From Gammaproteobacteria bacterium (GTDB taxonomy: Bacteria > Pseudomonadota > Gammaproteobacteria > Eutrophobiales > Eutrophobiaceae), in NCBI GenBank assembly GCA_004297165.1, contig SCUJ01000006.1:1584045-1648044 (forward strand): 64,000 nucleotides of DNA, read 5' to 3'. The translations under genes and the position numbers were made by a program. Within the stretch, counting starts at the first letter, position 1. The number at the start of each line of letters is the position of its first letter. Shown in pieces: positions 1-64,000 of the stretch. Under the pieces are notes generated by a model that had not been told where the DNA came from, did not search any database, and worked only from the letters and a program-made list of their open reading frames with translations.

Positions 1-57
1 CGTGGGATGGGTTATGCGTTCGGTTATTTTGTATCCGTTGCCCTCAAGCGCGAATAA
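1..57 (+). CDS. C-terminal end of an upstream CDS (partial, product unknown)
   Basis: Frame 1 is open from the window edge: RGMGYAFGYFVSVALKRE followed by TAA at 55-57; short, so weak support. Confidence 0.3.
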   Translation, partial: RGMGYAFGYFVSVALKRE

Positions 58-111
58 CAGGTAACATCGCTCACAAAAATTCTGACCGGTTTTAGAGTCG
101 TTCGGGGGGTA

Positions 112-1746
112 TTGATGGCAACGGAAGGTGGCTTCGATTACATCGTGGTGGGCGCGGGCTCGGCGGGTTGCGTGTTGGCCGCGCGGCTTTCCGAGGACCC
201 GGATTGTTCCGTGCTGCTGCTGGAGGCGGGCGGGCGGGACTCGCATCCCTACCTGCGCATGCCCATGGCCTTCCTCAAGGTCATGGTCGACCCGCAATTC
301 GACTGGGGCTACATGAGCGAACCCGAACCAAACCTCGACGGACGCCAACTCTGGATCCCCCGCGGCAAGGTCCTGGGCGGATCCTCCACCACCAACGGCA
401 TGTTCTTCATGCGCGGGCATCCCCTCGATTTCGACGGCTGGAAAAAGGCCGGTTGCGAGGGCTGGGGTTACCAGGACCTGTTGCCCTACTTCAAACGATC
501 GGAGAGCCATTGGCGCGGCGCGGGCAAGTATCACGGCGGCAAAGGGCCGATCAACGTCATACCCAACGCGACCGAAAAACTGCTGCACAAACCCCTTATG
601 GAGGCCGCACGGGCCGCCGGTTATCCGACCACCGACGACATCGACGGTCCGCAGCCGGAGGGTTTCGCGAGAGGCGAACTCTCCATCGACAAACGCGGCC
701 GCCGGTGCAGCACCTCCCGCGCCTATCTGCGCCCGAACATGCAGCGGCCGAATCTCAAGGTCATCACCAGGGCGCACACCACCCGCGTCCTGTTGAAAGG
801 CGATCGCGCCGTCGGCGTCGAATATCTCCATAACAAAGAGACCCGCACCGTCACCGCGAATCGCGAGATCATCCTGTGCGGCGGGGCCTATAACTCGCCG
901 CAGATGTTGCTGCTTTCAGGCATCGGTCCGGGAGATGAATTGCGCAAGCAGGGCGTGAAGCCACTCATCAACCTGCCGGGCGTCGGCAAGAACCTCTCCG
1001 AACATCCGGTCACCCTGATCGAATTCGCGGCCACGAAACCCGTCACCTTCCTCAGCGAGCTGAGGCTGGATCGGGCGGTGATCTCGGTCCTGCGCTGGGC
1101 CATGTTCGGGACTGGCCCCTTCGCGACGCAGATCAACAGCGCGAACGGCATGATCAAGACCATTCCGGAACTCGATCGCCCCGACATCCAGTTGATGTGC
1201 AATCCCATCCGGATGGATGCGAACCTCTGGTTCCCCGGATTTTCCAAGCAGAAGGAACACCTGTTTTCCGTCGGCATCGTCGGCCTGCACCCGGCCAGCC
1301 GGGGGCAGGTCTGTCTGCGCTCCGCGGACCCGATGGAACCGCCGGGGATATTCATGAACCTGCTCTCCGACCCCAGGGACTGGGACCTGTTGCGGCGGGG
1401 GATCCGGGCCGCGCGTCAGATCTATCGATCCGGCCCGCAGGGCGAACTCACGGGCCGCGAGTTGACCCCTGGCGAGGATGTGCAATCCGACGAGGCGTTG
1501 AATGCCTTCATCCGCAAGCACGTGGAGCTTACCCAGCACCCGGTGGGGACATGCAGCATGGGCACAGGCGACCTCGCCGTGGTCGATCCCGACCTCAAGG
1601 TCCGGGGCATGACGGGTCTGCGGGTGGCGGACGCCTCCATCATGCCCACGGTGCCCGGCGGCAACACCAATGCCGCGTGCATCATGATCGGGGAGAAGGC
1701 CGCGGACCTGATCCGGGGCCGACAGGAACCGGCCGAAAATCCTTAA
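112..1746 (+). CDS. GMC family oxidoreductase (choline/alcohol dehydrogenase-like, FAD)
   Basis: N-terminal FAD-binding motif DYIVVGAGSAGCVLAARLSED, PRGKVLGGSSTTNGM signature, C-terminal HPVGTCSMG...GLRVADASIMPTVPGGNTNAACIMIGEKAADLI. Confidence 0.95.
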   Translation: MMATEGGFDYIVVGAGSAGCVLAARLSEDPDCSVLLLEAGGRDSHPYLRMPMAFLKVMVDPQFDWGYMSEPEPNLDGRQLWIPRGKVLGGSSTTNGMFFMRGHPLDFDGWKKAGCEGWGYQDLLPYFKRSESHWRGAGKYHGGKGPINVIPNATEKLLHKPLMEAARAAGYPTTDDIDGPQPEGFARGELSIDKRGRRCSTSRAYLRPNMQRPNLKVITRAHTTRVLLKGDRAVGVEYLHNKETRTVTANREIILCGGAYNSPQMLLLSGIGPGDELRKQGVKPLINLPGVGKNLSEHPVTLIEFAATKPVTFLSELRLDRAVISVLRWAMFGTGPFATQINSANGMIKTIPELDRPDIQLMCNPIRMDANLWFPGFSKQKEHLFSVGIVGLHPASRGQVCLRSADPMEPPGIFMNLLSDPRDWDLLRRGIRAARQIYRSGPQGELTGRELTPGEDVQSDEALNAFIRKHVELTQHPVGTCSMGTGDLAVVDPDLKVRGMTGLRVADASIMPTVPGGNTNAACIMIGEKAADLIRGRQEPAENP

Positions 1747-1755
1747 ACGCCGTAC

Positions 1756-3324
1756 ATGAGCGAACGACGCCCTACACTGCGCCTGATCGATTTCTTCGAC
1801 AAGGGCGCGGCCCGCGATCCCGATCGCGCCTTTCTCGTCGACGATCGCGGCGCCTGCACCTACGGCGAGACCCAGCGCTTTTCGCATCGCCTCGTGAACG
1901 CCTTCCGCCGCGAGGGGATCGATCCCGGCAGCAAGGTCGCCGTCTACAGCGGCAACGCCACGCGCGCCTTCGAATGTGTAATCGGAGTAATCCGCTCCGG
2001 CTGCATCTGGGTGCCGGTCAGCATCCGCAATACCGTGACCGAGACGGTCTACGTCCTGAACAACACGGAGACCCGCGTGCTGTTTTACAGCGCCGCATTC
2101 CTGACACAGGTACAGGAGATCCTGGCCGCCTGCCCGGCCATCCGGCACTGCATCTGCACGGACGCGGAGGATGGTCCGCATCCCTCGGTCAACGCCTTCA
2201 TCGAAGGCACGGCCGAGATCTCGGACGAGGTCCCGGCGCAACCGGAAGACATCGTCACCCTGTTCAGTTCCGGCGGCACGACCGGCAACCCCAAGGGCGT
2301 CATGATGCCGCACCGCGCCTGGGAGGCCATGATCGCCGGCTCGCAACGGCTGATCTGGCACGATAATCCGATCCACCTCGTGGCAGCCCCGATGACCCAC
2401 GCCGCCGGGGGCTCCGCCCTGATGATGACCCCGATGGGCGCCACCAACATCATGTTGCAGGGTTTCGATCCGGTGCGCGTGATGGGGGCGATCCAGGGTC
2501 ACCGCGTCACGCACCTGTTTCTGCCGCCCACCGCGGTCTATCGCCTGCTCTCCCATCCCCTGGTGCGGGAGTACGACTACTCCTCGCTGCGCTATTTCAA
2601 TTGCGCCTCAGCGCCCATGGCCCCCGACAAACTCAAGCAGGCCATCGACATCTTCGGCCCGGTGATGATGACGGGCCTCGGCAGCACCGAGATGGGGGTG
2701 AACATCACCTTCTTCTCGCCTGCGGAGATCGCCCAGGCAGTTCGGGAGGGCAACGACAAGCGCCTGGAGAGCTGCGGTCGGGTGACGCTCTTCAGCCGCC
2801 TGGAGATCATGGATGACGAGGGCCGCCTCCTGCCGCCGGGGGAGACCGGCGAGATCGTGGCCCGCAGCAACCAGATCATGAAGGGATATTTCCGCAACGA
2901 CGAGGAGACCGCGCGGGCCATGGCCGGCGGCTGGTATCACACCGCCGACGTCGGCTACAAGGACGCGGACGGTTACGTCTATCTCATCGATCGCAAGCGC
3001 GACATCATCATCTCCGGCGGTTTCAACATCTTCCCCTCCGAGATCGAGAAGGTGATCGTGACGCATCCGGCCGTACAGGAATGCGCCGTAATCGGCATCC
3101 CCGACGCCGACTGGGGCGAGTCCGTGCGGGCGGTGATCGAACTCAAGGCGGGACAGCAACTAACCGTGGAGGAGATCGCCACTTTCTGCCGCAAGTATCT
3201 CAGCAGCTACAAACTCCCCAAGACCTACGAGTTCATCGTGGAACTCCCGCGCAGCGCGGCCGGCAAGGTCCTGCGGCGCACAGTCAGGGAGCCGTGGTGG
3301 CAGGGACGGACGCGAAGGATCTGA
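1756..3324 (+). CDS. AMP-dependent acyl-CoA synthetase / ligase
   Basis: AMP-binding motif LFSSGGTTGNPKGVMM, GWYHTADVGYKDADGYVYLIDRKRDIIISGGFNIFPSEIE, C-terminal SAAGKVLRRTVR. Confidence 0.95.
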   Translation: MSERRPTLRLIDFFDKGAARDPDRAFLVDDRGACTYGETQRFSHRLVNAFRREGIDPGSKVAVYSGNATRAFECVIGVIRSGCIWVPVSIRNTVTETVYVLNNTETRVLFYSAAFLTQVQEILAACPAIRHCICTDAEDGPHPSVNAFIEGTAEISDEVPAQPEDIVTLFSSGGTTGNPKGVMMPHRAWEAMIAGSQRLIWHDNPIHLVAAPMTHAAGGSALMMTPMGATNIMLQGFDPVRVMGAIQGHRVTHLFLPPTAVYRLLSHPLVREYDYSSLRYFNCASAPMAPDKLKQAIDIFGPVMMTGLGSTEMGVNITFFSPAEIAQAVREGNDKRLESCGRVTLFSRLEIMDDEGRLLPPGETGEIVARSNQIMKGYFRNDEETARAMAGGWYHTADVGYKDADGYVYLIDRKRDIIISGGFNIFPSEIEKVIVTHPAVQECAVIGIPDADWGESVRAVIELKAGQQLTVEEIATFCRKYLSSYKLPKTYEFIVELPRSAAGKVLRRTVREPWWQGRTRRI

Positions 3325-4036
3325 TCGATCGCCCGGTCACCGGATGGCGGTAGTGGAATGCCGGGATGAAGACCTCCGGCAGGGCCGCGTAGTCCACGCT
3401 GGGCGGCGCGTCGGGCGGCAGGTCCGGGCTCACTGCGGCAGCAGGACCCAGTCCCTCGAACAGGCCGTCCGCATAGGTCGTGAAAAAAATGGTGTAGACC
3501 TGATCGCGCTTGATCTTCCAAACCCCATCCTCCTTGACGTACTCATTCTCGTAGAGCCCGCCGCTTTGAAAGGCCGCTCCATCATATGAGCCCAGTTGAC
3601 TGATGGCCCTGTGCCGTGACCAGGCATGCAGTCCGTCATCCGCGATGTGGATGACCGGCTGGACCTGGATGTGATTGCGCAGATTGCCTGTCGTCAGCCC
3701 CTGCGCGGTAAAGAGATCCAGACAGGCGCGGATCCGCGCCTTCCCCTTATAGACGCCCCGGCGCGAGATCTCGATCTCACCGTCCTCGGCGAAGAGGTCC
3801 GCCACCTGATCCCAGAGGGCCTTGTCGAGATAATAGCCGTAAACGGAGATCAGGTTTTCGATCGCCTCGCGATCTTTAAGCGCCCGCAGGCGTTGTTCCA
3901 GGGTCTCGATGCGCGATGACAGTGCAGCCATCGCCTCTTCTTCGGAAGAGGCAACCGGAGTTTCCACCCGCTGCGCGAGGGCGATACTCGACGCGCACAG
4001 CAAGAGGAAAACGACTCGAGAAGTTGACCTGATCAT
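3284..4036 (-). CDS. SnoaL/NTF2-like domain protein with signal peptide
   Basis: Start chosen at MIRSTSRVVFLLLCASSIALAQ; SnoaL-like core ENLISVYGYYLDKALWDQVADLFAEDGEIEISRRGVYKGKARIR; paralogous to the next gene; 3' end overlaps the convergent ligase by ~41 bp. Confidence 0.75.
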   Translation of the reverse strand: MIRSTSRVVFLLLCASSIALAQRVETPVASSEEEAMAALSSRIETLEQRLRALKDREAIENLISVYGYYLDKALWDQVADLFAEDGEIEISRRGVYKGKARIRACLDLFTAQGLTTGNLRNHIQVQPVIHIADDGLHAWSRHRAISQLGSYDGAAFQSGGLYENEYVKEDGVWKIKRDQVYTIFFTTYADGLFEGLGPAAAVSPDLPPDAPPSVDYAALPEVFIPAFHYRHPVTGRSIRSFASVPATTAP

Positions 4037-4061
4037 GAACCCGCGCTGATACGGGCGGCAG

Positions 4062-4811
4062 TTACTTTCTGCCGGTAACAGGATTGTCGTAATGGATAGG
4101 TGGGACGTTGACTCCCGGCCAGACCGGATAATCCTCCGTGGGCGGCGCATCCGGGCTGATGCCGGGGCCGAGTACATCGCCGTCGTTGACATCCTTGTTC
4201 GCGCCCCAGCCGCCTGCGTACGGGACGATGAAGGTCTGGTACCAATGCAGCTTGCTGATCATCCAGACGCCGTTGACCTTGCGGTATTCGTTCTCGTAGG
4301 TCCCCTCGCCGAGGACCGCGCTCTGGCCATATTCGCCGGCCATGATATAGGCGCGCCAGCGCCCCTTCGCGCTCTGCCCATCCGCCGCCACATGCACCAC
4401 CGGCTGGATCTGGTAATGTTCGTTGAGCTGACCGGGCTTGAGTCCAGCCTTGCCCTCGCCGAGGTGATAGAGCATCTCGCGGATCCGCTCCCGGCCCTTG
4501 TAGACCCCGTTCTTAGCAAGTTCCGCCGTACCGTCCTCGGTGAAGAGATCGGCGACCTCCTCCCACAGCGCCTGATCCACGTAATAGCCATAGGCGCGCT
4601 GGAGATTCTTGATGGCGCGCGCGTCCTCGACCTCGCGCAACTCGGCGTCCAGCGCCACGAGCCGTTGTTGCAAGGCCTCAAGCTCCGCGCTGTTGTCCGC
4701 AGGCGGCGGGGCCTGTTCCTGTTTCCCACAGGCAGCGAGCAGCAAGCCGCCCAGGATCAGGGCGCAGGCATTTCTGGCCAGACGATATCGTTGAATGTTG
4801 GTTTTCCCCAT
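4062..4811 (-). CDS. SnoaL/NTF2-like domain lipoprotein
   Basis: Start at MGKTNIQRYRLARNACALILGGLLLAACGKQ (lipobox LAAC); core NLQRAYGYYVDQALWEEVADLFTEDGTAELAKNGVYKGRERIR. Confidence 0.75.
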   Translation of the reverse strand: MGKTNIQRYRLARNACALILGGLLLAACGKQEQAPPPADNSAELEALQQRLVALDAELREVEDARAIKNLQRAYGYYVDQALWEEVADLFTEDGTAELAKNGVYKGRERIREMLYHLGEGKAGLKPGQLNEHYQIQPVVHVAADGQSAKGRWRAYIMAGEYGQSAVLGEGTYENEYRKVNGVWMISKLHWYQTFIVPYAGGWGANKDVNDGDVLGPGISPDAPPTEDYPVWPGVNVPPIHYDNPVTGRK

Positions 4812-4870
4812 GGCGGACATGGTAGCAGAGACTCTATGTTTGATGCTATTTGCCCGACTTCGAGCGGTCA

Positions 4871-4998
4871 GGGCAACCCTTGTGGTTGCCCCTACATCGC
4901 AAATGACAGACATTTTTGTAGGGGCAGGCCTTGTGCCTGCCCATGCGAAAGTTCGTGTCCCTATCCGCGTGGGCACAAACAACGTGCCCACCCCACGG
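4871..4998. repeat. Cluster of intergenic palindromes (REP/MITE-like)
   Basis: GGGCAACC-cttgt-GGTTGCCC (4871-4891), GGGCAGGC-cttgt-GCCTGCCC (4922-4942), GTGGGCAC-aaacaac-GTGCCCAC (4969-4991); the last is repeated at 47913-47935. Confidence 0.8.
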
Positions 4999-5018
4999 TG
5001 TTGAGCCAGATATAAAGA

Positions 5019-6653
5019 TCAGCGCCATTCATCCACTGAGATCGTCCCCTTGCCGCGGCGCATGCCGGAGATCATCTTCCAGGCGCCCTGGGTCTCGCCG
5101 CCGGTGACCACGACATGGATCTGATCCTCCTCGAACATGCGGATCAGATCATCCGGCTGGGCCTTGAAACGCGAGGCATAGGGTTCGATCCCGGCGACGG
5201 CGTAGGGTCGCAGCAGGGTCTGTGACCATTGGTTGTCCCAGTATTCGCGGGCGGTGAGCCTCGCGTTCTCCGCGCACCAGAGGATCAGTTTCTGTTTGGT
5301 GTCGATGCCGCGCTCCACGAAACCGCGCGCGACAAGAGGGTCAAGCACGAGGAGCGGGCCAATGAAGGGCTCGCAGGCCGCGAGGCAGTGGCGGAATTTT
5401 TCCTCCCAGGTATCGCGCGGGCCGAAACCCGCCTGGGTGTACCAGCCGCCGAGAAACACGCTGACCGCGCTGTCCTGCGGTTTGAATCCATGCTGCACGT
5501 GGTAAGGCTCCCAGGGGCTGCGCTCCTCGTTCTCGGGGAAGACGGCGCTGTAGGAATACCAGTTGCCGAGCGTGCCCATGTAGGTCTCGTCCGGGACCGA
5601 GCCGCCCTGGAGGTTCTGCGACAACAGGCAATAGGCGCGGCCGATGGCGGTGTTGGCGTGGTTCCAGGGTCCCATGGCGCCGATCCCGGCGCTCATGCCG
5701 ATCTCCTTGCGGATGGGGCCGTTGACCACGGCGATCGTCGACCAGGAGGTGGTGCTGCTGGAACGGGCGGTCATGCCGCTCCCGGCGAGCGCCAGGATCA
5801 CCGGCATGTACTCCGGTTTTGCGCCGGCCATGACGGCGTTGACCGCGACCTTCTCCACGTCGAAGGCCCACAACTCCCGGAAGCTCGCCGGACTTAAATG
5901 GCCGACGATCCGATCCGGCGGCTGCGAGGTCCCGCGTAGCATGGCGGCGACGCGTTCCTCCGTGGGCAGCACGATAGGCAGGCAATCGGTCCAATGTTGA
6001 TCGGCAAACAGCCGGTGAAGATTTTCTTCCGTATCCGGCGGGAGGAGACGGGGCGTAGTGCGGTCGAAACTCGTTCCTTTCCTGTCCTCGGCCGTCAAAC
6101 CGCCGGTCAGACCCTCCAGCACGCCCTGGATGAAAGGCCGTTTATGGACCGGGTCCTCGCCCTCGATATAGGCGCGCAATTCGGCGGCGCTCTTGCCGAC
6201 GATGGGTTGCGGGACGAAGACCTGCCGGACCGTGGGCATGCCGTTGGCCTGCGCCGTCGCCTTCACCAGCCGCGCAAAGACATGCGTATGGATCGAGATG
6301 GCGGGTATGCCCGCCGCCTCCAGCTTCATGGCCAGCCCGACGACCGTCGGGCAACACGTGCTTCAAAGTCCGACCCCAAGGATGGCCGCGTCCCCGTCTG
6401 CCTCGATCCGGGCACGCATCTCCGGATCATCCACCCAGCTCTCGCGGGGTTTGATGGGGGCGATGACGACAGCGGGGAGATGTTCCGCGAACCACAGCCG
6501 CAACTGTTCCATGAATGCCTCGGAATTGTCGAAGAGGCAATCGACGAGAAAGATGCGTTTGCCGTCGAGAGACTCCAGCCGGGGCGCGAGCTGTTTCGCC
6601 GTTACGGCGGGGGGATAGCCGCGGGGGTCATGCACCGTTAAAAGTTCAGTCAT
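5019..6653 (-). CDS. UGSC-family (seleno)protein, 544 aa with one in-frame UGA read as Sec, plus a large C-terminal domain
   Basis: ORFs 6363..6653 and 5019..6329 share a frame separated only by UGA (6365-6363) and 11 sense codons: ...DGDAAILGVGL-U-STCCPTVVGLAMKLEAAGIPAISIHTHVFARL...; matches UGSC layout (DPRG N-terminus, GVG-U-xxC, then (E/K)LE..GIP..); Shine-Dalgarno GGAG upstream of 6653. Confidence 0.85.
6335..6352 (-). promoter_or_regulatory. Candidate bacterial SECIS hairpin
   Basis: Minus-strand GCCCGAC-GGTC-GTCGGGC, perfect 7-bp stem with GGUC loop, stem starting 11 nt after the UGA at 6365-6363. Confidence 0.75.
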
Positions 6654-6668
6654 TGCACTTCTCCTCGA

Positions 6669-7616
6669 TCACTGCCATTCACCATTCCGCAGAAAACGAT
6701 CCGCGGCCTGTGCCGCCGCGGCGCCATCGCCAGCGGAGGCCACCGCCCGCCCTGCCGCGCCGCTGCGCGCCAGTCCCGCCGCCAGCAGACCCGGGACAGT
6801 GGTTCGCAGCATCGCATCCACGGGGATCCGGCCGTTCTCATCAAGGGTTATCATCTTCGCGACGGAGCCGCTGTTCGGGGTCATGCCAATATAAATGAAT
6901 ACCGCCTCCGCCGGCAGGTCGCTCGTCTCGCCGGTGGCAAGATTGCGCACGCGGACTCCGCTCACGACCTGCGCCCCAAGGATCGCTTCCACCTGCATCC
7001 CGCAGCGGACCGAGATCCTGGTTTGTTCGCCGACCTGCCGCTGATACACGGCTTGTCCCGTGAGCTGGGCGTCCTTCTGCAGCACGATCACGGAGGCGGC
7101 ATGGGCCGCCAAGGTCAGGGACTCCTGCAAGGCGGAATCGCCGCCGCCGACCACGACCGCAGTCTTGCCTCGCAGCATGGGGCCATCGCAACTCGCGCAA
7201 TGGCTCACGCCCTTGCCGCGCAGCGCGGTCTCGCCGGGCACATCAAGTTCCTTGAGGCTCGCGCCCGTCGCCATGATCAGGGACCGGGCGCGATATGACC
7301 CGTTCTCGGCCTGGATTGTAAAACCGGATTCCGCCCGCGTTACCGCGATCAGTTCGGAAGGGACGAACTCCACGCCCTCCGCCATCGCGGCCTCCTGCGC
7401 CATGGGACAAAGCTCATAGCCGGAGATCCCCTCGGGGAAACCGGGATAGCCGTCGATCCGCTCGATGCTCAGCAGATGCCCGCCGGGGACAGCCCCGCTC
7501 AGGATGAGCGTCTTGCGGCCCAACCTTGCGGCAGTCAGGGCCGCCGTCAGCCCGGCGATGCCGCCGCCGGCGACGATGATTTCGTATTCATTATTACTCA
7601 TGTCGTTACATCTCAT
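6669..7616 (-). CDS. Thioredoxin reductase-like FAD/NAD(P)H pyridine nucleotide-disulfide oxidoreductase
   Basis: EIIVAGGGIAGLTAALTAARLG, CASCDG redox motif, TAVVVGGGDSALQES NAD(P) motif, VFIYIGMTPNS. Confidence 0.9.
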   Translation of the reverse strand: MRCNDMSNNEYEIIVAGGGIAGLTAALTAARLGRKTLILSGAVPGGHLLSIERIDGYPGFPEGISGYELCPMAQEAAMAEGVEFVPSELIAVTRAESGFTIQAENGSYRARSLIMATGASLKELDVPGETALRGKGVSHCASCDGPMLRGKTAVVVGGGDSALQESLTLAAHAASVIVLQKDAQLTGQAVYQRQVGEQTRISVRCGMQVEAILGAQVVSGVRVRNLATGETSDLPAEAVFIYIGMTPNSGSVAKMITLDENGRIPVDAMLRTTVPGLLAAGLARSGAAGRAVASAGDGAAAAQAADRFLRNGEWQ

Positions 7617-8412
7617 TCATGGTGGATTCATCCGGCTGCAGAAACCGCAGGACCTCGCGCACGAACAGACGCGGGGCGGTATCCATGGCGATGTGTTCCT
7701 GGCCGGGCAGGGACACGGTGCGGGTATCGGGGAGCGTCGCCCGCAACAGATCGAGCGCCGCGGCAAAGTGCGGCGGACTTTCGCCGCCGGTCAGCAATAG
7801 GGTGGGTATCCGGAAATCCCTAAAGCGATCGGCATCGAAACGATATCTGTCCACCTCCGCCATCTCGCGCGGCAGGGTCGGGACCATATCGAGATAGACC
7901 GACCAGGCCGGGAGACGGCGCAGGCGCTCGATCTCATGCGCTGGTCGCTTGAGGGCCTCCAGCGCGAAAGTGCAGTAGGCGCCCTCAAGGTCGCCGGCAT
8001 CGATGCAGGATTGAATCTTCGCAATGGTCCCCGGCGGGTGCAGCGGTCCGTTTACCGGGATGGGCGGTTCATAGAGGATCAGGCGATCGATGTTGTCCAC
8101 TTCCCGCGCCGCCTCCAGGGCACAGATCGCGCCATAGGAATGCGCGAGCACATAGAGCCGGCCAGGAATGGATTGCAGGACGGCCTGTATATCCTCGACC
8201 TCCCTCACGACGGAATATGCAGCGCTATCGCCGCTCGCGCCTCGCCCCCGGCGTTCCATGCGGTAGACCGTGAAATGTCCTTCCAGGACCCCGAGGATGG
8301 GCAGCCAGCGGCGCGAACCGGAGGAGCTGCCGTGGATCAGAACCAGCGGCGCGCCCCGCCCGCTGTCATGGACCGCGATGGCCGTGCCGTCGGTGGAAGG
8401 CACATGGAACAT
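7606..8412 (-). CDS. Alpha/beta hydrolase
   Basis: LVLIHGSSSGSRRW, nucleophile elbow AHSYGA, late GQEHIAMDTAPRLF. Confidence 0.9.
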   Translation of the reverse strand: MFHVPSTDGTAIAVHDSGRGAPLVLIHGSSSGSRRWLPILGVLEGHFTVYRMERRGRGASGDSAAYSVVREVEDIQAVLQSIPGRLYVLAHSYGAICALEAAREVDNIDRLILYEPPIPVNGPLHPPGTIAKIQSCIDAGDLEGAYCTFALEALKRPAHEIERLRRLPAWSVYLDMVPTLPREMAEVDRYRFDADRFRDFRIPTLLLTGGESPPHFAAALDLLRATLPDTRTVSLPGQEHIAMDTAPRLFVREVLRFLQPDESTMNEM

Positions 8413-8421
8413 AGGTCTTAT

Positions 8422-9666
8422 CTAATCACGCAGGCTGTGCACCACCAGACCGCTCCGCAGCTTGGGTTCGAACCAAGTCACTTTCGGCGGCATGATCAGG
8501 CCGCTGTCGGCGATGTCCATCAACTGTTTCATGGAGACGGGATACATGGCGAAGGCGACCGCCATCTCGCCACTGTCCACCCGTTTCGACAATTCGCCGA
8601 GGCCGCGGATGCCGCCGACGAAATCGATGCGTTTATCGGTGCGCAAGTCCCGGATATGCAACACCGGCTCCAGGATCTGCCGCGAGAGCAGCGTGACATC
8701 CAGCACGCCGATGGGGTCATCGTCATCCCAGGTGCCGGGCTTCGCCTTCAGCGCATACCACGCGCCGGAGAGATACATGCCGAAGCGATGCGGTCCCGCG
8801 GGTCTGACGGGCTCTTTGCCATGCGGCTCGATATGAAAGGCGTGGGCGATCCGATCCAGGAATTGCGCCGGGGTCAGACCGCCGAGGTCGGTGATGACGC
8901 GATTGTAATCGAGTATCGCCAGTTGATTGTCCGGGAAATGCACGGCGAGGAAGTAATCATACTCGCGCTCGCCAGAATCGCCGGGATTTTCCCCGCGTAA
9001 TTCGGCCCCGACCAGGGCGGCCGCGGCGGTGCGGTGATGGCCATCGGCGACATAGGTCGAGGGGATGCCTTCGAACTCGCCCACGATGTGACTGATGAGT
9101 TCGGCGCTGCGCACCACCCAGAAGCGGTGGCGCACGCCGTCATCCGCGGTGAAATCGTACTCCGGGACATGCCGGGTGATGATCGCGACAACTTTGTCGA
9201 GTGCCGGGACCGCACGGTAGGCAAAAAAGACCGGCTCGGCGTTCAGCATTGATACCCGGACGTGGCGCTTGCGATCGACCTCCTTGTCCGGCCGCGTCAG
9301 TTCGTGTTTCTTGATCCGGCCTTCGAGGTAATCCCGCACCGCGGCGCAGGCGACGATGCCCGTCTGCGATCGGCCGTCCATGGTGAGTTCATAGATATAG
9401 AGACATTCGCCTGCGTCCTGACTGAACACGCCCTCCGCCAGCAGTTTTTCGAAATACGCGCGGCCGGTTGCATAGACCTCCGGCGCGTAGGGGTCGGTCT
9501 CCGGCGGCAGGAGAATCTCCGGCTTGACGACATTGAGGAAGGACAAGGGATTGCCGGCGGCCTCGACCCGCGCCTCCTCGCTGCTCAGGACATCATAAGG
9601 TCTGGAGGCCACCTGCCGCGCCTGTTCCGGACGCGGCCTGAGCCCCCTGAAGGGTTTGATGATCAT
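8422..9666 (-). CDS. DUF1015 family protein
   Basis: IIKPFRGLRPRPEQARQVASRPYDVLSSEEAR and YVADGHHRTAAA signatures. Confidence 0.9.
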   Translation of the reverse strand: MIIKPFRGLRPRPEQARQVASRPYDVLSSEEARVEAAGNPLSFLNVVKPEILLPPETDPYAPEVYATGRAYFEKLLAEGVFSQDAGECLYIYELTMDGRSQTGIVACAAVRDYLEGRIKKHELTRPDKEVDRKRHVRVSMLNAEPVFFAYRAVPALDKVVAIITRHVPEYDFTADDGVRHRFWVVRSAELISHIVGEFEGIPSTYVADGHHRTAAAALVGAELRGENPGDSGEREYDYFLAVHFPDNQLAILDYNRVITDLGGLTPAQFLDRIAHAFHIEPHGKEPVRPAGPHRFGMYLSGAWYALKAKPGTWDDDDPIGVLDVTLLSRQILEPVLHIRDLRTDKRIDFVGGIRGLGELSKRVDSGEMAVAFAMYPVSMKQLMDIADSGLIMPPKVTWFEPKLRSGLVVHSLRD

Positions 9667-9682
9667 GGGAACTGTCTATCGG

Positions 9683-11269
9683 TCAGAGACTGACTTGCGT
9701 GATCCAGGTGATGGGTTTGATCTGCCGTAATTTCTCCATCACCTTGTCGTCCACGGCCGCGGAGATCTCGATGACCATGATGGCCCGCTCCGAATGATTG
9801 CCGTTGCCGAGCTGCATGCGCGAGATGTTGATCTTGCGTTCGGCCAGGACGGTGCTGATCGCCGCCACGACGCCGGGCTGATCGATATGCTTCGAGATGA
9901 TCAGATTGCCCTTGAGGGCGGTCTCGATCTCGTATTCGTCGATCCTGACCAGGCGGGGATGCCGACGCTCGAACAGCGTCCCTTCCACGGTGGTCGTCTT
10001 GTCGCCGTGTGTCGCGGTAAGGCATACCGTCGAGCGGTAGTCCGGATGCTCGGCGCAACGGGCTTCGGTGACGCTGATCCCCTGCTGCTTCGCGATATGC
10101 GCGGCATTGACCCGGTTCACCGGCACCGACATGTGGGCGCCGAGATATCCGACCAGGGCCTCGGTGCTGATGGAGCGGATGTCGCGTTCGGCGGCATCGC
10201 CCCAGAGCGCGACCTCGAGATGGCTGATGTTCTTTTCCACCATCGGTCCGATCAGCTTGCCCAACCGTTGCGCGAGCGTCAGATAGGGATTCAGCTTGAT
10301 CAATTCGGCCGCGGAGACCGGCGGGAGATTGATGGCGTTGACCGGCTCGCCGGTCTGGAGATATGTCGCCACCTGTTGCGCGATCTCGAGACCCGCCGTG
10401 GTCTGGGCCTCGCTGGTCGAGGCGCCGAGATGGGGGGTGAAGACGATGTTGGGGAGCTCCAGGAGTTTCGAACCCTTGGGCGGCTCATTCTCGAAGACAT
10501 CCAGCGCGGCCCCGGCCAGCTTGCCCGATTTCAGGGCCTCATACAGCGCGTCCTCGTCGATGACCCCGCCGCGCGCGCAGTTGACGATCCGCGCCCCCGG
10601 TTTCATGGCGGCCAGACGCTCCGCGTTGAAGACCTTGCGGGTCTTGTCATTCAACGGGCAATGGATGGTGATGTAGTCGCTCGCGGCCACCAGCTCGTCG
10701 AGAGTCATGTTACTCACGCCATCGGCCGCGAAGACATCCTGATTCACGAAGGGATCGTACGCCGCCACTTTCATGTTCAGGGCCTTGGCGCGCGAGGCGA
10801 CGATCCGGCCGATATTCCCGTAGCCGAAGATGCCCAGCGTCTTGTTCGCGAGCTCGGATCCCATGAACTTCGAGCGCTCCCATTTCCCTTCCCGCACGGA
10901 GCGATCCGCCTCGGGCAGACTCCGGCTCAGCGACATGATATGCGCCAGCGCCAGTTCGGCCGTTGTGGTGGCGTTGGCGTTCGGGGTGTTGAGCACCGCG
11001 ATGCCGCGCTCGGTCGCCCGCGTCACATCGATATTGTCCACGCCGATGCCGGCGCGGCCGATGACCTGGAGCTTGTCCGCCGCGTCGATCACCTTGCCGG
11101 TGATCTTCACCGCGCTGCGGACCAGAATGGCATGATAGCCGGGAACGGTCTGGCACAGGCCCGCTTCATCGAGGTCGAGGATCTGATCAACCTTGAAGCC
11201 CGGCTGCTCCTTGAGGTGTTTGAGGCCGGAGGCGGCGATCTTGTCCGCTACGAGTATTTTCTTTTCCAT
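9683..11269 (-). CDS. serA: D-3-phosphoglycerate dehydrogenase (long, ACT-domain form)
   Basis: KILVADKIAASGLKHL, GRAGIGVDNIDVTRATERGIAVLNTPNANATTTAELA, C-terminal ACT HIDQPGVVAAISTVLAERKINI. Confidence 0.95.
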   Translation of the reverse strand: MEKKILVADKIAASGLKHLKEQPGFKVDQILDLDEAGLCQTVPGYHAILVRSAVKITGKVIDAADKLQVIGRAGIGVDNIDVTRATERGIAVLNTPNANATTTAELALAHIMSLSRSLPEADRSVREGKWERSKFMGSELANKTLGIFGYGNIGRIVASRAKALNMKVAAYDPFVNQDVFAADGVSNMTLDELVAASDYITIHCPLNDKTRKVFNAERLAAMKPGARIVNCARGGVIDEDALYEALKSGKLAGAALDVFENEPPKGSKLLELPNIVFTPHLGASTSEAQTTAGLEIAQQVATYLQTGEPVNAINLPPVSAAELIKLNPYLTLAQRLGKLIGPMVEKNISHLEVALWGDAAERDIRSISTEALVGYLGAHMSVPVNRVNAAHIAKQQGISVTEARCAEHPDYRSTVCLTATHGDKTTTVEGTLFERRHPRLVRIDEYEIETALKGNLIISKHIDQPGVVAAISTVLAERKINISRMQLGNGNHSERAIMVIEISAAVDDKVMEKLRQIKPITWITQVSL

Positions 11270-11448
11270 TGTATATTCCTGGTTGCTTGCGATTCGTCAA
11301 TAAGCCGGGGTAATGCAGGCTCTGCCTGGCCGCCGCTTCCACATCTGAGGGAAGGCCACCAAGCTGGTAATCTCGGGAATTTGCCGGGGTATTGTAAGGA
11401 TTAACAGGCGACTTGCAAGGCGCGAATCGGAGGCACAGAGCCGCAGAT

Positions 11449-12786
11449 TCAGCGCTGGTTGCGCAGGATCTGCTCCACGCCGTGGGTCAGGCGCAGCGCC
11501 AGATCCTCGACCTGTTCCAGGTTCTCGCCTTCCACCATGACCCGGATCAACGGCTCCGTCCCGGAAGGCCGCAACAACACCCGGCCCCGGCCGGCGAGCG
11601 CCGCCATGGCCTCGCGGACCAGGACGTCGATCTCCGGATGGCCGCCGAGGTCCACACGATTTTCCAGCCGGATATTGTTGAGCCTTTGCGGATATTTGCT
11701 CATCGGCTGCTTGAGATCGTACAGGCTGCGTCCGGAGCGGCTCATCTCCTCCAGGATCTGCAAGGCCGAGATGATGCCATCGCCCGTGGTGGCAAGGTCC
11801 AGGTTGATGATATGGCCTGAGGATTCCCCGCCGAGTTTGAGATTCTTCTCTTGCAGCATCTCCATCACGTAACGATCGCCCACCTTCGAACGGTGGAAGT
11901 CGAGGCCCAGCTCGCGGATGGCCAGCTCCAGCCCGAAATTGCTCATCTGGGTGCCGACCACGCCGCCATTGATCCGGTCGCGGCGCGCGCGCGCGATGAT
12001 GAATAATGCCTCGTCGCCGTCGACGACGTTCCCGCGGCGATCGATCATGATGAGGCGGTCGCCGTCGCCGTCCAGGGCGATGCCCGCATCGGCCTGGTTC
12101 TCCAGCACGGAATCGCGCAACATTTCCGGTTTGGTGGCGCCGCATTCCTCGTTGATGTTCAGCCCGTCGGGTTCCGCGCCGATGCTGATCACCTCGGCGC
12201 CAAGTTCCTCGAAGACCGAGGGGGCGATGTTGTAAGCGGCCCCGTGGGCGCAATCCACCACCAGTTTCATGCCTTTGAGGTCGAGACTCGGCTGGATGCG
12301 GCTCTTGCAGAATTCGATGTAGCGCCGGGCGGCGTCGTTGATCCGCAGCGCCTTGCCGAGGTGGCGCGAATAGACCGTCTGCATGGGCTGTTCCATTTCC
12401 CGCTCGATCTCGAGTTCGACCTCGTCGGGGAGTTTGGTCCCATCGGCGGCAAAAAATTTGATGCCGTTGTCGTAATAGGGATTGTGCGAGGCGCTGATGA
12501 CAATCCCGCCGCGAGCCCTGGTGCTGCGGGTCAGAAAGGCGATGCCGGGGGTCGGCATGGGCCCGAGCAGACGGATATCGACGCCCGCCGCGGACAGCCC
12601 CGCCTCCAGCGCCGACTCGAACATGTAGCCGGAGATGCGTGTGTCCTTGCCGATCAGGACCGGGCCGCTGCCGGTCTTGGCCAGCACCCGGCCGGCGGCC
12701 CACCCGAGTTTCATGACGAAATCGGGGGTGATGAAACCCTCGCCTACGCTGCCGCGGATGCCATCGGTGCCGAAATACTTACGCAT
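11449..12786 (-). CDS. glmM: Phosphoglucosamine mutase
   Basis: [44 protein letters not shown]. Confidence 0.97.
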
Positions 12787-12792
12787 GCGCCA

Positions 12793-14736
12793 TCAGGCCG
12801 GGCGCGCGGGTCCACTGACGGGAGGCGTGCCGGGCTTGCCGCCGCTGCGGGGTTTGCCATCTTCCGCAGGGGTCTCCTGATCCTTGGGACTCGGGGCGCC
12901 GTTATCGTCGTCCCAGTTATCGGGCGGTCGCGGCGGCCGGCCGGACATGATGTCGTCAATCTGGCTGGAATCGATGGTCTCGTATTTCAACAGGGCCTGC
13001 GCCATCGTGTGAAGCTTGTCGAGGTTGGTGTTAAGGATCTCCTCCGCGCGGGCGTAATTCCGATCGATGATCTTGCGGATCTCCTCGTCGATGATGCGGG
13101 CGGTTTCGTTCGAGATGTCCTTGTGCTTGGTGACGGAATGCCCGAGGAACACCTCGCCGGCCTCTTCGCTGTAGGTCAGCGGACCAAGGCGCTCCGAAAG
13201 CCCCCACTTCGTGACCATGCTGCGGGCGATGTCGGTCGCGCGCTGGATGTCGTTGCTGGCGCCGGTGGTGATCTTGTCGTTGCCGAAGATCAGCGATTCG
13301 GCGATCCGGCCGCCGAACAGGCTGCATAACTGGCTTTCCAGAAACTGCTTGCTGTAGCTCAACCGGTCCTCTTCGGGCAGGAACATGGTGACGCCAAGCG
13401 CCCGGCCCCTGGGAATGATGGTGACCTTGTAGACTGGGTCATGGTTGGGCATTGAGCGGCCGACGATCGCGTGGCCGGCCTCATGATAGGCGGTGAGTTT
13501 CTTTTCGTCGTCGCTCATCACCATCGAACGGCGTTCGGCGCCCATCATCACCTTGTCCTTGGCGCGCTCGAAATCGTCCATCTCCACCAGTTTCTTGTTG
13601 GCGCGGGCCGCCAGCAAGGCCGCCTCGTTGGTAAGATTGGCGAGGTCAGCGCCGGAGAAGCCGGGGGTGCCCCGGGCGATGATGTTCGGTTTCACATCAT
13701 CCGCTAGCGCCACCTTGCGCATGTGCACCTTGAGGATCTGTTCGCGGCCGCGGATGTCCGGCAACGGCACCACCACCTGCCGGTCGAAGCGGCCGGGGCG
13801 CAACAGCGCGGGGTCCAGCACGTCGGGCCGGTTGGTCGCGGCGATAACGATGACGCCTTCGTTGCCTTCGAACCCATCCATTTCCACAAGCAACTGGTTC
13901 AGGGTCTGCTCGCGCTCGTCGTGGCCGCCGCCGAGACCCGCGCCGCGATGCCGGCCAACGGCGTCGATCTCATCGATGAATATGATGCAAGGCGCCTGTT
14001 TCTTGGCCTGCTCGAACATGTCCCGGACGCGGGAGGCGCCCACGCCGACGAACATCTCCACGAAATCCGAACCCGAGATGGTGAAGAAGGGCACCCGCGC
14101 CTCGCCCGCGATGGCCCGCGCCAGCAGCGTTTTGCCGGTGCCGGGGGAACCGACCATCAGGACGCCCGAGGGGATCTTGCCGCCGAGTTTCTGGAACTTG
14201 CCGGGGTCGCGCAGGAACTCCACGAGTTCGGCCACCTCCTCCTTCGCCTCGTCCACGCCGGCGACATCGTTGAAGGTGACCCGGACCTGGTCCTCGCTCA
14301 GCAGTCTGGCGCGGCTCTTGCCGAACGAGAGCGCGCCGCGCCCGCCGCCTCCGCCCTGCATCTGGCGCATGAAATAGATCCAGACGCCGAGGAGCAGCAG
14401 AATGGGGAACCAGGAGATAAAAGCGCTGGCCCAGAAGGAATTCGTGCTGGGCTTGACCCCGTTGAGGACGACATTGTTTTCCAGCAGGGTCCCGATCAGG
14501 GCATCGTGACTGGTTTCCGGACTGTAGGTGGTAAAGCGTGAATCGTCCGAGCGCTGACCGGTGATGATGCTGCCGTCGATCATGACCGATTCGACAGCGC
14601 CCGACTTGACGTCTTCAATGAACTGGGAATATGGAATATCGCTCCCCAGGGAAGTCGTCCCGAATTGACGGAACACCATCATCAGGACCAGGGCGATGAC
14701 CACCCAAAGCAGAAGGTTTTTTACCATATCGTTCAC
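12793..14736 (-). CDS. ftsH: ATP-dependent zinc metalloprotease FtsH
   Basis: Walker [12 protein letters not shown] region, HEAGHAIVG zinc motif, two N-terminal TM segments. Confidence 0.98.
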
Positions 14737-14787
14737 TGAGTTACCTCTGAATTCCGGACGGATGGAAGCCCGGATAGTTGAAAGGTA

Positions 14788-15402
14788 CTATACAACATAG
14801 CCCCTGGCCAGCATATAAAATTCCCTTGATTTATCCCTGGAAGCGTCGGGTTTCCGGATTACGGTACGCGTGAAATGCCGCGCAATTTCCTTTCTGTAGG
14901 CATCCGCTCCCTCACCCTGAAACAACTTGATCAGCAGATCGCCGCCGGGCCGCAACACCCCGCGGGAGAATTCGAATGTAAGTTCGGCCAGCAACATGCT
15001 GCGCGCCTGATCGGTCGTGCGTATGCCGGATAGATTGGGGGCGATATCCGAAATAACAAGATCCACGGGTCTTCCGGAGAGAACGTCCAGCAAACGCTGC
15101 ACGGTTGCGGGGTCGGTGAAATCCCCTTGCAGACAGACGACGCCCGGAATGGGGTCCATGGGCAGGATGTCGAGGGCTACCACCAGGCCGGACTCGCCGA
15201 CCTTTTCGCTTGCATATTGTGACCAGCCGCCGGGCGCCGCGCCGAGATCGACCACCGTCTGTCCCTTGCGCAGGAGCCGGTCCTGACGATCGATCTCCAT
15301 CAATTTGTAGATCGCGCGGGAGCGGTAATCCTGAATGTGCGCCAGTTTTACGTAGGGGTCCCGACGCTGCTGTTGCAACCAACTGTTACTGCTGCGGGAC
15401 AT
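14788..15402 (-). CDS. rlmE: 23S rRNA 2'-O-ribose U2552 methyltransferase RlmE/FtsJ
   Basis: RAIYKLMEIDRQDRLLRKGQTVVDLGAAPGGWSQYA; SDIAPNLSGIRTTDQ. Confidence 0.97.
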   Translation of the reverse strand: MSRSSNSWLQQQRRDPYVKLAHIQDYRSRAIYKLMEIDRQDRLLRKGQTVVDLGAAPGGWSQYASEKVGESGLVVALDILPMDPIPGVVCLQGDFTDPATVQRLLDVLSGRPVDLVISDIAPNLSGIRTTDQARSMLLAELTFEFSRGVLRPGGDLLIKLFQGEGADAYRKEIARHFTRTVIRKPDASRDKSREFYMLARGYVV

Positions 15403-15878
15403 CAGACATAGCGGATCGCGACGATCTCGTATTCGATCACGCCGCCCGGCGCCCTGACCTCGGCGATATCGCCCAGTTCCTTGCCGATCAGGGCGCGGGC
15501 TATCGGCGAATTCACGGAGACCTGCCGGTGGGCCATGTCCGCCTCCTCCTCGCCGACGATCTGGTAGCTGACGGCTTCGTTCGCATCGAGATTGAGCAGA
15601 TCGACCGTCGCGCCGAACACCACGCGGCCGCCTGAATCGATAGTGCTGACATCAATCACACGGGCATTCGCCAGCACCGCCTCGATGGCAGCGATCCGGC
15701 CTTCGGTAAAACTCTGCTGTTCCCGCGCCGCGTGGTATTCCGCGTTCTCGCTGAGATCGCCATGGGCGCGCGCCTCGGCGATGGCCTGCGTAATCCGGGG
15801 CCGTTCCACGGTCTTTAACTGGCGCAGTTGCGCGCGCAGTTTTTCCACGCCCTTGGCCGTGATGGGTGTTGCGCTCAT
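15402..15878 (-). CDS. greA: Transcription elongation factor GreA
   Basis: GAEKLRAQL-type N-terminus, [37 protein letters not shown]. Confidence 0.97.
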
Positions 15879-18800
15879 TCGCTAGCTCCTGTGTGTAGAT
15901 CCTGAAGGCGGCTGATACGATCCACCGGCGCGCCCTTCAGGGCATGGATTGTAGCATGCGCCCCCGCGATGGTGGTCATGTAGAACACCTTGTGCAGCAG
16001 GGCGTTGCGGCGTATCGGGTAGGAGTCGGAGATCGCCTGTTTCCCTTCTGTGGTGTTGATGATAAAGATCACCTCGTCGTTCTTGATCATATCGACGATG
16101 TGCGGTTGGCCTTCCCTGACCTTGTTCACACCGAGACACTCCAGACCGGCCTCGCGCAGCGCCTTGGCCGTGCCGTGCGTGGCGCAGAGTTTGAACCCGA
16201 GTTCATGCAACGCCCGGGCGATGCTTCTGGCCTCGGCCTTGTCCCGGTCGCGTACGCTGATGAACACCAGCCCGCCGCGCGGCAGGTTCTCGCCGGCCCC
16301 GAGTTGCGCCTTGGCGTAGGCCTCGCCGAAGCTGTTGCCGATCCCCATGACCTCGCCCGTGGATTTCATCTCCGGTCCGAGCAACGAATCCACGCCGGGG
16401 AACTTGATGAAGGGGAAGACGGACTCCTTCACGGAATAGTGCGCGGTCCTGCCCGGTTCGCTCACGCCTTGCTCGCGCAGGCTGAGGCCGGTCATGCAGC
16501 GCGCGGCGATTCGGGCCAGCGGCAGGCCGACCGCCTTGGAGACAAAGGGCACCGTGCGCGAGGCGCGTGGATTCACCTCCAGCACGAATATCTCCTCGCC
16601 CTGGATGGCGAACTGCGTGTTCATCAGGCCAACCACCCGCAGCGCTTTCGCCATCTGCCGGACCTGATCCGCCAGACGCTGCTGCATGGTCCCGCTCAGA
16701 CTGTAGGGCGGCAGGGAGCAGGCCGAATCGCCCGAGTGGACGCCGGCCTCCTCGATATGCTCCATGATCCCGCCGATGATGACGTCCCCGCCATCCGCGA
16801 TCGCGTCGACATCGACCTCGATGGCGTCCCGCAGGAAATGATCCAGCAACACCGGGGAATCGTTCGAGACGGCGACCGCCTTGCGCATGTAGTTCACGAG
16901 GTCGGCCTCCGAATAGACGATCTCCATGGCGCGACCGCCCAGCACATACGAGGGTCTGACCACCAGCGGGTAGCCGATCGCCGTCGCCCCGGCGACGGCC
17001 TCCTCGATGTTGCGCGCGGTGCGGTTCGGCGGCTGCTTGAGCCCCAGTCCCTGGAGCAACTGCTGGAAGCGTTCCCGATCCTCGGCGAGATCGATCGAAT
17101 CCGGGGTCGTGCCGATAATCGGGGCGCCCTCGGCCTCCAGCGGACGGGCCAGCTTCAGCGGCGTCTGCCCACCGTACTGGACGATGATCCCCGCGGGCTT
17201 TTCCACGTGGATGATCTCGAGCACGTCTTCCAGCGTCAGCGGTTCGAAATAAAGCCGGTCCGAGGTGTCGTAGTCGGTGGAGACCGTCTCGGGATTGCAA
17301 TTCACCATGATGGTCTCGTAGCCCGATTCGCGCAGGGCGAGCGCGGCCTGCACGCAGCAGTAATCGAATTCGATCCCCTGGCCGATGCGGTTGGGGCCGC
17401 CGCCCAGGACCATGATCTTGCGACGCGCGCTGGGCGCGGCCTCGCATTCTTCGTCGTAGGTCGAGTAGAGGTAGGCGGTGGTCGCGGCAAATTCCGCGGC
17501 GCAGGAATCGACCCGTTTGTAGACGGGGCGGATGCCCTGGGCCTGCCGGTAAATCCGCAACTCCTTCTCGCTAAAGCCGGTGATCCTCGCGATGCGGCTG
17601 TCCGCGAAGCCCTTGCGTTTGAGCCGGCGCAGGTCGGCGGGATCGGGCAGGTGTCCGCGCCGCTCCGAGAGGCGTTGTTCCTCTACGATCAGGTCGGCGA
17701 TCTGGGCCAGGAACCAGCGATCGATACGGCAGCATTCGTGCACCTCCTCCAGCGAAAATCCGTGCCGGAAGGCGTCCGCCACGTAGCGCAGGCGATCCGC
17801 CCGCGCCACGCGCAGTTCGCGGCGGATGACGTCCTGAATGTCATCGTCCGCGCCGTATTCGTTTTCGTTCAGGCCGTCGAGCCCCGTTTCGAGGCTGCGC
17901 AGGGCCTTCTGCAATGACTCCTGGAAGGTGCGGCCGATGGCCATGGCCTCGCCCACGGATTTCATCTGCGTGGTCAGGCGATCGTCCGCCTGGGGGAATT
18001 TTTCGAAGGTGAAACGCGGCACCTTGGTGACGATGTAGTCGATGGTCGGTTCGAAGGATGCCGGCGTCGCCCCGCCGGTGATCTCGTTGGCGAGCTCATC
18101 GAGGGTGTAACCGACGGCCAGCTTGGCCGCCACCCTGGCGATGGGGAAACCGGTCGCCTTCGAGGCAAGCGCCGACGATCGGGACACGCGCGGATTCATC
18201 TCGATGATGATCACCTCGCCGTTCTCGGGATTGACGGCGAACTGGACGTTGGAGCCGCCGGTGTCCACGCCGATCTCCCTCAGGACGGCGATGGAGGCGT
18301 CCCGCATCCGCTGATATTCCTTGTCGGTCAGGGTGAGCGCCGGGGCGATGGTGATGGAATCCCCGGTGTGGATGCCCATCGGATCCACATTCTCGATGGA
18401 ACATACGATGATGCAGTTGTCCTTGCTGTCGCGCACCACCTCCATTTCGAACTCCTTCCAGCCGAGCACCGATTGCTCCAGCAGGATCTCCCGGGTCGGG
18501 GAGGCGTCCAGGCCGCGTTCGCAGAGTTCGGGAAATTCCTCGCGGTTGTAGGCGATGCCGCCCCCGCTGCCGCCCAGCGTGAAGGACGGCCGGATGATGA
18601 TGGGGAAGCCGAGTTCCTCCTGGATCGCGCGCGCCTGATCGAGGTCGTGCGCCAGTCTGGATTTCGGCAGCTTGAGCCCGATCTTCCGCATGGCGTCGCG
18701 GAAGCGTTCCCGGTCCTCCGCCTTGTCGATGGCCTCGCGGCTCGCGCCGATCATCTCCACGCCGAACTTGTCGAGGATGCCTTCCCGGGCGAGGTCCAGG

Positions 18801-19096
18801 GCACAGTTCAGGGCGGTCTGGCCACCCATGGTGGGCAACAGGGCGTCGGGCCGCTCGCGCTCGATGATTGCCGCGACGGTCTGCCAGCGCACGGGTTCGA
18901 TGTAGGTGGCGTCCGCCATCTCCGGATCGGTCATGATCGTGGCCGGATTGGAGTTGACCAGTATTACCCGATAACCTTCCTCGCGCAGGGCCTTGCAGGC
19001 CTGGGCGCCGGAATAATCGAATTCGCAGGCCTGGCCGATCACGATCGGACCGGCGCCGATGATCAGGATGCTATTGATGTCCGTGCGTTTCGGCAT
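15875..19096 (-). CDS. carB: Carbamoyl-phosphate synthase large subunit
   Basis: [43 protein letters not shown]; duplicated ATP-grasp halves; 1073 aa. Confidence 0.98.
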
Positions 19097-19102
19097 GGCG
19101 AT

Positions 19103-20257
19103 TCAGTTCCCGGCCTGTTGTTGCATGAGTTCAAGGAAATGCCCGAACAGGGGCCGCAGGTCATGCGGTCCGGGACTGGCCTCCGGGTGTCCCTGGAAAC
19201 CGAAGGCCGGCAGCACCCGGTGATGAACCCCTTGCAGGGATCCGTCGAAGAGCGAGCGGTGCGTCGGCCGCAGGGTCCCGGGGAGGGAAGCCTCGTCGAC
19301 CGCGAAGCCGTGATTCTGACTGGTGATGATCACCCGCCGGGTATCCAGATCGAGCACCGGATGATTGGCGCCGTGATGACCGAATTTCATCTTGATGGTG
19401 CGCCCTCCCGAGGCCAGCCCCAGCAGTTGATGACCGAGGCAGATCCCAAACGTCGGCGTGCCGCTCTTGAGGATCTCCCGGATCGCGGTAATGGCGTAAT
19501 CGCAGGCCTCGGGATCGCCAGGGCCGTTCGACAGGAACACGCCGTCCGGCTTGCGGGCCAGGACCTCCCCGGCCGGCGTCGTGGCCGGTACCACGTTCAC
19601 CTCGCAACCCAGATCGGCAAGGATCCGCAGGATCTGGCGCTTGATGCCGAAGTCGTAGGCGATCACGCGCCAGCGCCGATCGGTCTGGGGTGGCTCGGCA
19701 TAGCGGTTTTCCGCCAGCGACCAATGTCCTTCCACCCAGGGGTATTCCCGCGCGACCGACACCACCTGCGCCAGATCCATGCCTTGCAGGCCGGGAAATG
19801 CCCGGGCCGCCGCGAGCGCCGTCGCGGGGTCCGGGTTATCGCCTGCCTGGATGCAACCGTTTTGCGCCCCCTTGTCCCGCAGGATCCGGGTCAGGCGGCG
19901 GGTGTCGATATCGGCGATGGCCACGACATTCTCGCGTTGCAGATACGTCGTGAGGGATTCCGCTGCCCGCCAGTTGCTGTACGTCGGCGGCAGGTCCCGG
20001 ATCACCAACCCGCTGCAGTAGACCCGATCCGATTCCGCATCGGCCGGATTCACCCCGACAACGCCGATATGGGGCTGGGTCAGGGTGACGATCTGGCGGC
20101 AGTAGGACGGATCCGTGAGGATCTCCTGGTAACCGGTGATGGCCGTATTGAATACGACCTCTCCGGTAGTCTGTCCGGAACTGCCGATGGCGCGGCCGTA
20201 AAAGAGGCTGCCGTCGGCGAGCGCCAGGATTGCGGATGGGTGCAAGGTTTTCTCCAC
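19103..20257 (-). CDS. carA: Carbamoyl-phosphate synthase small subunit (start codon uncertain; GTG at 20257 proposed)
   Basis: [41 protein letters not shown]; GATase [12 protein letters not shown]; adjacent to carB. Confidence 0.95.
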
Positions 20258-20275
20258 AGGCGTGTATACGTAGAA

Positions 20276-20305
20276 AACGGGAGAATCCTCGCGAATCCTC
20301 CCGTT
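20276..20305 (-). promoter_or_regulatory. Hairpin in the carA leader, possible attenuator
   Basis: AACGGGAG (20305-20298 as read on minus) pairs with CTCCCGTT (20283-20276), 14-nt loop, then TTTTCT just upstream of carA. Confidence 0.4.
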
Positions 20306-20537
20306 CTTTAGAATTGGCGAATTGTACTGAACCACACGGTTTAGTGTCCATCCGGATGAGCAACGATTTCACCTGGTACAACATCCAAAAATGCGTCGCC
20401 ACTACAACCTGCGAAACTCGTTATTGCCCGAGAAATCAGCGGACTACGGTCTCATTATGTTGTTTTTATTCGGATAAGAGACGGATATACTGACATTCGA
20501 TCAGTAAACCGCAGCCTGCGGGCGATATCTATAGACC

Positions 20538-22265
20538 GTGGTCAAACTACGCAAAAAGAAACATCTCGCGGCGCTCCCGCCCGGTCACCAATTGTTATGG
20601 TACGAGATCAAGGAGATCCTCGGCCAGGGCGGGTTTGGCATCACCTATCTCGCGCTGGACCAGAATCTCGATCACGAGGTCGCCATCAAGGAATACATGC
20701 CTTCCGATATCGCCGTGCGGAGCGATAGCGATATGGTGGAACCCATCACCGCGAAAAATGAGGAGCGTTATCGCTGGGGCCTGCGCAAATTCATCGATGA
20801 AGCGCGGACCATCGGTCAGTTCCGGCATCCCAACATCGTCAAGGTGCGTAACGTCTTCGAGGCCAACAACACCGCCTACATGGTCATGGACTATGAACTC
20901 GGCGAGACGCTGCAAGACATACTCACACGCAGGAAAATCCTGAGCGAGGCCGACATCAAGACGGTGCTCTATCCGATCATCGACGGCATCAAGACGATCC
21001 ACGCCCATGGCTTCATTCACCGCGACATCAAACCGGCCAATATCTTCATCCGCGTCGACGGCGAACCCGTGTTGCTCGATTTCGGGTCCGCCCGTCAGGC
21101 CATGGGCGAGAGCGGCGATACGATAACCAGCATCATCTCCAAAGGTTACGCTCCCATCGAGCAATACAATGCCGAACAACAGGAACTGCAAGGTCCCTGG
21201 ACGGATATCTATGCCCTGGGCGCCACCCTCTACCGGATGATCTCAGGCATCCCGCCCTGTGACGCCATCAATCGCAGCTCGGCCATCAGCATCACCTCCC
21301 GCGACACCTATGTGACTGCGAGCGAGATCGGCGAAGGCCGTTACTCGGATATCTTGTTGCAGGCCATCGACTTCGCCCTGCAATTCCGGCAACAGGATCG
21401 CCCCCAATCCATCTCCGAATGGCAGGCCGTGTTGCTGCCCCATGCGGATGCGGGCCTGGCCCAGGACGCGGCGGCGAAACCGGCCGACAAGGCCGGCGAC
21501 ACCTTCCAGAGCTACCTGGCCAAGGCGCAACAGAACGATCCCGGCGCGCAAGCCACCCTCGCCTTCATGTACGCCAAGGGCATTGCCGTGGAAAAGGACG
21601 AGGCCGAGGCCATTCGCTGGTATCGGCTGGCCGCCGAACGGGGCCACATCAATGCCCAATACAATCTGGGGGTCATCTTCGCCAAGGGCCGGGGCGTGCC
21701 GCAGGATTACGACGAGGCGCTGCGCTGGTACCGGATGGCCGCCGAACAGGGGGACGCGACCGCGCAGCATACGGTGGCAATGATGTGTCAAAAAGGGATC
21801 GGTGCGGAAAAAAACGACGCGGAGGCCTTGCGCTGGTATCAGCAGGCCGCGGACCAGGGGCATGTCAATTCGATGTTCAAACTGGGCGAGATCCACACCA
21901 GGGGGTCGGGCGCCGCGCGCGACTATCAGTTGGCGTTCAAGTGGTATATGAAGGCCGCCGAGCTGGGTCATGTTAATGCCCAGCTCAATCTGGGCTACAT
22001 GTACGGCAAGGGACACGGCGTGGAGCGCAACGATACCGAGGCCTATCACTGGTACCGGATGGCGGCGGAGTCGGGTCACCCCATAGCGCAATACAATCTG
22101 GGCGTCATCTATTCCAAGGGCCGGGGCATCCCGCAGAACCTCAACGAGGCGATCAAGTGGTTCAAAAAGGCGGACGACCAGGGCGATGAAAACGCCAGGC
22201 GCTCCCTCGAGAAACTGCGCCTGCGCAATCCGGCGGCCGCGCTGAGCCAAAAATATGCCGGATAA
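20538..22265 (+). CDS. Serine/threonine protein kinase with C-terminal Sel1-like repeats
   Basis: ILGQGGFGITYLA, VAIKEYMP, HRDIKPANIFI, DFGSARQ; repeated AxxWYxxAAExGHxxAQxNLGxxYxxGxGV units; GTG start. Confidence 0.93.
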   Translation: MVKLRKKKHLAALPPGHQLLWYEIKEILGQGGFGITYLALDQNLDHEVAIKEYMPSDIAVRSDSDMVEPITAKNEERYRWGLRKFIDEARTIGQFRHPNIVKVRNVFEANNTAYMVMDYELGETLQDILTRRKILSEADIKTVLYPIIDGIKTIHAHGFIHRDIKPANIFIRVDGEPVLLDFGSARQAMGESGDTITSIISKGYAPIEQYNAEQQELQGPWTDIYALGATLYRMISGIPPCDAINRSSAISITSRDTYVTASEIGEGRYSDILLQAIDFALQFRQQDRPQSISEWQAVLLPHADAGLAQDAAAKPADKAGDTFQSYLAKAQQNDPGAQATLAFMYAKGIAVEKDEAEAIRWYRLAAERGHINAQYNLGVIFAKGRGVPQDYDEALRWYRMAAEQGDATAQHTVAMMCQKGIGAEKNDAEALRWYQQAADQGHVNSMFKLGEIHTRGSGAARDYQLAFKWYMKAAELGHVNAQLNLGYMYGKGHGVERNDTEAYHWYRMAAESGHPIAQYNLGVIYSKGRGIPQNLNEAIKWFKKADDQGDENARRSLEKLRLRNPAAALSQKYAG

Positions 22266-23595
22266 AGAATCCCCAGCGCTGTCGAGCACCTTCCATACCA
22301 TGTCCCAGGCGCCGGACAAACTCGGAAAATATTTCATCGTCGGCGAGATCGGTCGCGGCAGCATGGGCACGGTTTACGCCGCCAACGACCCATTCACCGA
22401 TCGTAAAGTCGCCATCAAGGTCGCGCACCAGCATTTCATCAACCGCGCCGAGGATGGCGAACGCTTCAAGAAGATGTTTTTCAACGAGGCCCACGCCGCG
22501 AGCGTGCTCAATCACCCCAATATCCTGCGCCTGTATGACGCCGACGTGGATCGCGAGATCTGCTACCTGGTGATGGAACTCGTGGAGGGGGCGAGGACCC
22601 TGGAGAAATTCTGCAAGGGGGATGCCCTGCTGCCGTTGCGGGATGTGGTCTCGATCGTCTACACCGCCGCGAAGGCCCTGGATTACGCCCACCGGCAGGG
22701 GGTGATACACCGGGACATCAAGCCCAGCAATATCCTCTATACGCGGGATAATCAGATCAAGATCTCCGACTTCAGCATCGCCATGGTAAACCGCCAGGAC
22801 GCCAAGACCACGCAATTCGACGGTTTCATCGGCTCGCCCCTGTACATGTCGCCGGAGCAGATCAACGAATGGGAAATCACCAGCGCCAGCGATCTCTTCT
22901 CGCTCGGCGTGGTCATGTACGAATTGTTGACCGGTTATAACCCGTTCAAGGCCGATACCCTCTACGGCATCGCGCAGAAGATCACCAATACCGAGCCGCC
23001 GTCCCTGAATGAACTGCGCCAGGATCTGCCGGCAGGACTCACCTACACCATGAAACGCCTGCTGAAAAAGAAACCCGACAAGCGTTACCGCTACGGGCTG
23101 GATCTCGCGGCCGATCTGGCGCTGATCTTCGAGGATCTCGACAAGGTGGAAAGCCAGGACGCCTTGCAGGAAAAATTCGGCATCCTGAAAAATGTCGGTT
23201 TCCTCAAGGGCTTCACCGACACCGAGATCTGGGAACTGGTGCGCGCCAGCATCTGGCAGAAATATCCCTCCGGCACCACCATCATCGCCGAAGGGGAGAT
23301 CGACGATGCCTTCTACATCCTGCTCTCCGGAGTGGTGAGCATAACCAAGAAAGGCCGTCACATCGGCAACCTGCAGGACGGCGATTGCTTCGGCGAAATG
23401 GGTTATCTGAACCAGACCAAACGCACGGCCACCGTGGTCTCCAAGACCGATGTCTCCCTCATCAAGGTCAATGCCGCCACCCTCGATCGCGCCGAGGAGA
23501 GCACCCAACTGCGTTTTCTCAAGGCCTTCGTCAACACGGTCATCAGCCGGCTGGACCAGACCACCTCCTCCCTTTCACAGTTGAAACAGATTTAA
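22255..23595 (+). CDS. Serine/threonine protein kinase with C-terminal cyclic-nucleotide-binding domain
   Basis: GRGSMGTVYAAND, HRDIKPSNILY, cNMP-like FYILLSGVVSITKKGRHIGNLQDGDCFGEMGYLNQTKRTATVV; overlaps the preceding kinase ORF. Confidence 0.93.
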   Translation: MPDKESPALSSTFHTMSQAPDKLGKYFIVGEIGRGSMGTVYAANDPFTDRKVAIKVAHQHFINRAEDGERFKKMFFNEAHAASVLNHPNILRLYDADVDREICYLVMELVEGARTLEKFCKGDALLPLRDVVSIVYTAAKALDYAHRQGVIHRDIKPSNILYTRDNQIKISDFSIAMVNRQDAKTTQFDGFIGSPLYMSPEQINEWEITSASDLFSLGVVMYELLTGYNPFKADTLYGIAQKITNTEPPSLNELRQDLPAGLTYTMKRLLKKKPDKRYRYGLDLAADLALIFEDLDKVESQDALQEKFGILKNVGFLKGFTDTEIWELVRASIWQKYPSGTTIIAEGEIDDAFYILLSGVVSITKKGRHIGNLQDGDCFGEMGYLNQTKRTATVVSKTDVSLIKVNAATLDRAEESTQLRFLKAFVNTVISRLDQTTSSLSQLKQI

Positions 23596-23632
23596 TTTCT
23601 GACCTTCTCTATTTCGGGGGAATGCATTAATC

Positions 23633-24628
23633 GTGAGCAAGGCAATCCCCAGGGTTTTGATCCTCGGCCAGGCCGGGCCCGCCGAGCAGATCGCCATGCT
23701 GGCCATGCAACTGGGTTGGGAAATCCTGACGGAGCTTGCGGACCTGGAAGAGATCACCACGGTGCTGGCGCTGGAACACGATATCGGGCGGATCCGCCGT
23801 TATCTCGGCAGCCTGAACGCAGGCCGGCTGAGGTATATCGGTCTGCCTGCCCTCGCCATGTCGATAACGGACCTGATGCAACCCTTGGGCGAGGAGGCCG
23901 CCGCGTTGACGCACCTGATTCATTCGCCCATGGGACTCGACATCGGCGGGATCTCGGACATGGAACGGGCGCTCTCCATAATCGCCCAGGTGCAGGCGGC
24001 CCATCATCAGCCGGTCCCCGTTGTCCCCGCAACGCCCGGTCTCGATTCGCTTTATGCAATCGTGCTGGCCGCCGGCGGCTCAACTAGGTTTGAGGGCATC
24101 AAGCAACTGGTGGAACTGGAAGGCAGGTCGCTGTTGAAGCGCGCCGTGGCAACGGCAACCGCCGTTTGCGGGGAGCGGACCTTCGTCATCCTCGGCCTCA
24201 AGGCCCAGAAATTAAAAAAAGAATTGGCGAATTTCGAGGTCACCACCGTCATCAACGATGGCTGGGAATACGGCCTGGCCACCTCGCTTCGGGCAGGCGT
24301 CGCCGCCCTGCCCAACGATGCCGCGGGCGTCCTGGTCCTCTTTTGCGACCAGCCTTTCGTCCGCGAGTCGCACCTGCGTGAGTTGATCGGGGAATGGCAG
24401 CGCCACCCGAAGAAGATAATCGCCGCGGCCTACAACGGGATCTTGGGAGTGCCGGTCCTCTTCCCCGCCAGATATTTTTCGGAGTTCGCCCTGCTCAGCG
24501 GCGACCGTGGTGCGAAGGCAATCCTGGAGCGGCATCCGGATGAGATCATCGCGGTAAACCTGCCGGAGGCCGCGCGGGACATCGATACCCAAGCCGATCT
24601 GCTGGCAGTGATATTAGGAAAGCCCTGA
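23633..24628 (+). CDS. MobA/MocA-like nucleotidyltransferase with an N-terminal XdhC-like Rossmann segment
   Basis: LYAIVLAAGGSTRFEGIKQLVELEGRSLLKRAV; N-terminal GLDIGGISDMERALSIIAQ resembles the XdhC C-terminal domain. Confidence 0.8.
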   Translation: MSKAIPRVLILGQAGPAEQIAMLAMQLGWEILTELADLEEITTVLALEHDIGRIRRYLGSLNAGRLRYIGLPALAMSITDLMQPLGEEAAALTHLIHSPMGLDIGGISDMERALSIIAQVQAAHHQPVPVVPATPGLDSLYAIVLAAGGSTRFEGIKQLVELEGRSLLKRAVATATAVCGERTFVILGLKAQKLKKELANFEVTTVINDGWEYGLATSLRAGVAALPNDAAGVLVLFCDQPFVRESHLRELIGEWQRHPKKIIAAAYNGILGVPVLFPARYFSEFALLSGDRGAKAILERHPDEIIAVNLPEAARDIDTQADLLAVILGKP

Positions 24629-24662
24629 CTTAACAACTCTCGCCTGACCCTCGCCGCTGTTC

Positions 24663-24746
24663 CCCTCTCCCCTCGCGGGAGAGGGTCGGGGAGAGGGGGC
24701 GAAGAAATCCACCCTCTCCCCGACCCTCCCCCGTCAAGGGGGAGGG
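24663..24746. repeat. Intergenic palindromic repeat (CCCTCTCCC/GGGAGAGGG and CCCTCCCCC-gtcaa-GGGGGAGGG)
   Basis: Inverted repeats read directly; related copy at 47950-48018. Confidence 0.75.
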
Positions 24747-24764
24747 CAAAACACACATATCCTT

Positions 24765-25220
24765 TCAGGCCGCGTCGTCCCCGCCGCCGCTCTGCATCAT
24801 CTGCCGCAACAGCGTGGCATAGGAACGGCAGACATCCGTGGTCGTGAAGATCCCCGCCAGCCTGCCATGGCGGGTGATGAGTACTACATCCGCCTGGCGT
24901 TCCGCCATGGCCATGAGGACGTGATCCAGGCGTTCGTTGAGATCTACGACATAGGGATCGGTCCGGTATATATCCCTGACCTTGTGTTTGCCTTCCGGAT
25001 CCTCGCCCTTAACGTGGGAAATGGTGCCGACCAGCGCGCCGGAGCGCATCACCGGCAGATGCGAGATCCCATGTTCCTTCATGGCGGCAAACGCCGAACT
25101 CGCAGGGGCGTCCGCGTCGATCGAATACGGGAACGGCGTCATGACCGCCTTGATAGCGGGGATATGTTTCATGGATTCAGCGCTTTGGGGATGGACACGG
25201 GAACCGTCACTTGCGGTCAC
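24765..25220 (-). CDS. CBS domain protein
   Basis: IPAIKAVMTPFPYSIDADAPASSAFAAMKEHGISHLPVMRSGALVGTIS and second CBS-like repeat. Confidence 0.88.
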   Translation of the reverse strand: MTASDGSRVHPQSAESMKHIPAIKAVMTPFPYSIDADAPASSAFAAMKEHGISHLPVMRSGALVGTISHVKGEDPEGKHKVRDIYRTDPYVVDLNERLDHVLMAMAERQADVVLITRHGRLAGIFTTTDVCRSYATLLRQMMQSGGGDDAA

Positions 25221-25899
25221 GCCTATCTTCGAGTTCGCTCAGACGTTTGTTGAACTGGCGCAGTGTATCAAAGATCTCGGTCAACGCAGCGGACAATCGA
25301 AGATTTCGCATGACCCCGCCATCCTGATAGGTCACGACCTCGCCCTTGATCTTCAGCCGCTCCAGCATCTCATACACCTCGGAGACCCCCATCCGCAGGT
25401 AGCGGGAGATCTCCTCGCTGGACCGCGGCGCACCGAGATAGCTGCGCACTTTATCCTCGACCGGCTCGATCCTGCGCATGATGTAGCGTTCCACTTCCGC
25501 CGCACCGTTGCCCGCGAACCCGGTAAATTTCAGGCCGAAGGCAAACTGGTTGCCGCCGATGCCGGTAAGATAAAAGATCCGGCAGCGCGCCACGACCTCG
25601 CCGGGCTCCAGTCCGACCTGGAGTTTGAAGCGGACGCGGACCAGCGGTCCCCGTCCCGGTTTGATGAATTTGCCGCTCGGGTGAATGATCCCCGCGGTCT
25701 GGCGATCGCAACGGATCTGCAAGCCGTCGATGGAGAGGTCGTGAATCATGACGTCCACCATCTCTTCGTTGGCCTTCACCAGCGTGGCTGGCTCATCCAG
25801 GGCCAGCCGGGGATATTTTCGCTGCGCCTCGTAAACCTCGGGGTTGCCGCCCTTGACCGCGGCTGTTTTTTTGCCGGGTTTGCGCACCTTGTCCGTCAT
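25207..25899 (-). CDS. PilZ domain protein
   Basis: Start taken at MTDKVRKPGKK inside the longer ORF; RKYPRLALDEPATLVKANEEMVDVMIHDLSIDGLQIRCD matches PilZ. Confidence 0.8.
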   Translation of the reverse strand: MTDKVRKPGKKTAAVKGGNPEVYEAQRKYPRLALDEPATLVKANEEMVDVMIHDLSIDGLQIRCDRQTAGIIHPSGKFIKPGRGPLVRVRFKLQVGLEPGEVVARCRIFYLTGIGGNQFAFGLKFTGFAGNGAAEVERYIMRRIEPVEDKVRSYLGAPRSSEEISRYLRMGVSEVYEMLERLKIKGEVVTYQDGGVMRNLRLSAALTEIFDTLRQFNKRLSELEDRRDRK

Positions 25900-25934
25900 C
25901 GTACGCCTGATCGCATCGTTACACCTGTTCTCAT

Positions 25935-26759
<825 letters not shown>

Positions 26760-27902
26760 TCAGCTCGTCATCCGGTCGAAAAATTTCTTTACCCCGTCGA
26801 GCCAGGAAGTGGCCCGCGGACTGTGTTTGTTGGCATCATCCTGCATGCTCTTGTCGAATTCCAGCAGCAGATCCTTCTGCTTGCGGGTGAGATTGACCGG
26901 CGTTTCCACCACCACGCGGCAGAATAAATCGCCTTTGGTGGAGGTGCGCACGGAACCGACCCCCTTGCCGCGCAGGCGGAACATCTTGCCGCTCTGGGTC
27001 TCGGGCGGGATTTTCAACTTCACCTTTCCGCCCAGGGTCGGGATCTCCATCTCGCCGCCGAGAGACGCCGTAACGAAGCTGATCGGGACATCGCAATGGA
27101 GATGTGTCCCTTCCCGCTCGAAGATGGGGTGGTCGTTCACCACGATATGGACGAACAGGTCTCCCGGCGGGCCGCCATGCTCGCCCGCCTCGCCTTCTCC
27201 GGTGAGGCGGATCCGGTCGCCTGTGTCCACCCCGGCCGGGATCTTCACCGAGATGGTCTTGGTGTCGCGGACGCGGCCGGCGCCCCGGCAGGTCAGACAC
27301 GGTTCCTTGACGACCTTGCCTGATCCCCGGCACTGCGGGCAGGTCTGCTGCACCGAGAAGAAGCCCTGGGTCATCCTGACCTGACCGAGCCCGTTGCAGG
27401 TCTGGCAGACCACGGGCGAGGTGCCGCGTTTCGCGCCCGAACCGTCGCAGGCGGTACAGGGGATGTGTTTCGGCACCCTGATCTTGATGTTGGCGCCGGC
27501 CACCGCATCTTCCAGGCTGAGATCCAGGTCATAGCGCAGATCCGCCCCGCGATAGACCCGTTCGCCCCCGCTACCGCGCGCGGCGCCGCCGAAGATGTCG
27601 CCGAAGACGCTGTCGAAGATGTCGCCGAACCCGCCGCCGGCATAGCGGCCGGCGCGCGGCCCCGCGCCCATGCTGGGATCGACACCGGCATGGCCAAACT
27701 GATCGTAGGCGCTGCGCTTCTTGGCGTCGGACAGGATGTCGTAGGCCTCCTTCGCCTCCTTGAACTGCTCTTCGGATTCCTTGTTATCGGGATTCCGGTC
27801 CGGATGGAATTTCATCGCGAGCCGGCGATAGGCCTTCTTGATCTCGGCCTCGGTGGCGTTCCGTTCGACGCCCAGAATTTCGTAATAGTCCCGCTTTGAC
27901 AT
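26760..27902 (-). CDS. dnaJ: Chaperone DnaJ
   Basis: Start at [37 protein letters not shown]; four CxxCxGxG zinc repeats. Confidence 0.98.
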
Positions 27903-28054
27903 TTGTTGTTGGCAATCCCCGAATTTCGATCCCCATGACCTGTATGCGCAACGGCCCCTGGGGTTAGCAGGAGCCGTTTTCACTTACAGCATAATTGCCA
28001 TCTTGACGATGGACAAGCGCTCAGCGCCGCAAAGACAGGCGCTGGCCCTCCGGG

Positions 28055-30001
28055 CTAGTTCTTTTTGTCTTCGTCGACTTCCTCGAACTCGGCATCCACC
28101 ACATTCTCGTTGCCTCCGCCTGCCTGCTGCCCCGGCTCACCCGCGCCAGCGGACGCGCCGGACGGCTGGCCTTGCGCCTGTCCCGCTTCCTTGTAGACCC
28201 GCTCCGCGAGCTTGCCCGCGATCTCGGTCAGCTTGGTCGTGGCCTCCTCGATGCGCTCCTTGTCGTCGCCCTTGATGGCCGTTTCGACCTTCTCTATCGC
28301 GGCGTTGATATCCGCCTTCTCCTTGTCGCTTACCTTGTCGCCAAGATCCGTCATGGACTTGCGCGTGGCATGCACCATGTTTTCCGCCGTATTGCGCGCG
28401 TCAATCAGCGCCCGTTGGCGGCGATCCTCCTCGGCATGGGCCTCGGCGTCGCGGATCATGCGGTTCACCTCATCCTCCGAAAGTCCGCTGGAGGCCTTGA
28501 TGATGATGGACTGCTGCTTGCCGGTCGCCTTGTCCTTCGCCGAGACATTGAGAATGCCGTTGGCGTCGATGTTGAAGCTGACCTCGATCTGCGGCACGCC
28601 GCGGGGCGCCGGGGTGATGTCGGTCAGATCGAACCGGCCGAGCGATTTGTTACCCGCGGCCATCTCGCGTTCGCCCTGCAGGACATGCACGGTGACCGCC
28701 GTCTGACTGTCCTCGGCCGTGGAGAAGGTCTGATTCGCCTTGGTCGGGATGGTGGTGTTCTTTTCTATCAGCTTGGTCATGACGCCGCCCAGGGTCTCGA
28801 TGCCGAGCGACAGCGGGGTCACGTCCAGCAGGAGCACGTCCTTGACGTCGCCGCCCAGCACGCCGGCCTGGATCGCCGCCCCGGCGGCAACCGCCTCGTC
28901 GGGGTTCACATCCTTGCGCGCCTCCTTGCCGAAGATCTCCTTCACCGTCTCCTGCACCTTGGGCATGCGGGTCTGCCCGCCCACCAGAATGACCTCATTG
29001 ATATCGCCAGGGGACACGCCGGCGTCCTTCAAGGCCATCTTGCACGGATTGATGGTGCGCTTGATCAGTTCCTCGACCAGGGATTCCAGGGTGGCGCGGG
29101 TCAACTTCAGGTTGAGATGTTTCGGGCCGCTGGCGTCCGCGGTGATGTATGGCAGATTGATATCGGTCTGCTTGGACTCGGACAGCTCACACTTGGCCTT
29201 TTCCGCCGCTTCCTTCAGCCGTTGCAGGGCCAGCGGGTCATTGTGTAAATCAATCCCCGACTGCTTTTTAAACTCCGAGCAGAGCCATTCGATGATCCGC
29301 ATATCGAAGTCTTCGCCGCCCAGGAAGGTGTCGCCGTTGGTGGAGAGCACCTCGAACTGATGCTCGCCGTCCACCTCGGCGATCTCGATGATCGAGATGT
29401 CGAAGGTGCCGCCGCCGAGGTCATAGACCGCCAGCTTGATATCGCCATGCTTCTTGTCCATGCCATAGGCAAGCGCCGCCGCGGTGGGTTCGTTGATGAT
29501 GCGCTTCACCTCCAGTCCGGCGATGCGGCCGGCGTCCTTGGTCGCCTGGCGCTGGGAGTCGTTGAAATAGGCCGGGACGGTGATGACCGCCTCCCTGACC
29601 TCCTCGCCCAGATAATCTTCCGCGGTCTTCTTCATCTTCATCAGCACGCGGGCAGAGATCTCGGGCGGGGCCATTTTCTTGCCTTTCACATCGACCCACG
29701 CATCCCCGTTGTCCGCCTGGCAGATCTTGTAGGGCACCATGTTGATGTCCTTCTGCACGATATCGTCCTTGAAGCGGCGCCCGATCAGGCGCTTGATCGC
29801 GAACAGGGTATTCTTGGGATTGGTGACGGCCTGGCGCTTGGCGGATTGTCCAACCAGGACTTCTTCATCGTCCGTATAGGCGACGATGGAAGGCGTAGTG
29901 CGGGCGCCCTCGCTGTTCTCGATGATCCTGACCGAACCGCCTTCCAGGATGGCGACGCAGGAGTTGGTCGTGCCGAGATCGATGCCGATAATCTTTGCCA
30001 T
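28055..30001 (-). CDS. dnaK: Chaperone DnaK (Hsp70)
   Basis: [64 protein letters not shown]. Confidence 0.99.
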
Positions 30002-30105
30002 GTGTTATCTCCAGAATACCTTTGCTGTATGAAAAAATCGTTATGGATCCGAAAGCTGTCTCATATATTGGGTCTGGGCAAGGGAATTCAAGCCCCGCCC
30101 CCGGG

Positions 30106-30723
30106 TCAGCGCGCCACGACCACCATGGCGGGCCGCACCAGGCGGCCGTTCAGCTCGTAGCCCTTCTGCATAACCAGTGTAATTACCCCGGATTCGACCC
30201 CCTCCGCGGGTTGCGTGGTCACCGCCTCGTGCCGCTCGGGATTGAATTTCTCGGCCTGGGGATCCATCGCCACAATACCGAATTTCTGGAGCGTGTCCGT
30301 GAATTTTTGCAAGGTGAGCGTCATCCCTTCCCGCAGGCCCTGAATATCCGTCTGGTCCGGGCCTACCGAGAGCCCGAGCTCCAAGCTGTCCACCACCGGC
30401 AACAGGTCCCGGACGAATTTTTCCAGCGCGAATTTATGGGCGTTTTCCACATCCCGCAGGGTGCGCTTGCGCAGGTTATCCATCTCCGCCTGGGCGCGCA
30501 GGGCCTTGTCGCGCTGTTCCTCGACCTGCCGGCGCATGGCCTCCACGGCTGTCCGCAAGCGCTCCAACTCATCCTCCTGCGTGAGCGGCGTGGCCTCCGC
30601 GCCGGTGGCGGCATCCGCTCCTTCCGCAGGTAGTTCCGCCGCCGCATTGATTCCGGACAGGGCCGCAACCTCGCGCTCGATTATCTGATGGTCATCCGCT
30701 GGTGTGTTTTGTTCCGCGCTCAT
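30106..30723 (-). CDS. grpE: Nucleotide exchange factor GrpE
   Basis: RAQAEMDNLRKRTLRDVENAHKFALEKFVRDLLPVVDSLE; C-terminal GYELNGRLVRPAMVVVA. Confidence 0.98.
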   Translation of the reverse strand: MSAEQNTPADDHQIIEREVAALSGINAAAELPAEGADAATGAEATPLTQEDELERLRTAVEAMRRQVEEQRDKALRAQAEMDNLRKRTLRDVENAHKFALEKFVRDLLPVVDSLELGLSVGPDQTDIQGLREGMTLTLQKFTDTLQKFGIVAMDPQAEKFNPERHEAVTTQPAEGVESGVITLVMQKGYELNGRLVRPAMVVVAR

Positions 30724-30795
30724 GATGTTCCTCGTAGTGATAAAACAAAGCTACCCCTTGCATCCTCGCTGCAATCGTTTAGGGTCTTATGGGGA

Positions 30796-31857
30796 CTAGC
30801 TGGAAGAATTCAAGGCCATCCCGAGCATCTTCGCCGTGATGTCGACGACCGGGATGACCCGTTCATAGTTCATCCGGGTGGGGCCAAGCACCCCGAGCAC
30901 CCCGAGTATCTGGCCATCCACTTCATAGGGCGAAGTGACGACGCTGCAATCGCCCAGGACCTCGTAACCGGATTCCTCGCCGATGAAGATCTGCACCCCC
31001 TCTGCATTGATGGCCTGTTCCAGCAGGTGGAGGATATCGCGCTTCTGGTTGAAGCTGTCGAAGAGTTTTTTCAGTTTCTCCAGATTGGACAACTCGGCGA
31101 CGTTCATCAGATTGGTGTGCCCGGACAGCAGATAATCACCCCGGGGCATCTGCGGATCCTGGGCGAAGGCCTTCTGGGCCATCTCGATGGCGAATTGCAT
31201 GCTCGAGTTGACGTCCTCACGCATCTTGTGCAATTCCGCTAGGATCTCCTGGCGCACCCGCTGCAAATCCTTACCTGAATACATGGCATTAAGATAATTG
31301 GCGGCCTGTTGCAGCTCCGCCGCCGTATAGGTGCGGTTGGTATGAATGATGCGATTCTGAATCTCCTCATCGTTCACAACCAGGATCACCAGGACCCGGT
31401 TATCGGACAGCGACAGGAATTCAACCTGCCGCAGGGACCGGGGATTGGTGCGCGGCAGCATCACGATGCCGGCGAGGCTCGTAATCTCGGACAGCATCTC
31501 CGAGGTCTTCTCCAGCAGCAGGTGAACGTCCTTCCCTTTTTCGAGTTCCCTGGCGATGCGGGCGGCATGCTTGTCGTCCAGCTTGTCCACGCGCAGGAGG
31601 GTATCGACGAACAGGCGGTAGCCCCTGGCCGTGGGTATGCGGCCGGCGGAGGTATGGGGCGCCATCAGGAGGCCCAGGTCCTCCAGATCCGCCATGACAT
31701 TGCGGATGGTGGCCGGGCTCAGGTCGCTGCCGATATCGCGGGCCAGCGTCCGGGAGCCGACCGGCTGACCGTCCATGATGAAATGTTCCACCAGGCTCTT
31801 GAACAGAAACAGGCTGCGTTCCGAAAGCGTCGAGGGATCAGTGGTTAAGGTCTTCAA
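30796..31857 (-). CDS. hrcA: Heat-inducible transcription repressor HrcA
   Basis: LVEHFIMDGQPVGSRTLARDIGSDLSPATIRNVMADLEDLGLLMAPHTSAGRIPTARGYRLFVD. Confidence 0.98.
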   Translation of the reverse strand: MKTLTTDPSTLSERSLFLFKSLVEHFIMDGQPVGSRTLARDIGSDLSPATIRNVMADLEDLGLLMAPHTSAGRIPTARGYRLFVDTLLRVDKLDDKHAARIARELEKGKDVHLLLEKTSEMLSEITSLAGIVMLPRTNPRSLRQVEFLSLSDNRVLVILVVNDEEIQNRIIHTNRTYTAAELQQAANYLNAMYSGKDLQRVRQEILAELHKMREDVNSSMQFAIEMAQKAFAQDPQMPRGDYLLSGHTNLMNVAELSNLEKLKKLFDSFNQKRDILHLLEQAINAEGVQIFIGEESGYEVLGDCSVVTSPYEVDGQILGVLGVLGPTRMNYERVIPVVDITAKMLGMALNSSS

Positions 31858-31893
31858 CTTGCACCGGCTGGATGACTGGTTTACGAGGCGAAT

Positions 31894-31920
31894 CTAGCAC
31901 TCTATCTGTATGAGTGCAAA
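31894..31920. promoter_or_regulatory. CIRCE operator (HrcA binding site)
   Basis: CTAGCACTC-N9-GAGTGCAAA upstream of hrcA; close to the TTAGCACTC-N9-GAGTGCTAA consensus. Confidence 0.9.
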
Positions 31921-31980
31921 AGAATATTGGCGGTTCGCCCGCGCCATGATAAGTTGCGCGCAAAGTCTTTAGAATCAGAC

Positions 31981-32841
31981 ATGTTCAAGCGCATCGTTCT
32001 CATAACCAATTCCAGCGATCTGCCGATCACGGACACGCTGTTGTCGGTTACGGGCGTCCTCAAGACTCATAATATCGACATCGTGCTGGACGAGTATTGC
32101 GCCAGACGCCTCCCGGATTCCGGTTACCCGTCGCTCCAATCCAAGGCAGCGCTCGCCGGCTGTGACATGGCCATAGCCATCGGCGGCGATGGCACGATGC
32201 TGCGCGCGGCGCATCTGCTCGCGGACTTCGATATCCCGCTGCTCGGAATAAACCGCGGCAGGCTTGGATTTCTCGCGGACATCCCTTCGGATTCCGTGGT
32301 GGCGCATCTGGAAGGAATCCTGGCCGGCGACTATGTGGAGGATCACCGGTTCCAGTTGCATTGCCAGGTGGACCGCGGCGGGGAGACCCTCGTCAAGAGC
32401 GACGCTTTCAATGACGTGGTGATCCAGAAATGGAACATCGCCCGTCTGATCGAATTGACCACCCATGTAAACAAGGAATTGCTGCATTCGCAGCGGGCCG
32501 ACGGCATGATCGTCGCCTCGCCCACCGGGTCCACCGCCTATGCGCTCTCCGGCGGCGGGCCCATCCTGCACCCGTCGCTCGATGCGCTAGTGATCGTGCC
32601 CGTCTGTCCGCATACGCTCAGCAACCGGCCGATCGTCATCGACGGCAACAGCCTCGTCGAGGTGGTGGTGGGAACGCCGGAGATCGGTCATGCGCAACTC
32701 ACCTGCGATGGCGAGATCGTCACCGAGTTATCGACCGGGGATCGGGTCCTGATCCGCAAGAAGAACCGGCGCATCCGTCTCATCCATCCCGCCTCGCACA
32801 ACCATTTCAACATCCTGCGCGCCAAGCTGCAGTGGGGATGA
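31981..32841 (+). CDS. nadK: NAD kinase
   Basis: MAIAIGGDGTMLRAAHLLADFDIPLLGINRGRLGFLADI; SPTGSTAYALSGGGPILHP. Confidence 0.97.
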   Translation: MFKRIVLITNSSDLPITDTLLSVTGVLKTHNIDIVLDEYCARRLPDSGYPSLQSKAALAGCDMAIAIGGDGTMLRAAHLLADFDIPLLGINRGRLGFLADIPSDSVVAHLEGILAGDYVEDHRFQLHCQVDRGGETLVKSDAFNDVVIQKWNIARLIELTTHVNKELLHSQRADGMIVASPTGSTAYALSGGGPILHPSLDALVIVPVCPHTLSNRPIVIDGNSLVEVVVGTPEIGHAQLTCDGEIVTELSTGDRVLIRKKNRRIRLIHPASHNHFNILRAKLQWG

Positions 32842-32884
32842 CCGCCACACCGCAGGTGTCGCCGATCCAATCCAGCACTCGCAC

Positions 32885-34561
32885 ATGCTGATCCAGTTGA
32901 GCATCAAGGACTTTGCCATCATCGATCGGCTGGACCTCGGGTTCCGGGCCGGAATGACGGTCTTCACGGGCGAGACCGGGGCCGGCAAATCCATTCTGGT
33001 GGACGCCCTGGGGCTCCTGCTCGGTGACCGGGCGGACAGCGCCGTGATCCGCCACGGCTGCGACCGTGCCGAACTCGCGGCGGTATTCAATGCCGCTGGC
33101 AATAAAGCGCTTAAGGCCCTGCTCGACGGTCAGGACATTCCCTGTGAGGAAGATGAAATCCAGTTGCGGCGCATCATCGGCGCGGATGGACGTTCCCGCG
33201 CCTGGTTGAACGGGACCCCCGTCACCGCGCAGCAACTGCGCGAGGCGGGCGAGGCCCTGGTGGATATCCATGGCCAGCATGCCCACCACGCGCTTGCCCG
33301 TCCGGAGGTTCAGCGGCAGATCCTCGATGAATTCGGGCAGCATGGTCCCCTGCTCGAACGGGTGGGCGCGGCCTGCCGCGACTGGCAGGAGAGCGCCAGA
33401 AAACTCGCCGCCCTCTCGGGGGGCGAAACGGATCACGCTGCGGCCATGGAACTCCTGCGCTACCAGATCGCAGAACTCGAGGCCCTGCAACCGGGTCCCG
33501 ACGAATACGCGCAACTCAATGCCGAACTCAAAAGGCTCGCCAACGCCGGACGCCTGCTGGAAACAGCCCGGCTGACGGTGACGGAATTGCGCGAGGAGGA
33601 TCACGCCCTCTCGCCCCGCTTGCAGATGTTGCTGGGGACATTGCGTGAACTACGGCAACTGGACGACTCGCTCGGCGGCAGTATCGAACTGCTGGAGGAG
33701 GCCGCCATCCGCCTGGACGAGGCCGCGGATGAACTGCGCGCCTATGCCGATCGCCAAGACCTTGACCCCGGCCACATGCAGGAACTGGAATTGCGCCTGT
33801 CGCGGCTTCACGATCTCGCGCGCAAACACAAGATCAAACCGGGAGAATTGCCGGAGCGTCTGCTGGATCTGCAACGGCAACTCGCGGACCGGGAGGGCGC
33901 GGAGGCCGAGGTGGAGAGCTTGAAGGCGCGGCAGGCAGAGGCCCTCAAGTCATACCGCGAGGCTGCCGCAACGCTGCATGAGAAACGCCTGCGGGCGGCC
34001 AAGGCGATGGCGGCGGAGGTCACTGCGCGCGTGCGCCAACTAGGCATGCGGCACGCCGTGTTCGAACTTGAAGTGAATGTGGACGACGGAGAAACGCCAC
34101 ATCCCTGGGGCCGGGACCAGGTGGAATATCTGGTGAACATCAACCCCGGGCAGGGCCTGTTGCCCCTGCGCAAGGTCGCCTCCGGCGGCGAGTTGTCCCG
34201 CATCAGTCTGGCGATCCGGGTGTGCAGCCGGGATCGGACCATACCCTGTCTGGTGTTCGATGAAGTGGATGCCGGGATCGGCGGCGCTGTCGCTGAGATC
34301 ACCGGCGGCATGCTGCACGCCCTGGCGTCACAGCATCAGGTGCTCTGCGTCACCCATCTGCCGCAGGTCGCGGCCCAGGCGGATCACCATCTGCTGGTCG
34401 AGAAAGAGACTGTGGCAAAATCCACGCATACCAGGGTGACGGAACTCGATGCGGCGGCCCGCATCGAGGAGATTGCGCGGATGCTGGGCGGCCTTAAGAT
34501 AACCAGCCGCAGCCGCGATCACGCCCGCGAGATGCTGGGCAGGAAGGCGGCCTCGGGCTGA
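32885..34561 (+). CDS. recN: DNA repair protein RecN
   Basis: MLIQLSIKDFAIIDRLDLGFRAGMTVFTGETGAGKSILVDALGLLLGDRA; FDEVDAGIGGAVAE. Confidence 0.97.
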   Translation: MLIQLSIKDFAIIDRLDLGFRAGMTVFTGETGAGKSILVDALGLLLGDRADSAVIRHGCDRAELAAVFNAAGNKALKALLDGQDIPCEEDEIQLRRIIGADGRSRAWLNGTPVTAQQLREAGEALVDIHGQHAHHALARPEVQRQILDEFGQHGPLLERVGAACRDWQESARKLAALSGGETDHAAAMELLRYQIAELEALQPGPDEYAQLNAELKRLANAGRLLETARLTVTELREEDHALSPRLQMLLGTLRELRQLDDSLGGSIELLEEAAIRLDEAADELRAYADRQDLDPGHMQELELRLSRLHDLARKHKIKPGELPERLLDLQRQLADREGAEAEVESLKARQAEALKSYREAAATLHEKRLRAAKAMAAEVTARVRQLGMRHAVFELEVNVDDGETPHPWGRDQVEYLVNINPGQGLLPLRKVASGGELSRISLAIRVCSRDRTIPCLVFDEVDAGIGGAVAEITGGMLHALASQHQVLCVTHLPQVAAQADHHLLVEKETVAKSTHTRVTELDAAARIEEIARMLGGLKITSRSRDHAREMLGRKAASG

Positions 34562-34573
34562 GGCCCATCAATA

Positions 34574-34981
34574 TCAGGGTGTTTGCTTCGGCCGCACATA
34601 GAGGACCAGATTGTGGTCCTCCAGCACATAGCCGTGGGCCTCGGCGATCTGCTTCTGCAGGGATTCAATCTCGTTGTTCTTGAACTCGATGACCCGCCCC
34701 GTCTCGACACAGACCATGTGATCGTGATGACCGCCTTCGTTGATCTCAAAGACAGAATGTCCGGTATCGAAGTTCAGGCGCGTGACCAACCCCGCGGCCT
34801 CGAACTGGGTGAGCACGCGGTAGACCGTGGCGAGACCGATATCCTCGCCGTTATTGAGCAGGGCCTTGTAGACATCCTCGGCGCTCACGTGCCTGGTCTG
34901 CGACTGTTCCAGGATCTGGAGGATGCGCAGCCTGGGCACGGTCGCCTTGAGACCGGCATTCTTGAGGTCGATGGATTCCAT
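34574..34981 (-). CDS. fur: Ferric uptake regulator Fur
   Basis: Start at MESIDLKNAGLKATVPRLRILQILEQS; DVYKALLNNGEDIGLATVYRVLTQFEAAGLV; HHDHMVC. Confidence 0.95.
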   Translation of the reverse strand: MESIDLKNAGLKATVPRLRILQILEQSQTRHVSAEDVYKALLNNGEDIGLATVYRVLTQFEAAGLVTRLNFDTGHSVFEINEGGHHDHMVCVETGRVIEFKNNEIESLQKQIAEAHGYVLEDHNLVLYVRPKQTP

Positions 34982-35142
34982 GATGGATGTGTCTGCCCCG
35001 CGGCTTGCCACGAACGTATTACTGACGCCAAGTATAACCAAAGCGCCGGGGCCTGTCGTATGGAATCACCCCCGTCAAGACAGCCGATTTATGCGCTGGC
35101 GCGTCTTGGGTTACAATGCCCCGGTCCTTTCAGGGTTTTCTC

Positions 35143-35682
35143 ATGATGTTCAGGAAATTATTACCGTTGATCCCCGCCTGTCTGCTGGTCTTGTCCGCCT
35201 GCGCCCGCTACGACGGCGACTACAAACTGCCCGGCGTATACAGGCTCGATATCCAGCAGGGCAACATCCTGGAACAGGAGATGTTCGATCGCCTCAAGGC
35301 CGGCATGAACAAGAACCAGGTGCGTTTCATCCTGGGGACGCCCGCCATCAACGATTCCTTTCACCCGGATCGCTGGGATTACGTCTACACCAGATCCAAA
35401 AACGGCGGCCGGCGCCAGCAGACCCACATCACGCTGTATTTCGAAGATGACAAGCTCGCCTACCTCGAAGGGGATATCGTCAGTTCCCTGCGGCGCCCGA
35501 GCGACGAGCTGCGACAACCCTCGAAGATCGTCGATGTCCCGCAGGGTAAAGGCCCCCGCAAAGGGCTGGTGGAGCGGGTCATCAACTCCCTGCCCATCAT
35601 CGGCGATCAGGGCCCGCAGAAACGCAAGCCTGAAAAGTCCGAGTCAACCGCATCGGATGAGGATCCCGGCGACGATTCCTGA
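35143..35682 (+). CDS. bamE: Outer membrane protein assembly factor BamE (SmpA/OmlA)
   Basis: Lipobox LSAC; YRLDIQQGNILEQEMFDRLKAGMNKNQVRFILGTPAINDSFHPDRWDYVY. Confidence 0.95.
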   Translation: MMFRKLLPLIPACLLVLSACARYDGDYKLPGVYRLDIQQGNILEQEMFDRLKAGMNKNQVRFILGTPAINDSFHPDRWDYVYTRSKNGGRRQQTHITLYFEDDKLAYLEGDIVSSLRRPSDELRQPSKIVDVPQGKGPRKGLVERVINSLPIIGDQGPQKRKPEKSESTASDEDPGDDS

Positions 35683-35694
35683 AACCACGCCGGT

Positions 35695-36462
35695 TTACGC
35701 GGGAAAATATAGCGACCTGCCCTCCGCGTTAACCTGCCGGATGGGGTGGCGGTACAATCGTTCCAGGGTCTCCTGTGTCACCACCTCCCCGACCGGCCCC
35801 GACAGCATGGTTTCATGGTCCTGCATCAGGATCACATGACTGCAGAAACGGGTGATGAGATTGACATCGTGCAGCACCATCACGAGCCCGCCCTGGGCCT
35901 CGTCCACCCTCGATCGAATCAACCCCATGAGATTGATCTGATGTTTCAGATCGAGGTGATTGGTCGGCTCGTCCAGCAGCCAGATCCGCGGGTCCTGCAA
36001 CAGCAGCGTGGCGAGCGCGAGGCGCCGGCGTTCACCGCCGGACAGCGTATTTACCTGCCGATGCGCCATGGTCTCCATCGCGACATCGCGCAAGGCGGCC
36101 AGGGCCAGCGCATAATCCTCCTCGCCCTCGAAGGACCAGACCGGCAGCCAGGGATGCCGGCCGATCAACACCGTCTCCATCACCGAACCGGGAAAGATGT
36201 CGTGGCTGTCCTGAAATAAAACCCCGAGCTTGCGGGAGAGATCCCGGCGCCGGATCGCCGCCAAGGGCGTCTCCTCGATGTACACCTTGCCGGCGGCCGG
36301 CGGCCGCAACCCGGCCAGCGTCAGCAGCAGGGTCGTCTTGCCGATGCCATTGCCGCCCAGTATCCCCCAGTGCTGCCCCGGCTCCAGCCGGAAATTCAGA
36401 TTGCTGCAGACATACCAGCCGCCGACGCTGATCGCGAGGGATTCGGTCCGCAACAGGCTCAT
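35695..36462 (-). CDS. FecE/BtuD-type ABC transporter ATP-binding protein
   Basis: Start at MSLLRTESLAISVGGW; GGNGIGKTTLLLTLAGLRPPAAG, LSGGERRRLALATLLLQDPRIWLLDEPTNHLD. Confidence 0.9.
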   Translation of the reverse strand: MSLLRTESLAISVGGWYVCSNLNFRLEPGQHWGILGGNGIGKTTLLLTLAGLRPPAAGKVYIEETPLAAIRRRDLSRKLGVLFQDSHDIFPGSVMETVLIGRHPWLPVWSFEGEEDYALALAALRDVAMETMAHRQVNTLSGGERRRLALATLLLQDPRIWLLDEPTNHLDLKHQINLMGLIRSRVDEAQGGLVMVLHDVNLITRFCSHVILMQDHETMLSGPVGEVVTQETLERLYRHPIRQVNAEGRSLYFPA

Positions 36463-37478
36463 GGCCGCTGCCGCGCCATGCTGAAATGGAGCAGAAAGAG
36501 AAACAGCGGCACCCCGAGCATTGCGCTGAGGATGCCCACCGGGAGCTGCTGCGGGGCGATCAGGATCCGCGCCAGGGCGTCGGCCACCACCAGCAGCCCC
36601 CCGCCCGTGAGGACGCTGGCCGGGATCAGCAGCCGGTGATCGCTGCCGAACAACAGGCGGACCAGATGCGGGACGATGAGCCCGATGAACCCGATGCCGC
36701 CCGCCTGCATCACCGCCGTCGCCGTCAACAGCGAGGCCAGGAAATATATAAGGTAGCGCAAACGGTCCACGGTCACCCCGAGCGAGGCGGCCTGGAGATC
36801 GCCGTGGATCAACAGATTCAGATCCCGCGCAAAGGCCAGCGCCAGGCAGGTCGCCGCCGCCAGGACCACCGCGGAAAAACCGGCGTGCCCGGCAAAACCC
36901 AGGTCGCCCATCAGCCAGAAGAGCATGCCGTGCAGCCGGCCCGCCGGACTTACCGCCAGCAGGAAATTGACCACCGCGCCCCACCCTGCCGCGATCACGA
37001 CGCCGGTAAGGAGGACCCGCATGGGGCTCCAGCTCCCGCCGAGATGCGCGATCCCGAAGACCAGCAACATCGACAACAACGCGCCGAGGAACGCGCCGAG
37101 ATTCACCCAATACCCCGAGAGACCGGCGATCATCGCGAGCAGGGCGAAGACCGAGGCCCCGCCGGAGACGCCGAGGACATAGGGTTCGGCGAGAGGATTG
37201 CGCAACAGGATCTGCATCAGGGCCCCGGCGAGCGCCAGCATCCCGCCGACGAGGAAGCCGGCGATGACCCGCGGCAGCCGCAGTTCCAGGATCACGCTGC
37301 TGGCAACGGTGCCGTCGTCATTTACGATTGCGGCGAAGACCTCCCGCAAGGAGATATCCACGCTGCCCGTCGCGACCCCGAAGGCGCATGCGAGGAGACA
37401 CAGCCCGGATAATACAATCCCTATCAACAGGGTCCGCCCTGACCAGAGGGGCGAGGAGGTCTCTCGCAACAGGGCCAT
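36459..37478 (-). CDS. FecCD family (siderophore/cobalamin-type) ABC transporter permease
   Basis: LRLPRVIAGFLVGGMLALAGALMQILLRNPLAEPYVLGVSGGA; GGIGFIGLIVPHLVRLLFGSDHRLLIP. Confidence 0.93.
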   Translation of the reverse strand: MALLRETSSPLWSGRTLLIGIVLSGLCLLACAFGVATGSVDISLREVFAAIVNDDGTVASSVILELRLPRVIAGFLVGGMLALAGALMQILLRNPLAEPYVLGVSGGASVFALLAMIAGLSGYWVNLGAFLGALLSMLLVFGIAHLGGSWSPMRVLLTGVVIAAGWGAVVNFLLAVSPAGRLHGMLFWLMGDLGFAGHAGFSAVVLAAATCLALAFARDLNLLIHGDLQAASLGVTVDRLRYLIYFLASLLTATAVMQAGGIGFIGLIVPHLVRLLFGSDHRLLIPASVLTGGGLLVVADALARILIAPQQLPVGILSAMLGVPLFLFLLHFSMARQRP

Positions 37479-37786
37479 CAGCGTCGATCGGCCTGCGATT
37501 TGCTGGCGCGTTCCCGCCGCATGGCCTTAGGGTCGACCTGCACCGGCCGGTAGATCTCAATCCGGCCGCCGGCGATAAGCGTTTCCTCCAGTCCGGCGAA
37601 ACGGCTGAAGACCCCGACCCGGTTGACGTCCAGATCAATCTCCGGACAGCGCGCCAGGATCCCTGAACGCTCGATGGCCGCGCGGATCGAACTGCCTGCT
37701 GGCATGCGCACAGGGATGCGGACAACCTCAGCGTTGCCGGCGTAGGCGACCTCGACCGCGATCTCGTGATTTCGTATTGCCGTCAT
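37478..37786 (-). CDS. RnfH family protein
   Basis: Start at MTAIRNHEIAVEVAYAG; VPVRMPAGSSIRAAIERSGIL...VGVFSRFAGLEETLIAGGRIEIYRPVQVDPKAMRRERA. Confidence 0.9.
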   Translation of the reverse strand: MTAIRNHEIAVEVAYAGNAEVVRIPVRMPAGSSIRAAIERSGILARCPEIDLDVNRVGVFSRFAGLEETLIAGGRIEIYRPVQVDPKAMRRERASKSQADRR

Positions 37787-37899
37787 GGGACGGGCATTCT
37801 GCGGTAATTCCCGCACCCGGACAACCCGCCGCGATCCCGCCGGGACGCGCGCGAGCCGCGCGGCTATAATGCCCCCGGCCAATCCAACGACACCCTCCC

Positions 37900-38373
37900 A
37901 TGAGCAAGAAGAAACCCGGCGCCGTCTCGAACACCATCGTCCTCAATAAAAAGGCGGGGCACGATTTCTTCATCGAGGAGCGCCTGGAGGCTGGACTCGT
38001 TCTGGAGGGTTGGGAGGCCAAGAGCCTGCGCGCCGGCAAGGTGCAGATCCGGGACAGCTACATCCTGCTGAAGGACGGCGAGGCCTTTCTCTTCGGCGCG
38101 CTCATTACCCCGCTGCCCACGGCCTCGACCCACATTCATCCCGACTCCATGCGCAACCGCAAGCTGCTGCTGCATCAGCGTGAATTGAGCCGGCTCATCG
38201 GCGCCGTCGAACGCAAGGGTTACACCGTTGTGCCCACCGCCATGTACTGGAAGAAGGGCCGCGCCAAACTCGAGATCGGGCTCGCCAAGGGCAAGCAAAG
38301 CCATGACAAGCGGCAGGCGGAGAAAGAACGGGACTGGCAGCGGGAGAAACAGCGGCTGTTGAAGATACATTAA
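37900..38373 (+). CDS. smpB: SsrA-binding protein SmpB
   Basis: [54 protein letters not shown]. Confidence 0.98.
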
Positions 38374-38472
38374 TGAATCCGGAACGAAACCCGTTAGGCT
38401 CGGTCGGAGATACCGTCTATAATCCGATTGTCCCTTAGTCATTCGTCACTGGTCATTTGTCATTTGAGTTAA

Positions 38473-39103
38473 GGGGGCGCATTGGTTTCGACGTGGGTCA
38501 TGAAACCGGAAGGGCATGCCGAGGGGCAGAGCACCTCGTAAATCCAGCTGCAAAAATATAGTTGCCAACGACGACAACTACGCACTCGCTGCCTAAACCG
38601 CAGTAGATTGCCGTCTGCCTGACGTGTGCTTGTACGCTCAGATCCAGGCGTCGACCCATACAAGATCGCGATGAAGTCTGTCCGGGACGGATTCGTTAAA
38701 ACCTTACGGAATCGCTCGTTGTCTTTCCTGCCGCTCGGATAGCAACGGGTTAAACTCAAAGAGTCGGCTACGCATGTAGAACTGAAGGCCGAAGGCTTGC
38801 GGACGCGGGTTCGATCAGTAAAAGGTCGCCTTTGCCCGTAAGGGTAAAGTGAAAAACGGGGCTCACATCGGTGAAACCTACTGTCTGAAGACTAGGGCAA
38901 CACCGAGGGGTAAGCAGAGGGCCAACCTCAGACTTGCCCTGTAGAGACTCATAGATCCACTGACCAGCATTAAGGCGAGTGGATACTAGGATTCACCGGC
39001 GAACATCCAGGTGAATAATACGCCCCGCATCCTGTAGACAGGATGAAGGTATAGTCCAGCCCGATTCGAAAGAACCGGAACAGCTGTCCCGCCGCCTCCA
39101 CCA
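38473..39103 (+). ncRNA. ssrA: tmRNA (ssrA), interrupted by a group I intron; mature RNA ~360 nt
   Basis: 5' GGGGGCGCATTGGTTTCGACGTGG; tag GCC AAC GAC GAC AAC TAC GCA CTC GCT GCC TAA = ANDDNYALAA; 3' TCCCGCCGCCTCCACCA; GGGGGCG pairs with CGCCTCC; immediately downstream of smpB. Confidence 0.95.
38816..39086 (+). mobile_element. Group I intron in the T-loop of ssrA
   Basis: Exons join as GCGGG-TTCGAT|T-CCCGC, giving a normal 5-bp T-stem and 7-nt loop; 5' exon ends in T and intron ends in G (39086); P7-type GTAGAGACT...GAAGGTATAGTCC. Confidence 0.85.
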
Positions 39104-39107
39104 ATAA

Positions 39108-39148
39108 CTGCCGGGTTGCAAGGCCCGGCAGACCTTTTTGGGTTTTTT
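39108..39148 (+). terminator. Rho-independent terminator after ssrA
   Basis: CTGCCGGG-ttgcaagg-CCCGGCAG followed by ACCTTTTTGGGTTTTTT. Confidence 0.8.
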
Positions 39149-39153
39149 CCTGA

Positions 39154-39597
39154 GTGGAGATAAGGATGTCTCGTTACAAGAAAACCTGTTGCTTGACGGA
39201 AGCCCAGGCCGCTTATATTGCCGGGTTAATGGATGGTGAAGGAACGATTACACTTACAAAAAGACACCGTAATGAACACCGTCAAATCGTGGTCTCCATC
39301 AGTAATAACGAAAAGTGTCTGCTCGACTACGTTATATCAGTAGCTGGAATTGGAGTAATCTCCAAGAAATCCGATATGCGGTCGAAAAATATCAACTATT
39401 CCTACACAGTCACCAATCGGCAGGCATTAGAATTATTGTCGCAGATCAATCCGTATCTGATCGGCTATAAAAAGGAACGTGCGAATTATGTGCTGAAGCA
39501 CTATCTGGCTTTAACCCCGAGGAACGGAAAATATTCCAGAGAGCTATTAGAACGGAGAACTGATTTTATTGATTCGTTTTTCAGAATCCGGCCTTGA
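39154..39597 (+). CDS. LAGLIDADG family homing endonuclease (free-standing, downstream of ssrA); start GTG 39154 or ATG 39166
   Basis: AAYIAGLMDGEGTITLTKRHRNEHRQIVVSISNNEKCLLDYV matches the LAGLIDADG motif (IAGLMDGEG). Confidence 0.9.
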   Translation: MEIRMSRYKKTCCLTEAQAAYIAGLMDGEGTITLTKRHRNEHRQIVVSISNNEKCLLDYVISVAGIGVISKKSDMRSKNINYSYTVTNRQALELLSQINPYLIGYKKERANYVLKHYLALTPRNGKYSRELLERRTDFIDSFFRIRP

Positions 39598-39617
39598 TAC
39601 AGGAAGACTTGGAATCC

Positions 39618-39643
39618 GTGTTTGACTCCCGCCGTCCTCACCA
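39618..39643 (+). pseudogene. Diverged second copy of the ssrA 3' end
   Basis: TTTGACTCCCGCCGTCCTCACCA versus TTCGATTCCCGCCGCCTCCACCA in the spliced functional gene (18 of 23 positions match by eye). Confidence 0.75.
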
Positions 39644-39709
39644 ATCCAGGGTTTACTTCAGACCAGAACAAGCCAAGTCAGGCCGGAGAAACAAAGGTTT
39701 CAGACGTGA

Positions 39710-40861
39710 CTACTCCGACAGATCGTTCAACTCGTAACTGGTGCTGCGCCCGCCCGCCTCGGTTTTCCGCAGCACACGCCGCGTAAGCAAATCGTTGATG
39801 TCACGCAACGCAGTATCCGGTGAACACTTGACGATGGTTGCCCATTTGCTGCTGGTGAGCTTCCCCTCGAAGCCATCAAGCAGCTTGTTGAGCAACTTCA
39901 CCTGCCGCTCGTTCAGCGGCATCTCCGCCCAGCGCTGCCAGAAACGCGCCTTGGTCAACACGACGTTGAGTGTGTGCTGAGCCTGATCGACCGCGCGATG
40001 GAGGGCGTCGAGGAACCATGCAAACCACTCGGTGACATCCATCGATCGCTTCTGGGTCCGTTCCAGGATGTCGTAGTAGGCCTTGCGCTCCCGCTGGATC
40101 TGCGCCGACATACTGTAGAAACGCCGGGGACTGCCATCGGCGCGCGCCAGCAGCAAATCGCCGATAGCCCGCGCGATACGGCCATTGCCATCGTCGAACG
40201 GGTGGACGGTGACGAACCACAGATGACCGAGCCCGGCCTTGAGCAGCGGCGGTTCGTTCGATGCGCTATTCACCCAATCGAGGAACCGGCTAATTTCGGC
40301 CTCCAGACGGGCGGCGGGCGGGGCCTCAAAATGCACGCGCTGGCGGCCGATCGGGCCAGACACCACTTGCATCGTACCGCTGGCGTCGTCGCGCCAGCCA
40401 CCGACCTTGATCCTGGAGAGACCGGAGTAGCCGGTGTGAAACAGCGCGGCATGCCAGCCTAGCAGACGCTCCCGCGAGACCGGCGCATGACAGTTGGCGG
40501 TGGCGTCGAGCACCATTTCGACCACGCCTTCGACATGCCGATCCACCGGCGCGAGAGCGCCGATATCCACGCCCAGCCTGCGGGCGATGGACGAACGCAC
40601 GGATTCGACATCGAGCTGCTCACCCTCGATCTCGCTGGTCTTGACCACGTCCTCGGTGAGTGCGGCGAGGCTTGCCTGATCGCGCAGCGCCATGCCCACA
40701 TCAGCCAGACGCCCTATCAAGAGGCCCTGGTCGCGACTGACCTCGGCCATGGGTCCGGCCAGGGCCGCTAGGTCGAAGCGCCAGTTCGGCCAGTCATCAG
40801 CCTGCCAGATGTATTTATAATCGCCGCTATTCATGCGGAGATTATGGGTCTCAATCTCCAC
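39710..40861 (-). CDS. Fic family protein with N-terminal inhibitory motif and C-terminal winged-helix region (start may be ATG 40834)
   Basis: HPFDDGNGRIARAIGDLLL = HPFx[D/E]GN[G/K]R; TSEIEGE = (S/T)xxxE(G/N); C-terminal DTALRDINDLLTRRVLRKTEAGGRSTSYEL. Confidence 0.95.
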   Translation of the reverse strand: MEIETHNLRMNSGDYKYIWQADDWPNWRFDLAALAGPMAEVSRDQGLLIGRLADVGMALRDQASLAALTEDVVKTSEIEGEQLDVESVRSSIARRLGVDIGALAPVDRHVEGVVEMVLDATANCHAPVSRERLLGWHAALFHTGYSGLSRIKVGGWRDDASGTMQVVSGPIGRQRVHFEAPPAARLEAEISRFLDWVNSASNEPPLLKAGLGHLWFVTVHPFDDGNGRIARAIGDLLLARADGSPRRFYSMSAQIQRERKAYYDILERTQKRSMDVTEWFAWFLDALHRAVDQAQHTLNVVLTKARFWQRWAEMPLNERQVKLLNKLLDGFEGKLTSSKWATIVKCSPDTALRDINDLLTRRVLRKTEAGGRSTSYELNDLSE

Positions 40862-40870
40862 ATTGGCAAG

Positions 40871-40898
40871 TTATTCACCGCAGTATATGCGGTGATAA
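40871..40898. promoter_or_regulatory. Palindromic operator candidate upstream of fic
   Basis: TTAT-t-CACCGCA-gtata-TGCGGTG-ATAA. Confidence 0.55.
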
Positions 40899-40979
40899 AG
40901 GCACCATTCCCCGTAAATGGCTGTTTGGATTGCGTTCTGTCCGGCCGCGCCGCCTGAAACCTTGATGATAATGGCTCGC

Positions 40980-41885
40980 TTATCTCGGCACCGGATCAGA
41001 GGACGGCCAGAAGCGCGCGGTCGATATCGGCAGGCCGCGGAAGAAGGCGCTGATCGCGTGGATCTCGCCGCCCCACACCTTGAAGGCCTCGAAGGTGACG
41101 AGCGCGTTGCCTTCGCCGTAGGAGGAGCCGGTGTGACCGAAGTTCATCCACAACAGCACGACGCCGTTTTCCTCGTCCACGGCCGCGACGCTGGCGATGA
41201 TGCCGGGATGCACCATGATATTCTGCGTGTACAGGCCGCAATCGGCGCGGCCGCAGCCCTCTCCCGCCGTGATCACGCCGTTTTCGACGCGGTAGGTCTC
41301 GGGGGCGAACGGCGTGCCGCCGTCGGTGAAATTGCCGACGCGCAGTCCCTCGGTATAGGTAAGCGCGGTCCGGATCATCGTCGCGCGCGACTGCCGCTTG
41401 CCCGCAGGGATCGGATCGTCCAGGCCCCGGATCGGTTTGCCGAGTTCCGTCGGCTGAAAGCGCGATCCGGGTGTGATGCGCTGCACGAGTGATTCGATGC
41501 CGGCGATCTTCCGGTCCCGCAGGTGGAGCACGATGGAATAGAGCGCCGGGTTCGCGCCTTCGAGCAACTGCACGTGGGCGGCGGCGATCTGCTTGCGCAC
41601 ATCCAGATAATCGTGCCGGAACGTGCCCTTGCCCGTCACCGTTTGCCACAGGCCCTCGCCTATCTTGAGCGCCTTCGAATCCTCGGTGACGCGGACGTCG
41701 TCCGCGAGCGGAAGCTTCGAGGGATCATGCGCCACGAGGGCATCGAGATAAGCCGTCAGCATCTCTGTCATGCAGTTCCGATCGCACTTTTCGGTCGCGG
41801 CGGATGCGCCGGACGAGCCCAACAGCAAAGCGAAACCAGATACGAGAAGAATCCCTATAGCCGTTTGTACCTTATGCTGCCACAT
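40980..41885 (-). CDS. Exported protein of unknown function
   Basis: Signal peptide TAIGILLVSGFALLLGSSGASA; 301 aa, no motif confidently recognised. Confidence 0.7.
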   Translation of the reverse strand: MWQHKVQTAIGILLVSGFALLLGSSGASAATEKCDRNCMTEMLTAYLDALVAHDPSKLPLADDVRVTEDSKALKIGEGLWQTVTGKGTFRHDYLDVRKQIAAAHVQLLEGANPALYSIVLHLRDRKIAGIESLVQRITPGSRFQPTELGKPIRGLDDPIPAGKRQSRATMIRTALTYTEGLRVGNFTDGGTPFAPETYRVENGVITAGEGCGRADCGLYTQNIMVHPGIIASVAAVDEENGVVLLWMNFGHTGSSYGEGNALVTFEAFKVWGGEIHAISAFFRGLPISTARFWPSSDPVPR

Positions 41886-42022
41886 GATGTGTCCTCCGGG
41901 TGGTCGTGCCTGATGGAGTGAACGATCGATTTCTATCGTTCAGCGGTGAAAGCCTTTTCGGTATTATAGGCGGCAACTCCTGGCCAGCAACCATCCGGAA
42001 TCATTCAAGGTCGATCACTCCC

Positions 42023-42973
42023 ATGCATATCGTCGTCACGGGCGCAAACGGCTTCATCGGCAGTCACCTGACCAAAGCCCTGCTCGAACGGGCGGAGCGG
42101 GACCCCGCGGCGTGGCCGCTGCAACGGCTGACGGCCGTCGATCTGTCGTTGAACCAACTGCCGGATCATTCGCTGCTGCGGCGCATCGAAGGCAGCTTCG
42201 CCGACGACGCGGCGTTGCAACGCGCGTTGACGCCGCCGGCCGATCTGGTATTCCACCTGGCCTCGGTGCCGAGCGGCCGCAGCGAAACCGATCCGGCGCT
42301 CGGCATGGCGGTCAACGTACAGGGGACGCTGCGCCTGCTCGATATGCTGAAGGCTCAAGGCAATGCGCCGACCGTCGTCTTCGCCAGCTCGATCGCGGTG
42401 TATGGCAAACCGCAGGCCCCACTGGTCACCGACGATACCCCGCCGCTGCCCACGCTGAGCTATGGCGCACACAAGGTGATCGGCGAGATATTGGTCAACG
42501 ACCATGTGCGGCGCGGCTGGATAAAGGGTTGTTCGTTGCGTTTACCGGGCATCGTCACGCGACCGCCGGAACCAAACGGCGCGGTATCGATCTTCCTCAG
42601 CGATCTGATCCGCGAACTGAGCCAGGGCCGCCCGTTCACCTGCCCCACATCAAGGGACGCGCACACCTGGCTGATGTCCATCGGCTGCTGCGTCGAGAAC
42701 CTGCTGCACGCCGCCCGCCAAACCTTCGGCGAGCGCCGGACCTTTCTGATCCCGCCGCTGCACGTGCATCTCGGCAGTCTGGTACAGGCCATCGGCGAAC
42801 AGTTTCAAATCCCAACCATCGACCGGTTGATCGCCTGGCAACCCGATCCCTGGGTGGAATTCAACTTCGGCAGCTATCCGCCGGTGCAATTGCCGCTCGC
42901 CGAGGCGCAGGGCTTTCAAGCCGACCGGGATTTGCGCAGTCTGGTGGCGGATTCGCTGGCGTCAGGGTATTAG
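42023..42973 (+). CDS. NAD-dependent epimerase/dehydratase (extended SDR)
   Basis: MHIVVTGANGFIGSHLTKALLE; LVFHLASVPSGRSETDP; YGAHKVIGE (YxxxK). Confidence 0.92.
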   Translation: MHIVVTGANGFIGSHLTKALLERAERDPAAWPLQRLTAVDLSLNQLPDHSLLRRIEGSFADDAALQRALTPPADLVFHLASVPSGRSETDPALGMAVNVQGTLRLLDMLKAQGNAPTVVFASSIAVYGKPQAPLVTDDTPPLPTLSYGAHKVIGEILVNDHVRRGWIKGCSLRLPGIVTRPPEPNGAVSIFLSDLIRELSQGRPFTCPTSRDAHTWLMSIGCCVENLLHAARQTFGERRTFLIPPLHVHLGSLVQAIGEQFQIPTIDRLIAWQPDPWVEFNFGSYPPVQLPLAEAQGFQADRDLRSLVADSLASGY

Positions 42974-43009
42974 GCGCCGGAGGTCCATCGCCCTCATCTT
43001 CCGTCCCAT

Positions 43010-43582
43010 TTATTTCACCTGATATACCTGGATCCGGATTGCGCCGAGCGCTGGCGGACCGTCGGTGGGAGCGGTTCCAGCCGGCGGGCGATCCATTTCC
43101 AGCGTGGCGATGAACGTACCGCGGGTCAGCCATTCGTGCGGGCCTTTCGGCGCCTCGAAGCGCGGGCGGAAGAAACTGCGCTCGCCGCCGGGACCGCCGA
43201 AGCCGCAACTGAACGATTCGTTGAGGATGTGGATCACCGCGCCGTCGCTCGCTTCGAGAAAGTAATCGGCGCTCAGCGTGCCGCAGCCGCCGGCATAACG
43301 AAGCTGAAAATCCCAGCCGCCCGGGATGACGCGCCCTTGCAGTTTGGGCCCGGCTATTGTTCCGCCAGTGATCGGGATGTACTGTCGGTGACCCAGCGCG
43401 GTCTCGCCCAGCACGGTGGCGGGCGCCAGCGTGACGCGCTCCTCAAAGACAAATTCCACCTTCGGGAACTGCTCGGGATCTGGCATCGCGCCAAGCTCGG
43501 CTGGCTCGCCCTGGGCGTGGACATCGAGCAGCGACGCTCCGAGTAACAAAGCGCTCATGCAACACAGGATGTGTGGATTCAT
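43010..43582 (-). CDS. DUF3237 domain protein with signal peptide
   Basis: Start at MNPHILCCMSALLLGASLLDVHAQ; FFRPRFEAPKGPHEWLTRGTFIATLE. Confidence 0.75.
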   Translation of the reverse strand: MNPHILCCMSALLLGASLLDVHAQGEPAELGAMPDPEQFPKVEFVFEERVTLAPATVLGETALGHRQYIPITGGTIAGPKLQGRVIPGGWDFQLRYAGGCGTLSADYFLEASDGAVIHILNESFSCGFGGPGGERSFFRPRFEAPKGPHEWLTRGTFIATLEMDRPPAGTAPTDGPPALGAIRIQVYQVK

Positions 43583-43759
43583 CGCATTTATTCCCCTATT
43601 TTTCGAAATATCTGACGCCAGTATATACCAGGCATTTTCAACATTAATCGACGGCATCGACCAATGAGTGCGCCTCATGCGCGCATTGCGACCGGCGGTT
43701 CACCGCCGTGCGGATCCGGGGTATTCTGCCCATCATTTAATAATATACGGAGATTGTTC

Positions 43760-45610
43760 ATGGCCTGTTCGCTCACGCGTCGTATCGGAATATCCACGCT
43801 TGCCGGATTAGTGATTCGCCTCGCCTTTGCGGCCGAGCCGGCGCCGCCGCCATCCGCACCCACCGGGGCCGACTGGGAGGGCTACAACAAGACGCTCGAA
43901 GGCCAGCGCTATTCGCCGCTCGATCAGATCACCGTCGCCAACGCGGGCGAATTACGGGAGGTCTGCCGCGTGCGGGTCGCGACGCGGGGCTCGTTTCAGT
44001 CGGGTCTCGTGGTCGTCGGCGACTCCTTATTCGCGACGACCAGCACTGGCACCTTCGCGATCGATCCGGTGACCTGCGAGATGATATGGCATCACGTCTA
44101 CCGGCGTGCCCAGCCGCCGGGCCTGCAGGGCAATCGCGGCGTGGCCTATCTGAATGGCCGCGTGTTTCGCGGCACCGATGACGCGCGGCTCATCGCACTG
44201 GATGCGGCGACCGGCCGGGAGGTTTGGACCAACGTGGTTGGCGATGCGAGCATCGGCGAATACGTGGTCGGCGCGCCGATCGCATGGAACGGGCTCGTCT
44301 TCGCCGGCATCGGCGGCAGCGAGTTCGGCATCCGCGGCCGGATCCTCGCCTTCGACGCGCTGACAGGGCGCGAGGTCTGGCGCTTTCACACGGTCCCGAC
44401 GGGCGATGCTGTCGGCGCGGACACCTGGGGCGATCGGAAATGGGCCGAACATGGCGGCGGCGGCACCTGGTCGACGATCACCATCGATCCGCGCACCGGC
44501 GAGCTGTTCGCGCCGATCGGCAATCCGGTGCCGGATTACGCGCCGCAGGATCGCGTCGGCGCGAATCTCTTCACGAACAGCGTGCTGGTGCTCGATGCGT
44601 TGAGCGGCGACTTGCGCTGGTGGTACCAGTTGCAGGCCAACGACGGTTTCGATCACGACCTTGCCGCGGCGCCCGTGTTGTTTCGCAACGCCAACCACGA
44701 AACAATGCTGGCCGCCGCCGGCAAGGACGGGCTGTTGCACATCGTCGATCGCGAGACGCACGCGGCGCGGTTCAAGGTCCCGGTCACAACCGTGGACGAT
44801 CCGCGCAAGGCCATGGCCTCGCGGGAAGGCGATCGCGTCTGCCCTGGCGCATTGGGCGGCGTGTTGTGGAACGGGCCGGCGTTCGATCCGAAGCGGTTTC
44901 TGCTCGTTACCCCGGCGATCGATCAATGCATGCTGATCAAATCCGAACCCGGCACAAATTACGTGGCGCGCGGGATCAACAACGGGGGGACTTATTCCAG
45001 TGAGGGCGTCCCGATGACGGGCTGGATCACCGCGGTCGATGCGACCACTGGTGAGGTGCACTGGAAGTATCGCTCCGAATCGCCGATGACCGGCGCGATC
45101 ACGGCGACGGCCGGCGGCGTGCTGCTGACCGGCGACAACGCCGGCAATTTCCTCGTCTTCGAAAGCGACACCGGCAAGGTGCTGAAACAGGAGAACACCG
45201 GCGGCGCGATCGCGGGCGGCGTCGTGACCTACGCGCGTGATGGCCGGCAATACGTCGCGTTCACCTCGGGCAACATCTCGCCGGCCGGCTTCGGCTCGGT
45301 CGGTCATCCGAGCGTGGTCGTGATGGCCTTGCCGGAACCCACGGCCGCGCCAGCCGCGGCTGATACGCCGGACGCCAAGCACGGCAAGGAATTGTACGGG
45401 CAGATCTGTGCGGGTTGTCACGGAACAGACGGCAACCGGATCGTGGACAAGCCATTACAAGCGGCGGCAGCCAGATTGAAGGTCGAGCAACTCGCCAAGA
45501 CCATCGCGAATCCCGCCGGGACGATGCCGAAGATCTTTCCCGCGGAACCGACAGCCGAGGACGAACGCGATATCCGGGATATCGCGGCGTATGTGGAAAG
45601 TGGGCTGTAG
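43760..45610 (+). CDS. PQQ-dependent quinohemoprotein dehydrogenase with c-type cytochrome domain
   Basis: Start at MACSLTRRIG; beta-propeller repeats such as LIALDAATGREVWTN; C-terminal heme motif CAGCHG. Confidence 0.92.
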   Translation: MACSLTRRIGISTLAGLVIRLAFAAEPAPPPSAPTGADWEGYNKTLEGQRYSPLDQITVANAGELREVCRVRVATRGSFQSGLVVVGDSLFATTSTGTFAIDPVTCEMIWHHVYRRAQPPGLQGNRGVAYLNGRVFRGTDDARLIALDAATGREVWTNVVGDASIGEYVVGAPIAWNGLVFAGIGGSEFGIRGRILAFDALTGREVWRFHTVPTGDAVGADTWGDRKWAEHGGGGTWSTITIDPRTGELFAPIGNPVPDYAPQDRVGANLFTNSVLVLDALSGDLRWWYQLQANDGFDHDLAAAPVLFRNANHETMLAAAGKDGLLHIVDRETHAARFKVPVTTVDDPRKAMASREGDRVCPGALGGVLWNGPAFDPKRFLLVTPAIDQCMLIKSEPGTNYVARGINNGGTYSSEGVPMTGWITAVDATTGEVHWKYRSESPMTGAITATAGGVLLTGDNAGNFLVFESDTGKVLKQENTGGAIAGGVVTYARDGRQYVAFTSGNISPAGFGSVGHPSVVVMALPEPTAAPAAADTPDAKHGKELYGQICAGCHGTDGNRIVDKPLQAAAARLKVEQLAKTIANPAGTMPKIFPAEPTAEDERDIRDIAAYVESGL

Positions 45611-45701
45611 CAAATCGACTTGTGCCACCGGTGGATTTTTTGCGTTAAGATCAGCCATCGCCAGTATTATTCCAACAACAACTTACTTTGGGGGACCCGT
45701 G

Positions 45702-47891
45702 ATGATTCATAACCGCCGCCTGGCTTTGAGCCTCCTGTTGCCTGCCTTAATCATGGTTGGCAGCGTAAATAATAATGTAACGGCCGCGCCCGAGGGGCCT
45801 GCGGCGAATGTCACCGCCGAGCGTCTGGTCAAGGCCGAGGCCGAGCCGGGGCAGTGGATGGCCTACGGCGGCACCTACTCGGAGCAGCGCTTCAGCGCGT
45901 TAAAACAGATCGACGCCGGCAACGCGGGCAAACTCGGCTTGCAGTGGTTCGCGGATTACGAGACCAATCAGAATCAGCACGGGTCGCCGCTGTATATCGA
46001 CGGCGTTATATATGTATCTACGTCGCGCAACGTGGTCCATGCCTTCGACGCCAAGACCGGCGAGCAAATCTGGAAGTACAACGCGATGATCCAGGGTGAG
46101 CGCCTGCGTTACAACCTCGGGATGGTGAATCGCGGCATCGCGGCCTGGAACGGCAAGATTTACATGGGCACGCTCGATGCGCGGCTGGTCGCGATCGACG
46201 CGAAGACCGGCAAGGAGGCCTGGTCCACCGACACCGTTCCGGCGAGCCTCGGCCTCGGCGATATGGGCGACCGCTACTCGATCACCATGGCCCCGCGCGT
46301 CGCCAAGGGCAAGGTGTTCATCGGCGGCTCCGGCGGCGAGTTCGGCGTGCGCGGCTGGATCGCGGCCTATGACGCGGAGACCGGCAAGGAGGCCTGGCGC
46401 TTCTGGACAGTGCCCGGCGATCCCGCGAAGGGCTTCGAGAATCCGAAGCTGGCGGATGCCGCAAAGACCTGGAATGGCGAGTGGTGGAAAAACGGCGGCG
46501 GCGGCACGGTGTGGGACGCGGCCGTTTACGATCCGGTCACCGACCTGCTCTATTTCGGCACGGGCAACGGCGCGCCGTGGAATGCCCGCGTCCGCGATGC
46601 GAAGATCGGCGACAACCTCTATACCGCCTCGATCGTCGCGGTCCGTCCGGACACCGGCGAGTACGTCTGGCATTACCAGGAGGTGCCGGGCGATGCGTGG
46701 GATTACGATGCGGTCAGCCCGATGCTGACGGCGGACCTCGCCTTCGGCGGCGAGCAGAAGCATGTCCTGTTGCAGCCCTCGAAGAACGGTTTCTTTTATG
46801 TGCTCGAGGCGGCGACCGGCAAACTGCTCAGCGCCGATCCCTTCACCGAGGTGAACTGGGCGACGGGCGTGGATTTGAAGACCGGCCGTCCGATTGAGGT
46901 GCCGGAGGCCCGTTACGAGAAAGAGCCCTGGAACCTCGCGCCTGGCGTTCAGGGGGGGCATAGCTGGCATCCCAACGCCTTCAGTCCCGACACGGGCCTC
47001 GTCTATATCCCGGCCTGGGAGGCTTACTTCACCATGGCCAACCCACCGGCGAACAGCCCGCCCGCGCTTGGGGGAGGGTTCAATCTCGGCATCGCGTTCG
47101 GTGCCCCGGTCGCGGCCGACAAGTTAAAGCCCTACGCGAGGCAAGGCGTCAGCGGACGCCTGAAGGCCTGGGATCCCGTCGCGCGCAAGGTCGTGTGGGA
47201 AACCGAGTCCTTCGCGAACGGCGGCCCGACCAGCGGTGTGCTCGCGACGGCGGGCAATCTCGTCTTCATGGGCAACGGTGGCGGCAAGATCCTGAACGCG
47301 TACGACGCGAAGAGCGGCGCCAAGGTCTGGAGCTTCGACGCGAAGACCGCGGTGTTCGCCGCGCCGATCACCTATGAACTGGACGGTGTGCAGTATGTCG
47401 CGGCCAGCGTCGGCGGCGCCGCGCAGGGCGGCTATTTCGCGCCGACCTACGCCCGCATGCTGGTGTTTGCGATCGGCGGCAAGGCCGTGCTGCCCGAACC
47501 CGCGCCCTACACACCACCGCCGCTCAATCCACCGCCATCGACCGCCTCGGCCGAGGTAATCACGCATGGCGGCGAGCTGTATTCGCAATTCTGCTCGGTG
47601 TGCCACGGCGCGAACGGCATGCAGGCCCGCACCAGCTTTCCAAACCTCACGGTCAGCCTGATGCTGCATTCCCAGGGGGGCTTCGATGCCGTGGTGTTGC
47701 AGGGAGTGCGCGCGGACAAGGGCATGGGGTCCTTCGCCAAGGACCTGAAGCCCGAGGATTCCGTCGCGGTGCGTGAATACCTGATCGAGCGCGCCAATGC
47801 CATGAAGGCGGGCGGCGGCCCCGGCGGTTTCGGACCTGGCGCCATGGCGCCACCGCCGCCGCGTCAGGAGACCGGACACGAGGACCGTTAG
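45702..47891 (+). CDS. PQQ-dependent dehydrogenase (quinohemoprotein alcohol dehydrogenase type)
   Basis: Start at MIHNRRLALSLLLPALIMVG; AYGGTYSEQRFSALKQI, GNGAPWNARVRD, C-terminal heme motif CSVCHG. Confidence 0.93.
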   Translation: MIHNRRLALSLLLPALIMVGSVNNNVTAAPEGPAANVTAERLVKAEAEPGQWMAYGGTYSEQRFSALKQIDAGNAGKLGLQWFADYETNQNQHGSPLYIDGVIYVSTSRNVVHAFDAKTGEQIWKYNAMIQGERLRYNLGMVNRGIAAWNGKIYMGTLDARLVAIDAKTGKEAWSTDTVPASLGLGDMGDRYSITMAPRVAKGKVFIGGSGGEFGVRGWIAAYDAETGKEAWRFWTVPGDPAKGFENPKLADAAKTWNGEWWKNGGGGTVWDAAVYDPVTDLLYFGTGNGAPWNARVRDAKIGDNLYTASIVAVRPDTGEYVWHYQEVPGDAWDYDAVSPMLTADLAFGGEQKHVLLQPSKNGFFYVLEAATGKLLSADPFTEVNWATGVDLKTGRPIEVPEARYEKEPWNLAPGVQGGHSWHPNAFSPDTGLVYIPAWEAYFTMANPPANSPPALGGGFNLGIAFGAPVAADKLKPYARQGVSGRLKAWDPVARKVVWETESFANGGPTSGVLATAGNLVFMGNGGGKILNAYDAKSGAKVWSFDAKTAVFAAPITYELDGVQYVAASVGGAAQGGYFAPTYARMLVFAIGGKAVLPEPAPYTPPPLNPPPSTASAEVITHGGELYSQFCSVCHGANGMQARTSFPNLTVSLMLHSQGGFDAVVLQGVRADKGMGSFAKDLKPEDSVAVREYLIERANAMKAGGGPGGFGPGAMAPPPPRQETGHEDR

Positions 47892-47907
47892 AGACAGTTA
47901 ACGGAAC

Positions 47908-48018
47908 CCGCGTGGGCACGAACGACGTGCCCACCCTACGGGGACTCGCCCCATTGCGGGAGAGGGGAATTGGGAAATCGCCACCCTCTCCCCTGCCCTC
48001 CCCCGTCAAGGGGGAGGG
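47908..48018. repeat. Intergenic palindromic repeats, copies of elements at 4969-4991 and 24663-24746
   Basis: GTGGGCAC-gaacgac-GTGCCCAC and CCCTCCCCCGTCAAGGGGGAGGG. Confidence 0.8.
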
Positions 48019-48044
48019 TGATTACACAGCCCAATATTCTTTTA

Positions 48045-48170
48045 CGGCGTGTACCAGATCGGCGAGGACCAGGCGCGTTCCTGAATAGTCGCCGGCTGCT
48101 CCGTCTCCGCGACATCGATCCCGAGCGCCACCGCGTTGTATAGCGCCATGCCGCGGCGTCGGGATCTCAG
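48045..48170 (-). pseudogene. Truncated 3'-end remnant of a DUF3604 gene
   Basis: High identity to the 3' end of the intact gene at 56526-56655; 1-nt insertion (CATGGCGCTATACAACGCGGTG vs CATACGCTATATGACGCGGTG); similarity ends near 48170. Confidence 0.8.
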
Positions 48171-48447
48171 GGGTCACGGCACGAGTGACCGAGGAGACAT
48201 ACTACGCTCCAGCCCGCCTGCAACAGATGTCCTTACTTGTTCAAATCCCTTCCTGCCTGCGTCGTTTTTTTACGGTATTTTTATGCTTCAGCCTGTATTC
48301 TTTTCAGCGGGTTTATGTCCGGATATCTAAACTTTCGCTCGTAACCGGAGGAACCTGATGAAGCCGGAGGTTCCGCCCCTCCCTGAAAAGTCCCGGAGGG
48401 ATGTATGCAGAGCTTCCCAAACCTTAAGAGTAAGCGTCGGAGGATTT

Positions 48448-48540
48448 ATGGATATCGTCTGGATCATGCTGATAGGCGCATACTTTCTTATGACCATTGG
48501 CCTCACGACCGCCTGCGACCGACTGCTGCGATGGAAGTAG
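48448..48540 (+). CDS. Small membrane protein upstream of kdpF (30 aa)
   Basis: MDIVWIMLIGAYFLMTIGLTTACDRLLRWK with GGAGG 5 nt upstream. Confidence 0.7.
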   Translation: MDIVWIMLIGAYFLMTIGLTTACDRLLRWK

Positions 48541-48544
48541 CAAG

Positions 48545-48634
48545 ATGAGCGTAATCCATATCATTGGCGCCGTAATCGCGGCGCTTCTTTTCGGTTACCT
48601 TGTTTACGCGCTCATCAAGGCGGAGAAGTTCTGA
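48545..48634 (+). CDS. kdpF: K+-transporting ATPase subunit KdpF (29 aa)
   Basis: MSVIHIIGAVIAALLFGYLVYALIKAEKF directly upstream of kdpA; too short for the ORF track. Confidence 0.85.
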   Translation: MSVIHIIGAVIAALLFGYLVYALIKAEKF

Positions 48635-48635
48635 T

Positions 48636-50432
48636 ATGACTACCCAATCCTGGTCCTTGCTTGGGATTTACCTCGCCGTCCTGTTTGCGGCCATCAAGCC
48701 GCTGGGCTTGTATATGGTCAAACTCATGGAAGCGCCGCGTTCACCGTCGCTTGCACGCTTGGAAAACGGCCTGTTTCGGCTGTGCGGCATCGAACGCGAG
48801 GAGATGAGTTGGCGCCAGTATGCGCTGGCGGTGCTGGTCTTCAGCCTCATGGGCTGCATTGCGGTGTACGCGTTGCAGCGCCTGCAATTGTGGCTGCCGC
48901 TCAACCCGCAACGGCTGCCTAACGTCACGCCGGACTCAAGCTTCAACACGGCAATCAGCTTTGTGACCAACACCAACTGGCAGGGGTATGGCGGCGAGAC
49001 CACCATGAGCCATCTCACCCAGATGCTGGGCCTGGGCACGCAGAATTTTGTCTCAGCCGCGGCTGGTATCGCGGTGGCGTTCGCCCTGATCCGCGGCTTC
49101 GCGCGCCACTCGGCGCAGACCATAGGCAACTTCTGGGCCGATTTGTACCGCGCCACGGCGTACCTGTTGCTGCCGCTCTCGTTTGTGCTGGCGCTGGCGT
49201 TGATCAGCCAGGGTGTGGTGCAAAACTTTTCCGCCCATCAGGAAGTCGTCACGCTGGAACCGACCATCTATGAAATTACCAGGGTTGACAACACCGGCCA
49301 GCCGGTGACCTACGCCAGGGGTGATGCGATCGTCGATGCGGTGAGCGTGACGGCGCAGACCCTGCCGATGGGTCCGGCCGCTTCGCAGATAGCCATCAAA
49401 CAACTGGGCACCAACGGCGGGGGCTTCTTCAACGTCAATTCCGCGCATCCCTACGAGAACCCGACAGCGCTGACCAATTTCCTGGAGGCGATGGCGATTT
49501 TGTTGATCCCGGCGGCATTGTGTTACACCTTCGGCAAAGCGGTGGGCGACACGCGCCAAGGCTGGGCGGTGCTGGCGGCGATGACGGTGATTTTCGTCGG
49601 CGCCGCGATTGCGACGATAAGCTTCGAACAGCAGGGCAATCCGAAGCTCACAGCGCTCGGCGCCGACCAGACGGCGGGCGCGCTGCAATCGGGCGGCAAC
49701 ATGGAAGGCAAGGAGACGCGCTACGGCATCGGCGCTTCGGCGTTGTGGGCGGTGGCGACAACCGCCGCCTCGAATGGCTCTGTCAATTCCATGCACGACT
49801 CCTTCACCCCGCTCGGCGGCCTGATTCCGATGTGGCTGATCCAACTCGGCGAAGTGGCGTTTGGCGGCGTCGGCTCGGGCCTGTACGGCATGCTGGCGTT
49901 CGCGCTGATGGCGATGTTCATCGCCGGGCTCATGATAGGCCGGACCCCTGAATATCTCGGCAAGAAGATCGAGGCGTTCGAAATGAAGATGGTCTCGATC
50001 GCGATCCTGATAACCCCGGCGCTGGCGCTGCTTGGCGCCGCGGTCGGGGTGATGGCGGCCGGCGGTCGGGCGACCATTTTCAACCCTGGTCCGCACGGAT
50101 TCTCGGAAGTGCTGTATGCATTCTCGTCCGCAGCGAACAACAACGGCAGCGCGTTCGCCGGCCTCGGCGCCAACACACCGTTCTACAACGGCTGGCTCGG
50201 TGCGGCCATGTGGTTCGGCCGTTTCGGCGTGATCGTCCCGGTGCTGGCGATTGCCGGGTCGCTCGCCGCCAAGAAAAAGCTGGCGGTTGGACCTGGCGCA
50301 ATGCCAACGCATGGACCGCTGTTCGTAACCCTGCTGGTCGGCACAGTGCTGCTGATAGGGGCGCTGACTTACATACCGGCGCTGGCCCTGGGGCCGATCG
50401 TCGAGCATCTGATCCTGTGGTCGATAAGCTAA
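48636..50432 (+). CDS. kdpA: K+-transporting ATPase subunit KdpA
   Basis: Start at [71 protein letters not shown]. Confidence 0.97.
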
Positions 50433-50442
50433 AGTTATTCTT

Positions 50443-52512
50443 ATGACGGCGAAACAACTTTCCATGTTCGAACCGCGTCTGGTCAGACCGGCCATGATTG
50501 ATTCGTTTCGCAAACTCGACCTCCGCGTTCAGATCCGCAATCCGGTGATGTTCGTCGTATATGTCGGCGCTCTCTTCACCACCGGTTTGTGGTTGCACGC
50601 CTTGTCTGGCGGACACGGCGAGGCGCCGGCGTGGTTCATAGGCACGGTTACCTTGTGGCTGTGGTTCACGGTGCTGTTCGCCAACTTCGCCGAGGCTCTG
50701 GCCGAGGGTCGCAGCAAGGCGCAGGCGGCCTCGCTGCGCGCCGCCAAGCAGACGATCATGGCCAAGAAGCTGCGCGAACCGCGTTACGGCGCGGCGCTGG
50801 ATTACGTGCATGGCGCCGAATTGCGGCGTGGCGACGTGGCGCTGGTCGAGGCTGGCGATACGATCCCGGCCGACGGCGAGGTTATCGAGGGCGCGGCTTC
50901 GGTGAACGAGAGCGCCATCACCGGCGAGTCGGCGCCCGTGATCCGCGAGGCTGGAGGCGACTTCTCGGCTGTCACCGGCGGCACTACGGTGCTGTCCGAC
51001 TGGATCGTGATGCGCATCACGGTCAATCCCGGCGAAGCTTTCATCGACCGCATGATCGCGCTGGTCGAGGGCGCCAGGCGCCAGAAGACACCGAACGAGA
51101 TCGCGCTCACCATCCTGTTGGTGGCATTGACTCTGGCGTTCCTGCTCGCAACCGTTACATTGCTGCCTTATACGCTGTACAGCGTCACGGCCGCCGGGGC
51201 CGGAGCGCCCGTGACGGTCACCGCACTCGTGGCGCTGCTGGTGTGCCTGATCCCGACCACCATCGGCGCGCTGCTCTCGGCCATCGGCATCGCCGGCATG
51301 AGCCGCATGCTGGGCGCAAATGTAATCGCCACGTCCGGGCGCGCGGTCGAGGCGGCGGGCGACGTAAACGTGCTGCTGCTCGACAAGACCGGCACCATCA
51401 CCCTGGGCAACCGTCAGGCGGATGCGTTCCTGCCGGTAAGCGGGACGACCGAGCGGCAGCTCGCCGACGCGGCACAGCTCGCCTCACTGGCTGACGAAAC
51501 CCCGGAAGGACGCAGTATCGTGGTGCTCGCCAAACGGCTTTTCAATCTGCGCGAGCGCGATATCCGGGCGCTTGGCGCTACCTTCGTGCCGTTTTCGGCG
51601 CAAACGCGCATGAGCGGGGTGAACCTCGGTAAACGCCAGATCCGCAAAGGCGCCGAGGATGCAATCCGCCGTCACGTCGAAACCAACGGCGGCGGCATTC
51701 CCGCCGAGGCGTCCCGGCTCGTCGCCGAGGTCTCGCGCCGCGGCAGCACCCCGCTCGTGGTCTCCGAGCACGCCCGCGTGCTTGGCATCATCGAATTGAA
51801 GGACATCGTCAAAGGCGGCATCAGGGAACGTTTCGCCGAATTGCGGCGCATGGGCATCAAGACCGTGATGATTACGGGGGACAACCGCCTCACCGCCGCC
51901 GCAATCGCGGCCGAGGCCGGGGTCGACGACTTTCTGGCCGAGGCTACCCCCGAAGCCAAGCTTGCGCTCATCCGCCAGTACCAGGCCGAGGGGCACCTGG
52001 TGGCAATGACCGGCGACGGCTCCAACGATGCCCCGGCCCTCGCCCAGGCTGACGTTGCGGTCGCGATGCACAGCGGCACCCAGGCAGCAAAGGAAGCCGG
52101 CAACATGGTGGATCTCGATTCGAACCCGACCAAGCTCCTCGAAGTGGTGGTTGTCGGCAAGCAGATGCTGATGACGCGCGGCGCGCTCACCACCTTCAGC
52201 ATCGCCAACGATGTGGCCAAGTACTTCGCCATCATTCCGGCGATATTCGCGGGCGTCTACCCGCAACTCAACGCGCTCAACGTCATGAACCTGGCCAGTC
52301 CGCAATCCGCAATCCTGTCGGCGGTGATCTTCAACGCACTCATCATCGTGGCGCTGATCCCGCTGGCCCTCAAGGGCATCCGCTACCGCCCGCGGGGCGC
52401 GGGCGCTGTGCTGCGCCGAAATTTGGCCATATACGGCCTCGGCGGGATCGTTGTGCCGTTCGTAGGCATCAAGCTCATCGACCTCGGCCTTGCGGCAGTC
52501 GGACTTGTGTAA
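50443..52512 (+). CDS. kdpB: K+-transporting ATPase ATP-binding subunit KdpB
   Basis: P-type ATPase [32 protein letters not shown]. Confidence 0.98.
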
Positions 52513-52524
52513 AGGGACAGCCGC

Positions 52525-53106
52525 ATGCCAAACCTGATACGCCCCGCCGTCATGTTGATGGCTTTGCTTACGATTTTGACAGGCGTCATTTACCCGCTCA
52601 CGGTCACCGTCCTTGGTCAACTCTTGTTCTTCCATGAGGCGAACGGATCGATCATGACAGTGAATGGCAAAGCAGTCGGTTCCACGCTGATTGGGCAACA
52701 GTATTCGCAGCCGGGGCATTTCTGGGGCCGGCCCTCGGCCACCAGCCCGCATCCTTACAATGGCGCGGCGTCGAGCGGCTCGAATCTCGGGCCGCTCAAC
52801 CCGGCGCTGACCGGACTTGTCGAGGCCCGAATTGCGGCGCTCCGGGACGCCGATCCACGCAACGACCAGCCGGCGCCGATAGACCTCGTGACTGCCTCGG
52901 CCAGCGGCCTCGACCCGGATATCTCGCTTGCCGCGGCTTATTATCAGGCTACGCGCGTGGCCCGCGCCCGACATCTGCCGCTCGAACAGGTGGTGGCACT
53001 GATCGACCGGCACGCGCGCCACCCGTGGCTAGGCATCCTCGGCGAGCCAAGGGTGAACGTACTCCGGTTGAATCTTGCCCTCGATGGCCATGAACCCGAC
53101 TCATGA
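52525..53106 (+). CDS. kdpC: K+-transporting ATPase subunit KdpC
   Basis: VIYPLTVTVLGQLLF; SQPGHFWGRPSAT; LEQVVALIDRHARHPWLGILGEPRVNVLRLNLAL. Confidence 0.97.
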   Translation: MPNLIRPAVMLMALLTILTGVIYPLTVTVLGQLLFFHEANGSIMTVNGKAVGSTLIGQQYSQPGHFWGRPSATSPHPYNGAASSGSNLGPLNPALTGLVEARIAALRDADPRNDQPAPIDLVTASASGLDPDISLAAAYYQATRVARARHLPLEQVVALIDRHARHPWLGILGEPRVNVLRLNLALDGHEPDS

Positions 53107-55793
53107 CTGAGCAGGAAACACGCCCCAGCCCCGACGAGCTGCTCGAGCAGATGCAGCTAGAGGCCAAAGCAGCCCGGCGCGGCAAGCTCAAGATCTTCTT
53201 CGGCGCATCGCCCGGCGTTGGCAAGACCTACGCGATGTTGAGCGAGGCGCGGCGGCTGCGCGTCCAGGGACTGGACGCCATGGTCGGCGTGGTCGAAACA
53301 CATGGGCGCAGCGAGACTGCCGTATTGATTGAAGGTCTCGATGTCTTGCCGCGCAAGACGGTCGAGCATCGCGGCCGCACATTGCAGGAATTCGATCTCG
53401 ATGCGGCGCTCAGGCGCCGCCCTGCGGTGCTGCTGATGGACGAGCTCGCCCATGCCAACGCCCCCGGCTGCCGCCATCCGAAACGCTGGCAGGATGTCGA
53501 GGAACTGCTGGCTTTCGGGATCGATGTGCTCACCACAGTTAACGTCCAGCATGTCGAGAGCCTGAACGACATTGTCGGCGGCATCACCGGCATTCGGGTG
53601 CGGGAAACGGTGCCAGACAGAATCTTTGCCGAGGCCAACGAGGTCGTTCTGGTCGATCTTTCCCCCGATGATCTGCTGCTGCGTTTGCGCGAGGGCAAGG
53701 TCTATCTTCCGGATCAGGCCGAACGGGCCATCCAGAATTTTTTCCGCAAAGGCAACCTAATCGCCTTGCGCGAGCTGGCGTTACGACTCACCGCCGATCG
53801 GGTTGACGATCAGATGCGCGCCTTCCGGCGCACCATCACCGAGACGCAGGTCTGGAAAACCGGCGAGACGCTGCTCGCTTGCATCGGTCCGAGCGACGTC
53901 GACGAGAAGGTGGTGCGCACCGCCGCCCGTCTCGCCGCGAAGCTCGGCGGCGCCTGGCGCGCGGTTTATGCCGAGACCCCGGATCTGCAGCGCCTGCCGG
54001 AACACCGGCGGAGCGCGATCCTGAAAACGCTCAAGCTCGCCCAGGATCTAGGCGCCGAGACGGCCACCCTCCCGGCGCGGGACGCGATTGAAACGGTGCT
54101 CGACTACGCGCGGCGCAACAATCTCGGCCGCATCGTGGTCGGGCGCAGCACCCGCGCGGGCACCCGCTGGTTCATGCATCGCTCCTTCAGCCAACGGCTC
54201 GGCATGCAGACGCCCGATATCGACATACTCACCGTGGCGCGCGATGAGAATCTCGCGCGCCGCGCCGCGGCCGGAACACAGTTCGAGATCCGCAGTGGGT
54301 GGCAGCCGCTCCGCTTCGTGTACGCTGCCCTGGCCAGCGTCGGCATCACCGCAATCGCGACCCCGCTGCACCACTACCTCGATCTTGCCAACATTGTCAT
54401 GCTGTTCCTGCTCGGCGTGATGTTAGTCGCGCACCGCTTCGGGCGCGGTCCGGCGGCGCTGGCCGCGCTGCTCAACGTGGTGGCCTTCGATTTCTTTTTC
54501 GTGCCGCCGCGGCTCTCCTTCGCGGTCAGCGACGTGCAGTACCTGGTGATGTTCGCCGTCATGCTGATCGTCGGCCTCGTGACCGGCCACCTTACGGCCG
54601 GTCTGCGTTACCAGGCGCGGGTGGCGCACTCGCGCGAGGTGCGCGCCCGCAGCTTGAGCGACATGGCCAAGGCGCTGTCATCGGCGCTGGTCGAGCAGCA
54701 GGTGGTCGAGATCGCCGTCAAGTTTGTGCAATCCAATTTCCGCGTCAAGGCGGCCGTGGTATTGCCGGATCCCTCCAACAAACTGCAACCGTCACTCACC
54801 CAGGGCGCCGCGACGTCGCTCGACACCGCGATCGCGCAATGGTGCTACGACATGAATTCTCCGGCTGGCGCCGGCACCGACACGCTGCCGGCAAGCCCGC
54901 AATTGTACCTGCCGCTCAAGGCGCCGATGCGAGTGCGCGGCGTACTGGTCATCGATCCGGACAACCCGCGGCAATTACTGATCCCGGAACAGCGCCGGCT
55001 GCTCGATACCTTCACTGCGCTGGTCGCGATCGCGCTCGAACGCATTCATTTTGTCTCGGTGGCGCAGGAGACCCTGATCAAGATGGAGTCCGAAAGGTTA
55101 CGCGGCGCCTTGCTCGCCGCGCTCTCCCATGACCTGCGCACGCCGCTCACCGCACTGGTCGGAATGGCCGAAACGCTGTCGCTTGAACTCGCTGCGGCGC
55201 AATCGAGCCACGCCGACAAGGCCGACGTGATCCGTGAGCAGGCGCTGCGCACGAGTCGCATGGTCAACAATTTGCTGGAGATGGCGCGGCTGCAATCGGG
55301 CGAAGTCAAACCGCACATAGACTGGCAGTCGCTGGAAGAAATTACCGGCAGCGCCGTGAAGGGCCTCGAACCGGCGTTAGGGGGTCATCCGCTCAAGGTC
55401 GATCTGCCGGCGGATCTGCCGCTCGTAAAATGCGATGCGGTGCTTATGGAACGAGTGCTGGTCAACCTGCTCGAAAACGCCACCAAATACACGCCGAAGG
55501 GGACCCCCATAGGCATCCGCGCCGCCATCGCCGACGCGATGTTGCGCGTCGAAGTGTGGGACGATGGACCGGGACTGCCGCCCGGCCGGGAACGCGCAAT
55601 CTTCGCCCGGTTCGTGCGCGGCGAGAAGGAATCGACCGTGCCCGGCGTGGGCCTGGGGCTTGCCATCTGCGATGCGATCGTGAAAGCGCACGGCGGCAAT
55701 ATCTGGGCCGAGAACCACACGCCGCACGGCGCTAGTTTTCTCTTCACGCTGCCGCTGGATGAGCAGCCGGTCGTGGAAAACGAGGCCGGGTGA
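53103..55793 (+). CDS. kdpD: Sensor histidine kinase KdpD
   Basis: GKLKIFFGASPGVGKTYAMLSEARR; DUF4118 TM region; SHDLRTPLTALVGMAETL. Confidence 0.98.
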   Translation: MTEQETRPSPDELLEQMQLEAKAARRGKLKIFFGASPGVGKTYAMLSEARRLRVQGLDAMVGVVETHGRSETAVLIEGLDVLPRKTVEHRGRTLQEFDLDAALRRRPAVLLMDELAHANAPGCRHPKRWQDVEELLAFGIDVLTTVNVQHVESLNDIVGGITGIRVRETVPDRIFAEANEVVLVDLSPDDLLLRLREGKVYLPDQAERAIQNFFRKGNLIALRELALRLTADRVDDQMRAFRRTITETQVWKTGETLLACIGPSDVDEKVVRTAARLAAKLGGAWRAVYAETPDLQRLPEHRRSAILKTLKLAQDLGAETATLPARDAIETVLDYARRNNLGRIVVGRSTRAGTRWFMHRSFSQRLGMQTPDIDILTVARDENLARRAAAGTQFEIRSGWQPLRFVYAALASVGITAIATPLHHYLDLANIVMLFLLGVMLVAHRFGRGPAALAALLNVVAFDFFFVPPRLSFAVSDVQYLVMFAVMLIVGLVTGHLTAGLRYQARVAHSREVRARSLSDMAKALSSALVEQQVVEIAVKFVQSNFRVKAAVVLPDPSNKLQPSLTQGAATSLDTAIAQWCYDMNSPAGAGTDTLPASPQLYLPLKAPMRVRGVLVIDPDNPRQLLIPEQRRLLDTFTALVAIALERIHFVSVAQETLIKMESERLRGALLAALSHDLRTPLTALVGMAETLSLELAAAQSSHADKADVIREQALRTSRMVNNLLEMARLQSGEVKPHIDWQSLEEITGSAVKGLEPALGGHPLKVDLPADLPLVKCDAVLMERVLVNLLENATKYTPKGTPIGIRAAIADAMLRVEVWDDGPGLPPGRERAIFARFVRGEKESTVPGVGLGLAICDAIVKAHGGNIWAENHTPHGASFLFTLPLDEQPVVENEAG

Positions 55794-56506
55794 TGTCGCT
55801 GCCGGCGAGGCCAACCGAGATTCCTCGCAATGTCCTGATCGTCGAGGACGAGAAGGAGATCCGGCGGTTCGTGCGTCATGCCCTGGAGGGCGAAGGATTT
55901 CGCGTTTACGAAGCCGAGAGCCTGCAACGCGGGCTTGTCGAAGCTGGCACGCGCAAGCCAGATCTCGCAATTCTCGATCTGGGTTTGCCGGACGGCAACG
56001 GAGTGGATTTCATTCACGCGGTGCGCGCCTGGACCGGCATGCCGATCATTGTGCTGTCGGCGCGCATCGAGGAACACGACAAGGTCGAGGCGCTCGACGC
56101 CGGGGCCGACGATTATCTCGCCAAACCCTTCGGCGTGGCGGAACTGCTTGCACGGGTGCGCTCCGCCCTGCGCCGCATTGCCCAGGCCGGCGCAGCGCAG
56201 AACACTACGGTGAGCTTCGGTGACGTAATCGTGGATCTCGCCGACCGCAAAGTAACGAGGGCCGATCAGGTCGTTCGCCTTACGCAAATCGAGTTTCGCC
56301 TGCTCGCGGCGCTATTGAGTCATCCGGGGAAGGTTCTGACGCACCGGCATCTGCTGCGCGAGGTCTGGGGGCCCGCCTATGTCGAGCACAATCACTATCT
56401 GCGCATCTATATGGGGCATTTGCGCAGGAAACTGGAATCCGACCCGGCGCGCCCGCTGCATCTGATCACCGAGATCGGCATCGGTTACCGATACATGCCC
56501 GCCTGA
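55790..56506 (+). CDS. kdpE: Response regulator KdpE
   Basis: VLIVEDEKEIRRFVRHALEGEGFRVYEAES; OmpR-type DNA-binding C-terminus; follows kdpD. Confidence 0.96.
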   Translation: MMSLPARPTEIPRNVLIVEDEKEIRRFVRHALEGEGFRVYEAESLQRGLVEAGTRKPDLAILDLGLPDGNGVDFIHAVRAWTGMPIIVLSARIEEHDKVEALDAGADDYLAKPFGVAELLARVRSALRRIAQAGAAQNTTVSFGDVIVDLADRKVTRADQVVRLTQIEFRLLAALLSHPGKVLTHRHLLREVWGPAYVEHNHYLRIYMGHLRRKLESDPARPLHLITEIGIGYRYMPA

Positions 56507-56525
56507 GCGGAATGGGGCAGATTCG

Positions 56526-58319
56526 CTAAGGGGTGTACCAGATCGGCGAGGACCAGGCGCGCTCCTGAATGGTCGCCGGCTGCTTCGTCTCCTCCACATC
56601 GATCCCGAGCGCCACCGCGTCATATAGCGTATGCCGAGGCGTCGGGATCTCGATGACGCGCACGTAATAAAACGCCCGTTGACCGGGATCGAATTCAGGG
56701 TCCTGCCATACGGCGGCCAGTTGCGCCGCGCCGATCGTATCCGTGTATCCGGCGGTTGTGATATCCACGGTGTTGCCTACGGGGGGCAGTTTGCCTGTTG
56801 TGTCAGGTTTACGATCACCGGACCAGGTCACATCGAAGACCCGCTCCTCGGCCTTCCCGGCGGCATTGAGCCAGCCCTTGATGACCTGGATGCGGTCGAG
56901 GTTGCCGCTCAGGGGATCCTTGGCGGCGTGAATCAACAACGACGGGGCGCGTTTGCCGGGCGCGGCGGTCAAATCCCCGCCCATCGGCACGCCCTTGCGA
57001 TAGCCGATGGCGGCGATATCTTTTGCCCGCGCGTCCTTCGGCGCGAACGAGAATCCGCCGAAGACCCTTAAGGCGATGCGCGGGCCGCTGGTGGCATAGA
57101 CCTCCTTGCGCTGGAACGCCGCCATCAGGTCATCGCGGGTGTTCGCGCTGGCCCAGACCCCGGCCAGACCTCCGGCCGACATCTCCCAGGCCGGGAAAAT
57201 GATCTTGCTGTTATGCCGCTCCTCCGGGAGGGCGTCGGTCGCGAGTTTACCGAGAAAATTGTTCTCCGCGACCGAGGTCAGGGCCGTGTGCGTGTCGGAT
57301 GAGCCGATCAATCCGAACCGGTAGGGATTCACGCCAATGGACTGTTCAACCTCAAGTCCGCGCAGCAGCGCGGAGCGCGCGTAGTCCGCCTTGTTCGCGG
57401 GCGTGGCCGCCCCGGCCAGCAGCTTGCGGCGGATCTCGAAATCCGCGAATTCGTCGTTGGGCGACAACTCGGGATGGACCTCCGAGGTGCCTTTCACCTG
57501 GGTCATCTCGATCACGGGCTCCCAGCGGGCGCGTTCGCGCGCGTAGGCCGCCGTGAACGGACGGCTGTCGCTGTCCACCAGGTCGAACATCAACCCGCCG
57601 GAGATGTTTGAGTTGTGCGGGATGGCGATGAATTTCGCGCCGGTTGCGGCGCTCGTTTTTTCCAGCCATTGCCAGAGTTCCTCGGGTTTCTGGCTGTCGT
57701 TGGAGTTGTACGGCAGAAAGGATTTCGCCGCCGCCCCACCCGCCGTCGTGAACACCACCCGGTGCAGATTTTTGCCGCCGGGATGCACGGTCCATTCCCA
57801 GCCGGCGAAGGTCGTGAACCGGCCGGGGTCGTTGTGCCGCTCGGCGGCGTCGACCTGCCCCTCCCAGGTCCCCTGCCGGAACTCGGGCTTCTTCATGTCG
57901 GCGTTCATCGCCTCGCGATCCTCGGGCTTGAGGTTGCGCAGGCCCCGCGCCTGTTCCTTCTCCAGCGCCTCGCGCAGGGCCTTGCCCCAGGCCGTCGCAA
58001 GAAACACGGGGTTGCCGGCCATCACCTCCGCCTGCAAGCCGAGATTTTCCGCGTGATCGGCCACGACCAGGAAATCGAGCGGCCGGTCGATCTGCACGCG
58101 GGTCCGCAGCGAGGTGTGCAGCACCGGTTGACCCTTGGCGAAGCGGTAGGCCGTGTCCGGGTCCGCGTTGAAGGTCCCGGTCATATAGGCATCCATGGAG
58201 ATCTTCGTGTGCACATGGGTGTCGCCCCAGTAAAGCTGGGTCACCTGCGCCTCAACAGCAGCGCACAAGAGGGATACGGACAGCACGGTTGCGCCTATGA
58301 GAAAGATCGGATGTCGCAT
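56526..58319 (-). CDS. DUF3604 domain protein
   Basis: Start at MRHPIFLIGATVLSVSLLCAAVEAQ; LYWGDTHVHTKISMDAYMTGT; FRFGLIGSSDTH-type motif (YRFGLIGSSDTHTAL). Confidence 0.9.
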   Translation of the reverse strand: MRHPIFLIGATVLSVSLLCAAVEAQVTQLYWGDTHVHTKISMDAYMTGTFNADPDTAYRFAKGQPVLHTSLRTRVQIDRPLDFLVVADHAENLGLQAEVMAGNPVFLATAWGKALREALEKEQARGLRNLKPEDREAMNADMKKPEFRQGTWEGQVDAAERHNDPGRFTTFAGWEWTVHPGGKNLHRVVFTTAGGAAAKSFLPYNSNDSQKPEELWQWLEKTSAATGAKFIAIPHNSNISGGLMFDLVDSDSRPFTAAYARERARWEPVIEMTQVKGTSEVHPELSPNDEFADFEIRRKLLAGAATPANKADYARSALLRGLEVEQSIGVNPYRFGLIGSSDTHTALTSVAENNFLGKLATDALPEERHNSKIIFPAWEMSAGGLAGVWASANTRDDLMAAFQRKEVYATSGPRIALRVFGGFSFAPKDARAKDIAAIGYRKGVPMGGDLTAAPGKRAPSLLIHAAKDPLSGNLDRIQVIKGWLNAAGKAEERVFDVTWSGDRKPDTTGKLPPVGNTVDITTAGYTDTIGAAQLAAVWQDPEFDPGQRAFYYVRVIEIPTPRHTLYDAVALGIDVEETKQPATIQERAWSSPIWYTP

Positions 58320-58498
58320 GTCCTGCTCCTTATTAGAATGGCGAAGAAGAATTGGCGCGCCCGGTATATTGCGGATGCAATCTCGAAATTCCCCAATCAG
58401 ACGCGGCAACTGGCGGAATAATAGCCGATTCGACAGGGCAACGCCCAATACTTCCATGGATCGACAACCTGTCGTGCCCGGGCGAGGGACCAACCCCA

Positions 58499-59518
58499 TC
58501 AGGCCGCCAGCGCGCCACCCTCCGCCACGGAGACAAGGCAGGTTTCGAACTGAGCAGCGCATCGTTCCCAGGAGAACTGCTCTGCATACGCGCGGCAGCA
58601 TTGTCGATCGAGCCTCAGGGCGCGTTGTATCGCCAACCCAAGGTCCTCGTGCAGGATGCCGGTGACGCCGGCGGCGACGACATCCCGCGGTCCCGCCACT
58701 GGGAACGCCGCGACCGGCAGGCCGGAGGCCATCGCTTCGAGCATCACGAGTCCGAAGGTATCGGTCCGGCTCGGAAAAACGAAGACATCGCCGCCCGCAA
58801 GATGGCGCGAGAGATCCCGGCCGCGCTTGACGCCTAGAAACCTCGTCTGCGGATAACGCAATTCAAGTTTCTCCCGGTCCGGCCCGTCGCCAATCACGAT
58901 TTTCGTGCCCGGAGTTTCAAGTCCGAGAAAAGCCTCTATGTTCTTTTCCACCGCCACGCGCCCCATGTAGATCTGCACTGGCCCGGGGAAGGCATAGCGC
59001 ACCGCATCGTCCGGACGAAACAGGTTCGAATCGACGCCGCGCGACCAGATGCACAGATTGCGAAAGCCTCGCTGCGCCAGCTCCGCGCGTTGAGATCCGG
59101 TCGGCACCAGCGTATGCCGGGCGCGGCTGTGAAACCGGCGCAGATAGGCGTACGACCAGTTCATCGGCAGCGGCAGCCGTAAGCGCAGGTATTCGGGGAA
59201 GCGTGTGTGATACGAAGTCGTGAACGACAGTCCTCGCGCCTGACAGTAACGTTGCGCCGCGTGACCGAGCGGACCTTCGGTCGCGATATGAATCGCTTCG
59301 GGACGAAATGCGTCCAGTTGCCGGCGCACGCCGGGCCAGGGAAAGCACGCCAGACGGATTTCAGCGTACGCGGGGCACGGCAGGGTTCGAAAGGCCTGCG
59401 GGGTCACGAATAATACGGCGTGGCCGTTTCGTTCAAGGCAGGCCCGGGTTGTTTCCAAGGTGCGCACCACGCCGTTGACCTGGGGTTGCCAGGCGTCGGT
59501 GACAATCGCTATGCGCAT
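58499..59518 (-). CDS. GT4 family glycosyltransferase
   Basis: MRIAIVTDAWQPQVNGVVRTLETTRACLERNGH; FVFPSRTDTFGLVMLEAMASGLPVAAFPV. Confidence 0.93.
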   Translation of the reverse strand: MRIAIVTDAWQPQVNGVVRTLETTRACLERNGHAVLFVTPQAFRTLPCPAYAEIRLACFPWPGVRRQLDAFRPEAIHIATEGPLGHAAQRYCQARGLSFTTSYHTRFPEYLRLRLPLPMNWSYAYLRRFHSRARHTLVPTGSQRAELAQRGFRNLCIWSRGVDSNLFRPDDAVRYAFPGPVQIYMGRVAVEKNIEAFLGLETPGTKIVIGDGPDREKLELRYPQTRFLGVKRGRDLSRHLAGGDVFVFPSRTDTFGLVMLEAMASGLPVAAFPVAGPRDVVAAGVTGILHEDLGLAIQRALRLDRQCCRAYAEQFSWERCAAQFETCLVSVAEGGALAA

Positions 59519-59521
59519 GCG

Positions 59522-60307
59522 TTACGCAACCGCCTTGAGCTTAACCGGCACGCGTTCCTTGTCCTGCCAATGCCAGAGTTCGATTGCTCCATTGTGCAAC
59601 TCAATGAGCGCGGTGCAGCTTTCGACCCAGTCGCCGCAGTTGTAATAAACTGTCTCGCCGAAGGTCCTGATCTCGGGACGGTGAATATGACCGCAAATGA
59701 CGCCGTCAACCCGCGCCTTCATGGCGGCCATCGCCAGGGCCTTTTCGAAATTACCGATGGCGCGCACGACATTCTTCACCTTGTATTTCAGGTAGCGCGC
59801 GAGCGACCAGTGCGGAGCGCCGAACAGACGGCGCACGGCGTTGATGACGACATTCAGCGTCAAAAGATATTCGTAGGCCATGCCACCGGCGGCGCCCAAC
59901 CAGCGTGAGGTCGTGACCGCGGCGTCGAATTGATCGCCGTGCAGAACCAGCAGTCGCTGCCCGGCGGCGGTGGTATGCACAACGCGTTCCTTGATGGAGA
60001 TATTGCCGAATACGCTGTCGCGGTAACCGTGCAACAGCGAATCATGGTTGCCGGGGATATAGATCACGCGCGTTCCGTGTTTGGCCTTGCCCAGAATCTT
60101 GCGAATTACGTTGTTGTGTTGTTGCGGCCAGTAGGGCTTTTGCTTCATGCGCCACATGTCGATGATGTCGCCGACCAGATACAACAAGTCGCAATCGATC
60201 GCATGCAGAAAATCCAGCAACAGATCCGCCTGGGAACCGCGGAATCCGAGATGCACATCCGAGATCCAGACGGTGCGCACCCGGCGTTTATTGGCGGATT
60301 TCATCAA
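59522..60307 (-). CDS. Metallophosphoesterase, UDP-2,3-diacylglucosamine diphosphatase-like
   Basis: WISDVHLGFRGSQADLLLDFLHAIDCDLLYLVGDIIDMW; IPGNHD; HGDQFD; CGHIHRPEI. Confidence 0.9.
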   Translation of the reverse strand: MMKSANKRRVRTVWISDVHLGFRGSQADLLLDFLHAIDCDLLYLVGDIIDMWRMKQKPYWPQQHNNVIRKILGKAKHGTRVIYIPGNHDSLLHGYRDSVFGNISIKERVVHTTAAGQRLLVLHGDQFDAAVTTSRWLGAAGGMAYEYLLTLNVVINAVRRLFGAPHWSLARYLKYKVKNVVRAIGNFEKALAMAAMKARVDGVICGHIHRPEIRTFGETVYYNCGDWVESCTALIELHNGAIELWHWQDKERVPVKLKAVA

Positions 60308-60604
60308 TCGCCCCCTGCTCCGTCCAGACTCAACCTCTGCCGCCCCGGTGCAACCGAAATCATGGTTCAGACCTTCCCTCTGAAAAACTGCGCCTAGTTG
60401 ACCCTATGCGTATTACAGTCTGACGAAGCCCAAGTTAAGGTTGCGTTACGCGCTGACGGAGGTCGCTGACATGGGCCGTAACAAATAATTCATCGGAATT
60501 TCATCAAGGCGTGCAAGTTACGGACATATAAATTCAGGCCTCGCGCGGGCGCGTCCCATCATGACGGCCACGCGGAGGTTTATCGGCCATAACACGGAGC
60601 AATC

Positions 60605-62416
60605 ATGTCAAAAATCAAGTATATGACCAGCGATGACAAACCGGACAGCCCAAGCATCGCGCAGATCATGCGTTATATCGCCCCGGTATCCATGCAAATA
60701 CGCTGCCTCGAACTGCTGGATCATTTTTTCCAGAATCCCTTGCTGCTGTCGGCGCCGGTAGTCGACGCCGAAGCCATGCCCATAGCCCTGATCGAGCGGC
60801 GCAGTTTCGTCGAATATTTCGGCAAACCGTTCGCACGCGAGTTGCACGAACGGAAAAGCATACTCGAATTCCTTACCGCTGCGCCGATCGCCTGCGAGGC
60901 GCCGATCGTCATCGCCGCATCGACCAGCATTGATGATGTCGCCGCCATCGTCAGCGGCCGCGACATGCAACATATGGTCAGCGGGTTCATCATCACCGCG
61001 GATGGCCGTTATGCCGGCGTGGCGAATGGCCACGACCTGCTCAACGATATCACTCAACGCAAACAGGCCGAGCTCTACTTCCTCGCCCATTTCGACCAGT
61101 TGACCAAGTTGCCCAATCGCATGCTCTTCGCCGACCGGTTGAATCAGGCCTGTCTCGAGGCCTCGCGCATGGGCGCCATGGTCGGATTGATGTTCATCGA
61201 TCTGGATCGTTTCAAGCAGGTGAACGATTCCCTGGGACACGCCGTCGGCGACCTGCTGTTAAAGGACGCGGCGCGGCGGTTGCGCGCCTGCGCCCGCGAG
61301 TACGATACGGTGGCGCGGCTGGGCGGCGACGAATTCGCCGTCCTGCTCGATAAACTGGACGATGCCGCGGACGCGGATCTGGTCGCCCGGCGCATCATCG
61401 AGGTCATGCGGCAACCCTTTTACCTGGTTGAACACGAACTGTTCATCACGGCCAGCATCGGCATGGCCATGTTTCCGCATGACGATCAGGATATCGGTAA
61501 TCTGCTGGCCAAGGCGGATGCCGCCATGTACGAATCTAAGCGCAACGGACGCGATGGCTATTTACGCTACGTCCCCGGCGTATCCATGTACTCCCTCGAC
61601 AAATTCTCGCTCGAGACGGATTTGCGCACCGCGCTTGAAGACGGGGAATTCATTCTCCATTACCAGCCGCAGGTCTGCCTGAAAACCGGGGTGGCGATCG
61701 GCGTGGAGGCCCTGATTCGCTGGCAGCATCCGCGCCGGGGGCTGTTATCGCCCGGACATTTCATAGAAATCGCCGAAGAGAGCGGCCTCATTGTGCCGAT
61801 AGGGGAATGGGCGTTGCGCGAGGCCTGCCTTCAGATTCGGGCCTGGGAGGAAGCCGATCTCCCGGCGTTGTGCATGTCGGTGAATGTCTCCGCCCTCCAA
61901 TTCCGGCAGGAACGGTTCTGCCGCACGGTCAGTTCCGCCATCGAGGCCGCGGGCATCAACCCCGCCCTGCTGCAACTTGAACTGACCGAGAGCATGGTCA
62001 TGCAGCGCGCCCCCTCGGTACAGGGAATCCTGGAACGTCTGCGCCAGATTGGGGTGAAGCTGGCGATCGATGACTTCGGCACCGGATTCTCCAGTCTGAG
62101 TTATCTGCGTCATTTTCCAATAGACCGCCTCAAAATCGATCAGTCGTTTGTCCGGGGCATCGATCATACCCCGGCGAACGAGTCCATAGTCCGCGCCATC
62201 ACCGCGCTGGCGAAGAGTCTTTCTCTGGAACTTGTCGCCGAAGGCATCGAGACTTCCACCGAACTCGCCGTGGTGCGCGACTGTGGCTGTCATCTGGCGC
62301 AGGGCTATTTGTTTCTGCGGCCGGTCGAGGCGTCCGGATTGGCTGGATGGTTGGAGGAGAATTCCAGACGGGAGCGCCATCAACGCCGCCTGACCGCGCG
62401 AGGGAAGGAAGCCTGA
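60605..62416 (+). CDS. Diguanylate cyclase/phosphodiesterase (GGDEF-EAL) with N-terminal CBS-like region
   Basis: RLGGDEFAVLLDKL; GVEALIRWQHPRRGLLSPGHFIEIAE; DDFGTGFSSLSYLRHFPID. Confidence 0.95.
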   Translation: MSKIKYMTSDDKPDSPSIAQIMRYIAPVSMQIRCLELLDHFFQNPLLLSAPVVDAEAMPIALIERRSFVEYFGKPFARELHERKSILEFLTAAPIACEAPIVIAASTSIDDVAAIVSGRDMQHMVSGFIITADGRYAGVANGHDLLNDITQRKQAELYFLAHFDQLTKLPNRMLFADRLNQACLEASRMGAMVGLMFIDLDRFKQVNDSLGHAVGDLLLKDAARRLRACAREYDTVARLGGDEFAVLLDKLDDAADADLVARRIIEVMRQPFYLVEHELFITASIGMAMFPHDDQDIGNLLAKADAAMYESKRNGRDGYLRYVPGVSMYSLDKFSLETDLRTALEDGEFILHYQPQVCLKTGVAIGVEALIRWQHPRRGLLSPGHFIEIAEESGLIVPIGEWALREACLQIRAWEEADLPALCMSVNVSALQFRQERFCRTVSSAIEAAGINPALLQLELTESMVMQRAPSVQGILERLRQIGVKLAIDDFGTGFSSLSYLRHFPIDRLKIDQSFVRGIDHTPANESIVRAITALAKSLSLELVAEGIETSTELAVVRDCGCHLAQGYLFLRPVEASGLAGWLEENSRRERHQRRLTARGKEA

Positions 62417-62469
62417 AGGGGAAGACCGGCGACTCCCGGCCGGTCCTGTCCCTTAATCGCGCACCGGAA

Positions 62470-63027
62470 TTATTTTTTGAACAATTTCCCCGGATGCCAG
62501 GGCGTGCCGACGAGCGGCAGGAGATGGCGATCCAACCCGAACCAGCCGGCGACCCGCCAGGCCAGGATAAGGAATATCTGGAGCAGCGCCATGATCGGAT
62601 TCACGCTCACCGTCCCGGCGAAGAGATAGCTCATGTTCATCAGGGAGCCGAAAAAAGCGGCAATGCCGGTAAATGCCCCGAGCGCCAGGCCAACCCCCAC
62701 CAACAGCTCGCCCCAGGCTACGATATAGGAAAAGAAGGTGGCGTTCGGCAGGATGAATTCCTTGAGGATGAACGCATACCAGGGGGCGACATCGGGGTAC
62801 GGCCCTCCGGTCTTGTTGAGCGCGGCAGTGATGAAGCCCTTGATTACCCCGCCCGCATGGTCGCCGACCCACATCGGGTCGTGGACCTTCTTCCAGCCGA
62901 CCTCGATCCAGAACCAGGCGACATACAACCGGACTGCCAGCCAAACCCACGCCAGCCGGGTATCGGCGAATAACAATCGGGTAAGGGCAGGCTCGGGGAT
63001 CTGGGTGACAAATTCTTTCTTGTTCAT
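62470..63027 (-). CDS. DoxX/DoxD family membrane protein
   Basis: VRLYVAWFWIEVGWKKVHDPMWV; WGELLVGVGLALGAFTGIAAFFGSLMNMSYLFAG. Confidence 0.85.
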   Translation of the reverse strand: MNKKEFVTQIPEPALTRLLFADTRLAWVWLAVRLYVAWFWIEVGWKKVHDPMWVGDHAGGVIKGFITAALNKTGGPYPDVAPWYAFILKEFILPNATFFSYIVAWGELLVGVGLALGAFTGIAAFFGSLMNMSYLFAGTVSVNPIMALLQIFLILAWRVAGWFGLDRHLLPLVGTPWHPGKLFKK

Positions 63028-63231
63028 TCGGTGTTCCGCAGCGATGAATGGATTGTGGGTATTATTGGGGAGCTCTGATTGTAACGCTATTTTACCCCAA
63101 CATCAGTACGTGTATGAACGACATCCTTACGCCCCGGCGGACGCTCGCCGGCAGCGGCGCAAACCGCTATTATGAGCCTGCAAACGGCGCCGGTCGCGCC
63201 GGATTACATCCAAATTGAAAGGCGCGGAGCT

Positions 63232-64000
63232 ATGAAACAGGGCATTTTATACGGCATCGCCGCCTATGGATTTTGGGGCTTTTTCCCCATCTACTGGAAA
63301 TTCCTGCATGACGTGCCCGCGTTGCAGGTCATCGGTCACCGCATCGGCTGGTCCTTCCTCCTGCTGCTGGCGTACATCCTCGTAACGCGGCAATGGGGCG
63401 AATTCCGCGCCGCCTCATGCCGGCTCAAGACGGCCGCGATCTATACAGCCGCCGCTGTACTGCTGTCCCTGAACTGGTTGATCTATGTGTGGGCGGTCAA
63501 CGCGAATTATATCGTCGAGACGAGTCTCGGTTATTTCATCAATCCCTTGTTGAGCGTGTTGCTCGGGGTGTTCCTGCTGGGCGAACGCCTGCGCCCCCTG
63601 CAATGGCTGCCCATCGGGCTCGCCGCCGTCGGCGTCGGTTATCTCACGATCGTCTATGGCCGGCTGCCCTGGATCGCGCTGTCCCTCGCGGTCACCTTCG
63701 GTTTCTACGGCCTGGCGAAGAAACTGGCCCCGCTCGGCTCGCTGTTCGGACTCGCGCTCGAGACCGGCATCGGCTTCCCCGTCGCCCTGCTTTATCTCGG
63801 ACTGGTCGAGTTCGGGGGAACCGGGGCGTTCCTGCATGCCGGAACGACGACGGATCTGTTCCTCGCCGGGGCGGGGGTGGTGACGACCATCCCGCTGTTA
63901 TTGTTCGCCTCGGCGGCGAAGCGGGTCCCGCTCACGCTCATCGGCTTGCTGCAATACATCGCCCCGACCATGCAATTTCTCATCGGGGTATTCGTCTACA
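63232..64000 (+). CDS. rarD: EamA family transporter RarD (partial, runs off the window end)
   Basis: MKQGILYGIAAYGFWGFFPIYWKFLHDVPALQVIGHRIGWSFLLL open to the end. Confidence 0.9.
   Translation, partial: MKQGILYGIAAYGFWGFFPIYWKFLHDVPALQVIGHRIGWSFLLLLAYILVTRQWGEFRAASCRLKTAAIYTAAAVLLSLNWLIYVWAVNANYIVETSLGYFINPLLSVLLGVFLLGERLRPLQWLPIGLAAVGVGYLTIVYGRLPWIALSLAVTFGFYGLAKKLAPLGSLFGLALETGIGFPVALLYLGLVEFGGTGAFLHAGTTTDLFLAGAGVVTTIPLLLFASAAKRVPLTLIGLLQYIAPTMQFLIGVFVY

Follow-up and report, generated by a model that had tools for sequence, protein, structure and literature searches.

The window, a 64,000-nucleotide stretch of gammaproteobacterial DNA, carries on its + strand the tmRNA gene ssrA, immediately 3' of smpB (37900..38373; PF01668, E 3.6e-56), which encodes the protein partner of tmRNA. 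The complete tmRNA gene occupies 38473-39103 and is split in the T-loop by a group I intron. This had been proposed in the initial annotation, every computable detail of which was upheld by the covariance models for tmRNA (RF00023) and group I introns (RF00028), by the boundaries and by covariation. The 5' exon (38473..38815) ends with GCGGGTTCGAT in the T-loop, the intron takes up 271 nt (38816..39086) and the 3' exon (39087..39103) is TCCCGCCGCCTCCACCA; on sequence reading these boundaries were exact as first given. RF00023 matched 38481-38817 with 167 bits, and the tag reading frame (38564..38596) specifies ANDDNYALAA followed by a stop. GGGGGCG (38473-38479) pairs with CGCCTCC (39093-39099) in the acceptor stem, after which comes ACCA, and joining of the exons gives the 5-bp T-stem (GCGGG/CCCGC) and 7-nt loop (TTCGATT) that had been described. 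The features by which an intron-form tmRNA gene is recognised (covariance-model match, tag frame, acceptor stem and a T-arm after exon joining) were all found. An intrinsic terminator with a 10-pair stem and a T run follows at 39108..39131. ARAGORN reported no tmRNA in the window, so default annotation would miss ssrA, as had been suspected, and no second tmRNA above cut-off was found in the window's own genome.

RF00028 matched 38789-39078 with an E value of 7e-8, though at 39.2 bits, under the Rfam cut-off of 50. We wrote the P1, P2, P3, P4, P5, P6, P7, P7.1, P7.2, P8 and P9 structure from the window sequence and aligned 36 homologous introns together with their exon ends. Across these homologues 89.3% of the cells of the named P1-P9 structure were paired, and in 42 of its 75 pairs both positions had changed. 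The covariation score was 0.464, against 0.174 +/- 0.007 for shuffled alignments and at most 0.144 with the partners slid. P3, P2, P7.2 and P9 were the best-supported helices, while P1, P4 and P7 hardly varied. The pairing first noted as P7-like is P7 itself, GACT (38946-38949) with AGTC (39053-39056), and, being invariant, it is backed by conservation and not by covariation. The P3-P9 core, whose absence the initial annotation had named as one ground for refutation, was present; P3 and P7 form the pseudoknot, and P1 contains a U-G pair. The intron follows a U and its last base is G, and the junctions TTCGAU^...G^UCCCGC were shared by the window and all 43 other tabulated loci. From its sequence and conserved structure we conclude that it is a genuine group I intron, predicted to be self-splicing by its class. 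P7.1/P7.2 presumably put it near subgroup IA.

Most tmRNA introns occur in Bacillota. Group I introns in tmRNA were already known, as had been remarked at the outset: a 2025 survey gives 883 unique intron-form genes from 21 phyla, mostly with the intron at T-loop position 7 (PMC11915505), so the window intron by itself is an ordinary member. It shares with those genes, as far as the accessible sources describe them (Williams 2002; PMC11915505), the insertion at T-loop position 7, after U, the terminal G and a short spliced 3' exon. According to the same survey, an endonuclease gene is present in only 36 of the 883 tmRNA introns (4.1%) but in 54% of archaeal rRNA group I introns; endonucleases were counted inside the intron only, and the accessible part of the text mentions none beyond the 3' end.

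The more interesting part of the locus is not the intron but the gene past the CCA. Because the initial annotation ended at the CCA, it overlooked a LAGLIDADG homing endonuclease gene (39166..39597, + strand, 143 aa) that starts 62 nt downstream, after the tmRNA terminator, and has its own ribosome-binding site. The protein matched PF00961 (30 bits, cut-off 23.1) and also PF14528. In its motif, AGLMDGEG, the D and the final G were invariant among relatives and the E was present in more than 90% of them, so that the catalytic acidic motif DGEG is conserved. There is one motif only, and a homodimer is therefore predicted. The best solved match was I-MsoI (3fd2, sequence E 3e-9), with I-CreI also near, and an AlphaFold2 model (37-row alignment, pLDDT 92.5) showed the alpha-beta-beta-alpha-beta-beta-alpha fold and matched I-CreI (1n3e) with a TM score of 0.76. 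I-MsoI and I-CreI, which are homodimeric enzymes of algal 23S rRNA introns, share the single motif, a length of about 145-165 aa and the fold, at about 18-27% identity. They differ in sitting inside their own introns and targeting 23S rRNA genes, whereas the window enzyme sits outside. In the enzyme pairs that were unsaturated and hence measurable, dN/dS was 0.07-0.20, so the enzymes are functional now or were until recently.

We searched 84,980 genomes for relatives with an alignment query, going by nothing but protein sequence; a single-sequence scan of the genome contigs with the window protein gave no matches. The alignment query found 50 relatives, 48 of them at a tmRNA gene. Forty-two follow an intron-bearing tmRNA and share its strand, so that the endonuclease gene is outside the intron and adjoins the intron-bearing target gene. 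One is downstream of an intron-bearing tmRNA in reverse orientation, one is downstream of an intronless tmRNA (L136), two are tail-to-tail with intronless tmRNAs (L097, L134) and two, from Elusimicrobia, are inside the intron (L129, L130). The remaining two received no position class: L128 begins at a contig end, and no tmRNA was found in the stretch examined of the Parcubacteria relative L103. The distance from CCA to match was 46-185 nt (median 77), and in 40 of the 42 loci a terminator stands between the two genes. The inverted gene, in a metagenome-assembled genome (MAG) of the window's family (G005, JACORW01), has a truncated N-terminus.

Among 369 genomes of the class, 14 had enzyme and intron, two the enzyme only, four the intron only and 349 neither (Fisher p 5e-20), a count that leaves out G362 (weak match) and G071 (contig end). 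It is scarcely credible, given this co-occurrence and the location of all but two of the 50 relatives at tmRNA genes, that the window holds an ordinary ORF-less intron with an unrelated gene next to it, even though tmRNA introns usually lack an endonuclease of their own (PMC11915505); the linkage already contradicts that reading and rules out a chance neighbour. A phylum-wide draw of 399 genomes yielded the window alone, so the element is sporadic, and a plasmid search gave no match. Many of the loci come from MAGs. Six cultured isolates have the same arrangement (Methylophaga sulfidovorans, Thioalkalivibrio sulfidiphilus, two Thiocapsa, Parahaliea and Chromatocurvus), and metagenome misbinning therefore cannot explain the pattern; the one Chloroflexota member, which groups with Gammaproteobacteria (L106), may be misbinned. 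In the open-access literature we found no outboard tmRNA endonuclease, and the arrangement has apparently not been described before.

Relatives of the enzyme were also found at phage tmRNA genes. In two viral contigs (L143, L144) the enzyme gene is tail-to-tail with an intronless tmRNA, in a third (L142) it lies inside the tmRNA intron on the opposite strand, and in two more (L139, L140) it adjoins a weak tmRNA match. Sphingobium phage Lacusarx and contig L138 have permuted tmRNAs, whose genes carry the T-arm at their 5' end, and here the enzyme gene is upstream. The T-arm was the near neighbour of the enzyme gene in every phage case and in both gene topologies. More distant phage LAGLIDADG relatives (CcrRogue, Navo, 023Pt_psg01) were none of them at tmRNA genes, and since these sit elsewhere, the tmRNA link is specific to this enzyme clade. 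We consider it rather likely that this is a collaborative homing system in a cellular housekeeping RNA gene, with a LAGLIDADG family that is dedicated to the tmRNA T-arm, has outboard and in-intron members, serves at least two intron types and ranges over several bacterial phyla and tmRNA-carrying phages.

Two further observations were made on the phage contigs. In L145 an RF00028 group I intron (1815-2534) surrounds an endonuclease relative, with no tmRNA in the stretch examined. Pistol ribozymes lie about 2 kb or less from the endonuclease gene in L139 (4103-4171), L140 (4106-4174) and L142 (3342-3409).

We then compared the histories of intron and enzyme. The introns fall into two subtypes, with 0.24 differences per site within and 0.45 between them, while enzyme distances were alike within (0.42) and between (0.44) intron subtypes. 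When mapped onto the enzyme tree, intron subtype switches six times, and in at least two cases the branch is supported; the window itself combines a subtype B intron with an enzyme whose closest relatives are at subtype A loci. It follows that intron and enzyme reassort, as expected for separate partners with one target, and a fixed intron-plus-enzyme composite is unsupported, because the two subtypes do not track the enzyme tree. It is most unlikely that the protein is a maturase that aids folding and splicing of the intron and has lost, or never had, a role in mobility. Some LAGLIDADG proteins are maturases, and the enzyme is linked to the intron, but enzymes are exchanged between two intron types, two members of the window's family (G030, G036) have an intron-bearing tmRNA without the enzyme, other enzymes stand beside intronless tmRNAs and the catalytic DGEG is conserved.

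Enzyme distances correlated slightly better with tmRNA (0.51) than with the intron (0.37). This, together with the outboard genes beside intronless tmRNAs in bacteria and phages, is what would be expected if the endonuclease were a free-standing mobile gene homing into the 3' flank of ssrA, with the intron as a hotspot passenger that is unneeded for self-protection. We consider such an origin unlikely, because about 90% of the linked bacterial loci have the intron, compared with about 5% in the class draw, and because the position of the enzyme tracks the T-arm, the site of the intron, in both gene topologies. The state of the enzyme genes also speaks against it. The enzyme gene was broken in all three sense loci where an intronless tmRNA has a consensus, unprotected T-arm (G116, G050, L136), as compared with 11 of 46 loci with the intron (one-sided p 0.02). 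For this count L069 was scored as broken (two matched parts in different frames) and L123 as intact (full-length match), and L124 and L135 were omitted as contig ends. Dead enzymes at intronless loci would be as expected if the intron protects the chromosome, three cases being few. Intact-looking enzyme genes beside intronless tmRNAs were found in two Parcubacteria and one phage lineage, all with T-arms that deviate from the consensus; these deviations may or may not represent resistance.

Exon differences near the T-arm exist between the window and its intronless congener G001, whose 5' exon is 94% identical. We draw from them no conclusion about exon co-conversion from G001, since the state found in the window is also that of the family consensus.

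Behind the endonuclease gene the window contains a degenerate second ssrA 3' end, from T-loop to CCA (39617..39645, + strand), found by local alignment with a score of 31, whereas 240 control stretches reached 26 at most. Trailing repeats were found in four of the 44 loci tested, perfect over 26 nt in L092 and L126, which belong to one genus, and over 17 nt in L106. With so few loci, the repeat is ruled out as a general feature of the cassette and was kept out of the main claim. Such repeats may represent either native 3' ends that an insertion displaced or att sites surviving from islands. If the trailing repeat were an attR, the endonuclease gene could be cargo of a genomic island integrated at the 3' end of ssrA, or what is left of one. 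In favour of this, ssrA is a well-known island site (PMC11915505), and direct repeats come after the perfect repeats in L092 and L126. We regard this reading as very unlikely all the same: the repeat was not found in about 40 of the 44 loci, no integrase-like gene was seen within 15 kb in L176, and it is the endonuclease gene alone that is conserved, 46-185 nt from tmRNA in many families and phyla. The ssrA genomic islands (Williams 2003, as cited in PMC11915505) share the locus and, in a few cases here, the trailing ssrA 3'-end repeat; in contrast to them, no integrase and no island-sized element were seen in the loci inspected here.

Several features of the 3' flank are recorded here in their own right. 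In L092 (2460-2610) and L126 (2434-2600) the direct repeats behind the trailing repeat, TTTGGTCAACTTTT, are conserved and resemble recombinase arm sites; no integrase-like gene was seen near them, nor among the long ORFs inspected in L176 and L177. On contig C29 of G050 the ssrA 3' end, the terminator and the broken endonuclease gene are duplicated (L049, from about 857; L050, from about 824), with the copies about 8.4 kb apart, as though an element lies between them. In the window the endonuclease gene is followed by a Fic/DUF4172 gene on the opposite strand (39710-40861), and L048 has at this place an apparent HipBA-type pair, by ORF reading only. Since related loci carry other genes there, the ssrA 3' flank is variable.

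The computations yielded conserved linkage, a separate transcription unit, intact enzyme genes under selection, partner exchange and the T-arm as constant neighbour. Judged from these sequence comparisons, collaborative homing is the best explanation of an intron with an outboard endonuclease, and quite probably the right one. The intron, to go by its structure, would splice itself out and leave a functional tmRNA. The endonuclease would be expressed separately, from the gene that follows the terminator, and would cut intronless ssrA in or beside the T-arm, where the T-stem offers a natural inverted repeat that would suit a homodimeric LAGLIDADG enzyme. In the resident copy the intron would interrupt this target and so protect the host chromosome. 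Repair of the break from the donor would then copy the intron and co-convert the endonuclease gene 62 nt past the 3' exon, as co-conversion over about 80-600 bp beyond the break would bring the enzyme gene along. The trailing ssrA 3'-end repeat, in the few loci that have it, may act as a right homology arm.

Collaborative homing has been described for F-CphI and psbA in cyanophage S-PM2 (PMC6083498, PMC3984707) and also in T3/T7-like phages and ICP1 (PMC10448857). As in those cases, a conserved gene carries an ORF-less group I intron, and next to this gene stands that of a free-standing endonuclease, which is presumed to cut the insertion site. Those cases concern phage protein genes and other endonuclease families, whereas here the gene encodes a cellular housekeeping RNA, the enzyme is of the LAGLIDADG type, the hosts are many bacterial phyla as well as phages, and cleavage is a prediction.

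If this reading is true, the outboard endonuclease explains why so few endonucleases are found inside tmRNA introns and by what means these introns move. The spread of tmRNA introns that have no endonuclease inside would then be accounted for, at least in these groups; surveys that end at the CCA cannot detect an outboard gene. Known collaborative homing is that of phages, and its origin has been called unclear (PMC10448857). That question would become testable with a single family whose members occur outboard, inside introns, beside intronless genes and in phages. Should the reading hold, the family would also supply naturally occurring meganucleases that target a gene present in nearly all bacteria.
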